Assembly (NCBI GenBank): GCA_004764695.1
Contig: SMSO01000031.1
Span: 4,511,048 to 4,575,047 of the forward strand
DNA length: 64,000 bases
Direction: 5' to 3'
Source: Schizochytrium sp. TIO01
Lineage: Eukaryota; Sar; Bigyra; Thraustochytrida; Thraustochytriidae
This document shows, piece by piece, positions 1 to 64,000 of the stretch (the stretch's first letter is position 1; each line of letters starts with the position of its first letter). Position numbers and translations under genes: made by a program. The notes under the pieces were generated by a model. That model did no database searches. It was given only the letters and a program-made list of their open reading frames with translations, and was not told where the DNA came from.

Positions 1-1501
1 CTTCTATAAAGACTTGAACCGCTTTGTTGAAAACTACTACTAGTACCAGTTTGGTTCTTTAATATATCGACTTGGATCGTTCACATTGCGGAGAAATCAT
101 CTGGTTGCCAACGCAATGGTGGTGGTCCACTCGTAGGAATCTACACTTATTCGTTTTTATCATTAAATTGAACTCGGAAACCCATGTTTTGCTCTAAAGG
201 AGTAGTACGCACTCGTATTCTGCGACTGGGCGTGTGTACATCTAACGACGTGATAGACCCGGTCAAACAATTTTAGAATTGATCAATCACTCGACGTCTT
301 CCTCGAGTCGATCATCATTCTAAATATTCTAAGAAGTATATTGAAATGAAACAATATCGGTGTACCCTTTCGTTCCTACGATGTCTACATGGAATGATGC
401 CCAGCCCGACACGAAAAGTATTCGCAATACAGCCGTGGTTCTATGATGTACTTGGCCGTCGCAGCATACTTTATCATAATGAACATGAATAAATACAAAG
501 CGTGCGCCACCTCCTTGTGTGCTTTCCTTCTTGCCACTATCTAAAGCACATTTTACCCTTCCGTCCAGGTAGGCTTTGATAATATAGGGGCACGATATTT
601 ATAAGATCGCAAGGCAAAAACCTTCAAAACCTTCGCAAGCTTAATTGATCAAACTAATTCCATAAACCATTAACCAGTAGCAGGCGGTAAAAGGTGCCTG
701 CTTGACCCTTTACGTCAATTGTTTTCATGCGGTCATCACTATGATCTGAATTTTAGTTGCTCGATTCGAATCATGTCCATTAGTATCGTAATAAATAGAG
801 ATCACTTAACTTTCCAGGTAGTGTTGGCTACAACTACCATCTCTTTATGCTCCTTTCCCTTGCTCTGCAGGAGTACATACAAGTTTAGGTGGAATTCAGG
901 AGCGTCCCGCTCTTCGCAAACCTTGGACTTCCGCTGGTCGCAAACCCTTTTGGGAGGTAGTCCCTCTTTCTATATACCTTTTTCAATAGAAGAGCCTATG
1001 CGCTACCTACTTCCAGGTAGCACTTGGGTTTTCCATGCTTGTAGTAACAGAAGCGTCTTCCATGTTAGTTACATACACAAATAGATAGACAGACCGTTTC
1101 CTTTTGACAATAGTATTTTATTTAATTTTAAAAAAAAAGTAATAATTAATAATAACTTCGTGAATAATAATAAATGAGCAAGTGAGTAGTGAGTGAAGAG
1201 AAAAGCTATTCGCTAAAATCCTCCAATTCGCTCCTTATGTTTGACATCTCCGCAGAGTTTGATGTTCTGGGGTACAAGTCAATTCGTCCGCTTCTTACTC
1301 ATGAGATCGCATTAGGAACCCGACTGTCTTTCTCGAACTCCTAACTCAATAGGTAGTCAGTCATTCATCGGGTTCTTGAAGAAATAAGTGGTTACGACGG
1401 GATGAATTTATCAAAATGGTCAGTGCTTTGCTTGAACTAAGGCTCCCAGAACTCGCATTGTCAGGAAACAGCTAAGAACAACAACCCAAAATGCAGCCTA
1501 C

Positions 1502-1610
1502 CTGGAGACTCAATATATCTCTGAGATCCCACGATGGTCATCATCTCAAGATAACTCTAGAGCCTAGTGGAGACTCAAGTGTTCTCTAAAGATCAACGAT
1601 GGTCATCTTC
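1502..1610. repeat. Imperfect direct repeat, two units of about 45-50 bp
   Basis: Two consecutive segments both begin with GGAGACTCAA and both contain CGATGGTCATC about 30 bases later. The first runs from about 1504 to 1553 and the second from about 1569 to 1616. The units differ by scattered substitutions and a small indel, so this is an old tandem duplication in non-coding DNA. Confidence 0.6.
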
Positions 1611-2763
1611 ATTCAGGCTGTTCTTTGTGTTCTTTTTGTTCTCTCCGTTCTATTGCCACGCGGCAACCGCAGTTGTTCGTAGACGCAAAGAACTGCTCGT
1701 GGACGAGACGAGTTTGCGGTCCTAGCCACGTGCAGCTTGCGTCGCACGATTCGAGGGACGACTTGTGCCCGCTGAGGCCTCCCTCGCTCGCACAGGTGGG
1801 TGGGCACCTGTCGGTAGCTAGCTCCAGAGCAAGGCTGCGCTGCGTTGCGCAGCTTTGGGAGTCGAGCGGTGCTGATTACAAGTTGGCCTTGTTCTCATTG
1901 AGAACTAGAACGAGAATCATTGAAGAGAGAAGAAAGAAAAGTACGCGGAATTCCTATCGTACCAGCCATTAAGCAAGTACTACTCATACGGCGCGCCCTA
2001 GCATTCAAATAAGGACTGATACCCCCTGTCTCTACCACTAAGTGCTGGCTACGGGTAGGTACGTAGATACTGTTGTGAAAATTAAACATTAGTGGTAAAA
2101 GGAAAAGGAAAAGAAAAACGGGGGAAAATTGTAATGTTGGTCTGTATCTGAGAACAATAAATAAGAAAAGCACTGAGAATACCTTTTTAAGTTGTGGAGA
2201 CCAAGTCGAGGAGCAAAGCAAGACTTCTTCACGAGGACCCAACAGAAAGGCCATCTGCTCAAACAAGATAACCTTGGGCCTCCTGGGTTAGTTTCACAGC
2301 TCCTCTTCGCTCCGAGGTCCACAGAGAACATCCAAGCAATCAAGAATGCAGAGCCTCTCATTTCCCACTGCTGAGTCAGAAGACAGAGAGATACGCTACT
2401 ACACTACTAACCCATGTGTCGCTTTTTCCCACGAAACGAATGGATCAATCGTTATCATGAAAAAAAATAAAAATTCGTGCGAACTAATTTGATGGGAAAG
2501 GAAAGGGCAGCGCCATTCGTAATCCTCGAAGCTCGTGGTTATGACGAGGAACTTGCAACAAACTAGTTGAGAAATGATAGATAGCCATCGCAGAGGCGCA
2601 AGTGCAAAGGTGGAGCAGAGAGGGAGTGAGGGAGTGAAGTAAGCGAGCGGCCACGGGCGTGCGAACGAGCAGCGACTCACTGCCTTTCTAACGAGAGACC
2701 CAGGAGGAGGCCAGGTTTGCTCTGCCTCTAGGAAGGCGAAATTACAAAAATTTCAAAGTTCTT

Positions 2764-2790
2764 TCTTACTTACTTACTTACTTACTTACT

Positions 2791-2845
<55 letters not shown>

Positions 2846-2865
2846 CTTACTTTATTTATTTATTT
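2764..2865. repeat. Compound TTAC/TTAT microsatellite
   Basis: About 100 bp of uninterrupted tetranucleotide repeat. A TTAC block is followed by a long TTAT block, then a short return to TTAC and TTAT. It sits in gene-free DNA. Confidence 0.95.
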
Positions 2866-3577
2866 CCCGAAGCTGGTAGTACCAGTTAGGAAGGCGCCTA
2901 GGTGACGAAGAATTTTAACACATCATGTGCAGTATCAGTACTTTTCTCTTTTTCTCTTTTTTTTAAAACTAAAACTAATACTTCTATCTCTCTCTTTTTA
3001 AAAAATCAATAGTAATAAAATATGTAAGAAACATAGGCCAATGTATATAAGTATTCCGATTAAGTTGGTTGCGCTGTGAATATTTTCAAGAGCATTTGGA
3101 GAGCCCAGTACTTGTCTCAATCACGATGCGAGTCTTGCTTGCATGCGTGGGTTTCAAGTAAAGCGTGCATCTGCTTTAGATTCGTGAGATGGCGGCATGC
3201 CGTGGCAGTTTCGTCGTAAGTGTGTGGCAGTGATTTTGTGTCTTCTTCTTTACTACAAGCCTTTCTTTGCATTATCACCTTTGTAAATCTGGCCACTAGC
3301 TCACAGAATAATACCCCCCTTGTCAAAGTATCTCTCCGAGGGACCGCAGACGAATGCCAGCTTGCTTGATAAAAGGGACAAACCTCTCTCTTGAGGGTCC
3401 CGACAAACTCAGCAGAATATTCCAACGATGAGAGTTACGAGGTGAACTCTTCCCAGGCTACTAGTGCATTGTTTTGACGGAATTGTTGTTGAAGAAGAAG
3501 CTAGAACCTATTGCATTGAGCATTCGGCACGAACTGTTAGCATTTGGACTTAATCAGACCAGCAGCACCCATTCCAA

Positions 3578-3612
3578 AATGAATGAAGAATGAATGAATG
3601 AATGAATGAATT
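3578..3612. repeat. AATG microsatellite
   Basis: A run of AATG/GAAT tetranucleotides with one imperfect unit near its start, followed by looser variants of the same word. It lies in gene-free DNA. Confidence 0.9.
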
Positions 3613-3917
3613 ATTGAGCAAATGAGTGGACAGATGAATGGATGAGATCATTAATCAAAATGATTTGCAATTTGTAATGAATCGCCTATATCAAGGTGGT
3701 AGGTAGGAGAGACAGATCTTTTGATGCCCGACCTCTCTCAGTGGGAGGAGGTCTGGTGGGTTCGATCTAAAGTAAAATACTTTATCAGCGATCGAGCGAT
3801 GAATCTGAGTAGAAGTAGGCTACTCAGGAATTAACAACAGCCTACTTCCCCCTCCACACAAACATCGCATGATGCCTGAATGCTCTTAGGTGTCATATCC
3901 TTTTCATGATCCAACTC

Positions 3918-3980
3918 TAATGTGGCAATGGTTTGTTTGATGTGGCGATGGTTTGTTTGATGTGGCAAAGGTTTGATGTA
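3918..3980. repeat. Three tandem ~20-bp units (TGATGTGGCAATGGTTTGTT type)
   Basis: A 20-base unit of the form GATGTGGCRATGGTTTGTTT occurs twice with one substitution. A third, shortened copy (GATGTGGCAAAGGTTTGATG) follows. This is a short minisatellite in non-coding sequence. Confidence 0.8.
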
Positions 3981-6900
3981 GCAAGTTCTAAAAGCACCGG
4001 CAAGCCACCAGGAATCGTGGCAATAAATAAATTTGGCACGCGAAAGATGTTGCTTCACATTTTACCTATGCAGAAGCATGGACAGGTACTTCGGCCACGC
4101 CAAATGCCATGATGTCGCTGGACGATCGTGACTTGCGATTGGCTAAGACAGTGGCCCGGATGCTCTGATCGATCGATGACTGATGGCCTGAGCCTAAAGC
4201 AGCCGCTGGTTCTACTGAAGGCCTCCTAGTACTTTGAAGTAACCTCGGATAGATTGGTTATCTTGAAGCATAGTGCAAGGAAGCTTATTGAAGCATGTAA
4301 TGCAATATCCAAAAAAGCAGCACTACATACTGACTGCAGTGTTCGTCGCTTAGCAAGAGAGCAGGTACACGCAGGCGGCGCCTAAGTTGCAGCTCCGAGC
4401 AACGGTCATCGAGTTCTGAATGTCATAGAGACTGCGCAGATGTGCACTTTACCATCATGACTGCTAATTGAAGTATGCTACCTCTTACACTAGTTCCCTG
4501 CGCTTCTCCAATCAGCATCAACGCTGAAGAATATCGTCTTGAGTAACAGATTGTTATTGGCCTGCCTCGTATTGATTAATCAATCAGTCATGCCTCAGAA
4601 AGCCTTTGATCCTTATTTACATCGTGCTGCTATACTTGCATAGGTAACTAGGTAGGTATCCCGTATTGTACGACTGACGTATATCTGAGGTGCAGAGTAG
4701 CGACCACTCAGTTCAATAGTTCATTTCAATCCAACTGAAGAAGCAGTAGGTCGGTATCGAATACTGCTTCTCTATAATGCTACCTTCTCTTCGTAGCTTT
4801 TTGCAGGGTCTATTTTCACACAATTTTTTAAAACTAATAAAGTAAGGATATTATTATATAAAAATACTTTAGCAGTCTATATTTGCCATATGAAACTATT
4901 TTTGTTTTTAAGACTTTGTTTGCTTTTCATTAATTAAAAAAGAAGTTTAAAAGGAAGAGGTGGAAAAGAAAGTCAGCTCTAAGCCCGTCGCCTCGTATGT
5001 GTATAAGCTGCTCGCAAGTGGACTGGCTCAAGTCTTGAGATCACATAGTGGAACGAGCTCGAATCAAGCGATATATATCTTGACCGATCTTATGTTTGCA
5101 TAAACTCTATATTTTCCTACGTCGGTATTGCCGCATGGCTATACAGCGAACTCATTTACTCCATTTATTTAATTTTTAGCTTTCAAGTAGTGTCGTTTTT
5201 CCTGTCCTAGTAGAAATTGGAAATGAAAGGAAAAATAATTTCTTAATAAACGTTTTTGAAAGTTTTTTTTTTTCTTTTTCTTTCTCTTTCAGATATAGAT
5301 TTAGAAAAAGTTTGTTTACCTTGAAAAGAAACGACGATGGGTGATTCTCAAGTTTGCATCGCAAAAAGCTGTCTAGACAGAACTATAGGATAGGATAGCG
5401 TGGGAAGAAAGGATGGCAAAAATCCCATCTTGTGTCAATGGCCCCGTAGTGTGATACAGTAAAGAACCAAGCGGATCTTATTTGGTACCAGATCGCCGCG
5501 ACAGGCTGAGCTCTGGTGTTTGCTCTTCAAGATGTTGGGGCGATGTTTAGTAGCTGGCGAGATTGAAATCGAGTTGAGCAGCAAGATATCCATCGATTGA
5601 ATGGCTAATTGATGCAGCATTGGTAGATTCACCCTCTTTGTTAGATGCGGTCTGTCCTCTGGCAGCACCAGGAGTTAGAGCACTGTGCTAACTCGTCAAG
5701 GTAGATTTTTTGCGCAAGCCACTACTGTCTCGTGCCTTAAGTATACTGCATATTGATTGGATTGCACTGCAGATATGAATATAAACACATTTATAGATGT
5801 GCCTGCGAAAGGCTGCCTCGTCTTTGGTAGATGATCACCGAGGAGGTGCTGAGCTCTCGCGAGCTTGCTTGCAGAAACGAACGTTGGGGAATTAGGAATG
5901 GGTAAGTATGAAGTGCAAGCCCGCCCCCATAATTTACTAGCTGGAGAGCTGCCCGAATTCACAGCACAGCGTGCCGACCTCTAAACTTGGCCAGAATGTA
6001 GGTCTAGCCAAGGTATTTCGACCGATACCTAGTTAGAGCATAGATACGCAACCACGAATGTATAAGACCCAAAAGCCCCAAGGGCAAGAGCAAGCTTCAT
6101 CTTTTAAAAAGCTAGGTAAGTGCTCTATCTTCAAGGTTGACTGCTTGCCTCCCAATGGAGTGGTCCACTAACTGGTCCACCTACAGGCGACAAACTAACT
6201 AGTAAAGGAGTTTGTAAGACGCTGCCACGGGCCCAAGCCGATGAACATATCGGTAGATGGGGGTTTCAACTGCTTTTGTCAGCTAGCTTGCCGACAATTT
6301 GGCAAAAACAATCGAGGCTTGTTGCGATAAAGCTGAAGCTAGCTTGCCATGAGGCAACTGCTTTGATGAAGAGTTCCATGAGTTATATCCGCTAGAAACT
6401 GTGTTTTTGTGGTTTGCTGGTAGAAGGCCTCATTTACTTTTAATAGTAAAAGCATTTTTTAATTTTTTTCGCTTTCTTGATAAGTGTTTTTCTAAGTTTT
6501 ATTGGAAACTGTTGGTCCGAGTAGTGTGGTGATATTTCCTAAGAAAACTCAGCTCATCGGAAAGTGGGATCAATCAACCTTGGCGTACTGTGGCTGCATA
6601 AGCATTGGCACTATCATGCTGCCGATGACGTAGTTAGCAGCGCGAGGCGCTTCAAATGTCACCCTATTCATTAGTCCCCGTGCCAAGGTTGAACAATGAA
6701 GTTAGTGTTAGACTGTCAAAGAAAGTTGTCTCTTTTAGTATAGGCCTGTCATCTACCTGCCCTATATTCCACTAAAAAGAACCGGATAGAAATCTCGTTG
6801 ACTTGTGGATCCCGTGTCCTAGTGTGATGAGCTAACCTAAATGGTAGGAGAATTGACACTCCTGTCCCTGGGTCCTACTCAACAAAAACAACCTCCGCCC

Positions 6901-7508
6901 ATCTGACTGCCAATAAGCACTTCTTCACTCATCACCCTTGTTGTCAAATATTGCAATTTGTTACCAACCTGCGAAAACGTGGAAGCATTTGGATCAGATT
7001 GGTCCGCACGGTTCTGAGATAGGTTTACGTACCAAGAGGCTCTTTGGCCAACCAGTACGAGAACGGCCTTTGGCTTGCTTACTTTGGCTAATCAGGTTAA
7101 CTGCGAAGAAGAAAACCCAACAAACAAGTCCCTCGCGGCGACTCTTCCACCTCTGGACAGAGAAATTCCGCCTTTGGGAACAACATCCACTCACTTTTTA
7201 CCAATACGTTGACTGACGAAACCACAATCACACATAAGGCCACTATATGGCCACTACCCCGGCGCATAGCCTCCGCGAGATAATGCCTAGGCGCAGCAGT
7301 GCCCCTTCTTCGTTGCCATTGGCCGCAACAGTTGCTTTGCACTGCAGCAAACTGACTGACTAATAGGATGGCATCAGAATGGTCTTGTTCTTGCACATTG
7401 AAGAACCCGATCTTACCGTCGCTCTCACTTGAGGAATTAATTCCAAGACGCTGGTGGTTGCCAAGCTTGTCTTCCAATCAAGAGGTCACTTCTCATTTCG
7501 AAAGAGGC

Positions 7509-7578
7509 ATACATTTATACATTTATACATTTATGCATTTATACATTTATGCATTTATACATTTATACATTTATACAT
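7509..7578. repeat. Minisatellite of CATTTATA/CATTTATG units
   Basis: About 70 bp made of 8-bp units CATTTATA and CATTTATG in irregular alternation, ending in CATGCATC. A frame running through it would encode a tyrosine/isoleucine/histidine repeat that I regard as spurious. Related ATAAATGCATG words recur near 8830-8865. Confidence 0.85.
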
Positions 7579-7980
7579 GCATCAGGGAAATGCTTAAATG
7601 ATTATGAAATCGCAAAATCCTTACAACCAACACTGCGATCACTTTTTCCCATGTCGGCTGATGGAATCCGTCGCGTTCCTGCCAGTTCATCTTGCTCTCT
7701 CCTAAGGAAAGTAAGTGTAGTGCTCAATTCTCTTCCGTATTTCCCACTGATCCTGAAATCCTGGAAAACCCAAGTTAGCGCTGCTTCTTCTTTTACTTCC
7801 GTAGCGTACTTTGGCGTACTTTAGGTTCCTTTTGCCAAGCCTACTGAACGCAGCGTTGCAGATCGCGCCGGGTTTGTCAGCACCGAAATGAGGTTATTTC
7901 TGCCACCGAGTCCTCCTCCTTCAAGAGTAAAAACAACTCAGACAGCGAGCGACCGAGACGACTTTCCTTCAGGTCTTACT

Positions 7981-7982
<2 letters not shown>

Positions 7983-8011
<29 letters not shown>
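7983..8011. repeat. Poly-T tract of about 29 bases
   Basis: An uninterrupted T run. A retrotransposed poly-A tail on the minus strand is one possible origin, but I see no coding remnant or target-site duplication beside it, so it may be simple slippage. A CTT trinucleotide run follows at about 8083-8102. Confidence 0.9.
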
Positions 8012-8014
<3 letters not shown>

Positions 8015-8308
8015 GTTACAATGCTTTTTATCCGACTTACCCTTAAGAAAGAAACTAATTTTTATTTTCAACTTTTTCGCCTTCTTCTTCTTCTTCTTCT
8101 TCATTAAAATTAATTAAAGCATAAAAAACTAATACTAAGTACAATCAATGCTAACAATCATAAAATTAATCTACAGTAAACAGCGCCTTCGAGAGACACA
8201 AAGTAGTCACAACAAATAAACAAACAAACAAAGCGGCGCCGCTTGTGGCCTCCTCCCACATGCGCAACCGAAGGGCGTCTCTCCATCCACGTCCAAGCAG
8301 GCATGCGC

Positions 8309-8367
8309 AGGAGAGTCAGCGAGCAGACAGACAAACAAACAGACAGACAGACAGCCGGCCAGACAGA
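8309..8367. repeat. GACA/AAAC tetranucleotide tract
   Basis: An interrupted run of CAGA, CAAA and CAGACAGA words. A similar AAAC/AAAT run lies just upstream at 8215-8232. Both fall in the G+C-richer part of the gene-poor region. Confidence 0.8.
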
Positions 8368-8508
8368 CCCCGGCCCAAAGAAAGCAGCGGCCTCCAGCGC
8401 TGCGCTGCGTGTGTTTTGCATTGCTCTCTATGAAGAGATCGAGCTGGGCGAGTCCTCGCGGCGCAGACCTCTCATCGCATTGCATTCCTTACTTACTACT
8501 TAGATCGC

Positions 8509-8540
8509 ATCGCATTGCATTGCATTGCATTGCATTGCAG
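8509..8540. repeat. CATTG pentanucleotide array
   Basis: About six tandem copies of the pentamer CATTG, preceded by CATCG variants. An isolated copy occurs upstream near 8478. Confidence 0.9.
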
Positions 8541-9231
8541 TATAGTATTTCTTTCTTCCCTTTTAACTCTAAAGAGCAGCGAGCACTGCTAGAGGCCCCA
8601 CCTAGCGCAAACGGTAGCAGTGCCAAGAGACATTTGCTACGGGGGCGTACAAGGGAGGGGAACCCGCAGGAGCCTGCGTAACGCCTAGTCCCCGGCTGAG
8701 GAAATGTCATGGAGGGCTTTGGCGCTTGGATCATCGCATGATCGCAGACCTTCGCGCGATGAAGACCTTCGAGGCGATCGAAGACCGTCGAGGCGAAGCA
8801 CGAGGAGGACGACCTGAGGAGGGCCGCGCATAAATGCATGCATAAATGCATAAATGCATGCTTGCAGAGAACAACTCACTCCAATCGCTGCGGAATTCGA
8901 TCGACGAAGGCGGAGAAGATCTGGAGCTAGCTTGCTGCCGAGCCAGGGCTCCTGCTTGTAGACTGGATATTCATTTTGTGGGAGGAGGGCATGGCCGCGC
9001 AGAGGCAGAGGAGAAGCGGCACCGGCTGGCTGGAGCTCGCTGAGGAGACGAGGCTCGACCTCAGTGCGTGCGAAGGTGGGCTCATTGGGTCGCGTCTTCG
9101 AGCAGAGGCCGGGCTGCTGGCTGGCTGAATGCCCTGCCGCGTGGGAGCCACCTGATACGGCGACTTGGCGAAGCAGTTGAAACTGATAAGCTCAGTACTT
9201 GCTTGCGGCAGAGCAGCAGAGCAGCAGAGCC

Positions 9232-9278
9232 GACTGACTGATTGACTGATTGACTGACTGATTGACTGACTGACTGAC
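9232..9278. repeat. GACT/GATT tetranucleotide array
   Basis: About twelve tandem tetramers alternating GACT and GATT. On the minus strand this reads as a Ser-Gln-Ser-Val/Ile repeat, which explains a spurious open frame there. Confidence 0.9.
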
Positions 9279-10218
9279 GGCTCGCTTGGCATCGCGTGTC
9301 AGGAGATCCAGAGCAAGCTGGTCGGTCAGCTGCAAGGCCGAAAGCCCGGTGTCTATGGACGAGCAGCCTGTCTCGCTGCGGCCGCGGATGGCGCCAAGGC
9401 TCTTTGTGGACCTTGCCTGGTGCGATTACTTCTTGAAAGATCGCTGTGCGTTCAACGGTAGGTTGGACAACGGCCTGTGCAACGCAGATTGGCAAACCTG
9501 ACAGAGATAGATGGGCGGCTCCTAATTGATGCACGAGACCGCCGGCGGTCATAAATGCACAGGCGCCACTTAGGCAGGTAGTGCTTTCAGGATCATGTCA
9601 ATGCGAGATTCTATGGTAGACTGAGAGCCCATGACCCCGATTTGGCCGCTTACGCTTCTTATCAAATGCCTGCCGACCGAGCCTGCTCTTCTTTTGTCGT
9701 AGTTTGACAGGTAATGGATGAAGGTTCCTCTGCTCCTGCTCCGGGAGCTAGTCCTCGAAGTGGCCTCAACGAGTTGGCGATCGCTTTCTTGAACACCTGC
9801 TGATCTTGCTTTCCATTTCTCGAGCTTTTAATACAACACAGTGCCTACTGCGTGTTACCTTCTCGAGCTCTGCTCTGTGCGAGCAATCGGCATCATCATC
9901 TTTGCTCCCCAGCACCACCTGGAAAAAGTCAAGCGTTTGCAGCTTCGTAGCATGAAGCTGAGAAGATATATGGGTTATAGGGTCATGTTACTGGGTCCTA
10001 TCATGTGCTGCGCCCTGTAACTAACTCTGTATGAGGGGCACTCAGTCAGGACGGGAAATGCGAGGCGCGCATCAACGAGAAGGAACCCGGCCATGTCTGA
10101 AGAGCCGTGCCTCGGACTCAGAAAGAAGTCGCGTCTCCATCGCACAGACCTCACGGCAGCGCCATTTTTCGGATTCGCTGCTCTTGGCGTCTCCAGCAGG
10201 GAGGGAGACCAGCACTCT

Positions 10219-10252
<34 letters not shown>
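10219..10252. repeat. AAGC microsatellite
   Basis: About eight perfect AAGC units in gene-free DNA. Confidence 0.95.
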
Positions 10253-10561
10253 TCTGAAGGCAGAACTACCTCAAAAAGCCTAGCACGTATGGAGGGAAAT
10301 GAAGCTTTAAAGCTCTCCACGACAATCGCGATGCCCATGCTCCGAACCCACAACGTTGTGTACCTCTCGGCATTCAGAAGCGGCTGCACGTAGGTAGGTA
10401 GGCGCCTGAGCTAGCCAGAAAGCCTGTCTGCATGAGCTGGCGAGCCAGCCAATGGGCTTCCTGGACATCTTGGAGGGGGTGCCTTGCCCGCGATGCTTCT
10501 TGATGGCACAAGAGACTCGACAAACGCCAAGATCATCCATGGATGGCACCATTTTCCTCAA

Positions 10562-10586
10562 GCCAATCAATCAATCAATCAATCAT
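10562..10586. repeat. AATC microsatellite
   Basis: Five to six tandem AATC units in gene-free DNA. Confidence 0.9.
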
Positions 10587-12026
10587 ATGACGAAACAAAA
10601 GGAAGATGCAGGCAAAACACAGCTTGAGAAACACAATCGTCGTCATCAACAGCCTGTCTCAAACACGTCACAGCAGAAAGCTTCCAGGAATAGCTGCTGT
10701 TTCCCAGCGCAGAGCCCCTCTGCTCTCTTGATCCGGAGCCAAGGCGGCCTCAAGTTTCGTTCCAAGTGAGCACGCATTCACCTCTTCTTGCATCAAAGGC
10801 GCCTCTGATCAGCAGCCATCTAGCTAGCACACTAAAAACTGCATTGAGCCTCACTCGCTCCTCAAGCCTCTCTTACCTGCTTTCTACATGTCCACATGAT
10901 GCTTGCACTAACCAATTAATTAACTTGGACTGACTGACTGAGGTCGAGAGCGCTCTGTGTTTCCAAGCAGTTCTTTGCAAGTGGAACTCCGCTCCTTGCT
11001 GGTTTGCCCCGGTTCCGGCGCAGCTTGTTCCGTTCTGTTCCTCAAGCGCACGGCAGCAATGAGAAGTCTGAATGGTCTCGCAGCTCCGCTGTGGTAGACG
11101 AAAGCAGTAGCAGAGACTAGCGTCCCACCGAAAGCTACTGTTGCTTAGGCGATACAGGCAGACCGAAAGCGAGAATGAAAGGAGGAATCGCTCGCTGTCT
11201 GTCTGTCAAGGCGCACCAAGGGACGAGTCTGGCTTACGGAGAGAGGGCGCGATGGAGCCCACCGTCCACTCACCGCTCCCACCAGCACCTCGACCCCGGA
11301 GGACGATGGGCCTGGCTTGCTTGCTACGTTTAGCGCATAGTGGGTCTTCAAATATTGAGGTTTCACTGCACCTGTGAATAGAATGGATTCCTCCTTCGTA
11401 GGTACCAAGAAAGGGAGACACTTTTGTTCTCGAGAACCTTTTCACCTTTCTGTTTATTTTCTTCTTTCCAGCCCTTCACACCCTAAGCCCTGCTATCGTT
11501 TCGTTAGTGTACTTGAACTTTTAAACTTGTTTTCTCTCCCTTTTCGTTTCTTTTTGCTTTCTCTCAGGCTCTTTCAAGTTCAACTCCATTTCCTCCTCTG
11601 CCTTCCAAGAGAGGTTTTCAAATTATAGATAAGACCTCCATAGCGTAAACATTATTATTATTAAATTTAATTTTAAAACATTTAATTAAGTTTTTAGTTC
11701 TGCAGTAACACCCTAGGACTACGACTAAATCAATCTAATTTTTGTTTTTAATTCCTGTCGCACAAAAAAAAAAAAATATTAGTCATATAACTTTTAGTTC
11801 AAAGAATACACTTTTAATTGTTTTTTGTTTTTGTTTTTGTTTATACTTAATGAAAATTTTGCGGCGGCTTTCCCTAAGCGCTCATGAGCGATTGCAATTG
11901 AAGCAAGGGTTTTCATCACTCAGAAAGCTACCTCTAGACCAAGGACCTGGCCGATTGACTGGTGGCCACACCTCGACCGCAACTCAGGCAGTCTTGGCAG
12001 GCCCCTTCCAGTGAGTAATCCTCCGT

Positions 12027-12047
12027 GTCCTGCACAACTTGCAGGAC
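12027..12047. other. Perfect 8-bp inverted repeat with 5-base loop
   Basis: The arms GTCCTGCA (12027-12034) and TGCAGGAC (12040-12047) are exactly complementary around the loop CACAACT core (5 unpaired bases). This could form a small hairpin in RNA or DNA. No gene is close by, so its role is unknown. Confidence 0.5.
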
Positions 12048-12082
12048 GCAGCTCAATCTCTACTCACGCACGAACAAGCCTT

Positions 12083-12108
12083 GCTCCTCCTCCTCCTCCT
12101 CCTCCTCC
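12083..12108. repeat. CTC trinucleotide run
   Basis: About eight tandem CTC units in non-coding DNA. Confidence 0.9.
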
Positions 12109-13654
12109 ATAGGACCCCCTAACCCCCGCCTACCCAAAACACAGCGATTGATTCATTTCATCATCCATTGTTCAACTACCTAGTAGGCGGTAAGGGTATA
12201 TACGCGGCTCAATAGCAGTTCGAGTTTGGAATCAAACAGAACAGCCCGTCCTAGCGAAAAGTAGCTGACCCTTACCGACACATTCGTATCGCCTATTTTC
12301 CCCGGGTCCCTTGCGCAAACAGCCACCCCCGGCAAAGGCGGCGCGTCTGTCCGCCGAATAAGCGCCATTTCTACTTAATTTGTTAAGGATGCTGAGTTGG
12401 CAGGAGCCCTCAGAGGGGACACATGCAATTGATGACACTGGATCCTATATGAGAGGAGAAAGAAGCGCTACGACCTCTCTGCCATGGACTACCCGAGTTC
12501 AGGCGCTAGTAAAGTCCACTCTACTCTCTAGCTAGATGAATGGGTTAGAAGCAGCAGTGGAGGGCTCATGGATTGGAAACTCGATTCCATCAAGAACCTA
12601 AAAGTTGCAAAGAATATGAATGGCCGTGCAAAGATGCTTGGTGGGGAGTGAGTGCAGTAGGAAGGCAAGAATAGTTTCGCGGGACTGAATTGGTCTTTGA
12701 TTTGGAGGGCAAGAAAGCTTTTCTCACGGTTTTATATTCGCATCGAAAAAGTGGGAATCAAGAATGATTGATTGTTGCTCAAAACTTGGATGGAAATAAA
12801 ATGGCTTCAGCGAGGAAGGTGACTGACAGCTCGAAATTTTCACGCCGATGCTTGCCCCGGTTGCAACTTTAATTCACAAGTCTAGAGTGAAGTGACGAGA
12901 ATGACGACGAGGAGGAACAGTTGAAAGGGGACAAGGCTTCCAGGGCAACAATTGCATCCTACAAAAATAGATGGGCACAAACGTAGCACAAAACTGTTGG
13001 GAAATTCTTGCATAAATTAAATCTACTATCAAGGTACACTGCCCTGTGATTGCATATCATTTATTCCCTTGGAAGAAAGTCAGGATTTCTGCCTTCTCTA
13101 TGAGGTAATGTGGATAAATAATATGGGGAATCTAGGGAACCTCTTGACATCACTCGTTGTATGCTCCCTATCCCTATCAACGGAGCCTCAGAGCTGGAGC
13201 CTAAAAGGGTCTAGTATAGACAATGCTACACCTATAGTTTAAGATAAGGACAACTTCATAGGACCCTCGCACGTGCACTTGGCGAGACTACGTACTACCT
13301 AGCTAATGAAGTACTTCAGATTACTGCCGCTCGAGAAATAAAGTTATAAGCGCAGAGTCATTGCTTGAGGGGATAGCAACATTCTACAGACGTTCCGGGG
13401 CTTCAGGCGTCGTATAATTCTCCCCGCGCTCCCACTCCCCCGCCTTTAAGACGAAACAATATCCACGAGAACTTGAGAAGAGTTGAGCTGATCTTGTCAC
13501 AAAAGGGTCAGAACACACTCCATCTTTCAGCTCGGGCTGGCAGCGGTACAGCGACCAACACGACTACACCATCTAGAGACACTGAGAAGATCACCTACAC
13601 GTAACGGTGGTAGCTGATAACTAATAACCTTTGAGATCATAATCAAGAGAATAA

Positions 13655-14422
13655 ATGACGGCAGAAACTGCTAAAAGCGTCACTTATGAATTTGGAAACA
13701 ACTTCTCGAGGAGCGACTATGATAAGAAACTCAAATGCTACGTGTCTGAGCGAGAAGAAGTGGCCTATGTCGATGTAGAGTATAATTCAAAGCCTCGTTC
13801 TACAGCGATCCGCGTAATACATGCACGGAATACCCAATATTTCCTTACCGCGCTTCTTATTTTCGATGTCATCCTCCTTTTCGGGCAGGTTTTTCTTGAT
13901 GCACATTTTCCGCCATGCTACGCAATTACTGCAAATGCAGAGTGTGTTGACGTTAATGGCGTTGAGTCCGATACTGCGCATGTTCATTGCGAGGAACACT
14001 CATATGCTGTAGAGTCGGTGGCTGTGGTCATGTATTTTGCAAGTCTGATCATCCTCAGCATCTTTGAGATCGAACTCGTTGCACTAGTTCTCACTCTCGG
14101 CCCAGTTCAATACCTTCGTAACTTATCTTATTGGCTTGATACGTTTATCATTAACGTTAGCATTGTTCTTGAAGTAGTTCTTCACGAAACTAAGGATGAC
14201 GCTCTTGCGTCTGCGCTTGTTGTAGCTCGTGTTTGGCGTCTCATTCGTATCAGCCATGGTATTTTTACTACCAAGCGCCGTCAGCTTATGGCAAGTATTG
14301 TCGCTGGCCAAGAGCTTGTGAAAAGTGAACCGTGGGAAGAGGTTGACTCGGAAGAAGAGGAAGAGGATAGTCGTCAGTATCGTAAGTCTCGCGTTGCTTC
14401 AGTTCCGGCAACCTCCTTATGA
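13655..14422 (+). CDS. Voltage-gated proton channel (Hv1/HVCN1 family)
   Basis: A 255-residue protein made of a single voltage-sensor domain, expected to conduct H+ across the plasma or vacuolar membrane upon depolarisation. S1 (about 61-81) carries Asp71, which aligns with the selectivity-filter aspartate of human Hv1 (D112), and Asp82, which aligns with D123. S2 (about 122-147) has Glu138 at the E153 position. S3 (about 157-176) has Asp162 at the D174 position. S4 (about 186-203) contains the family signature RVWRLIRI, with Arg192, Arg195 and Arg198 plus the diagnostic Trp194. There is no pore domain. The S4 end has His201 where human Hv1 has Asn214, and S1 has Gln where human has Glu119. 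The S1-S2 loop is long and Cys/His-containing. The C-tail is short and acidic, without an obvious long coiled coil. The ATG is the first in frame and follows an A-rich context. Domain identity is strong; gating is inferred from the family. Confidence 0.93.
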   Translation: MTAETAKSVTYEFGNNFSRSDYDKKLKCYVSEREEVAYVDVEYNSKPRSTAIRVIHARNTQYFLTALLIFDVILLFGQVFLDAHFPPCYAITANAECVDVNGVESDTAHVHCEEHSYAVESVAVVMYFASLIILSIFEIELVALVLTLGPVQYLRNLSYWLDTFIINVSIVLEVVLHETKDDALASALVVARVWRLIRISHGIFTTKRRQLMASIVAGQELVKSEPWEEVDSEEEEEDSRQYRKSRVASVPATSL

Positions 14423-14923
14423 AGTTTCAGACCCAAATTCTGCTTGTACTACCTTCGGTCCTTTCTGAGTTGGCACAACGCCCTGCAATCTCCTCTGTTT
14501 TTCTCTTCTTTTGTTCTTTTCTTTGTTCTGTCGTTTTGTGCAAGATCAAGCTGGTTTGTGCTCCACTGGTAAAGCTGTCACGTTCTGTTGTATTTCCGCT
14601 TAGCAATAACAAATAACTCCTGCTCAAGCTTGATTCTAGCGTATGATATCGATATTTGTTTTCATTTTTTTTTTGGTGGACATTTGATATCTTCACGAAT
14701 ATAAGGTGGCTACCCCTCTCTTTAAAAGTTCCTCTTCCAATCTTGAAGATGGTTTTCCCCCATTCTTTGCAGACTCAAATATCTGGGATGATGCAAATAC
14801 ACTTACTATGAATTCAAAGACTAACTAGATGCAAAATTTATCATCCAAAACGTTTGCTCACCAAAGTGAGCAATCTCAAATAGACCAGTCGCTCAATGTA
14901 GTTAGTTTAAAAGCTACTTACGT
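14423..14923. other. Intergenic, Hv1 gene to array copy 1
   Basis: About 500 bp between the convergent ends of the proton-channel gene (+) and the first array copy (-). It contains T-rich stretches that could serve 3' end formation for both. The 3' flank here does not resemble the 3' flanks of array copies 2 and 3. Confidence 0.5.
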
Positions 14924-17598
14924 TTACTGTTTCACGAGTCTTTTTGATATAAAATCCTGTAGACCTCCCATAAATGTTACAAGAAGTATTTCCTCTGCAA
15001 ATTCATGATCCTTATTATGACCAGAAGCAACGTTATGAGCAAGTTCATGGCAAAAGGTTACGTACCAGTAGCTTTCAATATATCTGCTGGGGTTTCGAGT
15101 TTGTAGCTGAACATGAGCGTACCGTGCATTAAAAAACAACTTGCCACCATAATTAAAAGCGATTCGTTCTGCATCTTCCCAGAATACACGCATACAAGAA
15201 GCGAGATCAGATATATTGAAGACAGATCTCGCTAGATCCGCTATGAATATTGCAAACTCTGACATGAATCTTGCTCGCTCCTGATTGCAACCAAGTGAGA
15301 CAGCCATGTCTACATTTTCTCCTTCATGATATAGAGGTAGTACTGAATTCGGAAATGCAAGTGGTATTAGATTGATGGCACTTTGGCCGGAGCAGTGCGA
15401 TCTCTCAAACTGAAACGAAGCTGGGGCTCCGTTATGGCGAATGGCAGAGAGATATGGATCATTTGCTTGTTGAACTGTGCCATTGAAACAAGCTTGCAAA
15501 AGTGTCGAGTTGCTCTGAGACTCGCCTAATGCCACCCCGCGTTTCTGCTCTGGAATATCTTCTTCAACTGTCTCAATTTCGCTGGAATCTGAAGAGGGCT
15601 GTTTCGACTTATCCAAAGGTGCATGATTTTTTCTCTGTACAGACAAACTTGTAGGAGACTGTTCCGAAGAGTGAGGTAGATTTGCTGAACAATTTCGACC
15701 ATCCGAAGAAGAATGCACAGGATTGGGCAAGATTTGAACTGCATCAAGATCGCTAACTTGATGACGCATCATAGCGATCTTTTGCATCGCATCTAAGTCC
15801 ATTGAGTATCCAACAACCTTTTGCAGACATATCTTTAAAGCCTCAGAATAGTAAAGCATCGTACAACCTCCTCCACAGCGAGTCTCATTCTGCTTTGGGT
15901 CAATACACCTTTTCCCAGAGCTGCAAGACTGCTTTTGTACCCACTTGTGAGTGGCTTCTGGGCTATCGAGCAAAACCATATCTATTGCATAAATTCGCTC
16001 ATTCTGCTGATTCTTCCCTGGAACAACAAGGCGCTGATTCCCAGGTGGAAAACATTTATATACTAGCCTAGTATTCTTCAATGCTTTTTTGAACCAGGCA
16101 ATACCTAAAGAACGAAAACGCTCAGCGGTCTCTTTTGCTTTCGCGTTCGGAGCAACCCAGTCCGGAAGATTATAGACTTGTTCTTCTGCTTTTGCCCAAA
16201 GCTCCACTACATCTGGGCAGTGTTGACTCATCTTCAGTAGTTCATACAATGGCTCAGGCACCTCAACAGGATTGAAGTTAAAGTACTCAGCATCCTGGGC
16301 TTCGTGGACGTCATTACTACGACTCACTCTCTAGCATACTGGATACGGCTCACGCACATTCGCATTCTGCTTTTTGAAAATTGATACTAGCCCATCTGCT
16401 AGAAGATCATAACAGTTCTTGCTAAATTCCCAGCTTGACAAATCTGCAGCCTTGTCTTCCTGCATATCAGATCGCCACTGCGACCCCTCAAGAGCATCAC
16501 GATACTGTATCAGACTGTCTGTTGAGATTTTGACATTACTAAGACTACCCACGTCTCCTGCGCCATCGGGCTTTGCAAGAATGTCATATAAAAACTGAAC
16601 AAGCTTGCCAAAAGTGCTGTCTCGTTGTGTTTGGCTTCCTTCACTCTGATAATGCAAAGACTGAACCAGTATCGGAATCCACGCGATGAGATATCTAACA
16701 GTAATAGAGTCTCGGTCACGCGTGAAGTCGAACAATTTGTGAAGCTTCATTCCTGCCATAAAGTTCAGCCCAAACCCTTTGATATCTTTGCTCTTACATA
16801 CAAATATGCCCCGTGCAAAGACCTTGCCGTGATGCTCTTCGCTAAATAGCACCTCCAAGACGTCGTCACCCACTTTCGGTGTCGGTGGTTGCATAAAGAG
16901 ATAGTTTTCTCTCGGCACTGATAGCTTCACCTTACTCGGGGCTAAGAGACACACTGAATGGTGGTTGCAATTATCGCCAGTGTCTTTTGCTTCAAGAAAC
17001 AGTTTGTTCTGGCTCGAGCCGCCCTCTTTTTCATGGAAAAATCTCCAATGCATCCTTCCTGTAAAAACCTGAACGTCCACATTCCTGGCGACAAGCCTGT
17101 TGATCTCAACTTTCATGCCTTCGCCATACGCCCCTGCAGCAGCCTTGCTTGTTTTTGGCTAAAACCTAAGGTCAGTGCATCTCTGTGGAGCACTGTTGAG
17201 AAATTGGTCAGTTCAATGTAGGTAGATTCTCCCAAGTTCTTCTCTAAAATGAAGCTTGCGATTATGTTACCTTGTTGAAGGGTTCGAACATGATACAACA
17301 GTCTTGTGTTCATATCTACTTGAATGTCCTGAACAAACGACGGCTCGCCTCCCAAAGCCTCTAAGGTCCGATCGTACCAGTTTTGTACGAGTTCACGAAC
17401 TGAGCTGAAGCCATCAATCCAACTCGCATATTGATCGTTCATGTTTAAATCAAAGCGCCCACTATCTGCAGACGTTTGGGTTGTCTGTTGTATATCATTC
17501 CGTACCAAAACGCGTTGTCCTCCGATGGCTTTAGTGAATAGGTCTTGAGTTTCTCGGTTTGTCCATCTTTCAAAGCTGATGTGTTTCGGTTGGCTCAT
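14924..17598 (-). pseudogene. Array copy 1: broken GHKL ATPase-zinc peptidase-like gene
   Basis: Aligning this with the two intact copies shows one gene in three open pieces. Two lesions break it. First, the T run at about 17151-17155 has five T where the others have a six-base tract (tttttt or tctttt), giving a -1 frameshift just before the glycine-rich ATPase motif. Second, at about 16332-16334 a serine codon TCG has become TAG, about halfway along. Downstream of the stop the frame stays open and includes the intact HELAH peptidase motif. The C-terminus differs from the other copies (ends SKRLVKQ). The start is the ATG at 17598, equivalent to that of copy 3. A sequencing error could explain the homopolymer lesion but hardly the substitution, so pseudogene is the simplest reading. 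Separately expressed fragments are possible but less likely. Confidence 0.85.
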
Positions 17599-17670
17599 TT
17601 TGCTTGCTCGGGTTGTTGAAAGGGTGTCTGGTTGCGGCTTTAGTTTCTGAATATGCAAGCGTCTTCGCAA

Positions 17671-18731
17671 TTAGGATCTGCTGTCAGTTGGAAAACGCGA
17701 TCTATTTACTGAGTATATATTGAGTAATCAGTTTTATGCATAGGAGAGACGTACGGTCCTCTCATTACGGAAAATTCTGACTTTTCTCATACTTTAAATT
17801 CCGATTTTGAGGTAAGCTAATTATAGCAAAGAGGTAAGTTGATGTACAATTGATAATGAAAGTACTGTCCTAAAGATTGTTTTTAAGGTACCTGCAGAGG
17901 TCTTTCAACATTTAGAAAAATCCAAGGCTACTTCAAATATTGAATCTTTGGGAGGTTTTACTTCAGCAACCATTTTGACAAAACCAAGTTGAGAACAAGT
18001 CCTGTACACTCACTTTCGCATTATACTCATCTTGTGCAAAAAAAATTGTCGAGCGCTTATATCTCACGAGGGCAGGACTATATATTCAGGTTTCTAGCCA
18101 TGACAAGGTGACAGCATCTTGGAGCGAGAAGAACTCTATTTTCGTCAATAAAACTTACTTTCGAACTGAAAGTTCATGCCGTCAAGCGCTCGGGTATAGT
18201 ATTAATGGTGCCTGCTTTATGAGCTTTAGTCTTGGATCTATGAAATTACTTTACGTCAACTGTAAACTCCGTTGCGGAGTCCGAATCATGAAACTGCCCT
18301 AGTGTTAAGATCGCTAGTTGATTAGAATTAAACATTTTAAGGTCTATTTCTTACCGAGAATTGGGACTTTTCCAAAACGCGAACGATCAGTATCAATGAT
18401 GTCATGAGCCTTTGGTTCACAAAAGAGGCTTTGAAAGTTCTTCTAATGACCCAGCGATCCGCTTACCTTGCGCGAGTTTCGAGGGCATTTGGTTTTGGAA
18501 ACATAAAGGGCCCTCGCAGGAGCATTTTGGCTTTGTACAGATCCTGAGCCATTTATTCTGGCTTCGCCTAGCTCTAATTTATCAGTTCTATGAATGCTAT
18601 TGTAGTTTCGAGACCCTTAAATATGATTATATATATACAAACTTACTCAAGCGTATATAAGCCTCTTGGTTTCAGCGGGGTGAAGATGGTGATTGTGAAG
18701 TGTTCTTACTATAGATTATCTACATAATTTT
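17671..18731. other. Intergenic between array copies 1 and 2
   Basis: The first ~220 bp are the upstream region of copy 1. Only about 100 bp next to the start codon match the upstream regions of copies 2 and 3. From 17889 on, the sequence is the duplicated 3' flank of copy 2, which recurs at 22770-23620. Confidence 0.7.
18108..18302 (+). other. Short ORF in duplicated 3' flank, unit A (doubtful)
   Basis: A 64-codon frame starting MTASWSEKNS, on the strand opposite the array genes. Its counterpart in unit B (22852-23193) is open over 113 codons and nearly identical over the shared part. The conservation may simply reflect the recent duplication. No domain or signal is recognisable. I list it only because it is the sole frame preserved in both flanks. 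Confidence 0.15.
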
Positions 18732-21431
18732 TTAATGGTTGACTTGTGTATTATTCAACCTTCTTGATATAAAGTCATGTAACCCCCCCATATGTGATAC
18801 AAGAAGTATTTCCTCCGCAGACTCATGATCCTTATTATGACCAGAAGCAACGTTATGAGCAAGTTCATGGCAAAAGGTTACGTACCAGTAGCTTTCAATA
18901 TATCTGCTGGGGTTTCGAGTTTGTAGCTGAACATGAGCGTACCGTGCATTAAAAAACAACTTGCCACCATAATTAAAAGCGATTCGTTCTGCATCTTCCC
19001 AGAATACACGCATACAAGAAGCGAGATCAGATATATTGAAGACAGATCTCGCTAGATCCGCTATGAATATTGCAAACTCTGACATGAATCTTGCTCGCTC
19101 CTGATTGCAACCAAGTGAGACAGCCATGTCTACATTTTCTCCTTCATGATATAGAGGTAGTACTGAATTCGGAAATGCAAGTGGTATTAGATTGATGGCA
19201 CTTTGGCCGGAGCAGTGCGATCTCTCAAACTGAAACGAAGCTGGGGCTCCGTTATGGCGAATGGCAGAGAGATATGGATCATTTGCTTGTTGAACTGTGC
19301 CATTGAAACAAGCTTGCAAAAGTGTCGAGTTGCTCTGAGACTCGCCTAATGCCACCCCGCGTTTCTGCTCTGGAACATTTCCCACGACGGTGTTGGGTTT
19401 GTTGAATCCTGGAGAGTGCTGGATTGGTTGATTGGAAGAAGTGTGACTCACGCCCTGTGAAGAAAGGTTTGCAGGAGACGAATTAGAATCATATGCTGTA
19501 TTTGGTGAATGATTTGATCTATTTGCAGAAGAATGCACCGGATCTGGCAAAATTTGAACTGCATCAAGATCGCTAACTTGATGACGCATCATAGCGATCT
19601 TTTGCATCGAGTCTAAGTCCATCGAGTATCCAACAACCTTTTTGAGACATCTCTTCAAAGCCTCGGAATAGTAAAACATCGTACAACCTCCTCCACAACC
19701 AGAAGTCCCGCCCGCACTCTTCTTTTGATCAATACAGTTTTTCTCGGTGTTCCAGGTCTGCTTTTGAATCCACTCGTGAATTTTTCCTGGATGGTTAAGC
19801 AACATCATATCTATTGCATAAATTCGCTCATTCTGCTGATTCTTCCCTGGAACAACAAGGCGTTGGTTCCCAGGTGGAAAATATTTATATACTAGCCTAG
19901 CATCTCCTACGGCTTTCCCGAACCAGGCGATACCTAAAGAACGAAAACGCTCAGCGGTCTCTTTTGCTTTCTCGTTCGGAGGAACCCAGTTCGGAAGATT
20001 ATAGACTTGTTCTTCTGCGTCTCTCCAAAGCTTGGCTAGATCCGGGCAGTGTTGACTCATCTTCAGTAGTTTATACAATGGCTCCGGCACCTCCACAGGA
20101 GTGAAGTTAAAGTATTCAGCATCCTGGGCTTCGTGAATGTCATTACTACGACTAACTCTCGAGCATAGTGGATACGGCTTACGCACATTCCAATTCTGCT
20201 TTTGGAAAATTGATACTATCTCATCTGCTAGAAGATCATAGCAGCTCTTGCTAAATTCCCAGCTAGACAAATCTGCATCCTTGTCTTTCTGCATACCAGA
20301 TCGCCACTGCGGCCCCTCAAGAGCATCACGATAACGTATCAGTCTGTCTGTTGAGATTTTGACATCACTAAGACTATCTAATTCCCCTGCGCCATCGGGC
20401 TTTGCAAGAATGTCATATAAAAACTGAACAAGCTTGCCAAAAGTGCTGTCTCGTTGTGTTTGGCTTCCTTCACTCTGATAATGCAAAGACTGAACCAGTA
20501 TCGGAATCCACGCGATGAGACGTTTAATACGTATAGAGTCTCGGTCACGCGTGAAGTCGAACAATTTGTGAAGCTTCATTCCTGCCATAAAGTTCAGCCC
20601 AAGCCCTTTGATATCTTTGCTCTTGCATACAAATATGCCACGTGCAAAGACCTTGCCGTGATGCTCTTCGCTAAATAGCACCTCCAAGACGTCGTCACCC
20701 ACTTTCGGTGTCGGTGGTTGCATAAAGAGATAGTTTTCTCTCGGTACTGATAGCTTCACCTTACTCGGGGCTAAGAGACACACTGAATGGTGGTTGCAAT
20801 TATCGCCAGTGTCTTTTGCTTCAAGAAACAGTTTGTTCTGGCTCGAACCGCCCTCTTTTTCATGGAAAAATCTCCAATGCATCCTTCCTGTAAAAACCTG
20901 AACATCCACATTCCTAGCGACAAGCCTGTTGATCTCAACTTTCATGCCTTCGCCATACCCCCCTGCAGCAGCCTTGCTCGTCTTTTGGCTAAAACCTAAG
21001 GTCAGTGCATCTCTGTGGAGCACTGTTGAGAAATTGGTCAGTTCAAGGTAGGTAGATTCTCCCAAGTTCTTCTCTAAAATGAAGCTTGCGGTTGTGTTAC
21101 CTTGTTGAAGGGTTCGAACATGATACAACAGTCTTGTGTTCATATCTACTTGAATGTCCTGAACAAACGACGGCTCGCCTCCCAAAACCTCTAAGGTTCG
21201 ATCGTACCAGTTTTGTACGAGTTCACGAACCGAGCTGAAGCCATCAATCCAACTTGCATATTGATCGCTCATGTTTAGATCAAAGCGCCCACTATCTGCA
21301 GACGTTTGGGTTGTCTGTTGTATATCATTCCGTACCAAAACGCGTTGTCCTCTGATGACTTTAGTGAATAGGTCTTGAGATTCTTGGTTTCTCCATCTTT
21401 GAGATCTGATTTTATGTCTTCGTTGGCTCAT
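18732..21431 (-). CDS. Array copy 2: GHKL ATPase-zinc peptidase-like protein
   Basis: An 899-residue protein, intact. Residues about 55-165 carry GHKL ATPase hallmarks: an N-box-like VRELVQNWYDR (Glu, Asn and Asp spaced as in Hsp90/MutL/histidine kinases), then ELTNFSTVLHRDALTLG-type sequence in place of the usual DxGxG box, and a glycine-rich lid motif GGYGEGMK. The middle (about 170-640) is a long unassigned region with CGGGCTM-type cysteines. A low-complexity Ser/Asn/Pro linker follows, then a C-terminal domain with HELAH...GHNKDHE, typical of a zinc-dependent peptidase (Glu as general base). No signal peptide or membrane segment is evident. The linker is unlike that of copies 1 and 3, while the C-terminus matches copy 3. 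The ATG at 21431 is the only good start. The function is unknown; an ATP-gated protease or stress/defence effector is inference only. Confidence 0.85.
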   Translation of the reverse strand: MSQRRHKIRSQRWRNQESQDLFTKVIRGQRVLVRNDIQQTTQTSADSGRFDLNMSDQYASWIDGFSSVRELVQNWYDRTLEVLGGEPSFVQDIQVDMNTRLLYHVRTLQQGNTTASFILEKNLGESTYLELTNFSTVLHRDALTLGFSQKTSKAAAGGYGEGMKVEINRLVARNVDVQVFTGRMHWRFFHEKEGGSSQNKLFLEAKDTGDNCNHHSVCLLAPSKVKLSVPRENYLFMQPPTPKVGDDVLEVLFSEEHHGKVFARGIFVCKSKDIKGLGLNFMAGMKLHKLFDFTRDRDSIRIKRLIAWIPILVQSLHYQSEGSQTQRDSTFGKLVQFLYDILAKPDGAGELDSLSDVKISTDRLIRYRDALEGPQWRSGMQKDKDADLSSWEFSKSCYDLLADEIVSIFQKQNWNVRKPYPLCSRVSRSNDIHEAQDAEYFNFTPVEVPEPLYKLLKMSQHCPDLAKLWRDAEEQVYNLPNWVPPNEKAKETAERFRSLGIAWFGKAVGDARLVYKYFPPGNQRLVVPGKNQQNERIYAIDMMLLNHPGKIHEWIQKQTWNTEKNCIDQKKSAGGTSGCGGGCTMFYYSEALKRCLKKVVGYSMDLDSMQKIAMMRHQVSDLDAVQILPDPVHSSANRSNHSPNTAYDSNSSPANLSSQGVSHTSSNQPIQHSPGFNKPNTVVGNVPEQKRGVALGESQSNSTLLQACFNGTVQQANDPYLSAIRHNGAPASFQFERSHCSGQSAINLIPLAFPNSVLPLYHEGENVDMAVSLGCNQERARFMSEFAIFIADLARSVFNISDLASCMRVFWEDAERIAFNYGGKLFFNARYAHVQLQTRNPSRYIESYWYVTFCHELAHNVASGHNKDHESAEEILLVSHMGGLHDFISRRLNNTQVNH

Positions 21432-22654
21432 TTTGCTTGCTCGGGTTGTTGAAAGGGTGTCTGGTTGAGGCTTTAGTTTCTAAATATGCAAGCGCCTTTG
21501 CGATTGGAACTTGCTGTCCGCTTAAAATATTTGATCTATCTACTTATCTATTGAGTCTACTTCGCTTATTCAGGTCCATATAGAATTAAAAAATGCAATG
21601 TAGAGTTATCCTTTTGGTTGTGAACAGGAACTCCATTTTCTTAAATCGCTAATGACAAATATAATATGATCACAGCAATTAAGTAATCCAGTATACACAT
21701 TTTTATGCTAGCTCTGCTATCTCTAAGTCTGTGGGCTTTGATTGAGCTATTTTTGAACAACAGGATTTGGACTATAGACACTCTCTGGCGAGGGACATAG
21801 GGAGATCGCATGATTTGATTGAATTTCTTTTGAGTGGATTCTGCTTCATCCAACTGTTAAAAACTTGATTCCAAGCTGAGAGCGGTCTGTCTACAGTGTT
21901 TGCTAGAGTGTGAGGCCTGCATATTTTGCCGTGGAGTTACGCTCCTAGCAATCAGACTACTTGTCGAGTGGCTCAGGATACTTAAAGCTTTAGTTCGATG
22001 GTTTATGACAGAACGAGTTCGACAGTACACTTTACAGTATTCGCCTATTCCAGTGGACTTCAGTCAGTCATGATCGAGTCATGATCGATAAATGTAACTG
22101 AAAATGAAAATGGATCAAGTTTAACCCTCACTCTAGTCCTCTGTACCTATAAACTATGTCATTTGCTCTTACTTACGCTTTCGCCCAAGGAAAAGGATTG
22201 ATAGCAGTAATGAGATCGCCCATTAGGCCTTCCGAGCACTAGGTAGTAGGGATATGACTTTGGTGAGACACCTGCTACCCTAGAACTTACGTATGTATCC
22301 AGGTAGGAGGTATTTTGCAAATGGTAAGGAGTCTGATTATAAAGTCTTTCCTTAGACGCAGAGGTTCGGCTGAGGAATCACACCTAGAAGACATCGCAAT
22401 TTGGTTTATTTAGGCGAAGAGGTGGGCGGTTTCTTCGTTCAAGTTATGCATATTCTATGAAGTCAGTGAGTACCGACATACTATCACAAAACTATATGGG
22501 GTGTGTACTTTTCCCCCCATTAACAAATTTTAGTTTCTGATTATTTATGAAGTTCCCCTAGTTACTCCCTAGGCTATCGATAAGAGGATATGAGCATGAA
22601 ACTGAAACCCTATTAGACAGGTGCATCATGTCTTTTCCTGAAACGTTCTAGTAC

Positions 22655-22750
22655 TAAATTTTGAGATAGACAAGTCTGCATCTTTGTCTTCCTGCATACC
22701 AGATCGCCAATGTGACCCCTTTTTTAGAATATCACATCAGACAGCCTGTG
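22655..22750 (-). pseudogene. Relic fragment of a further array gene
   Basis: About 90 bp here match an internal part of the array genes. The segment with GTCTGCATCTTTGTCTTCC and GCATACCAGATCGCCA is nearly the same as 25145-25195 of copy 3, and the similarity continues weakly into CATCA..AGAC.G. It lies exactly at the junction of units A and B, which suggests the scar of a deleted or recombined fourth copy. Confidence 0.7.
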
Positions 22751-22851
22751 CAACTTTCGGTATTACTTATACCTGCAGAGGTCTTTCAACATTTAGAAAA
22801 ATCCGAGGTTACTTCAAACATTGAATCTTTGGGAGGTTTTAGATCTTCTTC

Positions 22852-23193
22852 TTGAGCAACCACTTTGACAAAACCAAGTTGAGAGCAAGTCCTGTACACT
22901 CACTTTCGCATTATACTCATCTTGTGCAAAAAAAAATTGTCGAGCGCTTATATCTCACGAGGGCAGGAATATATATTCAGGTTTCTAGCCATGACAAGGT
23001 GACAGCATCTTGGAGCGAGAAGAACTCTATTTTCGTCAATAAAACTTACTTTCGAACTGAAGGTTCATGCCGTCAAGCGCTCGGGTATAGTATTAATGGT
23101 GACTACTTTATGAGCTTTAGTCTTGGATCTATGAAATTACTTTACGTCAACTGTAAACTCCGTTGCAGAGTCCGGATCATGAAACTGCCCTAG
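22852..23193 (+). other. Short ORF in duplicated 3' flank, unit B (doubtful)
   Basis: A 113-codon frame, the longer counterpart of 18108-18302. In unit A the N-terminal half is not in one frame because of a one-base difference in an A run (ttgtgcaaaaaa). No recognisable domain. It is probably not a gene. Confidence 0.15.
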
Positions 23194-23620
23194 TGTTAAG
23201 ATCGCTAGTTGATTAGCAATAAACATTTTAAGGTCTATTTCTTACCGAGAATTGGGACTTTTCCAAAAAGCGAACCATCAGTAACAATGATGTCATGAGC
23301 CTTTGGTTCACAAAAGAGGCTTTCAAAGTTCTTCTAATGACCCAGCGATCCGCTTACCTTGCGCAAGTTTCGAGGGCATTTGGTTTTGGAAACAGAAAGG
23401 GCCCTCGCAGGAGCATTGGCTTTGTACAGATCCTGAGCCATTTATTCTGGCTTCGCCTAGCTCTAATTTATCAGTTCTATGAATGCTATTGTAGTTTCGA
23501 GACCCTTAAATATGATTATATATATACAAGCTTACTCAAGCGTATATAAGCCTCTTGGTTTCAGCGGGGTGAAGATGGTGATTGTGAAGTGTTCTTACTA
23601 TGGATTATCTACATAAATTT

Positions 23621-26308
23621 TTAATGGTTGACTTGTGTATTATTCAACCTTCTTGATATAAAGTCATGTAACCCCCCCATATGTGATACAAGAAGTATTT
23701 CCTCCGCAGACTCATGATCCTTATTATGACCAGAAGCAACGTTATGAGCAAGTTCATGGCAAAAGGTTACGTACCAGTAGCTTTCAATATATCTGCTGGG
23801 GTTTCGAGTTTGTAGCTGAACATGAGCGTACCGTGCATTAAAAAACAACTTGCCACCATAATTAAAAGCGATTCGTTCTGCATCTTCCCAGAATACACGT
23901 ATACAAGAAGCGAGATCAGATATATTGAAGACAGATTTCGCTAGATCCGCTATGAATATTGCAAACTCTGACATGAATCTTGCTCGCTCCTGATTGCAAC
24001 CAAGTGAGACAGCCATGTCTACATTTTCTCCTTCATGATATAGAGGTAGTACTGAATTCGGAAATGCAAGTGGTATTAGATTCATGGCACTTTGGCCGGA
24101 GCAGTGCGATCTCTCAAATTGAAACGAAGCTGGGGCTCCGTTATGGCGAATGGCAGAGAGATATGGATCATTTGCTTGTTGAACTGTGCCATTGAAACAA
24201 GCTTGCAAAAGTGTCGCGTTGCTCTGAGACTCGCCTAATGCGACCCCGCGTTTCTGCTCTGGAATATCTTCTTCAACTGTCTCAATTTCGCTGGAATCTG
24301 AAGAGGGCTGTTTCGACTTATCCAAAGGTGCATGATTTTTTCTCTGTACAGACAAACTTGTAGGAGACTGTTCCGAAGAGTGAGGTAGATTTGCGGAACA
24401 ATTTAGACCATCCGAAGAAGAATGCACAGGATTGGGCAAGATTTGAACTGCATCAAGATCGCTAACTTGATGACGCATCATAGCGATCTTTTGCATCGCA
24501 TCTAAGTCCATCGAGTATCCAACAACCTTTTGCAGACATATCTTTAAAGCCTCAGAATAGTAAAGCATCGTACAACCTCCTCCACAGTGAGTCTCATTCT
24601 GCTTTGGGTCAATACACTTTTTCCCAGAGCTGCAAGACTGCTTTTGTACCCACTTGTGAGTGGCTTCTGGGCTATCGAGCAAAACCATATCTATTGCATA
24701 AATTCGCTCATTCTGCTGATTCTTCCCTGGAACAACAAGGCGCTGATTCCCAGGTGGAAAACATTTATATACTAGCCTAGTATTCTTCAATGCTTTTTCG
24801 AACCAGGTAATACCTAAAGAACGAAAACGCTCAGCGGTCTCTTTTGCTTTCTCGTTCGGAGCAACCCAGTCCGGAAGATTATAGACTTGTTCTTCTGCTT
24901 TTGCCCAAAGCTTCACTACATCCGGGCAGTGTTGACTCATCTTCAGTAGTTTATACAATGGCTCCGGCACCTCAACAGGATTGAAGTTAAAGTACTCAGC
25001 ATCCTGGGCTTCGTGGACGTCATTACTACGACTCACTCTCGAGCATACTGGATACGGCTCACGCACATTCGCATTCTGCTTTTTGAAAATTGATACTAGC
25101 CCATCTGCTAGAAGATCATAGCAGCTCTTGCTAAATTCCCAGCTAGACAAATCTGCATCCTTGTCTTTCTGCATACCAGATCGCCACTGCGACCCCTCAA
25201 GGGCATCACGATACTGTATTAGACTGTCTGTTGAGATTTTGACATTACTAAGACTACCCACGTCTCCTGCGCCATCGGGCTTTGCAAGAATGTCATATAA
25301 AAACTGAACAAGCTTGCCAAAAGTGCTGTCTCGTTGTGTTTGGCTTCCTTCACTCTGATAATACAAACACTGAACCAGTATTGGAATCCACGCAATGAGA
25401 TATCTAACAGTAATAGAGTCTCGGTCACGCGTGAAGTCGAACAATTTGTGAAGCTTCATTCCTGCCATAAAGTTCAGCCCAAGCCCTTTGATGTCTTTGC
25501 TCTTGCATACAAATATGCCCCGTGCAAAGACCTTGCCGTGATGCTCTTCGCTAAATAGCACCTCCAAGACGTCGTCACCCACTTTCGGTGTCGGTGGTTG
25601 CATAAAGAGATAGTTTTCTCTCGGCACTGATAGCTTCACCTTACTCGGGGCTAAGAGACACACTGAATGGTGGTTGCAATTATCACCAGTGTCTTTTGCT
25701 TCAAGAAACAGTTTGTTCTGGCTCGAACCGCCCTCTTTTTCATGGAAAAATCTCCAATGCATCCTTCCTGTAAAAACCTGAACGTCCACATTCCTAGCGA
25801 CAAGCCTGTTGATCTCAACTTTCATGCCTTCGCCATACGCCCCTGCAGCAGCCTTGCTTGTTTTTTGGCTAAAACCTAAGGTCAGTGCATCTCTGTGGAG
25901 CACTGTTGAGAAATTGGTCAGTTCAATGTAGGTAGATTCTCCCAAGTTCTTCTCTAAAATGAAGCTTGCGGTTGTGTTACCTTGTTGAAGGGTTCGAACA
26001 TGATACAACAGTCTTGTGTTCATATCTACTTGAATGTCCTGAACAAACGACGGCTCGCCTCCCAAAACCTCTAAGGTCCGATCGTACCAGTTTTGTACGA
26101 GTTCACGAACTGAGCTGAAGCCATCAATCCAACTCGCATATTGATCGTTCATGTTTAGATCAAAGCGCCCACTATCTGCAGACGTTTGTGTTGTCTGTTG
26201 TATATCATTCCGTACCAAAACGCGTTGTCCTCCGATGGCTTTAGTGAATAGGTCTTGAGTTTCTCGGTTTGTCCATCTTTCAAAGCTGATGTGTTTCGGT
26301 TGGCTCAT
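23621..26308 (-). CDS. Array copy 3: GHKL ATPase-zinc peptidase-like protein
   Basis: An 895-residue intact protein counted from the ATG at 26308. An upstream TTG extension of 24 residues exists but I do not use it. ATPase region: Glu69, Asn73 and Asp76 in the N-box-like motif; Gly159, Glu160, Gly161 and Lys163 in the glycine-rich lid motif. Peptidase region: HELAH at 851-855, with His861 and His865 as candidate third zinc ligands and Glu866 beside them. The middle contains a Cys-rich patch (HCGGGCTM) and an acidic/Ser-rich linker shared with copy 1 but not copy 2. The last ~180 residues are almost identical in all copies. The family usually seen with such a GHKL core is the Hsp90/MutL/sacsin group; fusion to a zincin-like tail is what stands out. 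Biochemical activity is inferred from motifs, not known. Confidence 0.85.
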   Translation of the reverse strand: MSQPKHISFERWTNRETQDLFTKAIGGQRVLVRNDIQQTTQTSADSGRFDLNMNDQYASWIDGFSSVRELVQNWYDRTLEVLGGEPSFVQDIQVDMNTRLLYHVRTLQQGNTTASFILEKNLGESTYIELTNFSTVLHRDALTLGFSQKTSKAAAGAYGEGMKVEINRLVARNVDVQVFTGRMHWRFFHEKEGGSSQNKLFLEAKDTGDNCNHHSVCLLAPSKVKLSVPRENYLFMQPPTPKVGDDVLEVLFSEEHHGKVFARGIFVCKSKDIKGLGLNFMAGMKLHKLFDFTRDRDSITVRYLIAWIPILVQCLYYQSEGSQTQRDSTFGKLVQFLYDILAKPDGAGDVGSLSNVKISTDSLIQYRDALEGSQWRSGMQKDKDADLSSWEFSKSCYDLLADGLVSIFKKQNANVREPYPVCSRVSRSNDVHEAQDAEYFNFNPVEVPEPLYKLLKMSQHCPDVVKLWAKAEEQVYNLPDWVAPNEKAKETAERFRSLGITWFEKALKNTRLVYKCFPPGNQRLVVPGKNQQNERIYAIDMVLLDSPEATHKWVQKQSCSSGKKCIDPKQNETHCGGGCTMLYYSEALKICLQKVVGYSMDLDAMQKIAMMRHQVSDLDAVQILPNPVHSSSDGLNCSANLPHSSEQSPTSLSVQRKNHAPLDKSKQPSSDSSEIETVEEDIPEQKRGVALGESQSNATLLQACFNGTVQQANDPYLSAIRHNGAPASFQFERSHCSGQSAMNLIPLAFPNSVLPLYHEGENVDMAVSLGCNQERARFMSEFAIFIADLAKSVFNISDLASCIRVFWEDAERIAFNYGGKLFFNARYAHVQLQTRNPSRYIESYWYVTFCHELAHNVASGHNKDHESAEEILLVSHMGGLHDFISRRLNNTQVNH

Positions 26309-28371
26309 TTTGCTTGCTCGGGTTGTTGAAAGGGTGTCTGGTTGAGGCTTTAGTTTCTGAATATGCAAGCGTCTTTGCAATTGGGGTCTGCTGTCGGTGA
26401 GGGAAACTTGTTTGCCATGTTGATTAAGTCTACTTTATTCTAGCCCATGTAAAATAAGAATGCATTCTGTGCAGCTATGCTTTAATTACAGAAAGTTTGT
26501 TGTTTCAAATAGCCAAAGTCAATTTAAGCTAATATAACCAATGATACAAGTAATTTTGTGCACACGCTGTATGTATCTTTAGGCGTTGCTCAAGGGTTGT
26601 AGGCTTTGGTTGAGCTTTAGTTCAACGTCAGGAATTGGGGTAAATGTATTTTGCCAAAGATTTTATGATTTGGGCAGGAAGAATTGTTTCAAGATGAACT
26701 CTGTTCCTTCAAAGTAGAAATTGATCCCGCCTTGTCCTCAAGAGTCTGACTGCGTCTTGCTCATTATTCGCGGTTTCAACCTTGACTCTTGGACTTATAG
26801 AGGCCTTAATAGCCCGTGCAAGGTTTTGCCGCGGGATTCGATCAGTAATGCTGCGCTAGACTCAAGGTTGCTGGTCGAGTTTTCCAGCACATTTGTCAAA
26901 ATCTCAAAAGCAATAGAAAGAGCTGTAGCAACAGCACCTGCATGTTTATCACATAAGATCGCAGTCAGTCAGTCGTGATCGCTACAACAGCCATTGTGAA
27001 AATGGACCAAGTTCATTTTTTACCTCACTCTAAACTCCTCTGCTTCAATGCAATGTAATTTTGTTCACTGTGTCTCACTCAGCATACAATAATTTAATGT
27101 TTTATATTTAATTTCAAATGTTATTTGAAAAAAAAAAACAAAAAAAAAAACGGATTGAACGTTGCATGTCTCCATTAATCTGTTCATTGAAGAAGTAACT
27201 CAGGTCAATATGAGAGGTTCCTATAAAAGCTCTCATTTCTATATCACTTTTAGTATCGGGCGATCTGAAATCCCTATGTAAACTTTGGACAATATAAAAT
27301 CGCATTCTTGTAACTCCCGAAGGTAGTGAGGCATGCACCATGACCGATGGCGTCAACTGTATTTTAGGATATGATTATGTAAGAATTTATCAAGTCATCC
27401 AGTTTCAAACATGCAGACATGGAATTGGAAAAAGAAACCTTTTTTCATGGCTGCTGTAGCCCAAGTGATAAGAAATCGAGCATCTAACAGTATGCACATA
27501 ACAGCAGGTATCACGAAGTCAATTGTAGAAAACACCATAGATACCGCAGTACCACTAGCATTTATCTGTTAATTGTACTTGAAGAAAGCAACATGAGAGA
27601 TCGCTTGGCTTGAGATGCTACCCATGGAACTATACCCAAGTTGAAGGACGCCTCAACTCTTAGTAAGAGTGAATAGCCTAGGTTGTTCGACACAGATATT
27701 AGTATTTACTAGAGAGGGGGTACCTACCTATATCAGCCAATACCGAGTTTACACTGGCTTAAAGTGGGTGTGTGTACCTTCCCCAGCTAACAAATTTTGT
27801 TTGCTGATTAGGCATAATGGTTCCCTAGTTACTACTTAGGCTACCAGTCTGAGTGGATGAGAAGATATGGGCATGAAACAGGTGCATCGTGCCTTCTCCT
27901 GGAAGCTTCTGGTACTACTTACTAACACTCCTTACTAACTTACATAGTAGGCACTGCAAAGGTCGAATCTTCGTTCTTAAAAGCGTAGCTCTAAGCTACA
28001 TACTCTGGCCATCACCCACCAAAACCAGCTTGGCAGCCCATGCTACTTACTATACAGACACCATCGTATTTTGCGATGACCAGGCCATTCAAAATCCGAA
28101 AGTGTATGGAGAGCTATCAAATGGGCTAGTAATCACAGTTCCAAGGCTCTCAGACAGAATTACTATTTATGTAAAAAAAGACTAAGTGATCAGCGTTACC
28201 TTCTGAATGCTTAACACTTGGGAAACACTTCTGATGGGTTGGGGCGCGTACAAACTCAAGCATGCAAGGTAAAACCCAAATACAACATTCAGGGAATGGC
28301 CAATATATATAGCAGCAGACTTTAGAGCTTCGAGAGGCATCCATTCTAGCTTCCATTAACCTCTATTTGCA
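26309..28371. other. Intergenic, array copy 3 to membrane-protein gene
   Basis: The first ~100 bp match the upstream regions of copies 1 and 2 and probably hold the promoter and 5' UTR of copy 3. The rest is the diverged upstream part of unit B, then unique sequence after about 27916. A poly-A-rich stretch lies at 27128-27150. I see no gene. Confidence 0.6.
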
Positions 28372-28935
28372 ATGAAGAAATATGCTTCTCCTGTGGAAAG
28401 AATACTATTCGTACTTATCTACTGTACTCATTGCTTGAGGAGTTATGTTGTCCGTGGGTCCTGCGTTGATATGCTTGGGTATGATGCTATGACTGAGTGG
28501 TGCTTCGAGGAAACTTTCTCGTGCTACACTACTGCTCTATGGTATGACGGTTTAATTGAATGCACATGTAAGGATGGCAGCATGTGCTTCATGTCGTCGA
28601 CCAACACAACTCATGGTTGTCCATGTCTAGATTATGTGGCCCCTACTCCAGCCCCAACCTCGGCACCAACCTCCGACTCAACAGGAGACGGCTTTAATCT
28701 ACTGTATTTGATTATTATAGTGCCCGTGGGAGCCTTTCTCCTGTGTTGTGATTTAATCCCCAAGCTTCTTCGATGCTTGTTTCCTAACCTATTCCAGCAC
28801 GACGAGGATGTGGAGGCAAACAACTATTCTGTTGGCACTTGGCAATGGTTTGTCGTTTCTTATGGAGGTGTTCACCATGGAGATGGTGGCAGTGTTGGAA
28901 GTGGGGGCGGCGACGGCGGCGGTGGTGGCGATTAG
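28372..28935 (+). CDS. Small type I membrane protein with Cys-rich ectodomain
   Basis: A 187-residue protein I do not recognise. Residues about 1-26 could be a signal peptide or anchor (lysine start, hydrophobic VERILFVLIYCTHC). A short ectodomain (about 27-91) has roughly ten cysteines, suggesting disulfides. A Pro/Thr/Ser-rich stalk with PAPTSAPTS repeats follows, a likely O-glycosylation site. The single membrane span is at about 109-127 (LLYLIIIVPVGAFLL), followed by a Cys/Leu-rich juxtamembrane part. The tail ends in a His/Gly/Asp-rich stretch with GGGDGGGGGD. The layout suggests a surface protein. The single exon and the coherent signal-Cys-stalk-span order argue it is real. Confidence 0.6.
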   Translation: MKKYASPVERILFVLIYCTHCLRSYVVRGSCVDMLGYDAMTEWCFEETFSCYTTALWYDGLIECTCKDGSMCFMSSTNTTHGCPCLDYVAPTPAPTSAPTSDSTGDGFNLLYLIIIVPVGAFLLCCDLIPKLLRCLFPNLFQHDEDVEANNYSVGTWQWFVVSYGGVHHGDGGSVGSGGGDGGGGGD

Positions 28936-29739
28936 AAAAATTACCTGACCGAAGCTCCTTATGAAGAACTTTGTATACTATGAATTTCACCCAAAGACCG
29001 TGGTGCAACCCGCTTGCTAATGAGATATCCTATGAATAGCATAGGTAAAGTTATAACATGGAATCAACATTAGTTTATAAGGTTAAAGAACAGATTGATA
29101 AATTCATGAGCTAACTTTGAGTTCTACTCCATATCTCCAATACTATTAATTTGCAATGCATACAATGATATTCATCAAATTCTCTTGCAGAAAGCAACCG
29201 ACATCGACGTTAAATTGTTTGCAGAAGCCTCTGACGACATCTAGATGGAAAGTCTAGCTTGGCAAATGTGCCTCGCAAGAATGTGTAGTAAGAAAGCAAC
29301 CACCGTTGAGTGCAAATCCACCCATCGCGCAGTGCTATGCAGCTAATGAAACGAATATTCACCCTTATTTCAAATCATCAATGATTTGAAATTATATATT
29401 CAAATGCACATCATTGTTACTAATGACGCCCTGGTTTGTGTTGTTTTACAAGACGATTGAATTCCGATAGTTGCCTGCAGTAAATCTATTAAATGTCTTT
29501 AGATTCCCGTATAAAAATCATACGCACGAGTAAGGAAAAGTCAAGTTGTATATAGATGGCCTATGCTGAGGCAACTACAAAAATAGAGATCGAAGGAATC
29601 AGTGATTCAGGAAAGATGGCAATATGAGTAATAGCTAGTATTCGCACGAGTAAGTAATACAAAAGACCATTTGGTGACTCATCGTTATGTGCTTTGGTCT
29701 GGTGTCTGGTAAACAGCAATTATAAAGGAGGGTATCCCA
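28936..29739. other. Intergenic, membrane-protein gene to CSN2
   Basis: About 800 bp between two convergent genes, AT-rich. The word CGCACGAGTAAG occurs twice (near 29523 and 29643). I see no gene. Confidence 0.5.
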
Positions 29740-31143
29740 CTACTTGGTTTGAATGGCCCGCAGGCTTGAGGCCCAGGCACTTAGCGCCGCAAACTTGCGA
29801 TTCATTGAAACATTTGTTGGGGGTTCTTCCCCATCCCCTAGAGAGGTCGATTTAGAGTCAACGTGCTCACTGTATTTCTCAAGAATGCCCAATCGCTGAT
29901 CCACACGTGCACTGATACGGTGATCAAGAATGAGTTGGACCAGAATCTCTTCTACTTGGGCTGTAGTAACGTTGATTTCCCGAGCCAGAAAGTCCAAATG
30001 CACACGCTTGTAGGGGCGTACAATGATCATCAATACTTGGCTACGAATATTGTGGAGTAGATCATTAATGTAGCGCATGATGAACGGATCATTGGCAATA
30101 CCCAATTTTTGGTCATTGAGTAGACGTTCAAATTCCTTCACGTCGGAAGACTCATAAGCAGAACGCAATTCCATCATCGCCTTAATTTCTGGATCATCCT
30201 TGTATACTTTGGCCTCGCGACTATCGAATGGATTGATGTCCTTGAGTGCAATCATGTTCGCCAGGACTACATATTTGAGGCACTGCTTTGCCCGCGGGTT
30301 GCCTGCCTCCTGGTAGTTGCGAAAACTCTCAAAAAACTCATCATAAGCTTCAGACCAGGCCTCTTCCTCCATGCGCATTTTACCGCCTGCTTCTCGCAGG
30401 CCGCCAAAAATACGTGGGTCTTGAATGGCCGCTGACAAGGACTGAGTCTTCGGCCAAATTTCCTTTAATTTGGCCTTTTGCCGAGTGGCGCTGTACATGG
30501 CAATCTCCAGCGCGTAGACCTCCAAGAGATACGCGTCTCTGTTTGGATCATCCTTTGATTGACCTGTCTCTAGCGACTCATGCAGCGATCCAATCACCTT
30601 TTCCAGAGCTACGTAGTCTCCCTGATCTAGCAGCATCTTGCCGAGTTTCAGGTTCGTGTTGAACCACAGCCTTTCGTTATTCGCGGCCCGAAGCACATCC
30701 AACGTAATTTCGTACATGCGGCCAAGCGAAATCTGCGCTCCTTGAGGTCCTGCACCTGCCGATACTGTATCAAGTACGTGATTGATTGTATCATTGCATT
30801 CATTCCGTGTCACTTTGTCCAAGCATCGTAGCAATTCCTGGTAAACTTCAAGCATTGATTCACCCTGACCTAATCTGTGGTGCAACACCACCATGTGCTC
30901 TAGACTCTTGAACCGCCACTTAACTTCATCAGGGCGATTGTCCTTTTCCAGCTGGACAACCTTCTCAAACAATGAAAGAGCTGCTCGAGGATCGTCGCGG
31001 CGCTTGTCGTCAGCCTCGTAAAAGGCGTTTTCCACCTCGATAGCGTAGTCACTCTGGCCGCCGCCTTCTTCCTCTTCACCACCATCAGAGTATTGGTAGT
31101 CTCCGTCTTCGTCGTCGCTGTACACATACTCGTCGTCAGACAT
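29740..31143 (-). CDS. CSN2: COP9 signalosome complex subunit 2
   Basis: A 467-residue protein, close to the length of animal and plant CSN2. CSN2 is a scaffold subunit of the COP9 signalosome, which removes NEDD8 from cullin-RING ubiquitin ligases. CSN2 contacts the cullin/RBX1 end. The N-terminus has the typical acidic, Tyr-containing start (MSDDEYVYSDDEDGDYQYSD), then TPR-like helical repeats (about 35-300) with strong family matches such as LWFNTNLKLGKMLLDQGDY and the run ending in NPFDSREAKVYKDDPEI. The C-terminal PCI/winged-helix domain (about 300-420) includes RSQVLMIIVRPYKRVHLDFLA. It is much closer to CSN2 than to the related proteasome lid subunit Rpn6. The start ATG at 31143 precedes the acidic N-terminus. 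Intronless and intact. Confidence 0.97.
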   Translation of the reverse strand: MSDDEYVYSDDEDGDYQYSDGGEEEEGGGQSDYAIEVENAFYEADDKRRDDPRAALSLFEKVVQLEKDNRPDEVKWRFKSLEHMVVLHHRLGQGESMLEVYQELLRCLDKVTRNECNDTINHVLDTVSAGAGPQGAQISLGRMYEITLDVLRAANNERLWFNTNLKLGKMLLDQGDYVALEKVIGSLHESLETGQSKDDPNRDAYLLEVYALEIAMYSATRQKAKLKEIWPKTQSLSAAIQDPRIFGGLREAGGKMRMEEEAWSEAYDEFFESFRNYQEAGNPRAKQCLKYVVLANMIALKDINPFDSREAKVYKDDPEIKAMMELRSAYESSDVKEFERLLNDQKLGIANDPFIMRYINDLLHNIRSQVLMIIVRPYKRVHLDFLAREINVTTAQVEEILVQLILDHRISARVDQRLGILEKYSEHVDSKSTSLGDGEEPPTNVSMNRKFAALSAWASSLRAIQTK

Positions 31144-32346
31144 CTTGGACTTTGCGAGGCTTTATGACGAGAGGAACGAGAGCGACAGATCGAGGGACAA
31201 ATTGATGTGACGGATAGATAGATATTCTGAGAAAACGAAGGAAGCAATGCTTAGCGAGGCTGTTCTGCTCTGGAAAAGTAGAGAACAGCACAGCTTAGAA
31301 GCCTAGCGGCTGTCAGTTGCTGACGCACGACAAAGGTTGAAGAGCTTAGGAATGGAGAGAGAAGATCCTAAGGCAATTGTGATCGTTCGTTGTTTGTTTT
31401 TTAATCAACATGACTTTTATTGTTGTTGCTATCTAAGACTCCTAGCTATGGCTAGCCTAGTATTGATGCCAACATTGTATCTCAAGCACCATATGCCCGA
31501 TCTAGACATATCTGGAATTATGATTGATAAGCAAAAGAAATACAAAAAGAAAGCATGTGAAGACAATCACTCACGACTTCGATGTCCTTACGTACAATTT
31601 CTTAAATGAACTTAATTAAGCAGTACAGGAATAACCTTTTCTGACCGCGCTGAGCACAGATCTATGGGAACTACATTTGTTCATAAACTGCGGAAATAAT
31701 GGAGACTGGCCACTAGACATCGTGTCAAACACTCAATATCACACTTGATTATTCAGCAAAAAAAATATAGGACATAGTCAACCTAGCGAAGACTCGCAAA
31801 AGCGCTCTCTGAACTACTAAATAAAACGAATTGTCTTTAAACCTTGCTTGGCAATGACAATAGTCCTTATTGGGATAGAGCGTTAACTTGACAATCAAAC
31901 AGAATGAGGACTATTGAACTAGCTAGCAGACGTAATTATTAATATCGCGCAGACATGGAAATACTGAGACCTGAAACGTGGTCGCGAAGCCCAAGAGCAA
32001 CCTACCATGGGACTGGACGGTGGAAACCTTTTCAAAGCTTTGTATTGCAAGTAGTTAACGCAACAACCTTTATTCGATCCCTTTCTAGTATGTATTGATT
32101 TAAACTACTTGACGCAAGCAATTTGACAAAACGCGAGGATTCTGAGATATTTCCAGAATCTTCAACGCTCCATTAAACAAAGGGAAGTATGATAGAGCAT
32201 CAAAAGAACGATATAACAATCAAAATCAATTTTCACCGGACAAAGGTTATGCAGTAAATTAAAATTCCAAATGCAAGGAGTTTCAATGGGAAAACATTGA
32301 AGATGTACTTTTTGAGATGCGCACAAGACACAGCTTAGGGCTATGC
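31144..32346. other. Intergenic, CSN2 to J-domain gene
   Basis: About 1.2 kb upstream of CSN2 and downstream of the J-protein gene; it should hold the CSN2 promoter. A 90-codon frame at 31337-31609 (+) has no family support. No other feature seen. Confidence 0.5.
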
Positions 32347-35103
32347 CTAAAGGGGGGTTTTGAACTCTTGACGCGCTGATGATGATGTGGAAGCAGATCC
32401 AGACGGCGGTTGTGTTCCGCCACGCATATGGAAGAAGAAATCTGCGCGGCGAGCCCCAAATGCAGATCGCCAATTACGTGTTGAAAAGTAGCGGTCACCC
32501 GAAGAGTTATCTCTTTCAAAAATTTCATCTTCATCATCATCAGAGAGAACATGATCACCAGCATCCATTCCATGGAAACTATCATCATCATCTTCTTCAT
32601 CAAGATGGACCTCAAAGCTATCAGCATGGTCTTGTTGCATTCGAGAAGCCTGGCGCCGCCTTGCGGCAGCATCAGAGTCAGCGTAACGGCCTGGTTGAGA
32701 CCCATCAGAAGTAGAGCCAAGGGAGGAACCACTATCTTCATCATCTACATCCTCCGGGTCGAATTCATCCCCGTCAAAGCCGCCGCGTAAGTCATGATCG
32801 ATATCTCCTGGCATACCTGTGCGAGAATGTACACTCGAGCGACGTCCAAAACCAGACTCAGGGAAACCAGATGGTTCAGCATCACGATAGCTGCTGGCGC
32901 CACTGTTGCTGTTGTTGCTACCTCGCTCTTCAGCACCTGCCCCAGAAGAAGCAGCGCCACTACCAGCTCCACTGGTAGTAGATGACGTGAATGGGGAGTT
33001 TCGCTTGCTTGAGTAGTTGTGGCGGGACCGCTTAGATGTCGAATAATAGCTGGAACTTGCCTCTGTAGTGGCATTCCACTGGGTTTGTTCTTCATGTTGG
33101 CGACGTACGATGTCATCCATGCGCTTAGAGATGCGATCAATGTCATACAGCGTTCGTTTCTGCTCATCGCTCAGAACTTCGTTGGCTTCGTTGATAGCCT
33201 TGAACATGATGGAGGCACGCGCCATATCATCTTCGGTTCCCCGATGCTTGTCAGGATGCCATTTAAGGCATTGTTTACGGAAGGATTGTTTGACTTGCGT
33301 CGGCGTGGCGTCCGCTTGCAGACCAAGAACAAGGTAGTGGTCAGTTGCCTTGGCAGCCAAATCACGAGCGCGTTCAAGGCAGGCTGTCCAGTCCTCCGTA
33401 CCTGCAGCTGTGGCAGTGCTTCGACTTTGCTGCATTAGCTGTTCGTAGTCACTTACAGCGTGCGAGTAGTCAAAGAGAGCCATGTATGAAGATGCGCGCT
33501 GCGCAAGGGCGTTAGGATAAACTCCACCTTTCAGATCAATTGCCTTTGTGCAGCGCTCAACAGCTTGCAAATGAAGACCTGCCTTGACGCAAGCTCGAGC
33601 ACTGTTATAATAAAGAGTTGCACGGTTGGTGGATGTCGCAACCTTGTTGTCCTTCACAGTCTCTGCGAGCTCAATCGCCGATGAATAGGCACCTAGGGCA
33701 CCCTTGAAGTCTTCTTGGGCGTACAAGCGATTTGCACGTACCGAATGCGACCAAAATAACATGTCTGCATCGCATAACAACTTCTCAACAGCGACATGCG
33801 AAGCGTTGCTATTTGTTGGAATGGGGCTAGACCCCTGAGCAGCACGTGCCTTCAAACCATCAGGATCCGTAGTTTTTCTTTCATTGTCGGTGCTTGATGG
33901 ACTCTTTCGAGCTGCAAAGGGAGCGCCCGGGTCATCATCATGGTCCAAAATATCGTCATCGATGTCTTCCTCGTCCTCAATGTCGGCAGACATGTCCAAG
34001 TTGGGCTCCTGGCTAGCAGCAATCTTAGCCTCCATGGTAGTGGTATAAGCAATCTTGGCAATTTCTTGAGGAGTCTTGCCAGAGTTGTCCTTTGCAGTTG
34101 CGTTGGCGCCATTGCGAAGCAAGAGTCGCACACATTTGGCGTGGCCTCCTTGGGCAGCCAAGTGTAGTGCAGTCTGTGCACTGGCTAAAGTAGCGCGTTC
34201 AAGATGCTCGCCCAGCGACTTTGCTCCAAAACTCAGCATCTTTTCCAGACTCTTATCAGATCCAGCAGCACTGGCATAATGTACAGCATTCCAACCCTTC
34301 TTCTCGTCCACGACAGCAAAGGGATCGGCACCACATGTGAGAAGCAAAGTTACCATGTCAAAGGCTTTCCGACCGCGAATGCCCGCTGCCTCAGACAATG
34401 CAGCAGAAAGAGTCCGGCGATACGCCTCCAAGGCGCTCGATACAATTGCTCGCTCAGGATTCAACAAGGCCTTCACAGTCTCTAGCTTTCCCTCTCGCGC
34501 GGCGGTAAGCAACTGCTGAGAGTAAGATACAGTCTTATTCGATCCAAACTTACCGCCATTAAGCTTTGTTGGAGTATTCGGATCATCGTTTTCTACCGCA
34601 GAAGTCTTATTTGCGATATTGGATTTGTCGGTACCTCGCGGGTCTACCGGGGTTGCGTTAAGAACTTGAAAGCGCAAGGCCATAACCTCTGCGCGTAGTG
34701 CTTCGACCTCCTTGACAAGTTTACCCTGCTCCAAAAGCCGTTCTTTGGATTGAATATTTTCTACGAGCTGTGAATCACGTAGCTGTTGCTGCAGTGAATC
34801 AATAAGTTCTTGTTGACGAATGGACCTTGCCTTTTCAAGATCTAGAGTGGCCTTCAAAGACCCGACTTTGTCATGCAATGTGACGATAGCATTCTCGTAG
34901 CGGTCTTTCTCCTCCATGAAAGAAACCTCCACCTCCTCCACGACCTGCTGAAGTTTCTGCGACAGCAGAGATGTTACGCTAGATGAATATGAGCTGCTGC
35001 TAGTGGATCTTGATCCGAAAGGGTCTCCATCGCGCCGCGAGGAATCAAAAGTTGAGCCTCCACCGCGTCTGAAGCCGCCCTGGGACTGCTGCGAGCTTCG
35101 CAT
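32347..35103 (-). CDS. Ankyrin-TPR-J-domain (DnaJ/Hsp40) co-chaperone
   Basis: A 918-residue protein counted from the ATG at 35103; a GTG-opened extension of eight codons is ignored. Order of parts: Ser/Gly-rich N-terminus; coiled coil (about 47-147); ankyrin-type repeats (about 195-345, e.g. TALHLAAQGGHAKCVRLLL); an acidic linker; TPR helices (about 450-560); a J domain (about 588-654) with the essential HPD loop at 616-618 (LKWHPDKH), needed to stimulate Hsp70 ATPase; then a long disordered Ser/Gly/Asp-rich tail. TPR followed by J resembles DNAJC7/DNAJC3, which link Hsp70 and Hsp90 clients. An added ankyrin block and coiled coil is uncommon. No targeting signal is seen, so it is probably cytosolic. 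The partner Hsp70 is not in the window. Confidence 0.9.
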   Translation of the reverse strand: MRSSQQSQGGFRRGGGSTFDSSRRDGDPFGSRSTSSSSYSSSVTSLLSQKLQQVVEEVEVSFMEEKDRYENAIVTLHDKVGSLKATLDLEKARSIRQQELIDSLQQQLRDSQLVENIQSKERLLEQGKLVKEVEALRAEVMALRFQVLNATPVDPRGTDKSNIANKTSAVENDDPNTPTKLNGGKFGSNKTVSYSQQLLTAAREGKLETVKALLNPERAIVSSALEAYRRTLSAALSEAAGIRGRKAFDMVTLLLTCGADPFAVVDEKKGWNAVHYASAAGSDKSLEKMLSFGAKSLGEHLERATLASAQTALHLAAQGGHAKCVRLLLRNGANATAKDNSGKTPQEIAKIAYTTTMEAKIAASQEPNLDMSADIEDEEDIDDDILDHDDDPGAPFAARKSPSSTDNERKTTDPDGLKARAAQGSSPIPTNSNASHVAVEKLLCDADMLFWSHSVRANRLYAQEDFKGALGAYSSAIELAETVKDNKVATSTNRATLYYNSARACVKAGLHLQAVERCTKAIDLKGGVYPNALAQRASSYMALFDYSHAVSDYEQLMQQSRSTATAAGTEDWTACLERARDLAAKATDHYLVLGLQADATPTQVKQSFRKQCLKWHPDKHRGTEDDMARASIMFKAINEANEVLSDEQKRTLYDIDRISKRMDDIVRRQHEEQTQWNATTEASSSYYSTSKRSRHNYSSKRNSPFTSSTTSGAGSGAASSGAGAEERGSNNSNSGASSYRDAEPSGFPESGFGRRSSVHSRTGMPGDIDHDLRGGFDGDEFDPEDVDDEDSGSSLGSTSDGSQPGRYADSDAAARRRQASRMQQDHADSFEVHLDEEDDDDSFHGMDAGDHVLSDDDEDEIFERDNSSGDRYFSTRNWRSAFGARRADFFFHMRGGTQPPSGSASTSSSARQEFKTPL

Positions 35104-36842
35104 AGTATGACTTGTGCTTTTAACCACGTACTACACGCGGGTCGATTCGAAAAAGTCTGTGTTTCGATGGCAGCAAAGTTGCCGCTACAGCAATTCTGTT
35201 TGCCTTCTTTGCGGATAAATCTGAGCTTAAGAACTCGTTTTACAGCTATAGTTGGCTTTACCCCTCGACAATAAAAGTCCGAGGACCCACCACCAAAGCA
35301 CTAGGAGACAAGAACAGCCAAGCCCTAGTGGCCTTAATCGGCCACACGGCACAGGCTTCTGTGCAAGCGACCACCAGCTGTCCAGGTGATTCAACTCCCG
35401 TTTGCTTACCAACTAATACCCAAGTTTGCCGGCAGCTGATCGAACAATCGATGAGCAAGCGAGCGAGCTAAGCCGGCAAGACCTTGCACGGACCGTGCGT
35501 CTGTAAATCGAGCGAGCTTAGACCTTTGCACTTGTGAGTTTATGCGGTTTCGCGGCAATCTGGTCTCCACGTTCGAACGGCGAAACTGTCTTTTCCGTCA
35601 CCCGATTTTCACAAACAGACAAACAAACAACTAAAGAAACACACAAATAAAAACAGAAACAGAAGAAACAGAAACAACAAAACAAAAGAACGATCGTGAA
35701 CGAAAGAACGAACGATCGAACGAATGAATGAGCCAAGTTGATCGCGGCGAACCGCACGCGACGACCGTGCCTGAGGCGAGGATCTCCTTCACAGCTAAAA
35801 CCCCCACCCCCCCTACAAGCACCTCTGTAGGTTCCGGTGGCGGTACCTCGAGCCTGTCTGCCTGCCTGTCTCACCAGGTATGCACGAGCAAGATGAGGGT
35901 TTGGCTGAGTTTGAATTTGCTCTCTATTTCTTTTCTTTCTGTTCAAGACTTTGAAAACCTTTGAATCTTTGAAACTCCAAGGTTTGAAATCAGCAGTTCT
36001 AGGCAGACAAAGGAAGGCTTGCTTGCACTGGCGAGGTCCGCGAGAGAACTGGAGGAGACAAAGCTGCGCCAGGAGAGAGGCACGACCCTCTTTCAAGGGC
36101 GGGACTTGCTCGCCGCAGTTCTGGAGGCAGCGGGTTCTGGTCTGGGACTTGCGCGTAGACCCGCCTCGACTGCTATTTTCTTTATTCTGTTATAGATCTC
36201 CTCTCATCCTGATTCAAAATGATTGCCACCTTTCCTTATTAAAAGTTTCCAAACCTCTGGGAGTGGAGGAACGGAATACTCCACTGTGCACCCCCCCTAT
36301 AACCCACTTTGAGCCGGTATTGCAAGTAGACTATACGGAATAAACTCCATTGAACGCGTATCATGAAAGCGCAACTGATTTTGTTCAAAGAAAAAGGGAG
36401 TTTCTTCTCTCCATCGGGAGTTATTGTAGTTACACTGAGCGAACTTACAGTTTATATTAGCTACTGCTACCGATTAGCAGCTAACGATGACGATGCCGTT
36501 AGGAAGGCAGGCGCGGTTTGCAGAACGCAAATTAGAGAAACGCAAATTGGGTTAAAAGGGGTTGCGCAAATGTCAAGTTTGGGATGGTGATGGAGAGAAG
36601 TGATGAGTGCGACTTGAGACAACGCAAGAAACTGATAAAAAGGAAAAAAGGATTTGGGGGACTGTGAATGTCAGGCACTCAGACACAAAGCACTAAAGAC
36701 ATTCTTCATGGGCATAGCCTGAACTCTGCCCAAGGAGTCAGCTGACCTTTTTCTGCAGATAAAAGTTGTGTGACTTTCAACGGTTCGTTTGCAAGGGTGA
36801 AAAAGCAGAGGCAACAGAGCAGAAATCATATCTACGGTCGTC
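35104..36842. other. Divergent promoter region, J-protein and VOC genes
   Basis: About 1.7 kb between divergently transcribed genes. It includes a low-complexity A-rich tract at 35610-35735. Overlapping open frames on both strands here (up to ~190 codons) look spurious: they translate the simple repeat or are unsupported. A further short frame at 36363-36590 is also unsupported. Confidence 0.5.
35610..35735. repeat. A-rich AAAC/GAAC low-complexity tract
   Basis: About 125 bp of CAAACAAAC, CAGAAACAG and GAACGAACGATCGAACGAATGAATGA words, almost free of T in its first part. It lies about 500 bp upstream of the J-protein start codon. Confidence 0.8.
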
Positions 36843-38333
36843 ATGGTCGAAAGAAAAGCACCACAACCTCGCAGCGCAGCGCTTGGTATGCAAGGTGGGG
36901 ACGATGGACTTGATGCAGGAGCAGAAAGTGGTGGAAGCCGTTTAGGCTTCATTCGCTTAAAATGTTTCAGTGTCTCGCGAACAATCAAGTTTTACACAAC
37001 GTGTCTAGGCTTTGACCTAAAAAGAAAAAGCGAGCTAGAGGAAGGTGCCGTGACGATGGTATTTCTCACGCCCAAAGCAAGCGAAGAGTTTCCATTAGAT
37101 TTACGTTTTGAATGCGAGCGATACAAACAGATGAAGTATAGCAAGGTTGCAAAGGTGCCAGTTTGCACGACCAGTCGCATTAAGCTTGTCTTTTATGTGC
37201 GTGACATGCGATCAGCACTGCTCTCAGTGGAGCGCAGCGCTACGGGATCTTGGGTTTTCAGCCTTCCTCAGCGCCATGCAAGCGTACTTATTGCAGTTGT
37301 GGTGGACCCAAATGGAATTCTTGTTGAACTTGTGGAAATGTCGGATAGCCTCCTCAAAGTGCCACCCCAGTTTCTTTCAGAATTTGACAAGGTATCGCGT
37401 CAAAATGAAAATCATCATTCAAATCAAGGTCCTGTCAGGTTTGGATACGCGACTATCCGTTCGCCTGCCGCTCTTGAACATGCTCGATATTATGAAGCAC
37501 TGTTTCGTCCTCGCTTGGATACTCGAAAAGGCCAGCGTTTGGCTCGCAAAAATAGAAGTTCTATGGCACAACAAACTCAGGGTATTCATATTGTTGATAA
37601 GGAAGATTTTCCTGAGCTCCTGGCCTCCTTTGTCTGGATTGGATCTGGCCCACGCTCTCATTGTAGTACTGTCTGTTTTGTGCACAAAATCGAACGCCAA
37701 GGCCTAGAAGTTCCTCGTTTACGTTTTGCTGCAAATACAACTAAGACTGTCCGCCAGAACCCACACGCGAGCTTCTCCCATCGTAGAGAAAGTTTACATC
37801 CTGATAACTCCGACCCAGCCACTAATCATAGTACTTCATTTCGGACACGTGGACACACAGCCGACGCTGCTAAGAAAGCCTTTCACTTTCTTATGGAGGC
37901 CAAGTCTGCTGAGGAAATTGACCCATTTATTGGTATAGGCATCTTTGTAAATGATCTTTTGGCGACACGGTCACGCCTGGAGCGTCACACACGCTATTCG
38001 ATTACATTTATTGATGAACCCCATGAGCAAGAGGCAGTTGGTCGACTTTGTTCCTTCGCAGATGAGCACGGTGTTCTTGTACAGCTCGTTGATAACCGCT
38101 CAGCAATGCTCATCGACTTGCCAAAGGACCAACCGTTTGCTAAAGAACAAGTACGCAAGGAGCAAGGTCCATCCTCAGATACGCAGCGTAACCAAAGTCA
38201 AGAGCTCAACTCCAGCCGCGATCCTTCATCGACATCTTCTCCTTCTTCTTCTCGTGTTTTCCCTAGCCGTGTTGATCGCATCGTGGACCCACGGACAAGG
38301 TACGATCCTCGCCATCCTGCACCTAGCAAATGA
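36843..38333 (+). CDS. VOC (glyoxalase/bleomycin-resistance-fold) superfamily protein
   Basis: A 496-residue protein with at least one clear VOC module at about 35-166. It opens with FIRLKCFSVSRTIKFYTTCLGFDLKR, the usual beta-alpha start followed by the 'FY...LGF' pattern, and closes with VVVDPNGILVELVE, the usual strand carrying a metal-ligand Glu. A second, weaker unit starts near 198 (VRFGYATIRSPAALEHARYYEALF). A third half-module, around 340-425, ends in SFADEHGVLVQLVDN. The C-terminal ~70 residues are Ser/Pro-rich and disordered. VOC enzymes include glyoxalase I and ring-cleaving dioxygenases; the substrate cannot be told from sequence. The first module lacks some expected metal ligands by eye (no clear N-terminal His), so catalytic activity is uncertain. 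Confidence 0.75.
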   Translation: MVERKAPQPRSAALGMQGGDDGLDAGAESGGSRLGFIRLKCFSVSRTIKFYTTCLGFDLKRKSELEEGAVTMVFLTPKASEEFPLDLRFECERYKQMKYSKVAKVPVCTTSRIKLVFYVRDMRSALLSVERSATGSWVFSLPQRHASVLIAVVVDPNGILVELVEMSDSLLKVPPQFLSEFDKVSRQNENHHSNQGPVRFGYATIRSPAALEHARYYEALFRPRLDTRKGQRLARKNRSSMAQQTQGIHIVDKEDFPELLASFVWIGSGPRSHCSTVCFVHKIERQGLEVPRLRFAANTTKTVRQNPHASFSHRRESLHPDNSDPATNHSTSFRTRGHTADAAKKAFHFLMEAKSAEEIDPFIGIGIFVNDLLATRSRLERHTRYSITFIDEPHEQEAVGRLCSFADEHGVLVQLVDNRSAMLIDLPKDQPFAKEQVRKEQGPSSDTQRNQSQELNSSRDPSSTSSPSSSRVFPSRVDRIVDPRTRYDPRHPAPSK

Positions 38334-38902
38334 GACTTCTCCCATTCTATCGCAGGCTGTCTCCTCCATAAATTGTTTTTTGTCCAATGTAATTTACATG
38401 GATTGGCTACGGTCTCCATTTTAAAGTAATCATTGAGCTTTTATCCCCAGGGCTCCTGCAATTTGTTGCAGCTGAAGAACCCTCCTCGAAAGCTATAGAA
38501 CTCCTCTTTTTCCTTTATATTTCACCTAATCTATATCCTGAACTTTCCCATAACCTCTGTGTAGACTCAATTTGATGCTCTTGCCCCACCGAAGGGGTTT
38601 CCATCTACTATTTCCTCTTCGATGTACCTTCGCTTATTCCTTCGCTCAATAATTCATTCATACACCATTTGCTCACTCCCCAATTCAGCATTCTCCCCTA
38701 GAGGGACATACCTATATAGTCCCCGGTAGTTAGGTCATAGTCTACTTATACAACCTTTTATAAGTGGCTTGTAGATGGGTCTCTCAGTAGGCTTTAGAGG
38801 GATACAAGTAGAGTATAGCACATAGCAAGTAGAGTATAATTAGAGCGGTACGCTTCTTGGGGACCAGAACGCTATTGCTTCGCCAACTGGCGCCAGATCC
38901 GC
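38334..38902. other. Intergenic, VOC gene to DNA ligase
   Basis: About 570 bp between two plus-strand genes, pyrimidine-rich in its first half (likely 3' region of the VOC gene). The tract GCACATAGCAAGTAGAGTATA lies close to the ligase start and repeats AAGTAGAGTATA (38808 and 38829 areas). Confidence 0.5.
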
Positions 38903-41443
38903 ATGCAGGCTTCGCTCGCGGCGGTGGGCATTTGCGCAACGAGAGGGCTGCGCATACGCTTCGTTTCACCTGCGATTAGAGGTCTTCAAACCGTCCCGCC
39001 TCCTAGCGTACCCGGAAGCAGGCCGCAGCTCGCAACGCTCTGGTCGCCTCAGGCTAACATGGACATCCGTAGCTTTTTCGCCAAGGGCCGTGGTGGCGCT
39101 AAATCCGCTGGAAATGTTAGCACAGAGAGTGCAAACAAGATCGAAAAAAGTAGTAACAGCAAAGACAAGAATGCTAAAGAAACTACTGAGAAGAACAACC
39201 TCAGCAGTAGTAGCTCAAACGCACCGACGCTGACAGCAAGAAAGGTTGCAGACGCCAAAGCCACAACCACACCATCTATTTTTACCAAAAAGCAGGCAGA
39301 AGAATCCTCTGATAAACGCAAACGCGAAGAAGATCTTGAGGAATTAAAGGCAAAAAAGGTTGTTGTCAAGGAGGATAGTAAAGGAGGCAAGCGCGTGCAG
39401 GTGCAATCCAGCCCCAAGAAGAAATCTGAGGTCGCGAAAGCTGTAGATGATGGCGTTGTTCCGTATGGCTGGGTTGCGGATGCATTTGACAAGATCGAGG
39501 CCACGACAAAACGCTTGGAGATCCAACGTATTCTTTGCGGCCTTTTTAACCAAGTCCTCAGCGCGAACCAAGATGCACTCCTCCCGTGCGTATACATTTG
39601 CTCAGGACAGGTTGCACCCGCGTTCCATGGTATAGAAATGGGCGTAGGTGATGCGTTACTCATGAAGGCAATTGCCAACTCGACTGGGCGTACAAAATCT
39701 GCAATCTCGAGCAAGTATGAAGAGCATGGTGACCTTGGTACCGTGGCAATGGTCTGCAAAAAGTCCCAAAACACGATTTTTGGTGCCAAGCCTAAGCCGC
39801 TCTCTGTTGATCATGTATTCGCGCAAATGCGCAAAATCTCTGAAATCGGGGCCCAAGATGCAAAAGAGAAGCTAATTCACAAGCTTCTTGTGAATGGTGT
39901 TGGCACTGAGCCCAAATACCTTGTTCGCTTTCTTCAAGGCAAGCTTCGCATCGGTCTTGCCGAGCAAACCGTAGTTATCTCTCTTGCGCATGCGCTCTGT
40001 GAATACCATTATCAGCAGCAACTCAAGGCCGTAGGAGGAGCTGCCTCAGAATCAGTTGACAGTGATGATGATATTGAAGACGTTGAGGAAGGGGATGACA
40101 AAACGAAACCAATCCGGATTAAATGGAACCCTGCGGATGCTAAAATCCGTGAAGAGGCCGTCAACATGCTCAAACAAGTACAGTGCGAATTGCCTGTGTA
40201 TGAGGAAATTCTCAAAGCTAGTCTGAAGCCGACTGAACCGAATGAAATGTGGTACACTAACCTTCGCAAGGAGTGCCACATTCGTGCTGGTGTTCCTTTG
40301 AAGCCTATGCTTGCAAAACCGACGAACGGCGTCAGTGTGGTTCTGGACCGCTTCGCTGACCGCGCATTCTCTTGTGAATACAAATATGATGGCGAGCGTG
40401 CCCAGATCCACATGACCACTGATGACAAGAATGCTCCTGAGGTAAAGGTTTACAGTCGCAACTCCGAAGACAACACTGTCAAGTACCCAGATATTGTTCA
40501 AGATATTCTGGCCGCTTTTAGTACAGAAGGTGAAAGTGGTGTATCTAGTTTCATCATGGATGCTGAGGCGGTGGCTTACGATGTAGAAAAGGCCACTCTT
40601 TTGCCCTTTCAGATCCTCAGTACTCGTGCGCGAAAAGACGTCAATATTGAAGATGTCAAGGTTAAGGTCATCGTGTGCGCCTTTGATCTTTTGTATTTGA
40701 ACGGAGAGTCCCTTCTCGAGAAACCTCTTGAAGAGCGCCGGGATTTGTTGCGCAAGCATTTCAAGCCTGTGGAGCACAAGTTCTGTTTCGCACAATCTAT
40801 GGATGGCACTGACACAGAGGACATTGAAGCATTTCTTAACAAAGCTGTAGAAGATAAATGCGAAGGTCTGATGGTGAAGGCTCTGCAGGGACCTGAATCC
40901 TTCTACGCTCCTGCACGCCGGAGTTTGAACTGGCTCAAGCTTAAGAAGGATTACCTGAATAATCTAGCTGATTCACTCGATCTTGTCCCGATCGGAGCGT
41001 TTCACGGTCGTGGTAAGCGCACTGGTGTTTATGGTGCCTATGTACTTGCATGCTATGATCCAGACCTTGAGCAATACCAAAGCATTACCAAGATTGGTAC
41101 TGGCTTTTCTGATGAGGCTCTCAAAGAGTTTACTGACTTACTGAAGCAATCTGTTGTAGAAGAGAGGCCGTCAGACTATGACTGTGACTTAACCCCCGAT
41201 GTTTGGTTTACGCCTACTCAAGTTTGGGAGGTTCGAGCTGCTGATTTATCTATCTCTCCCTTGCACCGCGCTGCGGTAGGTAAGATCGATCCGGGTAAGG
41301 GCATTGCTCTTCGGTTCCCACGCTTTTTGCGTATTCGTGATGACAAGGCTGTCGAAGATGCAACCAATGCTCTTCAAGTGGCTGAAATGTACTCCAGCCA
41401 GAGTCTAGCTTCAGACCGTAACGCAATGGAGGAAGACTTTTAG
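38903..41443 (+). CDS. LIG1: DNA ligase I, ATP-dependent (likely nuclear and mitochondrial forms)
   Basis: An 846-residue replicative DNA ligase that seals Okazaki-fragment and repair nicks. Residues 1-52 are Arg-rich, hydrophobic and without acidic residues, like a mitochondrial presequence. A second ATG at 39059 gives MDIRSFFAKGR, a PCNA-binding (PIP-like) start as in nuclear ligase I. A Lys/Ser/Glu-rich disordered segment (60-180) is followed by the DNA-binding domain (about 185-430), the adenylation domain (about 465-680) with motif KYDGER and catalytic Lys494, and the OB-fold domain (about 690-830) with WLKLKKDYL and the C-terminal GISLRFPRF-like GIALRFPRFLRIRDDKA. ATG1 has a C at -3 (weak context); ATG2 has A at -3 and G at +4 (strong), which fits leaky scanning. 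The gene converges with ATP23. Confidence 0.97.
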   Translation: MQASLAAVGICATRGLRIRFVSPAIRGLQTVPPPSVPGSRPQLATLWSPQANMDIRSFFAKGRGGAKSAGNVSTESANKIEKSSNSKDKNAKETTEKNNLSSSSSNAPTLTARKVADAKATTTPSIFTKKQAEESSDKRKREEDLEELKAKKVVVKEDSKGGKRVQVQSSPKKKSEVAKAVDDGVVPYGWVADAFDKIEATTKRLEIQRILCGLFNQVLSANQDALLPCVYICSGQVAPAFHGIEMGVGDALLMKAIANSTGRTKSAISSKYEEHGDLGTVAMVCKKSQNTIFGAKPKPLSVDHVFAQMRKISEIGAQDAKEKLIHKLLVNGVGTEPKYLVRFLQGKLRIGLAEQTVVISLAHALCEYHYQQQLKAVGGAASESVDSDDDIEDVEEGDDKTKPIRIKWNPADAKIREEAVNMLKQVQCELPVYEEILKASLKPTEPNEMWYTNLRKECHIRAGVPLKPMLAKPTNGVSVVLDRFADRAFSCEYKYDGERAQIHMTTDDKNAPEVKVYSRNSEDNTVKYPDIVQDILAAFSTEGESGVSSFIMDAEAVAYDVEKATLLPFQILSTRARKDVNIEDVKVKVIVCAFDLLYLNGESLLEKPLEERRDLLRKHFKPVEHKFCFAQSMDGTDTEDIEAFLNKAVEDKCEGLMVKALQGPESFYAPARRSLNWLKLKKDYLNNLADSLDLVPIGAFHGRGKRTGVYGAYVLACYDPDLEQYQSITKIGTGFSDEALKEFTDLLKQSVVEERPSDYDCDLTPDVWFTPTQVWEVRAADLSISPLHRAAVGKIDPGKGIALRFPRFLRIRDDKAVEDATNALQVAEMYSSQSLASDRNAMEEDF

Positions 41444-41957
41444 ACCCATTCGATTTATTTCTACAATATTTGCCTTATTTTGTCGTTGTGATTCCCTTCG
41501 CTTGTGCAATCATCTTCACTTTGAGCCTGCCATTGTTCTATTAGGAGGCTCTAGATTAGTCGGATAAATTTCTCAAGGTGTGTCTCCAAAGATCTTGCAA
41601 TCCCAATGTTCAATTAATTTGTTATTGGAATAGATCGTAAACACAGCAGGACAAACATCTGCTTTATTCTTCATCATTTTCTGAAGAAAGATAAACCGTA
41701 AAAACTCAAACTTATATCAGCATGTTCTAACTATGGGTTCACTTGACATAAATCTACTTGGTGTGACAAATCACTCCATCACATCCGAGATTCCATAAAG
41801 CAGTAAAATCGAAGAGGAAAAGTAAACAGTAGATTGGATAATGAATAAACAATTAATACAGCGCTGCACGGGTAGGTTTATTAAAGGGGAACTACTACTA
41901 CTTCCTCCACCGCCACCGCTACTGCTACGCTTGTATGCAGGAATCGACAGGGTTTGC
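41444..41957. other. Convergent 3' region, LIG1 and ATP23
   Basis: About 510 bp, AT-rich, between two 3' ends. Candidate polyadenylation-type A/T stretches lie on both strands. No gene seen. Confidence 0.5.
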
Positions 41958-42701
41958 TTAGTAGAACTTTCCAATGAAGGGAGCCCGGTCACTCAGACAG
42001 CGGTCAAAGACCTTTTCAACAGCGGCCTTCGCAATATCTTTGCAGTGCTCATGGCCAGCCACAGAAAGTTCTGCACGCCTGCGAACGCAGCGCTCGCCCT
42101 GACCCTTGACAGAGAGTTGCCCACGACCCATTTCTGCACCCATTGTGCAGTCTCCAGACAAGTTGGCAGCACGTACCTCTGTGCAAGCCAAGTGCAAGCA
42201 GTTGTGCCAATCGACCTTTGCACGGCATGTATCATACGCATGCACAAGTTCGTGGGCTGCAGTGCGCTCAACATGTTTAGCAGAGACTTGAAATTTAGAA
42301 ATGTTGTCTTCGCACAGTACAACATGAGCCTTTTCGTCGTCCTTTGCGGGTGAGAATGCGCCGATGATGCCCTCATTTTCACATGGCTGGCAACGGAAGA
42401 AATCAGGCATCGGAAAGTCACAGCCAAGTTTTTCCATACCTTCGCGAATGATCTTGACCTTGTCGCTTTCAAGGGCCTTGTCGCGGTATTCTTTGCATTT
42501 ACGACGAGCTTCTTGAGCAGCAGAATCGCTTTCCACCTCATTTCTTTTCACTTCCGAAGGCGCTGCAGAGGCAGCAGCTTCAGTCGCATCATGACCCATG
42601 CCAGACCCTGCACTCTCGCTAGTGACGGTAGATAAGCCTGCAGAAGCAGGCTCGGCAGATGCCGTAGCTGCGTTTGTAACGACTTCTTTGGCCTCAGACA
42701 T
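41958..42701 (-). CDS. ATP23: Mitochondrial inner membrane protease ATP23 homologue (M76)
   Basis: A 247-residue metalloprotease, the usual family length. In yeast, Atp23 acts in the intermembrane space, trimming Atp6 and helping F1Fo assembly, and degrading Ups1. The family core is clear: FRCQPCENEG (Cys pair), HELVH at 150-154 with the zinc-binding histidines and catalytic Glu, YDTCRAKVDWHNCLHLACTEVRAA and NLSGDC, and the C-terminal VERCVRRRAELSV...VFDRCLSDRAPF. All the conserved cysteines expected in this disulfide-rich protein appear present. The N-terminal ~60 residues are Ala/Ser/Glu-rich and not a classic presequence, which fits import by the MIA route rather than TIM23. ATG at 42701. 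The nuclear gene XRCC6BP1/ATP23 of animals is the same family. Confidence 0.95.
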   Translation of the reverse strand: MSEAKEVVTNAATASAEPASAGLSTVTSESAGSGMGHDATEAAASAAPSEVKRNEVESDSAAQEARRKCKEYRDKALESDKVKIIREGMEKLGCDFPMPDFFRCQPCENEGIIGAFSPAKDDEKAHVVLCEDNISKFQVSAKHVERTAAHELVHAYDTCRAKVDWHNCLHLACTEVRAANLSGDCTMGAEMGRGQLSVKGQGERCVRRRAELSVAGHEHCKDIAKAAVEKVFDRCLSDRAPFIGKFY

Positions 42702-43219
42702 TGTTGTATTGTGATTCTGAGTTTTGGTTTACTCTTGTTGCGCTTGTGGAGGACCACACGTAGTACTAAGTACTGCAAGAGGAGCCATGGTCCTATACAA
42801 AGCGTATATGACTACTATGGTTAGCTAGGAAATGTAATACACTACAACTTTCTTACCTGCAACTAGCTATGGGCTGGTGCTGTGTATGACAAATAAGTTG
42901 TTAAATGATTTGCGAACTCTCCGTTCGGGCACTTGAAATATAATGTCGCTTGTGGAAAACAAAAAAAGAACATTTAAGAAGTTATTAAATGTTAGGAATA
43001 GTTTTAATTTCTCTTTACAAACGCTATATAAATATGAAAACGTGGAGATGGTTCTCCCCAATTCTCTTTAATTTTGGTACCACAATAACGACAATACTTA
43101 TTTTAATATGATTACTGTATCAGCTTCGATCAGGTGTGAATTTCATAAAATTTAAAAGCGAGAAAATAGAAACCTAAGAAAAAGTCTTCATCAAATCTGT
43201 GTAAACTTTTCTTCGTCCA
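42702..43219. other. Intergenic, ATP23 to pseudokinase gene
   Basis: About 520 bp upstream of ATP23 and downstream of the next minus-strand gene. AT-rich, no further feature seen. Confidence 0.5.
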
Positions 43220-46200
43220 TCAGCGATCTGATGAGCTGTCGTTGTCAAGACCAGGGGATGTTGAACGATCAAATGCATTAGGGAGCGCCTGAACAGCAAC
43301 CTCAAGATTAGGATCCGCGAAGGAAGGAGGCTCACAACCAACATTTACGCCACTAATGGAAGCAAGAGTATTTTGCACAAGTCGAGAGGCACTCTCAAGC
43401 TCGAAGCGAAGTCCTTGTGGAATTATCCATGAAGCGTTGTCCATCTTCTTTGACTCATCGAGGTCCTCCAGAACCCTTGCTTCATCCCACACCTCTGCCA
43501 ACTTTTGCACACTAGAAGAAAATGCATCAACGCGATCAGGCGATTCTCCAAGGCCACCTTCAGACAATGGCGGTGTAGAAGACTTGGCCTCCTCATTAAG
43601 GCCTTCCAGAGATTCGAGAAAAGATGCGTCATGCAAGGTGCTGATGCTAATCGCAAGCTCGGTAGCTTCATCCATGTTAACTGTATCAAAAATGTGCACG
43701 GTATCACCAACGAGATAATCCACGTGTTTGTGAAAGAGACTTCTTGCACGACGAACATCAGCAGCGGCTGGGTGGTCGTCCTGAAGGGGGCCAAAAACGG
43801 CGATGACAGGTTTTCCGCAGACTGCATGTGCAATTGCGCGAACCATGCTAGAATATGCGCGTGCATCTGCCGGGAAAACGTAAAATAAGACGGAAGATGC
43901 GAGCTCCAATGTAATTAAACGCTCGAGGAATTGTCCAACATTTTCGGCATCATCATGGCGTGCCCATGCAAGTGTCAGTTCAGAAGGCTTTGTTGCTAAC
44001 CAGCTTACAATTACTTGAGAGGCAGCCTGTGCATCTCCGTCATTTTCAAGTGGGCAACCCACAAATACATCGTATCGATTTTTCAGCTTCTTGTAAGGTT
44101 CACGCTTATGACCAAAGGAGGCTAACGTGTAGAGCACAGGGTCACCGCGCTCATGCAAAATTGAGGTACCCTGACGTGCAAGGAGTAAGTACATTAGAGC
44201 TAAACGTGCCAGTACAGCTTCGGCAAAACCAGTACGACTGATATTGTCACCCCTAGCATCAACAATATGTTCATGTGGACGGGCAGCCAGAATAAAAAGG
44301 TCGGCATCGCTCTTCAGAGAAGCACTCACCGAGAAGAGAGTCTCAAGACCATCAGTCCTAGCTTCCAAGACAATAAGTCTTGGGACATGTGTTTTTGCCA
44401 GGATATCAAAAATTCCATGGTCTTCTAGCCTTGCTTGTGGAAGACCAATCATATTCTGCCTGCGAAGAACCTTGGCAAGATCATTTGGCCACGCCAGGTA
44501 ATCATTCTGTGCTGGCTCCCCGATGACTAAGAGGATGTTCCAATCGAGACCCATTAGCATTGCCTCAATCTCAGAAGTAGGCAATGCTGACGAAGATTCT
44601 GTTTGATAATCTTCGCCTTCGTGATCTAACTCCTCTGTTGGAGCTAGATGGGAAACAATCAGATTCAATGCACGGCTTGTCTCGTCTTTAATGGTAGAGA
44701 GATCCGTATCTACGTACTGCGCTCCAGCCAAAGAAGGTTGGTTGCTCCCGCCTGGTCCCCAAAGGCCAGCAAGTAGGCGCACAACGTGGTCGGAAGGCAA
44801 ACATGTAAGAGTATGGGCAAACTTGCCCACTACTGGATCAAGAGCCGAAAGTTGATCTCGGGTAAACGCTTGACGAACTTGCGAACTTAGATGTGCAATC
44901 TCCTGGCGCACAATCAGACGCTCCAGACGGACGTTAGCTCTTGTGGTCGTTAAAGGACTGATTGTATCACTAATTTCTTCAGTGAGATTGCCTTCATCGG
45001 GGTCGACAAAGACCATGTTGCTACCACTACCAATACTGTAAGGCTGGTAATCGATATAGTCCATGAGGAACTCATCAAGAAGGAGGTCGTCGCACTGAGG
45101 ACGTTCTTCGCGCAGTGATAGGATACAGCGACGGACGAACTTTCGGAAACGTTCGGAGACAATATCCTGCTCCAGGTTGGGCGTCATAGAATAACTGGAT
45201 GCGTAGTCACGCGCGGCCTCGAAGTTAGTAACGTGGGTAAGAGGCGCCTTGCCACTCGCGCAAGCCCACATACACATCCCAAACGACCAAATGTCACCTC
45301 GCAGGTCACGAGCATTGCCCAACAAAACCTCTGGGGCAATGAACCCATAATCAAGCTGTTCAGAACGCCAAATTTCTTCCATGCGAACAGCAACAGAACT
45401 CGGCGACACTTGCAATCCTGAAAGGTGCACATTGCCAGAGCGATCTAGAATAATATTGCGGGGGCAGAGGGCACCATGTGTTTGTCCGAAACGATGAAGC
45501 CAACCAAGACCTTGTAAAATACCCCAAGCAACGCGCGCAAGAAAATGTTCATCTGCACATCCTCCACGATCGAGAATGTCTTGCAGTGATATACCGTTGA
45601 CATAATCTAGAAGAACCATGCCTTTATTAGCATGCATGTTGTCCAAGGAGTCTAGACTAGCTGCTTGGCGTTGGGCACGCCGGAAATTGTGAGGCATACA
45701 AAGTCCTGGGCAGCTTGAGAAACGAGTTCGGATCATTTCACAGTGACGAAGGATTTGCTCTGGCTTGTCTGTGGCAGTATCTGTCTCACTCGTTGTAAGC
45801 AGGGACTCTACGCGCCACAGTCCGAGAGTAGGTAGATTTACAGCACATTTTTTGCGAAAGATAATAGTTTGACCGTCTAAGATACCAGAAAGATCCACAT
45901 CCCTTGTCTCACCTTGGGTTGTCTCCTGAAGGACGCAGATGTTTACTTGGAGTTTAAGGATTTCCTTTCCATTCATGCGAGCAAGGCGACGCAATCTGAC
46001 GGCCTTTGACGTACAGATAGGTAGGTTTTGGGCATTGAGACCTGGCTGCGAGGAAAAGAAACGCAGAGGCTCAAAAGGTTGCCGTGTTGCGAGAATCAGA
46101 CGTTTGATGTATTTGATAAGTTCATTGATATGAGGCCGCTGAGATGGGTCTTGTGCCCAAGATTGCGCAAGTAATGAACGGAACTCTGGAGGTACTGCAA

Positions 46201-48343
46201 GAAGCGGAGGGCGCACATTCTGGGTAATCTCGCGATGAAGGCGCTCGCCTTCGATAGAGTCAGTCTCTGAAGTTGCTGCAGAGCTCGCTACAGACATATT
46301 TGCGGCACGTTTCTCAGCCATGCGCATCTTAGACTTGCTAGTCATCGTATTAGTAATATCAGCAGCGTTAACACCGGCCAGCATTTCCCAAAGAACATGT
46401 GCAAAATGATAGACGTCAATAGGAAAACCATCAATTGCGTCATTTTCTCGGCGTCGAGAGACGTCTGTCGTTAATTCAGGAGCAAGAAGAATGGCGTGAT
46501 TGTTGCCCACAGCAAAAGGTGATCCTTTGTACGCACGTCCTACACCTGTATCAAGAAGGCGTAAGTTTGGGGGCTGGGCTGAGTCCATAAAAACAGTGTG
46601 CGCGTGTATGTTGTAGTGAGCGAGTTTGTTTTGGTGAAGATACATGAGAGCACTGCAGAGTTGAAAGGCAAAACGAAGTACAAAAGGATATGGGATCTCC
46701 GAGGCAGTATTGAGAAGCTCTTGCAGTGTGAATTCGACAAAGGACGTTGCCACTACGAAGAGGTTTTCTTTGCGCTTGCTGATTCCCTTGATGGCAGTAA
46801 TGTTTTCGTGCTGAAGCCAACGTAAGGTTGACGAGTATTCCTCAGCATAACGTGCTGTAGATGGCAAGTCACGTAGTTTAATAACGTGAAGTTCCACAAG
46901 CTGCTGGCGATAATATCCCATGCGGTTTCCTCGCTTAGAAAGAGAAGGGAGAAACTGAAGCTCTCGGAGATCGATATCTTGCGCGTTTTGCACTCCAGTC
47001 GGTGTACCAGCAGATTGTATTGAAGGTTTTGACTGCTGACCTTGTTGCGTTCTTGGGACTTTGGGGGGAGCGCTTGATTTAGGTTCGCCCGGTGGACTGT
47101 CTGAGAATGCCTCTGCTTGATCCCTGGTTTCTGGAAAGGTTGGGTTAAGAGGTCTTGCTAACAACCCCGAGTGTGTTTGAGCTGGCCGGTTCATATCTTC
47201 TTTATCTTCCTCCTTGTCTTCTTCCTCATGACCTTCGTTGTTTGTCTCTATATCGCCCTCAATCATTTCTTCATTGTCGTCTTCTTCACTATCTTCCTCT
47301 TCCTCCTCTTCCTCTTCGTCATCGTCATAACCGGTGCTTCGTTGGTAACGTTCATGGCCACTAGATTCACCATCATCGTCATCATCATCGTCCCACTCAG
47401 AGTTGTGAAGTCTTGAACCCTCAGGGATCTGCTCCAACGGCTGTCCCACAGATGATGCCGCCATAGCTGATTCCGGCACTTCGTAAGTATTCGACGGTTT
47501 CGCTGTTGCTCCCACGCTCCCCACTGCCATTTCTGATAATCTATCTACTCCTGCAGCTGGTACCTGATTTTGTGGCGATCTTCTAGCAAACCCTCTCGAA
47601 CGCGCTTGCTGAGACACTCTCTGAAGTACCTCAAAAGGAATTGCACTCTCTGGATCATCCTCGTCGTCGGTTCTTCCATGCGATTGCATCGGAAATGGAA
47701 CTCCAACTGGTTGCAGAGTTCTACTTCTTTGTTTAGGTTCTGGCGGTACCCAATTGGGATCTACCTCCTCATCATCTTCCTCGTCTTGAACATCATCATC
47801 TTCGTCAGAATCTTGATCAAACCTTACATTTCTGGTAGCCTTTCCAGCACCTCTGGTCATATTTCTGCGTTCATGCTCGCGTTCTTCAAGTTCGTCGTCG
47901 TCGTCCCATTCGTCCTCCACAAATAAAATTTGGGCATGTCCTGCGGTTGTACTTCTGTTGTTATAAGATGATCTTTGATTTGGATTTGTGTCTGATGGAG
48001 AAGAGTATGAAGAGGATCTGTCCGAGTCGTCTTCGAGTCTGAGCACGCGACCACTCTTGGGCTCCGCCACACGTCCTCTGCGGGAGAGCAAGGCCTCGTC
48101 GGCAGCACGGGGTCCTATGCGAAGGCCTGGAGTGTCCTCATCATGTCTTAGAAGTAATCTTTGCAGTCGCATCCTTCGCTCCTCACGCGAGGCGGCAAAG
48201 AGCCTCGCAGAGAAGCTGCCGCTGCCCGCATCTGAGCCAATGAGGCCGCTTGCCACCAGCGGATCTGTGCAACCGGGCACGCATCCACCCGTACCGCCGC
48301 CGGAAGTGCCCCCAGGGGCCTCCCGCGACGCCTGCGTGCCCAT
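43220..48343 (-). CDS. Tandem pseudokinase protein with C-terminal Rossmann-like region
   Basis: A 1707-residue protein counted from the ATG at 48343; a GTG-opened 13-codon extension is not used. The N-terminus MGTQASRE fits the N-myristoylation consensus (Gly2, Ser6), suggesting membrane attachment. Residues ~100-450 are disordered with long Asp/Glu runs. Kinase-like domain 1 (about 462-745) keeps APE and the DVYHF helix, but HRD is HYN (576-578), the catalytic-loop Lys/Asn are lost, and DFG is DTG. Kinase-like domain 2 (about 877-1097) keeps APE and DIWSFG, but HRD is HGA and DFG is SGL. Both are probably catalytically dead. From ~1265 to 1580 an alpha/beta region includes YDVFVGCPLENDGD and VLFYVFPADARAYSSMVRAI, with GKPVIAVFG, reminiscent of nucleoside 2-deoxyribosyltransferase-like/TIR-like folds. 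The full architecture is not one I know. Confidence 0.85.
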   Translation of the reverse strand: MGTQASREAPGGTSGGGTGGCVPGCTDPLVASGLIGSDAGSGSFSARLFAASREERRMRLQRLLLRHDEDTPGLRIGPRAADEALLSRRGRVAEPKSGRVLRLEDDSDRSSSYSSPSDTNPNQRSSYNNRSTTAGHAQILFVEDEWDDDDELEEREHERRNMTRGAGKATRNVRFDQDSDEDDDVQDEEDDEEVDPNWVPPEPKQRSRTLQPVGVPFPMQSHGRTDDEDDPESAIPFEVLQRVSQQARSRGFARRSPQNQVPAAGVDRLSEMAVGSVGATAKPSNTYEVPESAMAASSVGQPLEQIPEGSRLHNSEWDDDDDDDGESSGHERYQRSTGYDDDEEEEEEEEDSEEDDNEEMIEGDIETNNEGHEEEDKEEDKEDMNRPAQTHSGLLARPLNPTFPETRDQAEAFSDSPPGEPKSSAPPKVPRTQQGQQSKPSIQSAGTPTGVQNAQDIDLRELQFLPSLSKRGNRMGYYRQQLVELHVIKLRDLPSTARYAEEYSSTLRWLQHENITAIKGISKRKENLFVVATSFVEFTLQELLNTASEIPYPFVLRFAFQLCSALMYLHQNKLAHYNIHAHTVFMDSAQPPNLRLLDTGVGRAYKGSPFAVGNNHAILLAPELTTDVSRRRENDAIDGFPIDVYHFAHVLWEMLAGVNAADITNTMTSKSKMRMAEKRAANMSVASSAATSETDSIEGERLHREITQNVRPPLLAVPPEFRSLLAQSWAQDPSQRPHINELIKYIKRLILATRQPFEPLRFFSSQPGLNAQNLPICTSKAVRLRRLARMNGKEILKLQVNICVLQETTQGETRDVDLSGILDGQTIIFRKKCAVNLPTLGLWRVESLLTTSETDTATDKPEQILRHCEMIRTRFSSCPGLCMPHNFRRAQRQAASLDSLDNMHANKGMVLLDYVNGISLQDILDRGGCADEHFLARVAWGILQGLGWLHRFGQTHGALCPRNIILDRSGNVHLSGLQVSPSSVAVRMEEIWRSEQLDYGFIAPEVLLGNARDLRGDIWSFGMCMWACASGKAPLTHVTNFEAARDYASSYSMTPNLEQDIVSERFRKFVRRCILSLREERPQCDDLLLDEFLMDYIDYQPYSIGSGSNMVFVDPDEGNLTEEISDTISPLTTTRANVRLERLIVRQEIAHLSSQVRQAFTRDQLSALDPVVGKFAHTLTCLPSDHVVRLLAGLWGPGGSNQPSLAGAQYVDTDLSTIKDETSRALNLIVSHLAPTEELDHEGEDYQTESSSALPTSEIEAMLMGLDWNILLVIGEPAQNDYLAWPNDLAKVLRRQNMIGLPQARLEDHGIFDILAKTHVPRLIVLEARTDGLETLFSVSASLKSDADLFILAARPHEHIVDARGDNISRTGFAEAVLARLALMYLLLARQGTSILHERGDPVLYTLASFGHKREPYKKLKNRYDVFVGCPLENDGDAQAASQVIVSWLATKPSELTLAWARHDDAENVGQFLERLITLELASSVLFYVFPADARAYSSMVRAIAHAVCGKPVIAVFGPLQDDHPAAADVRRARSLFHKHVDYLVGDTVHIFDTVNMDEATELAISISTLHDASFLESLEGLNEEAKSSTPPLSEGGLGESPDRVDAFSSSVQKLAEVWDEARVLEDLDESKKMDNASWIIPQGLRFELESASRLVQNTLASISGVNVGCEPPSFADPNLEVAVQALPNAFDRSTSPGLDNDSSSDR

Positions 48344-50590
48344 CGCGAGCGGTCTCTGCCTGCGTGTTCCAGGTCTAGGCACAATGCCCCTTTCCTAAGT
48401 CCTTTTCCCCAAGTCAATCTCATCAACAATATCGAAAAACATGTCAATCGAAGATTTGTAACAAAAATAGTGATAAATAAACTCACTATTGAGTCTAGTC
48501 ACGAAGTTAATAAACGAAAAGAGTGATCTCTTAAAGAGATTCAACAGAACACTTGCAGTTTCCTTCATCTTTCGCTCATCTTTCATGCAAACGTGCAGTT
48601 GTAGCACTTCGAAGACCCAGGAAAATGGCCCCGTGGGCTGATGAGTCTTTCATGAGCCCTTGGTGGTTTTGCAAAATGTTCCTAATTCTTAATTTTTACT
48701 AGTTCGCGTCTTCCTCTCAATGGGTTGCCATATCACGTAGGAAGCTAGGGGGTATCTATGTCAATATCTAATAGGTACGTATTAGTAGGTATCTACTTGT
48801 CTAGGCGCGAGTATTTTCCCATCAACTCTTTTGTTTCTTTAAGAAAAAAGGAAACCTGAAAGAATATGCAAAAATTACTGAAATTGTAACATTTCTGAGT
48901 TCTCGATCACAATATACCGCGTCATTGCATATTGGGATGCAACAGCCGTAGTCGCATGGATTCTAGTGCAGATGGAATTTTACGCATTTTCGGAAGTACA
49001 ACTGTCAGGGCTTTCTAGTTCAAGCTGCGGCTTCAGACTCAATTCACGTGTTTTACATGTTTCTTTTCATGGCACAGTTCAATTATATATGGGAAACGAC
49101 GTAAGACTTGTATGTTGGCGCTGCTAGATGGCATGGTCAGCTTGATATCAGGGTTGACGCCTCGAATAAGCCACGCTTTTCAGTGTATCCTTATTTCGAA
49201 AACATTCCATTCTGAAGTGATTGCGCTCTCTTAATAGCTCCCATTGAGTCCGATTGAAAATCATTCTTTCTCTCTCACAGGCGGGTGGGAAAGAGAGAAT
49301 TGTAATAATCTACAAAGACCGATCAACACTCCAAACTAAAATGAAAAGTGAACAACTCCGAAGGTGAACGATAGAAGAGAGCATCAATGGACAAGATTTC
49401 GGTTCTCATTACATTAGGATTATTCCCTCAGGATCAAGACTATGCTTTATAATCAACAATCGAAACATACAAATATGATACTGTGAAAGATGATTCAATA
49501 TTAAAAAACAGTGACCACTTTAAAGGAAACGAATCCCAATACTATCTTTATGTTAATTGAAACGGTCTTCAAGACATTTAATGGAGATTGTATGTATGGT
49601 CATTCACTCACTTTTGTGCTGTGTTAGTATTTGTTAAAACATAATCGTTTCATAAATCATACTAGTCATCGTTTGTATGATAGGTTCTCCCCCTTCTCAC
49701 CAGATAACGTGCAAGTTGACTTCTGTCTCCCCCTTTTATTAGAAGCGTTCGGTCAATACTAAATATAAGTCATGTGTATACATATTGAAATGAAAGCCAG
49801 GCCCGCCAACCAACATCGCTTTGATTTGCCTAACAGATTTAGATTTACGATTGTTAGCTGTATTGAACCTCTAGTTTGTTCACTTGACCTGACAAGATTC
49901 AACATAAGGAAAATATGCTTCCCCTTCAGCATAGAGAGGGTTACACAGCTTTTCACCCCAAGCCAAACCACAAGAGAGTATACTATGCTATGTCAGTCTT
50001 CCTTCTCAGTGTAGATAGAAAGAATCTAGCATACTGAGATTTGAACTCCAAGCAGGAAACGAGCTATTAAGCGTATCATTAGTCAGTGAGAATGGAGAAT
50101 AGGGGAATAAGGGAACAGAATGAATTTATGAGTTAATGAATAAATATATGATTTGGTGTGGTATCTATCCCCTCCTAATATTATTTGAGGCGACAACAAT
50201 CTTTGAGATAAATTTACTGTGATAATTTACAAAATTTCATCGTAGCCATGTCCTTGTCTTGCCTTTAGTCAGACAAAGTTGCATCTGACTATGCACCGGA
50301 GACATAGGCTTTTATAAACCAAAATTAAAGATTAGATTAGAAACATCATAAAATGCCACGAGACTATCTGCCAGGGGTTTGCCAATTTAATATTTCAAGT
50401 TTTCATATAATCGTAGTGAATGCAGATCGCTGTAATAGATTGGATTAAGATATCTTTTAAAGTAGGTGCTGCAAAGCGAGAGTATGAATTCGTTTTTTAT
50501 TACAGAATTTATGCGTCGAAATTCCTGGTGGGCTAATTCTGTAATGTATTCCAATTCTTATCCTATTCATTCAATGTTTCCTTTTTTTTA

Positions 50591-50617
50591 GAAAGAAAGA
50601 AAGAAAGAAAGAAAAAC
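50591..50617. repeat. GAAA microsatellite
   Basis: About six tandem GAAA units next to a T run. Confidence 0.9.
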
Positions 50618-50796
50618 AGTAAAAAGAGAGTGAAGAGTTCGGGACGGGAGCTTGCAGTGCAAGTTTGCAACGTACTATTTCAATTTCATCTTGTGGGTCT
50701 ACAAAAATGAATTTGGGCAAATTCTATCAGATGTTTTCACTGGCATGCCCGGTCCAAAGATGGTGCTCAGCAGTTAGCAGGTACCTTTCTAGCATG

Positions 50797-50839
50797 TCTA
50801 TATATCTATATCTATATATATATATATATATATATATAT
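50797..50839. repeat. TA/TATC microsatellite
   Basis: CTATATATCTATATC followed by about 14 TA units. Self-complementary, so it could extrude as a cruciform. Confidence 0.9.
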
Positions 50840-51512
50840 CGAAACTGGGAGACTAAACATTTAATTAAAAATACAACGTATATAAACAAGTGTATTTTTA
50901 TGACAATTTGCATTGCATCCCAAGCTAGATCTTTTTCAGAGCAGCGGGCGGGGATTTTTTTCGATCTGAACATGATCAGCAATCTCAAAACTCGAACCAT
51001 AAGAAAATAAGTATCTAGAGATTATTACACCTAAGTTAAACACAAGGCGGAATCCTCCATTCTCTTGGAGAGCACAAAATACAATCATTGCTTTACATCG
51101 AAGGTTAGAGGCCAAAATTTTATTGATCTATTATCAAAGGTCGAAGTGTTTGATACATTATATCTGGCAGTAGTCAAGTGTTAGTTGTCCACCCCTGCAG
51201 TGTGTGCTTAGCGTCCTTCTTAAGCTTCTGGCTACCCCAACGACAACAATAACTACTATGTACAACAGCGGTAATAGCTCAAAAGGTAGCTATTGCCACC
51301 ACCAGCGTAGCCAACCCATATATTAGTCCGGCACGTACCAAAAAAAGGATGACAGTTATATGTATCCAGAGCGAAAATGATATAAAAACGAGGTACACAA
51401 CAATGAATTCACCTTGATTCCCATGCTCCCAACAATATGTCCATATTATTATTCTGATTTGTCCTCCAGCGAGCGCACTTCGCGCAGTCGTTGGCAACGG
51501 CACGTGATATAG

Positions 51513-51568
51513 GGTCCGGTATCTGGACCTACTGTTAATCCGTTACGACAGCGGTGTGGTACACACCG
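51513..51568. other. Two adjacent short inverted repeats
   Basis: First, GGTCC (51513-51517) pairs with GGACC (51525-51529). Second, CGGTGTG (51552-51558) pairs perfectly with CACACCG (51562-51568) around the loop GTA. They lie in a locally G+C-rich block of otherwise AT-rich DNA, about 850 bp upstream of the laminin-domain gene. A structured RNA or protein-binding palindromes are both possible. Confidence 0.4.
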
Positions 51569-52416
51569 TCGCAGCAGAAGTTGACGTTCCCGCGGCGCAC
51601 GGAGCGTTTAAAGGAGTTGAAGGTGGAAAAGGAAAAAAGTCATGAGTATGAACACCGTAAGAAGAAGCTAAGCTCAGTAAGGGGCGAGACAAGATCCTGA
51701 CAGGTGTGCACCTGAGTGTGTACTGAGAAAGTTAATTCAAGACGAAGTGAGAGAAGAAAAGAAGAAAGTACGAGTTGAAATAAAAAAGAACCTCTACTTA
51801 CATAAAGGGTCCAAATATGGATAGTAGGGCAATGCGGTTGATTTAAGCAAAGCGAGCAAAACTTTGTCAAGAAGCCATCGTGACGCAGGCAGGCGACAGA
51901 AGGTGCCTGCGTTGCTGCTGGCGTGCAGGCCAGCGGAATAACGGGACATACGCAGGATTGGAGCACCTCGAAGTCGGTGCACATTGGAGGCGCGAAATTA
52001 AAGTTGCGTCTGGTGCTTTGAACTCCCGACGATCTTGTAGGTAGACCTCATCTCTTTCTGGCACCAAGAGTTTAAGCTGAAGGTTTTGTGTGCAGCCAGA
52101 GTAGAACGATACGATTGGTTGGCGACTAAGTGAATACAAACGACTACGATAAAGGAAACCACGAGTAGAAATTTTTCGACCACGAATTGGATTCAGAAAT
52201 ATAGATAGGACAAGCTCGAGAGACGAGAGAACATTACAATCACTATTTTATTCAGCAAGGAGAGAACAACGACTAATTCATTACAGTCGATTGAGCTGCA
52301 GGATTGGCAGGTACCAAGTGGCGGCCATCGTGCCTGCTCGCCGTGCGAAATTACGGTGCATCTTATTTACTGTGTCAATTTTTCTTTCAGTTCATACTAA
52401 GAATTAGACAAAAATA

Positions 52417-53529
52417 ATGAAGGCATTAGCGCGCGCCGTTCTAGCAGCGCTCACAGTGTTTATTTCGCTACCTGGCGCAAGCGTTGTACATGCCGCTAAC
52501 ACACAGCCCAAGGCACACCACCTTGTGTATCGCGTTGCACCGGGCAGCGCAGTTGAAATCCAGCTCGTCGGATATGATATCGACGGCGATAAACTTCAGG
52601 CGACTATTACCGCCTTGCCATCAGCCGGCACCTTGCACGATCTTACAAAAATCTATGCACAGCACGGCCATAACCCCAAGTTCTCAGAGAGTTCCCGCAT
52701 CACCTCGGCTGGACACGCTGTACCTACACGGTCAAAGCTCCGGGTGATGTACCAAGCTCCGCAAGCAGCTTTGAAACCAGGTAAGCTTGCAACATTTAGC
52801 TATACAGTGTCAGACGGCAAAGCCGCGAGCGCCCGAGGGCATGTAATAATCATCGCTGACACTGGTAGCTCAGATAATATCTTGTCAGCCAGTGAATTTC
52901 GAGATGGCGCTGACGGATGGGTAATCAAGAACAATGGCAGGGCTGCTCAGCAGGCTCCTGTTCACGAGCGCTCCAGTTATCGACTTTTAAATCACTTCAT
53001 CTATGCCGTTGATGAACTACTTGACATCGATCGCAGCGGCATCGACCGCAAACAATGGACTTTCTCAGCACCCAGTAAGTTCTTGGGCTTTCAAGCATGG
53101 GCATACAAAGGAACCCTCTCATTTACTCTTGGAGCATTTTCCGGAGACTTTAGCGGGACAAAGAACCCGGACGCAAACTTTGTAGTCCTAGAGTGCCGTA
53201 CGTGTTCGCGAGGTGCAGGTATGCGATTTGCATACAAGCTTTCTGATATCTCGTTTACGGGAGCACCACAACGTTTCCGCTTAACGCTGTCAGAAAAAGG
53301 AGGTTGGCTCAAGCTGCCAACAAATTCTCTTCTTTCGGCTACTGTGCCATCTCAGTGTGAGTTTGTGGAAATGCTCGACAATCTCTCAGCAATCAATATT
53401 CTAGGTGACCACACATTGTGGTATGAAACCGTGGGTCTTGACGACGTCTACCTTACGGCTACCTCCACAGGTAGGTCTAACACCTTGCCCGAAAAGTGCT
53501 TATGCAGTGTTGTTGGGACCCAGTGCTAA
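52417..53529 (+). CDS. Secreted protein with cadherin-like and laminin IV domains
   Basis: A 370-residue protein. Signal peptide at 1-26, with likely cleavage after VHA. Residues about 34-148 look like a tandem-type cadherin/dystroglycan-like module of bacterial and protist surface proteins: VAPGSAVEIQLVGYDIDGDKL, then TLHDL, ending in FSYTVSDGKA. Residues about 213-352 match the laminin IV (laminin B) domain: WTFSAPSKFLGFQAWAYKGTLSFTL, a central VVLEC strand, then ECVEML-like EFVEMLDNLSAINI and the closing LDDVYLTA. There is no membrane anchor, so it is presumably extracellular or vacuolar. A short tail with a Cys pair follows. It converges with a secreted sulfatase gene 580 bp away. The ATG at 52417 is preceded by an A-rich context. 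Confidence 0.8.
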   Translation: MKALARAVLAALTVFISLPGASVVHAANTQPKAHHLVYRVAPGSAVEIQLVGYDIDGDKLQATITALPSAGTLHDLTKIYAQHGHNPKFSESSRITSAGHAVPTRSKLRVMYQAPQAALKPGKLATFSYTVSDGKAASARGHVIIIADTGSSDNILSASEFRDGADGWVIKNNGRAAQQAPVHERSSYRLLNHFIYAVDELLDIDRSGIDRKQWTFSAPSKFLGFQAWAYKGTLSFTLGAFSGDFSGTKNPDANFVVLECRTCSRGAGMRFAYKLSDISFTGAPQRFRLTLSEKGGWLKLPTNSLLSATVPSQCEFVEMLDNLSAINILGDHTLWYETVGLDDVYLTATSTGRSNTLPEKCLCSVVGTQC

Positions 53530-54109
53530 AGCGCGCTTTTCAGTCCATATCTTTTTGAAAAAGATGATGATGATCTTGCTGTGTTCCTGTTCCCTCTTCC
53601 TCTTTTTCCCTGACGATGATTCGTACGTTATCAAATTTAGAATTATATTTGTGTGTGTTCATATTCGTTCTTATAGTTCAAATTTGCAAGTGAGAACACT
53701 GCAATATTTTTTTATTTTGCATTTTGCAATGTATCAGCGTGAATGAAGATTCCATGTATCCTGACGAGGATCTTGGCAAGAGATATTATGATTTTGCTTT
53801 ATAAAGATCAGATTTGAGTTATATATAACATTGGCGTTTAAACGGTAGTATTTGGACAAACGTCCACTTGATTTGGGCTCATCATGTGTTTGTGTATGGC
53901 TTGAGCGAAAATAAAACACAGAAGCATCCAGTTTTGAATACCTCAATTGGGCCTACTTGAATCTTGGCAAATAGGCCCATAATAAAAAATACATTCTTGA
54001 TCCTCTGTTCACACACTGCTTACCAGAAAAAAATGATCATAGGGGAGTGATCAAAAGTCTGGATAGACGATCCTTTTCCTCCTTTTTTTCTTTCCTCTTA
54101 CTATTTTTT
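53530..54109. other. Convergent 3' region, laminin-domain and sulfatase genes
   Basis: About 580 bp, AT-rich with T runs, between two converging genes. No gene seen. Confidence 0.5.
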
Positions 54110-55750
54110 TTAAGTAGCGTCGAGTGGAACTCCACCATGGAGCACCGACCATGCACGGTCAGTATTAGCGGTAAAATCAGCATATATCTTGTCGATAGAG
54201 CTTGTTAGGCTGCTCTGAGTATAGCGGTTCACAGTTTCTTCAGATCCATCAGTAGAGTAATCATAGAATTCAGGAAACCCTTTCCCATCTGAAACCGAAT
54301 ACAGAGTCTCATCCTGGGACTTTGATTGAAGATTTCTCTTAAAGGCCATGTATTTCGTATAGCGATAGTACATCGTTCGTAGTGAGTACCCCATAGTTGT
54401 TCTCTCAAGTCCATTGTTTTTTTTATGAGCCCAAAATTGTGATACGGCTGCAGAGCGTACTGAAGTTGAAGACGACTTGAGCGTGGGCACAAGACTTACT
54501 CCCGAGCGTTCTTGATCACTCTGGTCGTCAACGTTGCACAGTTCAAGAAGTGTTGGAAAAATATCGTCGCCTTGCACAGGATACGAAACAGTAGATCCAA
54601 CAGCGTTGCGGAGCTTTGGAGATGCAGCCATTAAATTTGCTGATGGAACAATTGCCATTGGTACGTGTGTCGCACCATCGTACAGCGTTTTCTTTCCCCA
54701 AATCCCATGATCTCCCAAATGAAACCCATTGTCTGAAACGAAAACAATAAGAGTATTTGCTGCCAAGCTCTCCAATGCTGGTTCTTGAAGAACATCCATG
54801 ACTCGTCCAAGCTGTGCATCCATAAATGAAACTCCTCGGTAGTAGTGACGAATACGATCAGCGGACGAAATTGACGCATAGTTTTTGTATCTTGTAATTT
54901 CATAACTACCTGGGTCTGAAAAGCTATTTGCCTCGTCTGTGAAAAAGGTTAAGTTTGTTCCATCAGATGCGCGTTCAACAAGCTCATCGTCAGGAATGTC
55001 CTCAAGGAAGCTAGAATAACTCCTCGGGTAAATCCACGGCAAATGAGGCAAAGAGAAACCTACTGCAAGGAAAAATGGAGTATCAGAGTTTGCGAAGCTC
55101 CGCAATTCATTTTGTGCTGCCGTTGCCGAGCAGTAATCAACTGTGTATTTTTCCTTGTTGTTTGGAATGAGCATATACGCTTTTCCACGGTTCTTCTTTT
55201 GTTGTTTCTTTTGCCAGGAATATTTTACTTTTGAAATATTGCAAGCGCTTCCATCCTTTTCCATTATTTCCAGGCTCACGTACTTATCCCATGAACAGTA
55301 AGTCGGGTTTGTATCTGTGCAAAGATCCAACTTTTCTTTTGACTTGAATGCACGAGGATCATACACCTTACCAAGTGCCACTGTGCGGTAGCCTGCCTGC
55401 CGAAACAGCCCAGGCAAGGTCATCATTGTAGGATTGTATGTGCGAAGATTGGATTCAAAATCCCACACACGGTTCATGTCTGGAAGTCTGCCCGTAAACA
55501 TGGTAGTCCGTGATGGTGCGCATTCTGATTTAATCACATGTGCATTAGTATATTTCGCACCGCTATTCACCAGTTCGTCAATGCGTGGCGTACTTGCTAA
55601 GTCATCCCCAAAGGCACCTACGCCCATGTTGAGGTCATCAATGACAAAAAATAGCACGTTTGTCTTGTTGGCGGTCGCAGCATTTGTGAATGGCGAGCAA
55701 GTGGTGAGAACCCAAACCACTATTGCCACGAGTAACCTTGATGATCTCAT
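54110..55750 (-). CDS. Secreted sulfatase, iduronate-2-sulfatase-like
   Basis: A 546-residue protein counted from the ATG at 55750, almost the length of human IDS; a TTG three codons upstream is not used. Signal peptide at about 1-25. Metal ligands Asp38-Asp39 lie in VLFFVIDDLN. The sulfatase signature SECAPSRTTMFTGR holds Cys77, which would be converted to formylglycine. Lys127 (ALGK), His236 in GFSLPHLPW, and Asp340-Asn341 in VFVSDNGFHLGDHG complete the active site. The order and spacing match the IDS branch, and GFSLPHLPW is its typical form. The enzyme should hydrolyse sulfate esters, perhaps of extracellular polysaccharides. The exact substrate is not predictable, since bacterial and marine IDS-like enzymes act on several glycans. 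Activity needs a formylglycine-generating enzyme elsewhere in the genome. Confidence 0.92.
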   Translation of the reverse strand: MRSSRLLVAIVVWVLTTCSPFTNAATANKTNVLFFVIDDLNMGVGAFGDDLASTPRIDELVNSGAKYTNAHVIKSECAPSRTTMFTGRLPDMNRVWDFESNLRTYNPTMMTLPGLFRQAGYRTVALGKVYDPRAFKSKEKLDLCTDTNPTYCSWDKYVSLEIMEKDGSACNISKVKYSWQKKQQKKNRGKAYMLIPNNKEKYTVDYCSATAAQNELRSFANSDTPFFLAVGFSLPHLPWIYPRSYSSFLEDIPDDELVERASDGTNLTFFTDEANSFSDPGSYEITRYKNYASISSADRIRHYYRGVSFMDAQLGRVMDVLQEPALESLAANTLIVFVSDNGFHLGDHGIWGKKTLYDGATHVPMAIVPSANLMAASPKLRNAVGSTVSYPVQGDDIFPTLLELCNVDDQSDQERSGVSLVPTLKSSSTSVRSAAVSQFWAHKKNNGLERTTMGYSLRTMYYRYTKYMAFKRNLQSKSQDETLYSVSDGKGFPEFYDYSTDGSEETVNRYTQSSLTSSIDKIYADFTANTDRAWSVLHGGVPLDAT

Positions 55751-58700
55751 GACGTCCAAAACGTACGTACTAAGCTCTCCCTCTGTCTGAGCACGAGGTC
55801 ACACCCTGTAAGGCTATTGCAGGTCCTTGCGCTAGGGAGTACTTCACAGCAACACAACAACACAACTTAACTTACACAAGAAAAGGTAGTAAGTTCAAAT
55901 CGTCGATTGCAGTTGTGTTCTGCCTTAGCTTCTTCGATAACTTGCTTGCTTGCTTGGCTCTCTGCCAAGGAGAACTTTTGTGCAGCGGCTGCACCCTAAG
56001 TGGTGCGCGTTCCTATTGCTTTGCTTTTGGTTTTTGGCTTTGTTCTCTGACTTTCAAAACTTTGTTTTTACTTTCTTGTTTACTACGTCGATGCCAATGG
56101 TAATCAATGCTCGGTGAGTCTTAGTTTTGCTCGGAAAAGACAGTGCTTCGAAGTGTTGACACCAGATGTTCGCAAACGTAGCGTCGCGAACATCCATACT
56201 ACGTCTACTCTACCCCGGAGAATCTACAGTACCTGGACTGCGTCTCAAGAGCTCTGCTGCGTACCAGTGCAGCTTATGAGCTTGCACAAACCTTGGTGGT
56301 TTATTTCCATTCTTTGTTGCTGTGGTTTTAAATTCATACTAGCCTAAAAACTCCGCGCTCCGCGGGCTAGCTGGCACAGTCCTATAGCTCTATACAATGA
56401 CTGGTAGTCCTTTAGAAATTAAAAAAAAAAAAAATCGAAACATTTTGCAGTCACTTTTTTTGTGAACATTTTTTTTGGTAAACGAGCGATTTATTAATTA
56501 ATAAGTAAAAATGTATATTTAGGCCTAAATAGCTTCTTTATTACCCTTGGCCAACAAAGTACAATGGTTACCGATATATAGGTCTATATATATACTAGTA
56601 TATTAGAAAAGGAAAAGGAAAAGAAAAAGAAAAAGCTCAAAGTCGACATGTAATAAGAATAGTTCGAAAGAGTTTTTGTTTACTTACTTGATTTATTCCA
56701 TTTTGGCTTTTTGCTTTGCTCTTCGAATGATCAAGTGAGCCATACTCAGCCACCAGCGCACCAGTGCAACTCAATTACAGAGTAGGTAGATAAGTCTCAT
56801 GTCATGCATTAAGTTAAGACACTGACAGAGTCTTATCCTTCTAAACAAACTGCCGAATCACTTTACACGTGGGAGATGTATATAGGGATTGCCAAGAGCC
56901 ATTAAAGAGTCTTCAACGCGCCTCGCAAAGTTTCAGTGTCTTTTGATAGATACCAACATCTCCTTCACCGGTTGTCCGAGTCTTCAGAACTTGATGATTT
57001 TATCTAATTTGGCAGGCAGGCTACCACGAGGTCCGCAATGAAGTAGATAATCAAAAAGCTTGTCTCTAAAACCTGCTGAAAATCAACTTACTCGTATATA
57101 AAAAAGAGGGATCGTCACATGGTTATAATTTATATATTGCTTTTTTCTCACCATTGGATAGAGATGAAAAGAACCAAACTTGACACATATAGCAGGTACC
57201 TAGGTTCTTTTTAAAATAAAATAAAATAAAAACGTCTCGTGGATGTACCGCGCCAAATCATGGATAGATTGCACAGGCCTCGTGCCGCACATTGACGTTC
57301 ATTGCTCTATTCTCACTTATGACACGGCGACGTGACTGCACTTTAGAGTTCATGAGTACCTCCATCAAAGGATTTAGTGTACTCACGGCCCGGGCCCCTC
57401 GCAAGACGCAATTGAGCAGTCAGGTGTATACCATCATATTTCTTTTGGCGCGGAAGACAAATGCACTCAGTCAGTCAGCCATGTTTCCTACATTAAAAAA
57501 AAAAAAAAACTTTTCTTTTTTTAAAATGGCAAACACTAAAAAAGGCAACAACCAAAGATGGTGTTTTTCTAATTGGTGCAAACAGAGATGCAGTATTATA
57601 TTGACTCTTCCCCTAGGTACCTCGGCTTTCAAACCTTAAGTCATCCTCAACCTTATTCATGAAATGGAAAAAATAAATAAATAACAAATTCGCTATAAAG
57701 ATGCAAAAATAAGAACTTATCGATACGTCTAATTATACACTACAAGTAGTAGTGAGGAATTGATAATAATAATGTACATCTTTACTGTAGCATAGAGTTC
57801 TTTAAAAAGCTCTATGTCAACATTAAAAAAGTTTATTTGTCTTCAACGCAGAAAATCAAATTTCTTGAGGAAGCTGGTTGAACTCTTTCCTGCGGCTCTT
57901 ACTAACAGCCAAGCAATCCAGAAAGTATGCGGCAATATTGCTAAGATCTCTCTGCGACCTTCGAGCAGCTCACAAGAATCAGAGCTTCACTTGACGAGGA
58001 CAAGTATGTGACTCACGGACAGCCCGGGGTCAGCGACACAGAACACCGAGTTCTTGGTTTGAGCTGCGTATGCGTATGCATGTTTTACTATACAGTACTT
58101 AGACCATTATTAAACTTTTAAAAATACCATTGTTTCCATACGCTTGAAACCCTTTCAATATTGATCGTTCACGCTGCCACTATCAAAATGAAATGCACAA
58201 AACAAAACAACGCACAGTCATAGCTATCATTCTTTTGCTCTGGAAAGCCATGTGCAGAAGGCTGCATGCTATGGGACATTGCTATTGTCCAGAAGGTTCT
58301 GAGTAAGAACTGAGCTCAAGCCACTTTTGCACTTCAGTGGAGGTACTAGAGTTTAGACTATATCCATATCAAGGACCATGCTGCGTTCATTGCTGACGTT
58401 GCCAACGCCAGTTGAATATCCTGTGGTTTAGCGATGCTAACCAAAATTTTATTAATAGAATTCAGATAATAGAATTCAGATTGTAGAGTATCTTTGTTTG
58501 AGTGAGGCACGAGCTTACGTTTGGTAGCACACTTACAGCAATTATTTCAACAGCCAACGCAATAAGTGTAGGAACTTGAACCGATCATAAATTCACTGGC
58601 TAAGTACGATTCATAGTTTTGCTGAGGCGAAGGCTCAAAGAGAGCATTTTGGTTGAATATTAGTAATGCCTATTAGATACTATTATAAAAAGCTCGAAAA

Positions 58701-60982
58701 CCAGGTTTCATCATTCGATTGGAAAAAGTCGAATTCTTATTTGTGAATTTCATTACCCAGAGACTGCTACTACTACTTAGGAAGTCCCAAGCTTAAAGTA
58801 ATGAAGCAGAGAGACACTTTTAAAGACGGATAAAAAAGAGCGACAGCCCGTGATCATATACAGCGGTTGGAGTTGTAAATAATGAAAGACCCGTCCGTTC
58901 ATTGTTCTCAAAGTTCAAAAAGGCGAAGGATTGGGTCTCGCTGACAGATCTTATTCTAGCTGAAGTATCTACTCCGAGTTATTTGTATCGTGGCCGCAAA
59001 GTGCTCTTTTCAAGTTGAAGTTTCTTGCTCCGAAGAACTCCGACAGGCTCCCTGAGTAATACTCCTTTCGTTAGCCAACGCAAGCGTTTACCTAAGATCA
59101 TTTTGAGTCAACGGGCGTCCCATTAATCTTTTCATTATATACCTATTTCATAGAAGTTATTGTAGTCAGGAAAAGAGCGAGGTGGGAATAACTACTGGCA
59201 GTCCGTTAGAATCATGTGAAAACTCATCTCCTCCTCCGTGTCCTGGTCAAATGAAGCACTCTTCAATGTCAACTAAAGATGGCTCCAAGATGGAGCACCT
59301 TTCTTAAAGCAACCTGGCCTGGTTCTCTATACATTAATGATGCCGTCATATGAAAGACGTTGTGATCACAATAGTAGGTTCTTTTGGTGTGTAGTAGTCG
59401 CCCTATTTTAGAATTCTTTGAATTTGGAATAAAAACCAAAGCGAGAATAATAGGTATCTATCTCATTACCGAGGAGCTACATAGGAAGGTAGGTAACTAG
59501 TACCTCGTAAGACGGTCTTTCGCGTTTTCTTTCTCCTGTCAAAAAGAAGACTTGTTTTTTAATTAAAAAGAAGAGCCTCGCGCGGGTAATAAGGGGCCTT
59601 TCAAAGTAAATTAAAAAATACAGGCCTAATATATTTATTTTTATTGCATAAAAGTTGACTCCGCGTTCAAGTTAGACTTTCTCCAAGTAAAGGGGTTGTT
59701 TTGACAAGTTCTTGGTGTAAACAAGTAAAAAGAGAGAGTGCCACAGGCAAAAACAAGAGCAAAGATAGCAACAAATAAAATAGATAACTTGATTTGCCAT
59801 GTGGCTTTGAAACTAAAGGTACTCAATTAAACCTAACGATTTTACTTTCCAACCCATGCAACGCAAGAGGTCGCGCAAGTCCTCAGCCTTGACAGAGAGC
59901 GAATCTCTATTCCAATTATCCTAGGACTACTGAAGCGCAGAGATGCATGGGTTTCTTTCTAGGAATGTTTTGGAGCAAGCGCGGAGCAAATAATTGATTT
60001 ATTCTAAAAGTTGCTCGGGAAAGCAAGAGAACGTAGGTTGCTTCTGGCCAACAGAGATCAAGGTACAAACATTAGTATGATCGATACTTTTAAACCTTGG
60101 TGGGTATGGATGGTGCTGCACACCACTAATCAGATCCAAAGAAGAGCCGGGGCTCGAAACATCCTAGCTTCTACCGCTGATAGCTCGGACATGACGTCTA
60201 TGCCATAACTGCCAACGTGAAACCCTCATGAACTGAAGATGAGCCATGGTGGTGAGAACTTGGGGAAGCTACAGCTCCAAGGGACTGTGGAGGGTCTCAC
60301 CTGTCTTGGGTCTGTTAGAGCCACCTAGGGAATAAGGGATATGCGGTATGCCCCGTCTGCTTTCATTTAACTACCTACCTACTAGATATGAGGTACCTGG
60401 GTATAAGGTACCTTGTTTACAAGGACAACTTGACAGCACCGCTACAACAAGTCAGGAATTGAGCAGTGCACTCAGAAACGAAACGAATTACAAGAAAAAA
60501 GAAGAGAAAGTAAAAAACGCTGTCTCTATTTTGCCATATTCCATCTTGCCTTTGACAGAAGCTATGCATCCCGAGGTTTCCTTCCTTCCCTTCGGGGCCA
60601 AGTCAGACAACTCTTAGGAGGTTTACGGCATGTTGCTTCTCTCTTCAAGTTCAACATGGTTATCTCCGATGCCCAGTACGTAGTTACCCGCTCTTGAAAG
60701 CCATGTCATCAACCCAACTCGTGTTCGAAACGTTCTTCCCATATAATAGGCCTATTAAAAGTCTTATCAGAGCCTGGATAGCCCACTTATGAGAAAGTAG
60801 GCCTTCTTAACTATCCTTATTCTTTTTATAGTTGTTCTTTTACCTCCCTACATCTATGAGAATAGCAAAAAATGTTGCCATCGAAAGCGTTTTTTAAAAT
60901 TGCCATTTGATTCGTCGTCGTTGATTTCTGACCTCTTTGTGCTCAAATCTTCATCGCGCGGCAAGGCTGCAGCCCGGGCGCG
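55751..60982. other. 5.2-kb region without recognisable gene
   Basis: The left end should hold the sulfatase promoter and the right end that of GLE1. Contents: A/T-rich tracts (56415-56480, 57490-57525), a small inverted repeat at 57792-57817 (CATAGAG...CTCTATG), another at 59283-59297 (GCTCCAAGATGGAGC), and several TACCT/AGGTA-rich patches (59449-59505, 60370-60420). Open frames do not exceed ~115 codons and have no family support. Confidence 0.5.
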
Positions 60983-62592
60983 ATGGACGAGCTACTGGAC
61001 CAGGCGCAATCTTCGCGCCTGGAGTCCGTCCATAGCCTGTTCGAGGCACTAGCCACGGTGGAGAAGGCTCCTGGAGTTGCTCAGGATGAGGCTACTCTGT
61101 GGCATGCGTACGACACGGCGAAGCGAAAGCTCGCAGAGCTCTTGGATGGCGAGGAAAGCGCCGAAGATGAACCCTTTAGGGCTTCGACACCACGCAAAGG
61201 TTCCTACGCAGGCCGCAGGCATGGTCACGATAGCGACTTAGTTTTAGTCCATGGCAATCACAACATGGACGATTCTGAGAGCATGCAAAAGATAGTTTCG
61301 CTCTTTCATGAAGAAAGCGATGTTTTGCATAGAAGGATTTCCGACTTGAAGCAAGAGCTTTATAAGCGCAACAATCTGCAAAAACATGCAGAGAATTTGA
61401 GGAGACAAGAGGAAGAAGAGGCTCGAAAAGCAGCTCAAGCTGAGGCAGAACGAGTCGAAAAACAGCGGAGAGAAGCGGAGGCAAAAGCAAGAGCTGCTGC
61501 AGAAGCTAAAGCAGCTAAGGAAAAAGCACAAGCTGATGCCGAAGCTAAAGCAGCTGCTGAGGAAGCTGCGCAGCTGACAGCAAAAGATATTATTGAACTT
61601 AGCCTTTCGAGACGCAAAGCGTATGTGGCTCGCAAACCTGAAGTGGTTGACTTTTCAAAGCGTTTTAAGAAAATGGTCAATGGGTGCAATCTGATGGTGC
61701 AAATGACGGGCGAGACAGTGCAGGATATGAAAAAACTTGGGTATGAAGGTAACCATCGGAATGCAGGTGCAGGTACATTTCTTTCAATGCTTCAATCGAA
61801 AAAACCTGAGCTAATGGATGTTGGCATGCATGTGGTGGCCGATTGCATTATTCGCTTTCGGTACGACGCAAACTGCACCTGATAGCATAAAGGCAGGTGA
61901 GACCAAATTTGCTCTGGTTTATCTTGTTGTGACCCTCAGCGTCAACTTTGATGGCTTTTATGAGCGTTTCATGGAGTCCATGACTCATGCGTGTCCTTAT
62001 ATTTGCCCAGGCCTTCGCGAAGCACTCTTAGCTGAAGCCAAAGACGCAGACGCTGCAACGCTACGGTCTTTGTTAGCTTATGGCGCACAAGAAACTAACG
62101 CAGACTATATTTCCCGCATGCAAGCCCATGTGGGATTTCTTGCTGGCGTTTATCAAACTTCAGTGTCAATGCTATCGAAGGCACCATATGAAATGGTGCC
62201 TTCTGGAAGCAAACACCCGAGCAAGCAAGGCGGTCTTGTTGAGGCATGGCGTTGGATTGCCATGAGTCTGAATCGCCCTCCTAATCGGTGGACACCCCAT
62301 TTGATCCTCGCTTTTGTCGCAGTTTCTGGGCACGAGCTTTCTCGTCACTTTCCGACACAAATGGTCAAATTGATCGATCTCTTGGCATCTTCTAAATTCG
62401 TTGATAAGTGCAAAGAGGCTGGGCAAGCTCGACCTTGCTGACTCAGATAATGATGTAGATCGGTTCACTACGTACACAGAACTCTTTCATGCCTTCGCAA
62501 AGGAAAAGAAGGTTCGTCCTCCTGGTCGTGTAGAGGATGGTCAGGATGTCCGCCAGCTCGTGCTCCAAGTAGCCTCGAACCAGGCGCTGTAA
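60983..62592 (+). CDS. GLE1: GLE1-like mRNA export factor, reading frame broken twice
   Basis: GLE1 sits at the cytoplasmic side of the nuclear pore and, with InsP6, activates the DEAD-box ATPase DBP5 to release exported mRNPs. Here an N-terminal unstructured part is followed by a long coiled coil (residues ~105-200, Glu/Lys/Ala-rich) and then the HEAT-like GLE1 domain: MTHACPYICPGLREALL, DYISRMQAHVGFLAGVYQ, VEAWRWIAMSLNRPP and the terminal DRFTTYTELFHAFAKEKKVRPPG. The domain is spread over three frames. The first (60983-61882) gives way to the second near 61861-61885, and the second to the third near 62400-62446. The first switch fits a 25-nt GT...AG segment (61861-61885). The second has no convincing intron. 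Tiny introns, sequence errors or decay are all possible. ATG at 60983. Confidence 0.85.
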
Positions 62593-64000
62593 TTTCATAT
62601 AGTCTTCATTCTTATAACTCTTATATCCCTTTTTTAAAACCAATGTAGTCGCGATTTTCTATAATTCTCTTCATATGTATTGGTCACTTTCATGAATACA
62701 TATCAAATAACGACACTAGGTGCGGCATTGGAAATCCTGAAATCGACTGGCCTATACCATGCTCTTCTGCTTTTTTCTTAGGAGAAAATTTGGATGGGGT
62801 GGTTCATCTCTATAGTCTCCTTAATCAATAACATTCTATCACAGAATGATCCAGTGCTGTTTAGAACCACATAAAAATTTGACCATCATTTGGACTATCT
62901 ATAGATACCTCTAGATTTCATAGGGCTGCTGCTAACCATCAAACATAAGAGGTTTTGTTATAAAAAACCAACTTCATGAAATCTCTCTGATGACTTGAAT
63001 TTCGTAGAGCGCAAAGCAAAGAATGTAATTCTTAGGTCATTTGATTGCCTTGCACTAGGGTAGGAAGCATGTTGAGTATGCTACTACTTTGTTCTGTTTA
63101 ACACATAACCAAAGAGAAGAACTTGCTATCACATAGTTCACTCTTTATATCGTACAATTGTATCTTCTCTTGCCATTTTGTGCATGATTTACTACTATTA
63201 CGGATTTTAAGTCCTATAATTGTACCGAAACCAAATCCTGGTGTATTCAGTGAATACGGACATCTTCACAACTCCTCTGGCATTTTCATTTTCCTGGTTG
63301 ACGGCCTAATCGTACATTGGATATGTCCTGAGCCTAATCTCTTCGGGGCCAGGATGTCATATAAGAAAAATAAAGCAGGGCTTGCAGGACTTTACGTTTA
63401 TTTGATTTTACATTTTGGTACAACATGTTGCAGATGATAGTTGATTCGTGCCAGGAAATTGCATCTCAAAGCATCAGACACAATTTGTTAGGCATCTACT
63501 CGTCCACAAACTCTATCCAACTCGTACCTACCCACGCAGTGGCTAAATAGCAACACATAACATATCATAAGCGAGTCATTTAATTTCCCAGGAGAAGGTC
63601 TACCCTACTTTCTAGGCTAAGACAAACTACTGGCACTTATGGAGTAAATTCAACTCGGGAGTGAGGTCAGGAATCCCCAGCAATATAACTTGATAAATAC
63701 ACGGTCCGAGACCACAAGAATAAAAGAGCTTTAATTACCTTTGCCTGGAAGCTCCAAGAAGGGAGTGCTCGCTACCTATCCGACCATGAAGCTGTAGGAG
63801 AGGTCATTCTGTTGCCGGTAAAATGAGGGAGTTGAGTCTGAACGTGCTTGTTGGCAACCGATGGAAAACATGCAATGGGCAGTTAAGCTCATTTTCTGCA
63901 CGGTGCTTTCCATGGATTCTTTAACTGTCAGTATAATAAGCACAGCTGAATTGCTAAATAAATTCAGTCATCTTACCTGCATAGTAAATCGGCTCAGATA
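62593..64000. other. Right end of window, no gene seen
   Basis: About 1.4 kb downstream of GLE1, AT-rich. A 104-codon plus-strand frame at 63123-63437 has no family support. Nothing else recognised. Confidence 0.5.

Follow-up and report, generated by a model that had tools for sequence, protein, structure and literature searches.

Three homologous genes, two intact and one broken, lie head to tail on the minus strand of the window, the 64,000-nucleotide stretch of Schizochytrium sp. TIO01 DNA analysed here. Their products join a GHKL-type head to a zincin-like C-terminal tail. We consider, with a probability of about 0.5, that they are intracellular nucleotide-gated GHKL-zincin peptidases of the WLM/Wss1 sort and a eukaryotic variant of a broader architecture. 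The fusion recurs in a DUF3684 protein of the same genome (P0009), in bacteria, in haloarchaea and in one phage, and the uniqueness implied by the original prediction is lost.

Organization and history of the array

The array and the duplicated unit within it are laid out as follows.

14924..17670, minus strand: copy A, disrupted and pseudogene-like (three ORFs across two frames)
18732..21431, minus strand: copy B, intact, 899 aa (single ATG-started ORF)
23621..26308, minus strand: copy C, intact, 895 aa when started at the ATG that corresponds to the start of copy B
17889..21507, minus strand: duplicated unit (copy B and the DNA downstream of it), matching 22770-26384 (copy C) at 93.2% identity by self-BLAST

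The frame of copy C stays open to 26380 (TTG), and self-BLAST similarity between the coding copies stops at about 26395, short of the 27916 originally given as the end of the array. Three paralogues of about 900 residues had been predicted; the tandem homology stands, but the count falls to two intact genes and a frameshifted copy with a stop. A tblastn-type search of the 64 Mb, 37-contig assembly revealed no copies beyond A, B and C; copy B matched itself at 100% and copy C at 87% in the genome search. The window is eukaryotic nuclear DNA, in which the array has as neighbors genes for a PCI-domain protein, a DnaJ-ankyrin protein, a DNA ligase, an M76 peptidase, a sulfatase and Gle1. Because the flanks (PCI, DNA ligase, M76, Gle1) are ordinary cellular genes, a location inside an endogenised virus was rejected. 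Adjoining the array, positions 13655-14422 encode a 255-residue ion-channel-like protein (Ion_trans, E = 5e-6) that resembles a voltage-gated proton channel.

Copy A carries a one-base frameshift near 17153 (a one-base gap at alignment column 567) and an in-frame TAG at 16331-16333, where TCG has changed to TAG (PYPVC-stop). A base-calling error might account for the frameshift but is a less likely source of the TAG. Copies A and C are 97.9% identical in nucleotide sequence (dS about 0.03-0.04), and since their dN/dS is still near 0.3, copy A must have broken recently. Copy A resembles the other two essentially over the coding region alone, and the unit that B and C have in common runs to 3.6 kb and takes in downstream DNA. 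The B-C comparison is a mosaic: the head core and the tail are about 97-100% identical, whereas identity across the middle is about 64-93% and drops to its minimum (~64%) in one stretch. Synonymous sites follow the same pattern, with dS between 0 and 0.08 toward the ends against 0.27-0.30 for the middle, and we therefore prefer gene conversion of the ends to an explanation by selection alone. The recent amplification that had been proposed therefore holds for the A/C pair but not for the mosaic copy B, with its dS of up to 0.30.

The middle region is loosely constrained (B-C dN/dS about 0.5-0.6), and this fast-changing part may serve in recognition. With copy A broken and a B-C dN/dS of 0.52 overall, the array could be taken for a decaying family of little function that recent duplication and gene conversion maintain for now. 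The head core (aa 150-300) differs between B and C by seven synonymous changes and one non-synonymous change (dN/dS 0.04), and the catalytic motifs are intact in both copies, which makes decay improbable in our view.

The N-terminal head is GHKL-type

The features of the head are given for copy B.

20637..21296, minus strand: GHKL (Bergerat-type) ATP-binding domain, aa 46-265 (profile and predicted structure)
21201..21224, minus strand: N-box ELVQNWYD (E70, N74, D77), aa 70-77 (alignment with relatives)
20940..20963, minus strand: lid GGYGEGMK, aa 157-164 (alignment with relatives)
20472..20642, minus strand: transducer-like segment, G-[IL]-F-V-C and RDR, aa ~264-320

No GHKL domain was detected by Pfam in the array proteins, NCBIfam and PADLOC gave no useful match for them, and a PDB sequence search with copy B gave none. 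The profile of phrog_6077, a phage 'histidine kinase-like ATPase' family found in Vibrio phages, Acinetobacter phage ABPH49 and Pseudomonas phage Epa43, matched the array at E = 5.9e-16 and 1.1e-14 (profile positions 43-218 of 366). The stronger match spans aa 126-301 of copy B, within the head alone. The phage proteins are about 350-400 aa long, and those read have no HExxH tail. Both they and the array proteins belong to one GHKL subfamily, marked by RExxQNxxD, LGxSxK, GxGEGxK, GLFVC and RDR and by the lack of DxGxG. Elsewhere, a search of genome contigs found a single head of the phage type, in a Burkholderiales bin; scans of viral contigs (with copy B and with the tail alignment) returned no relatives, and a plasmid tblastn with copy B returned no match. 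A weak phrog_6077 match on contig C34 (E = 0.35) was rejected as such a gene, there being no ORF of at least 400 aa at that place.

In an alignment of copies B and C with 11 phage and bacterial relatives, E70, N74 and D77 of the N-box are invariant; among the phage relatives read, one has the Asn replaced. The lid residues G157, G160, E161, G162 and K164 are invariant and fit GxxGxG (G157-x-x-G160-E-G162), as are G265, D296 and R297 of the transducer-like segment; RDR is kept by the phage relatives with one exception. The motifs named in the original prediction were all found in copy B (ELVQNWYD at 70-77, GGYGEGMK at 157-164 and the zincin-like HELAH motif from 855). Its residue numbers, Asn73 and Glu852, require correction to N74 and E856.

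The DxGxG (G1) box is absent, and LTNFSTVL occupies its place. The Asp of this box contacts adenine; its replacement by Thr/Asn leaves nucleotide binding, or its specificity, uncertain. The replacement had been called unusual, and it is real but not peculiar to these genes: DxGxG is kept in none of the phage relatives aligned, and Vibrio phage 501E54-1 has LTNPDTKL at the position. The LTNFSTVL stretch is thus a trait of the branch. We considered whether the head might be a pseudo-ATPase (binding no ATP, or some other ligand instead) and the whole a ligand-sensing protease. Such a reading would account for a box that is missing from every aligned phage relative yet present in most full-length prokaryotic fusions, but the residues on the Mg/phosphate side (E70, N74, the lid glycines and K164) are conserved, and we judge it unlikely.

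An AlphaFold model built with the phage relatives is confident only over about aa 46-265 (pLDDT mostly 55-89). Hsp90, Grp94 and TRAP1 fill the VIA-align list for this model, headed by the Grp94 N-domain (Z = 9.9, 141 residues); a match to the N and middle domains of TRAP1 reaches aa 349 (Z = 9.0). Foldseek alone, run with the whole 899-residue model, found nothing significant (best E = 0.05), and the Bergerat fold, for which a structural check had been proposed, is accordingly supported with moderate confidence. On the fold and the remaining motifs, the head is GHKL-type despite the missing DxGxG. Its predicted structure resembles Hsp90, Grp94 and TRAP1 in fold across the N-terminal domain and perhaps across the middle domain too, with no sequence match above threshold. 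Unlike these chaperones, the array proteins lack DxGxG and carry a zincin-like tail.

The zincin-like tail and a DUF3684 protein of the same genome

The tail is defined by a single short motif.

18837..18869, minus strand: copy B zincin-like motif HELAHNVASGH (H855, E856, H859, H865) (motif and DUF3684 tail homology)

Residues 855-870 of copy B read HELAHNVASGHNKDHE. The HExxHxxxxxH pattern has the ligand spacing of the WLM/Wss1 proteases (PF08325) and shares their HEL.HN context. Pfam WLM matched aa 851-868 of copy B at E = 0.0064, a match of 18 residues that, at 17 bits, lies below the curated cut-off of 26. When a profile of the array and DUF3684 tails was run against the PDB, the sole match was a weak one to 5jig, a fission-yeast WLM protease (E = 0.85). 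Bona fide WLM genes are present separately in the same genome. An AlphaFold model of the tail alone was unusable (pLDDT 37); motif and homology suggest that the tail binds zinc. Searching 398 bacterial genomes with a profile of the tail gave no match; lacking a positive control, this search is uninformative.

A weak WLM match in the genome led to P0009 (C31:7429957-7436310; L024:458-6811), a 2117-residue DUF3684 protein (PF12449, E = 1e-126) in one open frame. A sacsin-type GHKL head (PF25794, E = 8e-17) forms its N-terminus, and HELAHNHKGEH lies close to the C-terminal end. Over its last ~130 residues the protein aligns with the array tail at E = 3e-7 (pairwise blastp); with the motif removed the alignment still scores 71, against a shuffle mean of 29, a value reached by 0 of 2000 shuffles. 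This tail falls outside the Pfam DUF3684 model, and copies B and C do not match the DUF3684 profile. P0009 and the array proteins thus have in common an N-terminal GHKL domain, a long middle and a homologous tail, although P0009 is more than twice as long. Pairwise, their heads are similar only at shuffle level, so either head exchange or deep divergence separates them. The two-domain reading of the array proteins is supported at both ends, by profile and structure comparison for the head and by HExxHxxxxxH and DUF3684 homology for the tail.

The sacsin-type head of P0009 raises an alternative, a chaperone-like clamp as in sacsin with a tail that is catalytically dead or structural and binds substrate or zinc without cutting. 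The array's WLM score below the cut-off agrees with it, and peptidase activity of the tail is itself a prediction. In copies A, B and C and in the DUF3684 protein, the HExxH Glu, both His residues and the third His are all kept, unlike a decayed site. We regard the clamp as possible but doubtful, and favor a peptidase.

GHKL-HExxH fusions in prokaryotes

Compact fusions of a GHKL head to HExxH, of about 470-1100 residues, occur in bacteria and haloarchaea and in a single phage. Two came from scanning bacteria with phrog_6077: P0011 (524 aa), which lacks DxGxG and has the tail HELAHAFGGDGSKTF, and a 471-residue protein that keeps DFGRG and has the tail HELIHAKTGHDDVTREFE. Plasmid relatives of the latter, 41-48% identical and most of them over nearly the full length, were found in Priestia, Croceicoccus, Salinibacter, Euzebya and haloarchaea; where annotated, they are called 'ATP-binding protein' or 'hypothetical'. 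Moorella phage MTATph1 carries one fusion. An Alkaliphilus plasmid (L061:1943-5257) encodes 1104 residues with three GHKL units followed by one C-terminal HExxH, a layout like a miniature sacsin, and Aneurinibacillus has a multi-GHKL form as well. The 471-residue type is present in 2 of 398 genomes (a sample of one phylum) and is therefore sparse; the survey that had been proposed for the fusion gave scattered occurrences across bacteria, haloarchaea, a phage and the Schizochytrium genome itself. On Citrobacter braakii pF217-3 (L067:4025-4372), a short ORF matches the HExxH tail alone (50% identity); it is flanked on both sides by insertion sequences and is possibly a truncated remnant.

Like the array proteins, the prokaryotic fusions combine a GHKL head with a C-terminal HExxH tail, and several open with FDLN...W...RELxxNxxD, as the array does. 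Most full-length forms keep DxGxG (as DFGRG or DDGPG), among them those of Croceicoccus, Salinibacter, Euzebya and Natrinema and the multi-GHKL forms, whereas the array lacks it. In contrast to the array they have no 400-residue middle, being either 446-482 aa long or multi-headed, and D/TREFE (HExxH...D.TREFE) stands in place of the third His. Similarity of their tails to the array tail is confined to the motif region; upstream of the motif, array and P0011 tails are similar only at shuffle level. The array and DUF3684 heads likewise compare at shuffle level, so the fusion as a whole need not go back to a single ancestor.

Some fusion genes have neighbors with a role in defense. On Salinibacter ruber pSR56 (L059:949-9204), the fusion gene lies between S and R of a type I restriction-modification set, and a gene for an SprT-family metalloprotease follows the set. 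The fusion gene on a Natrinema zhouii plasmid (L063:3983-8923) lies two positions upstream of the gene for a long prokaryotic Argonaute (PADLOC pAgo, 1079 bits), and in Halorussus the neighbors are a methyltransferase and a DEAD-box helicase. The remaining loci inspected have no clear defense neighbors, and the link at these three is consequently only a lead.

Proposed mechanism and implications

In GHKL proteins such as Hsp90, MutL and MORC, the Glu and Asn of the N-box and the lid support nucleotide-driven closure. By analogy, the Hsp90-type head of the array proteins would bind nucleotide with Mg2+. Lid closure and dimerization of the head would then shift the position of the C-terminal HExxHxxxxxH peptidase-like domain, and cleavage of a bound protein would depend on the nucleotide state. 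With E70, N74 and the lid glycines retained, along with the residues of HExxHxxxxxH, we judge a nucleotide-gated zinc peptidase the most likely reading. Use of ATP, clamping as a dimer, binding of zinc and proteolysis are inferred, as would be any role in stress or conflict; for a conflict role, the case is circumstantial and comes from the neighbors of distant prokaryotic relatives. More tentatively, and with considerable doubt on our part, the array might be the eukaryotic arm of an unrecognized, tree-wide GHKL-zincin class derived from prokaryotic anti-invader systems and, in this protist, duplicated in tandem, with head and tail homogenized by gene conversion and a middle that has diversified and possibly recognizes targets.

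The fusion is thus real without being unique to the array, and the widespread architecture of which the array is a eukaryotic variant is apparently undescribed. The same genome encodes a member of a named Pfam family, DUF3684, with equal domain order. In the open-access literature searched, the term DUF3684 is absent and no description was found of GHKL fused to a zincin or WLM domain, which does not of itself prove undescribed status. If the proposed mechanism is true, GHKL-zincins would be proteases switched by an Hsp90-type clamp and not by an AAA+ ring, and would form a class with a sparse distribution that takes in bacteria, archaea, a phage and a eukaryote. The compact prokaryotic forms of ~470 residues would allow the gating idea to be tested directly in laboratory strains.
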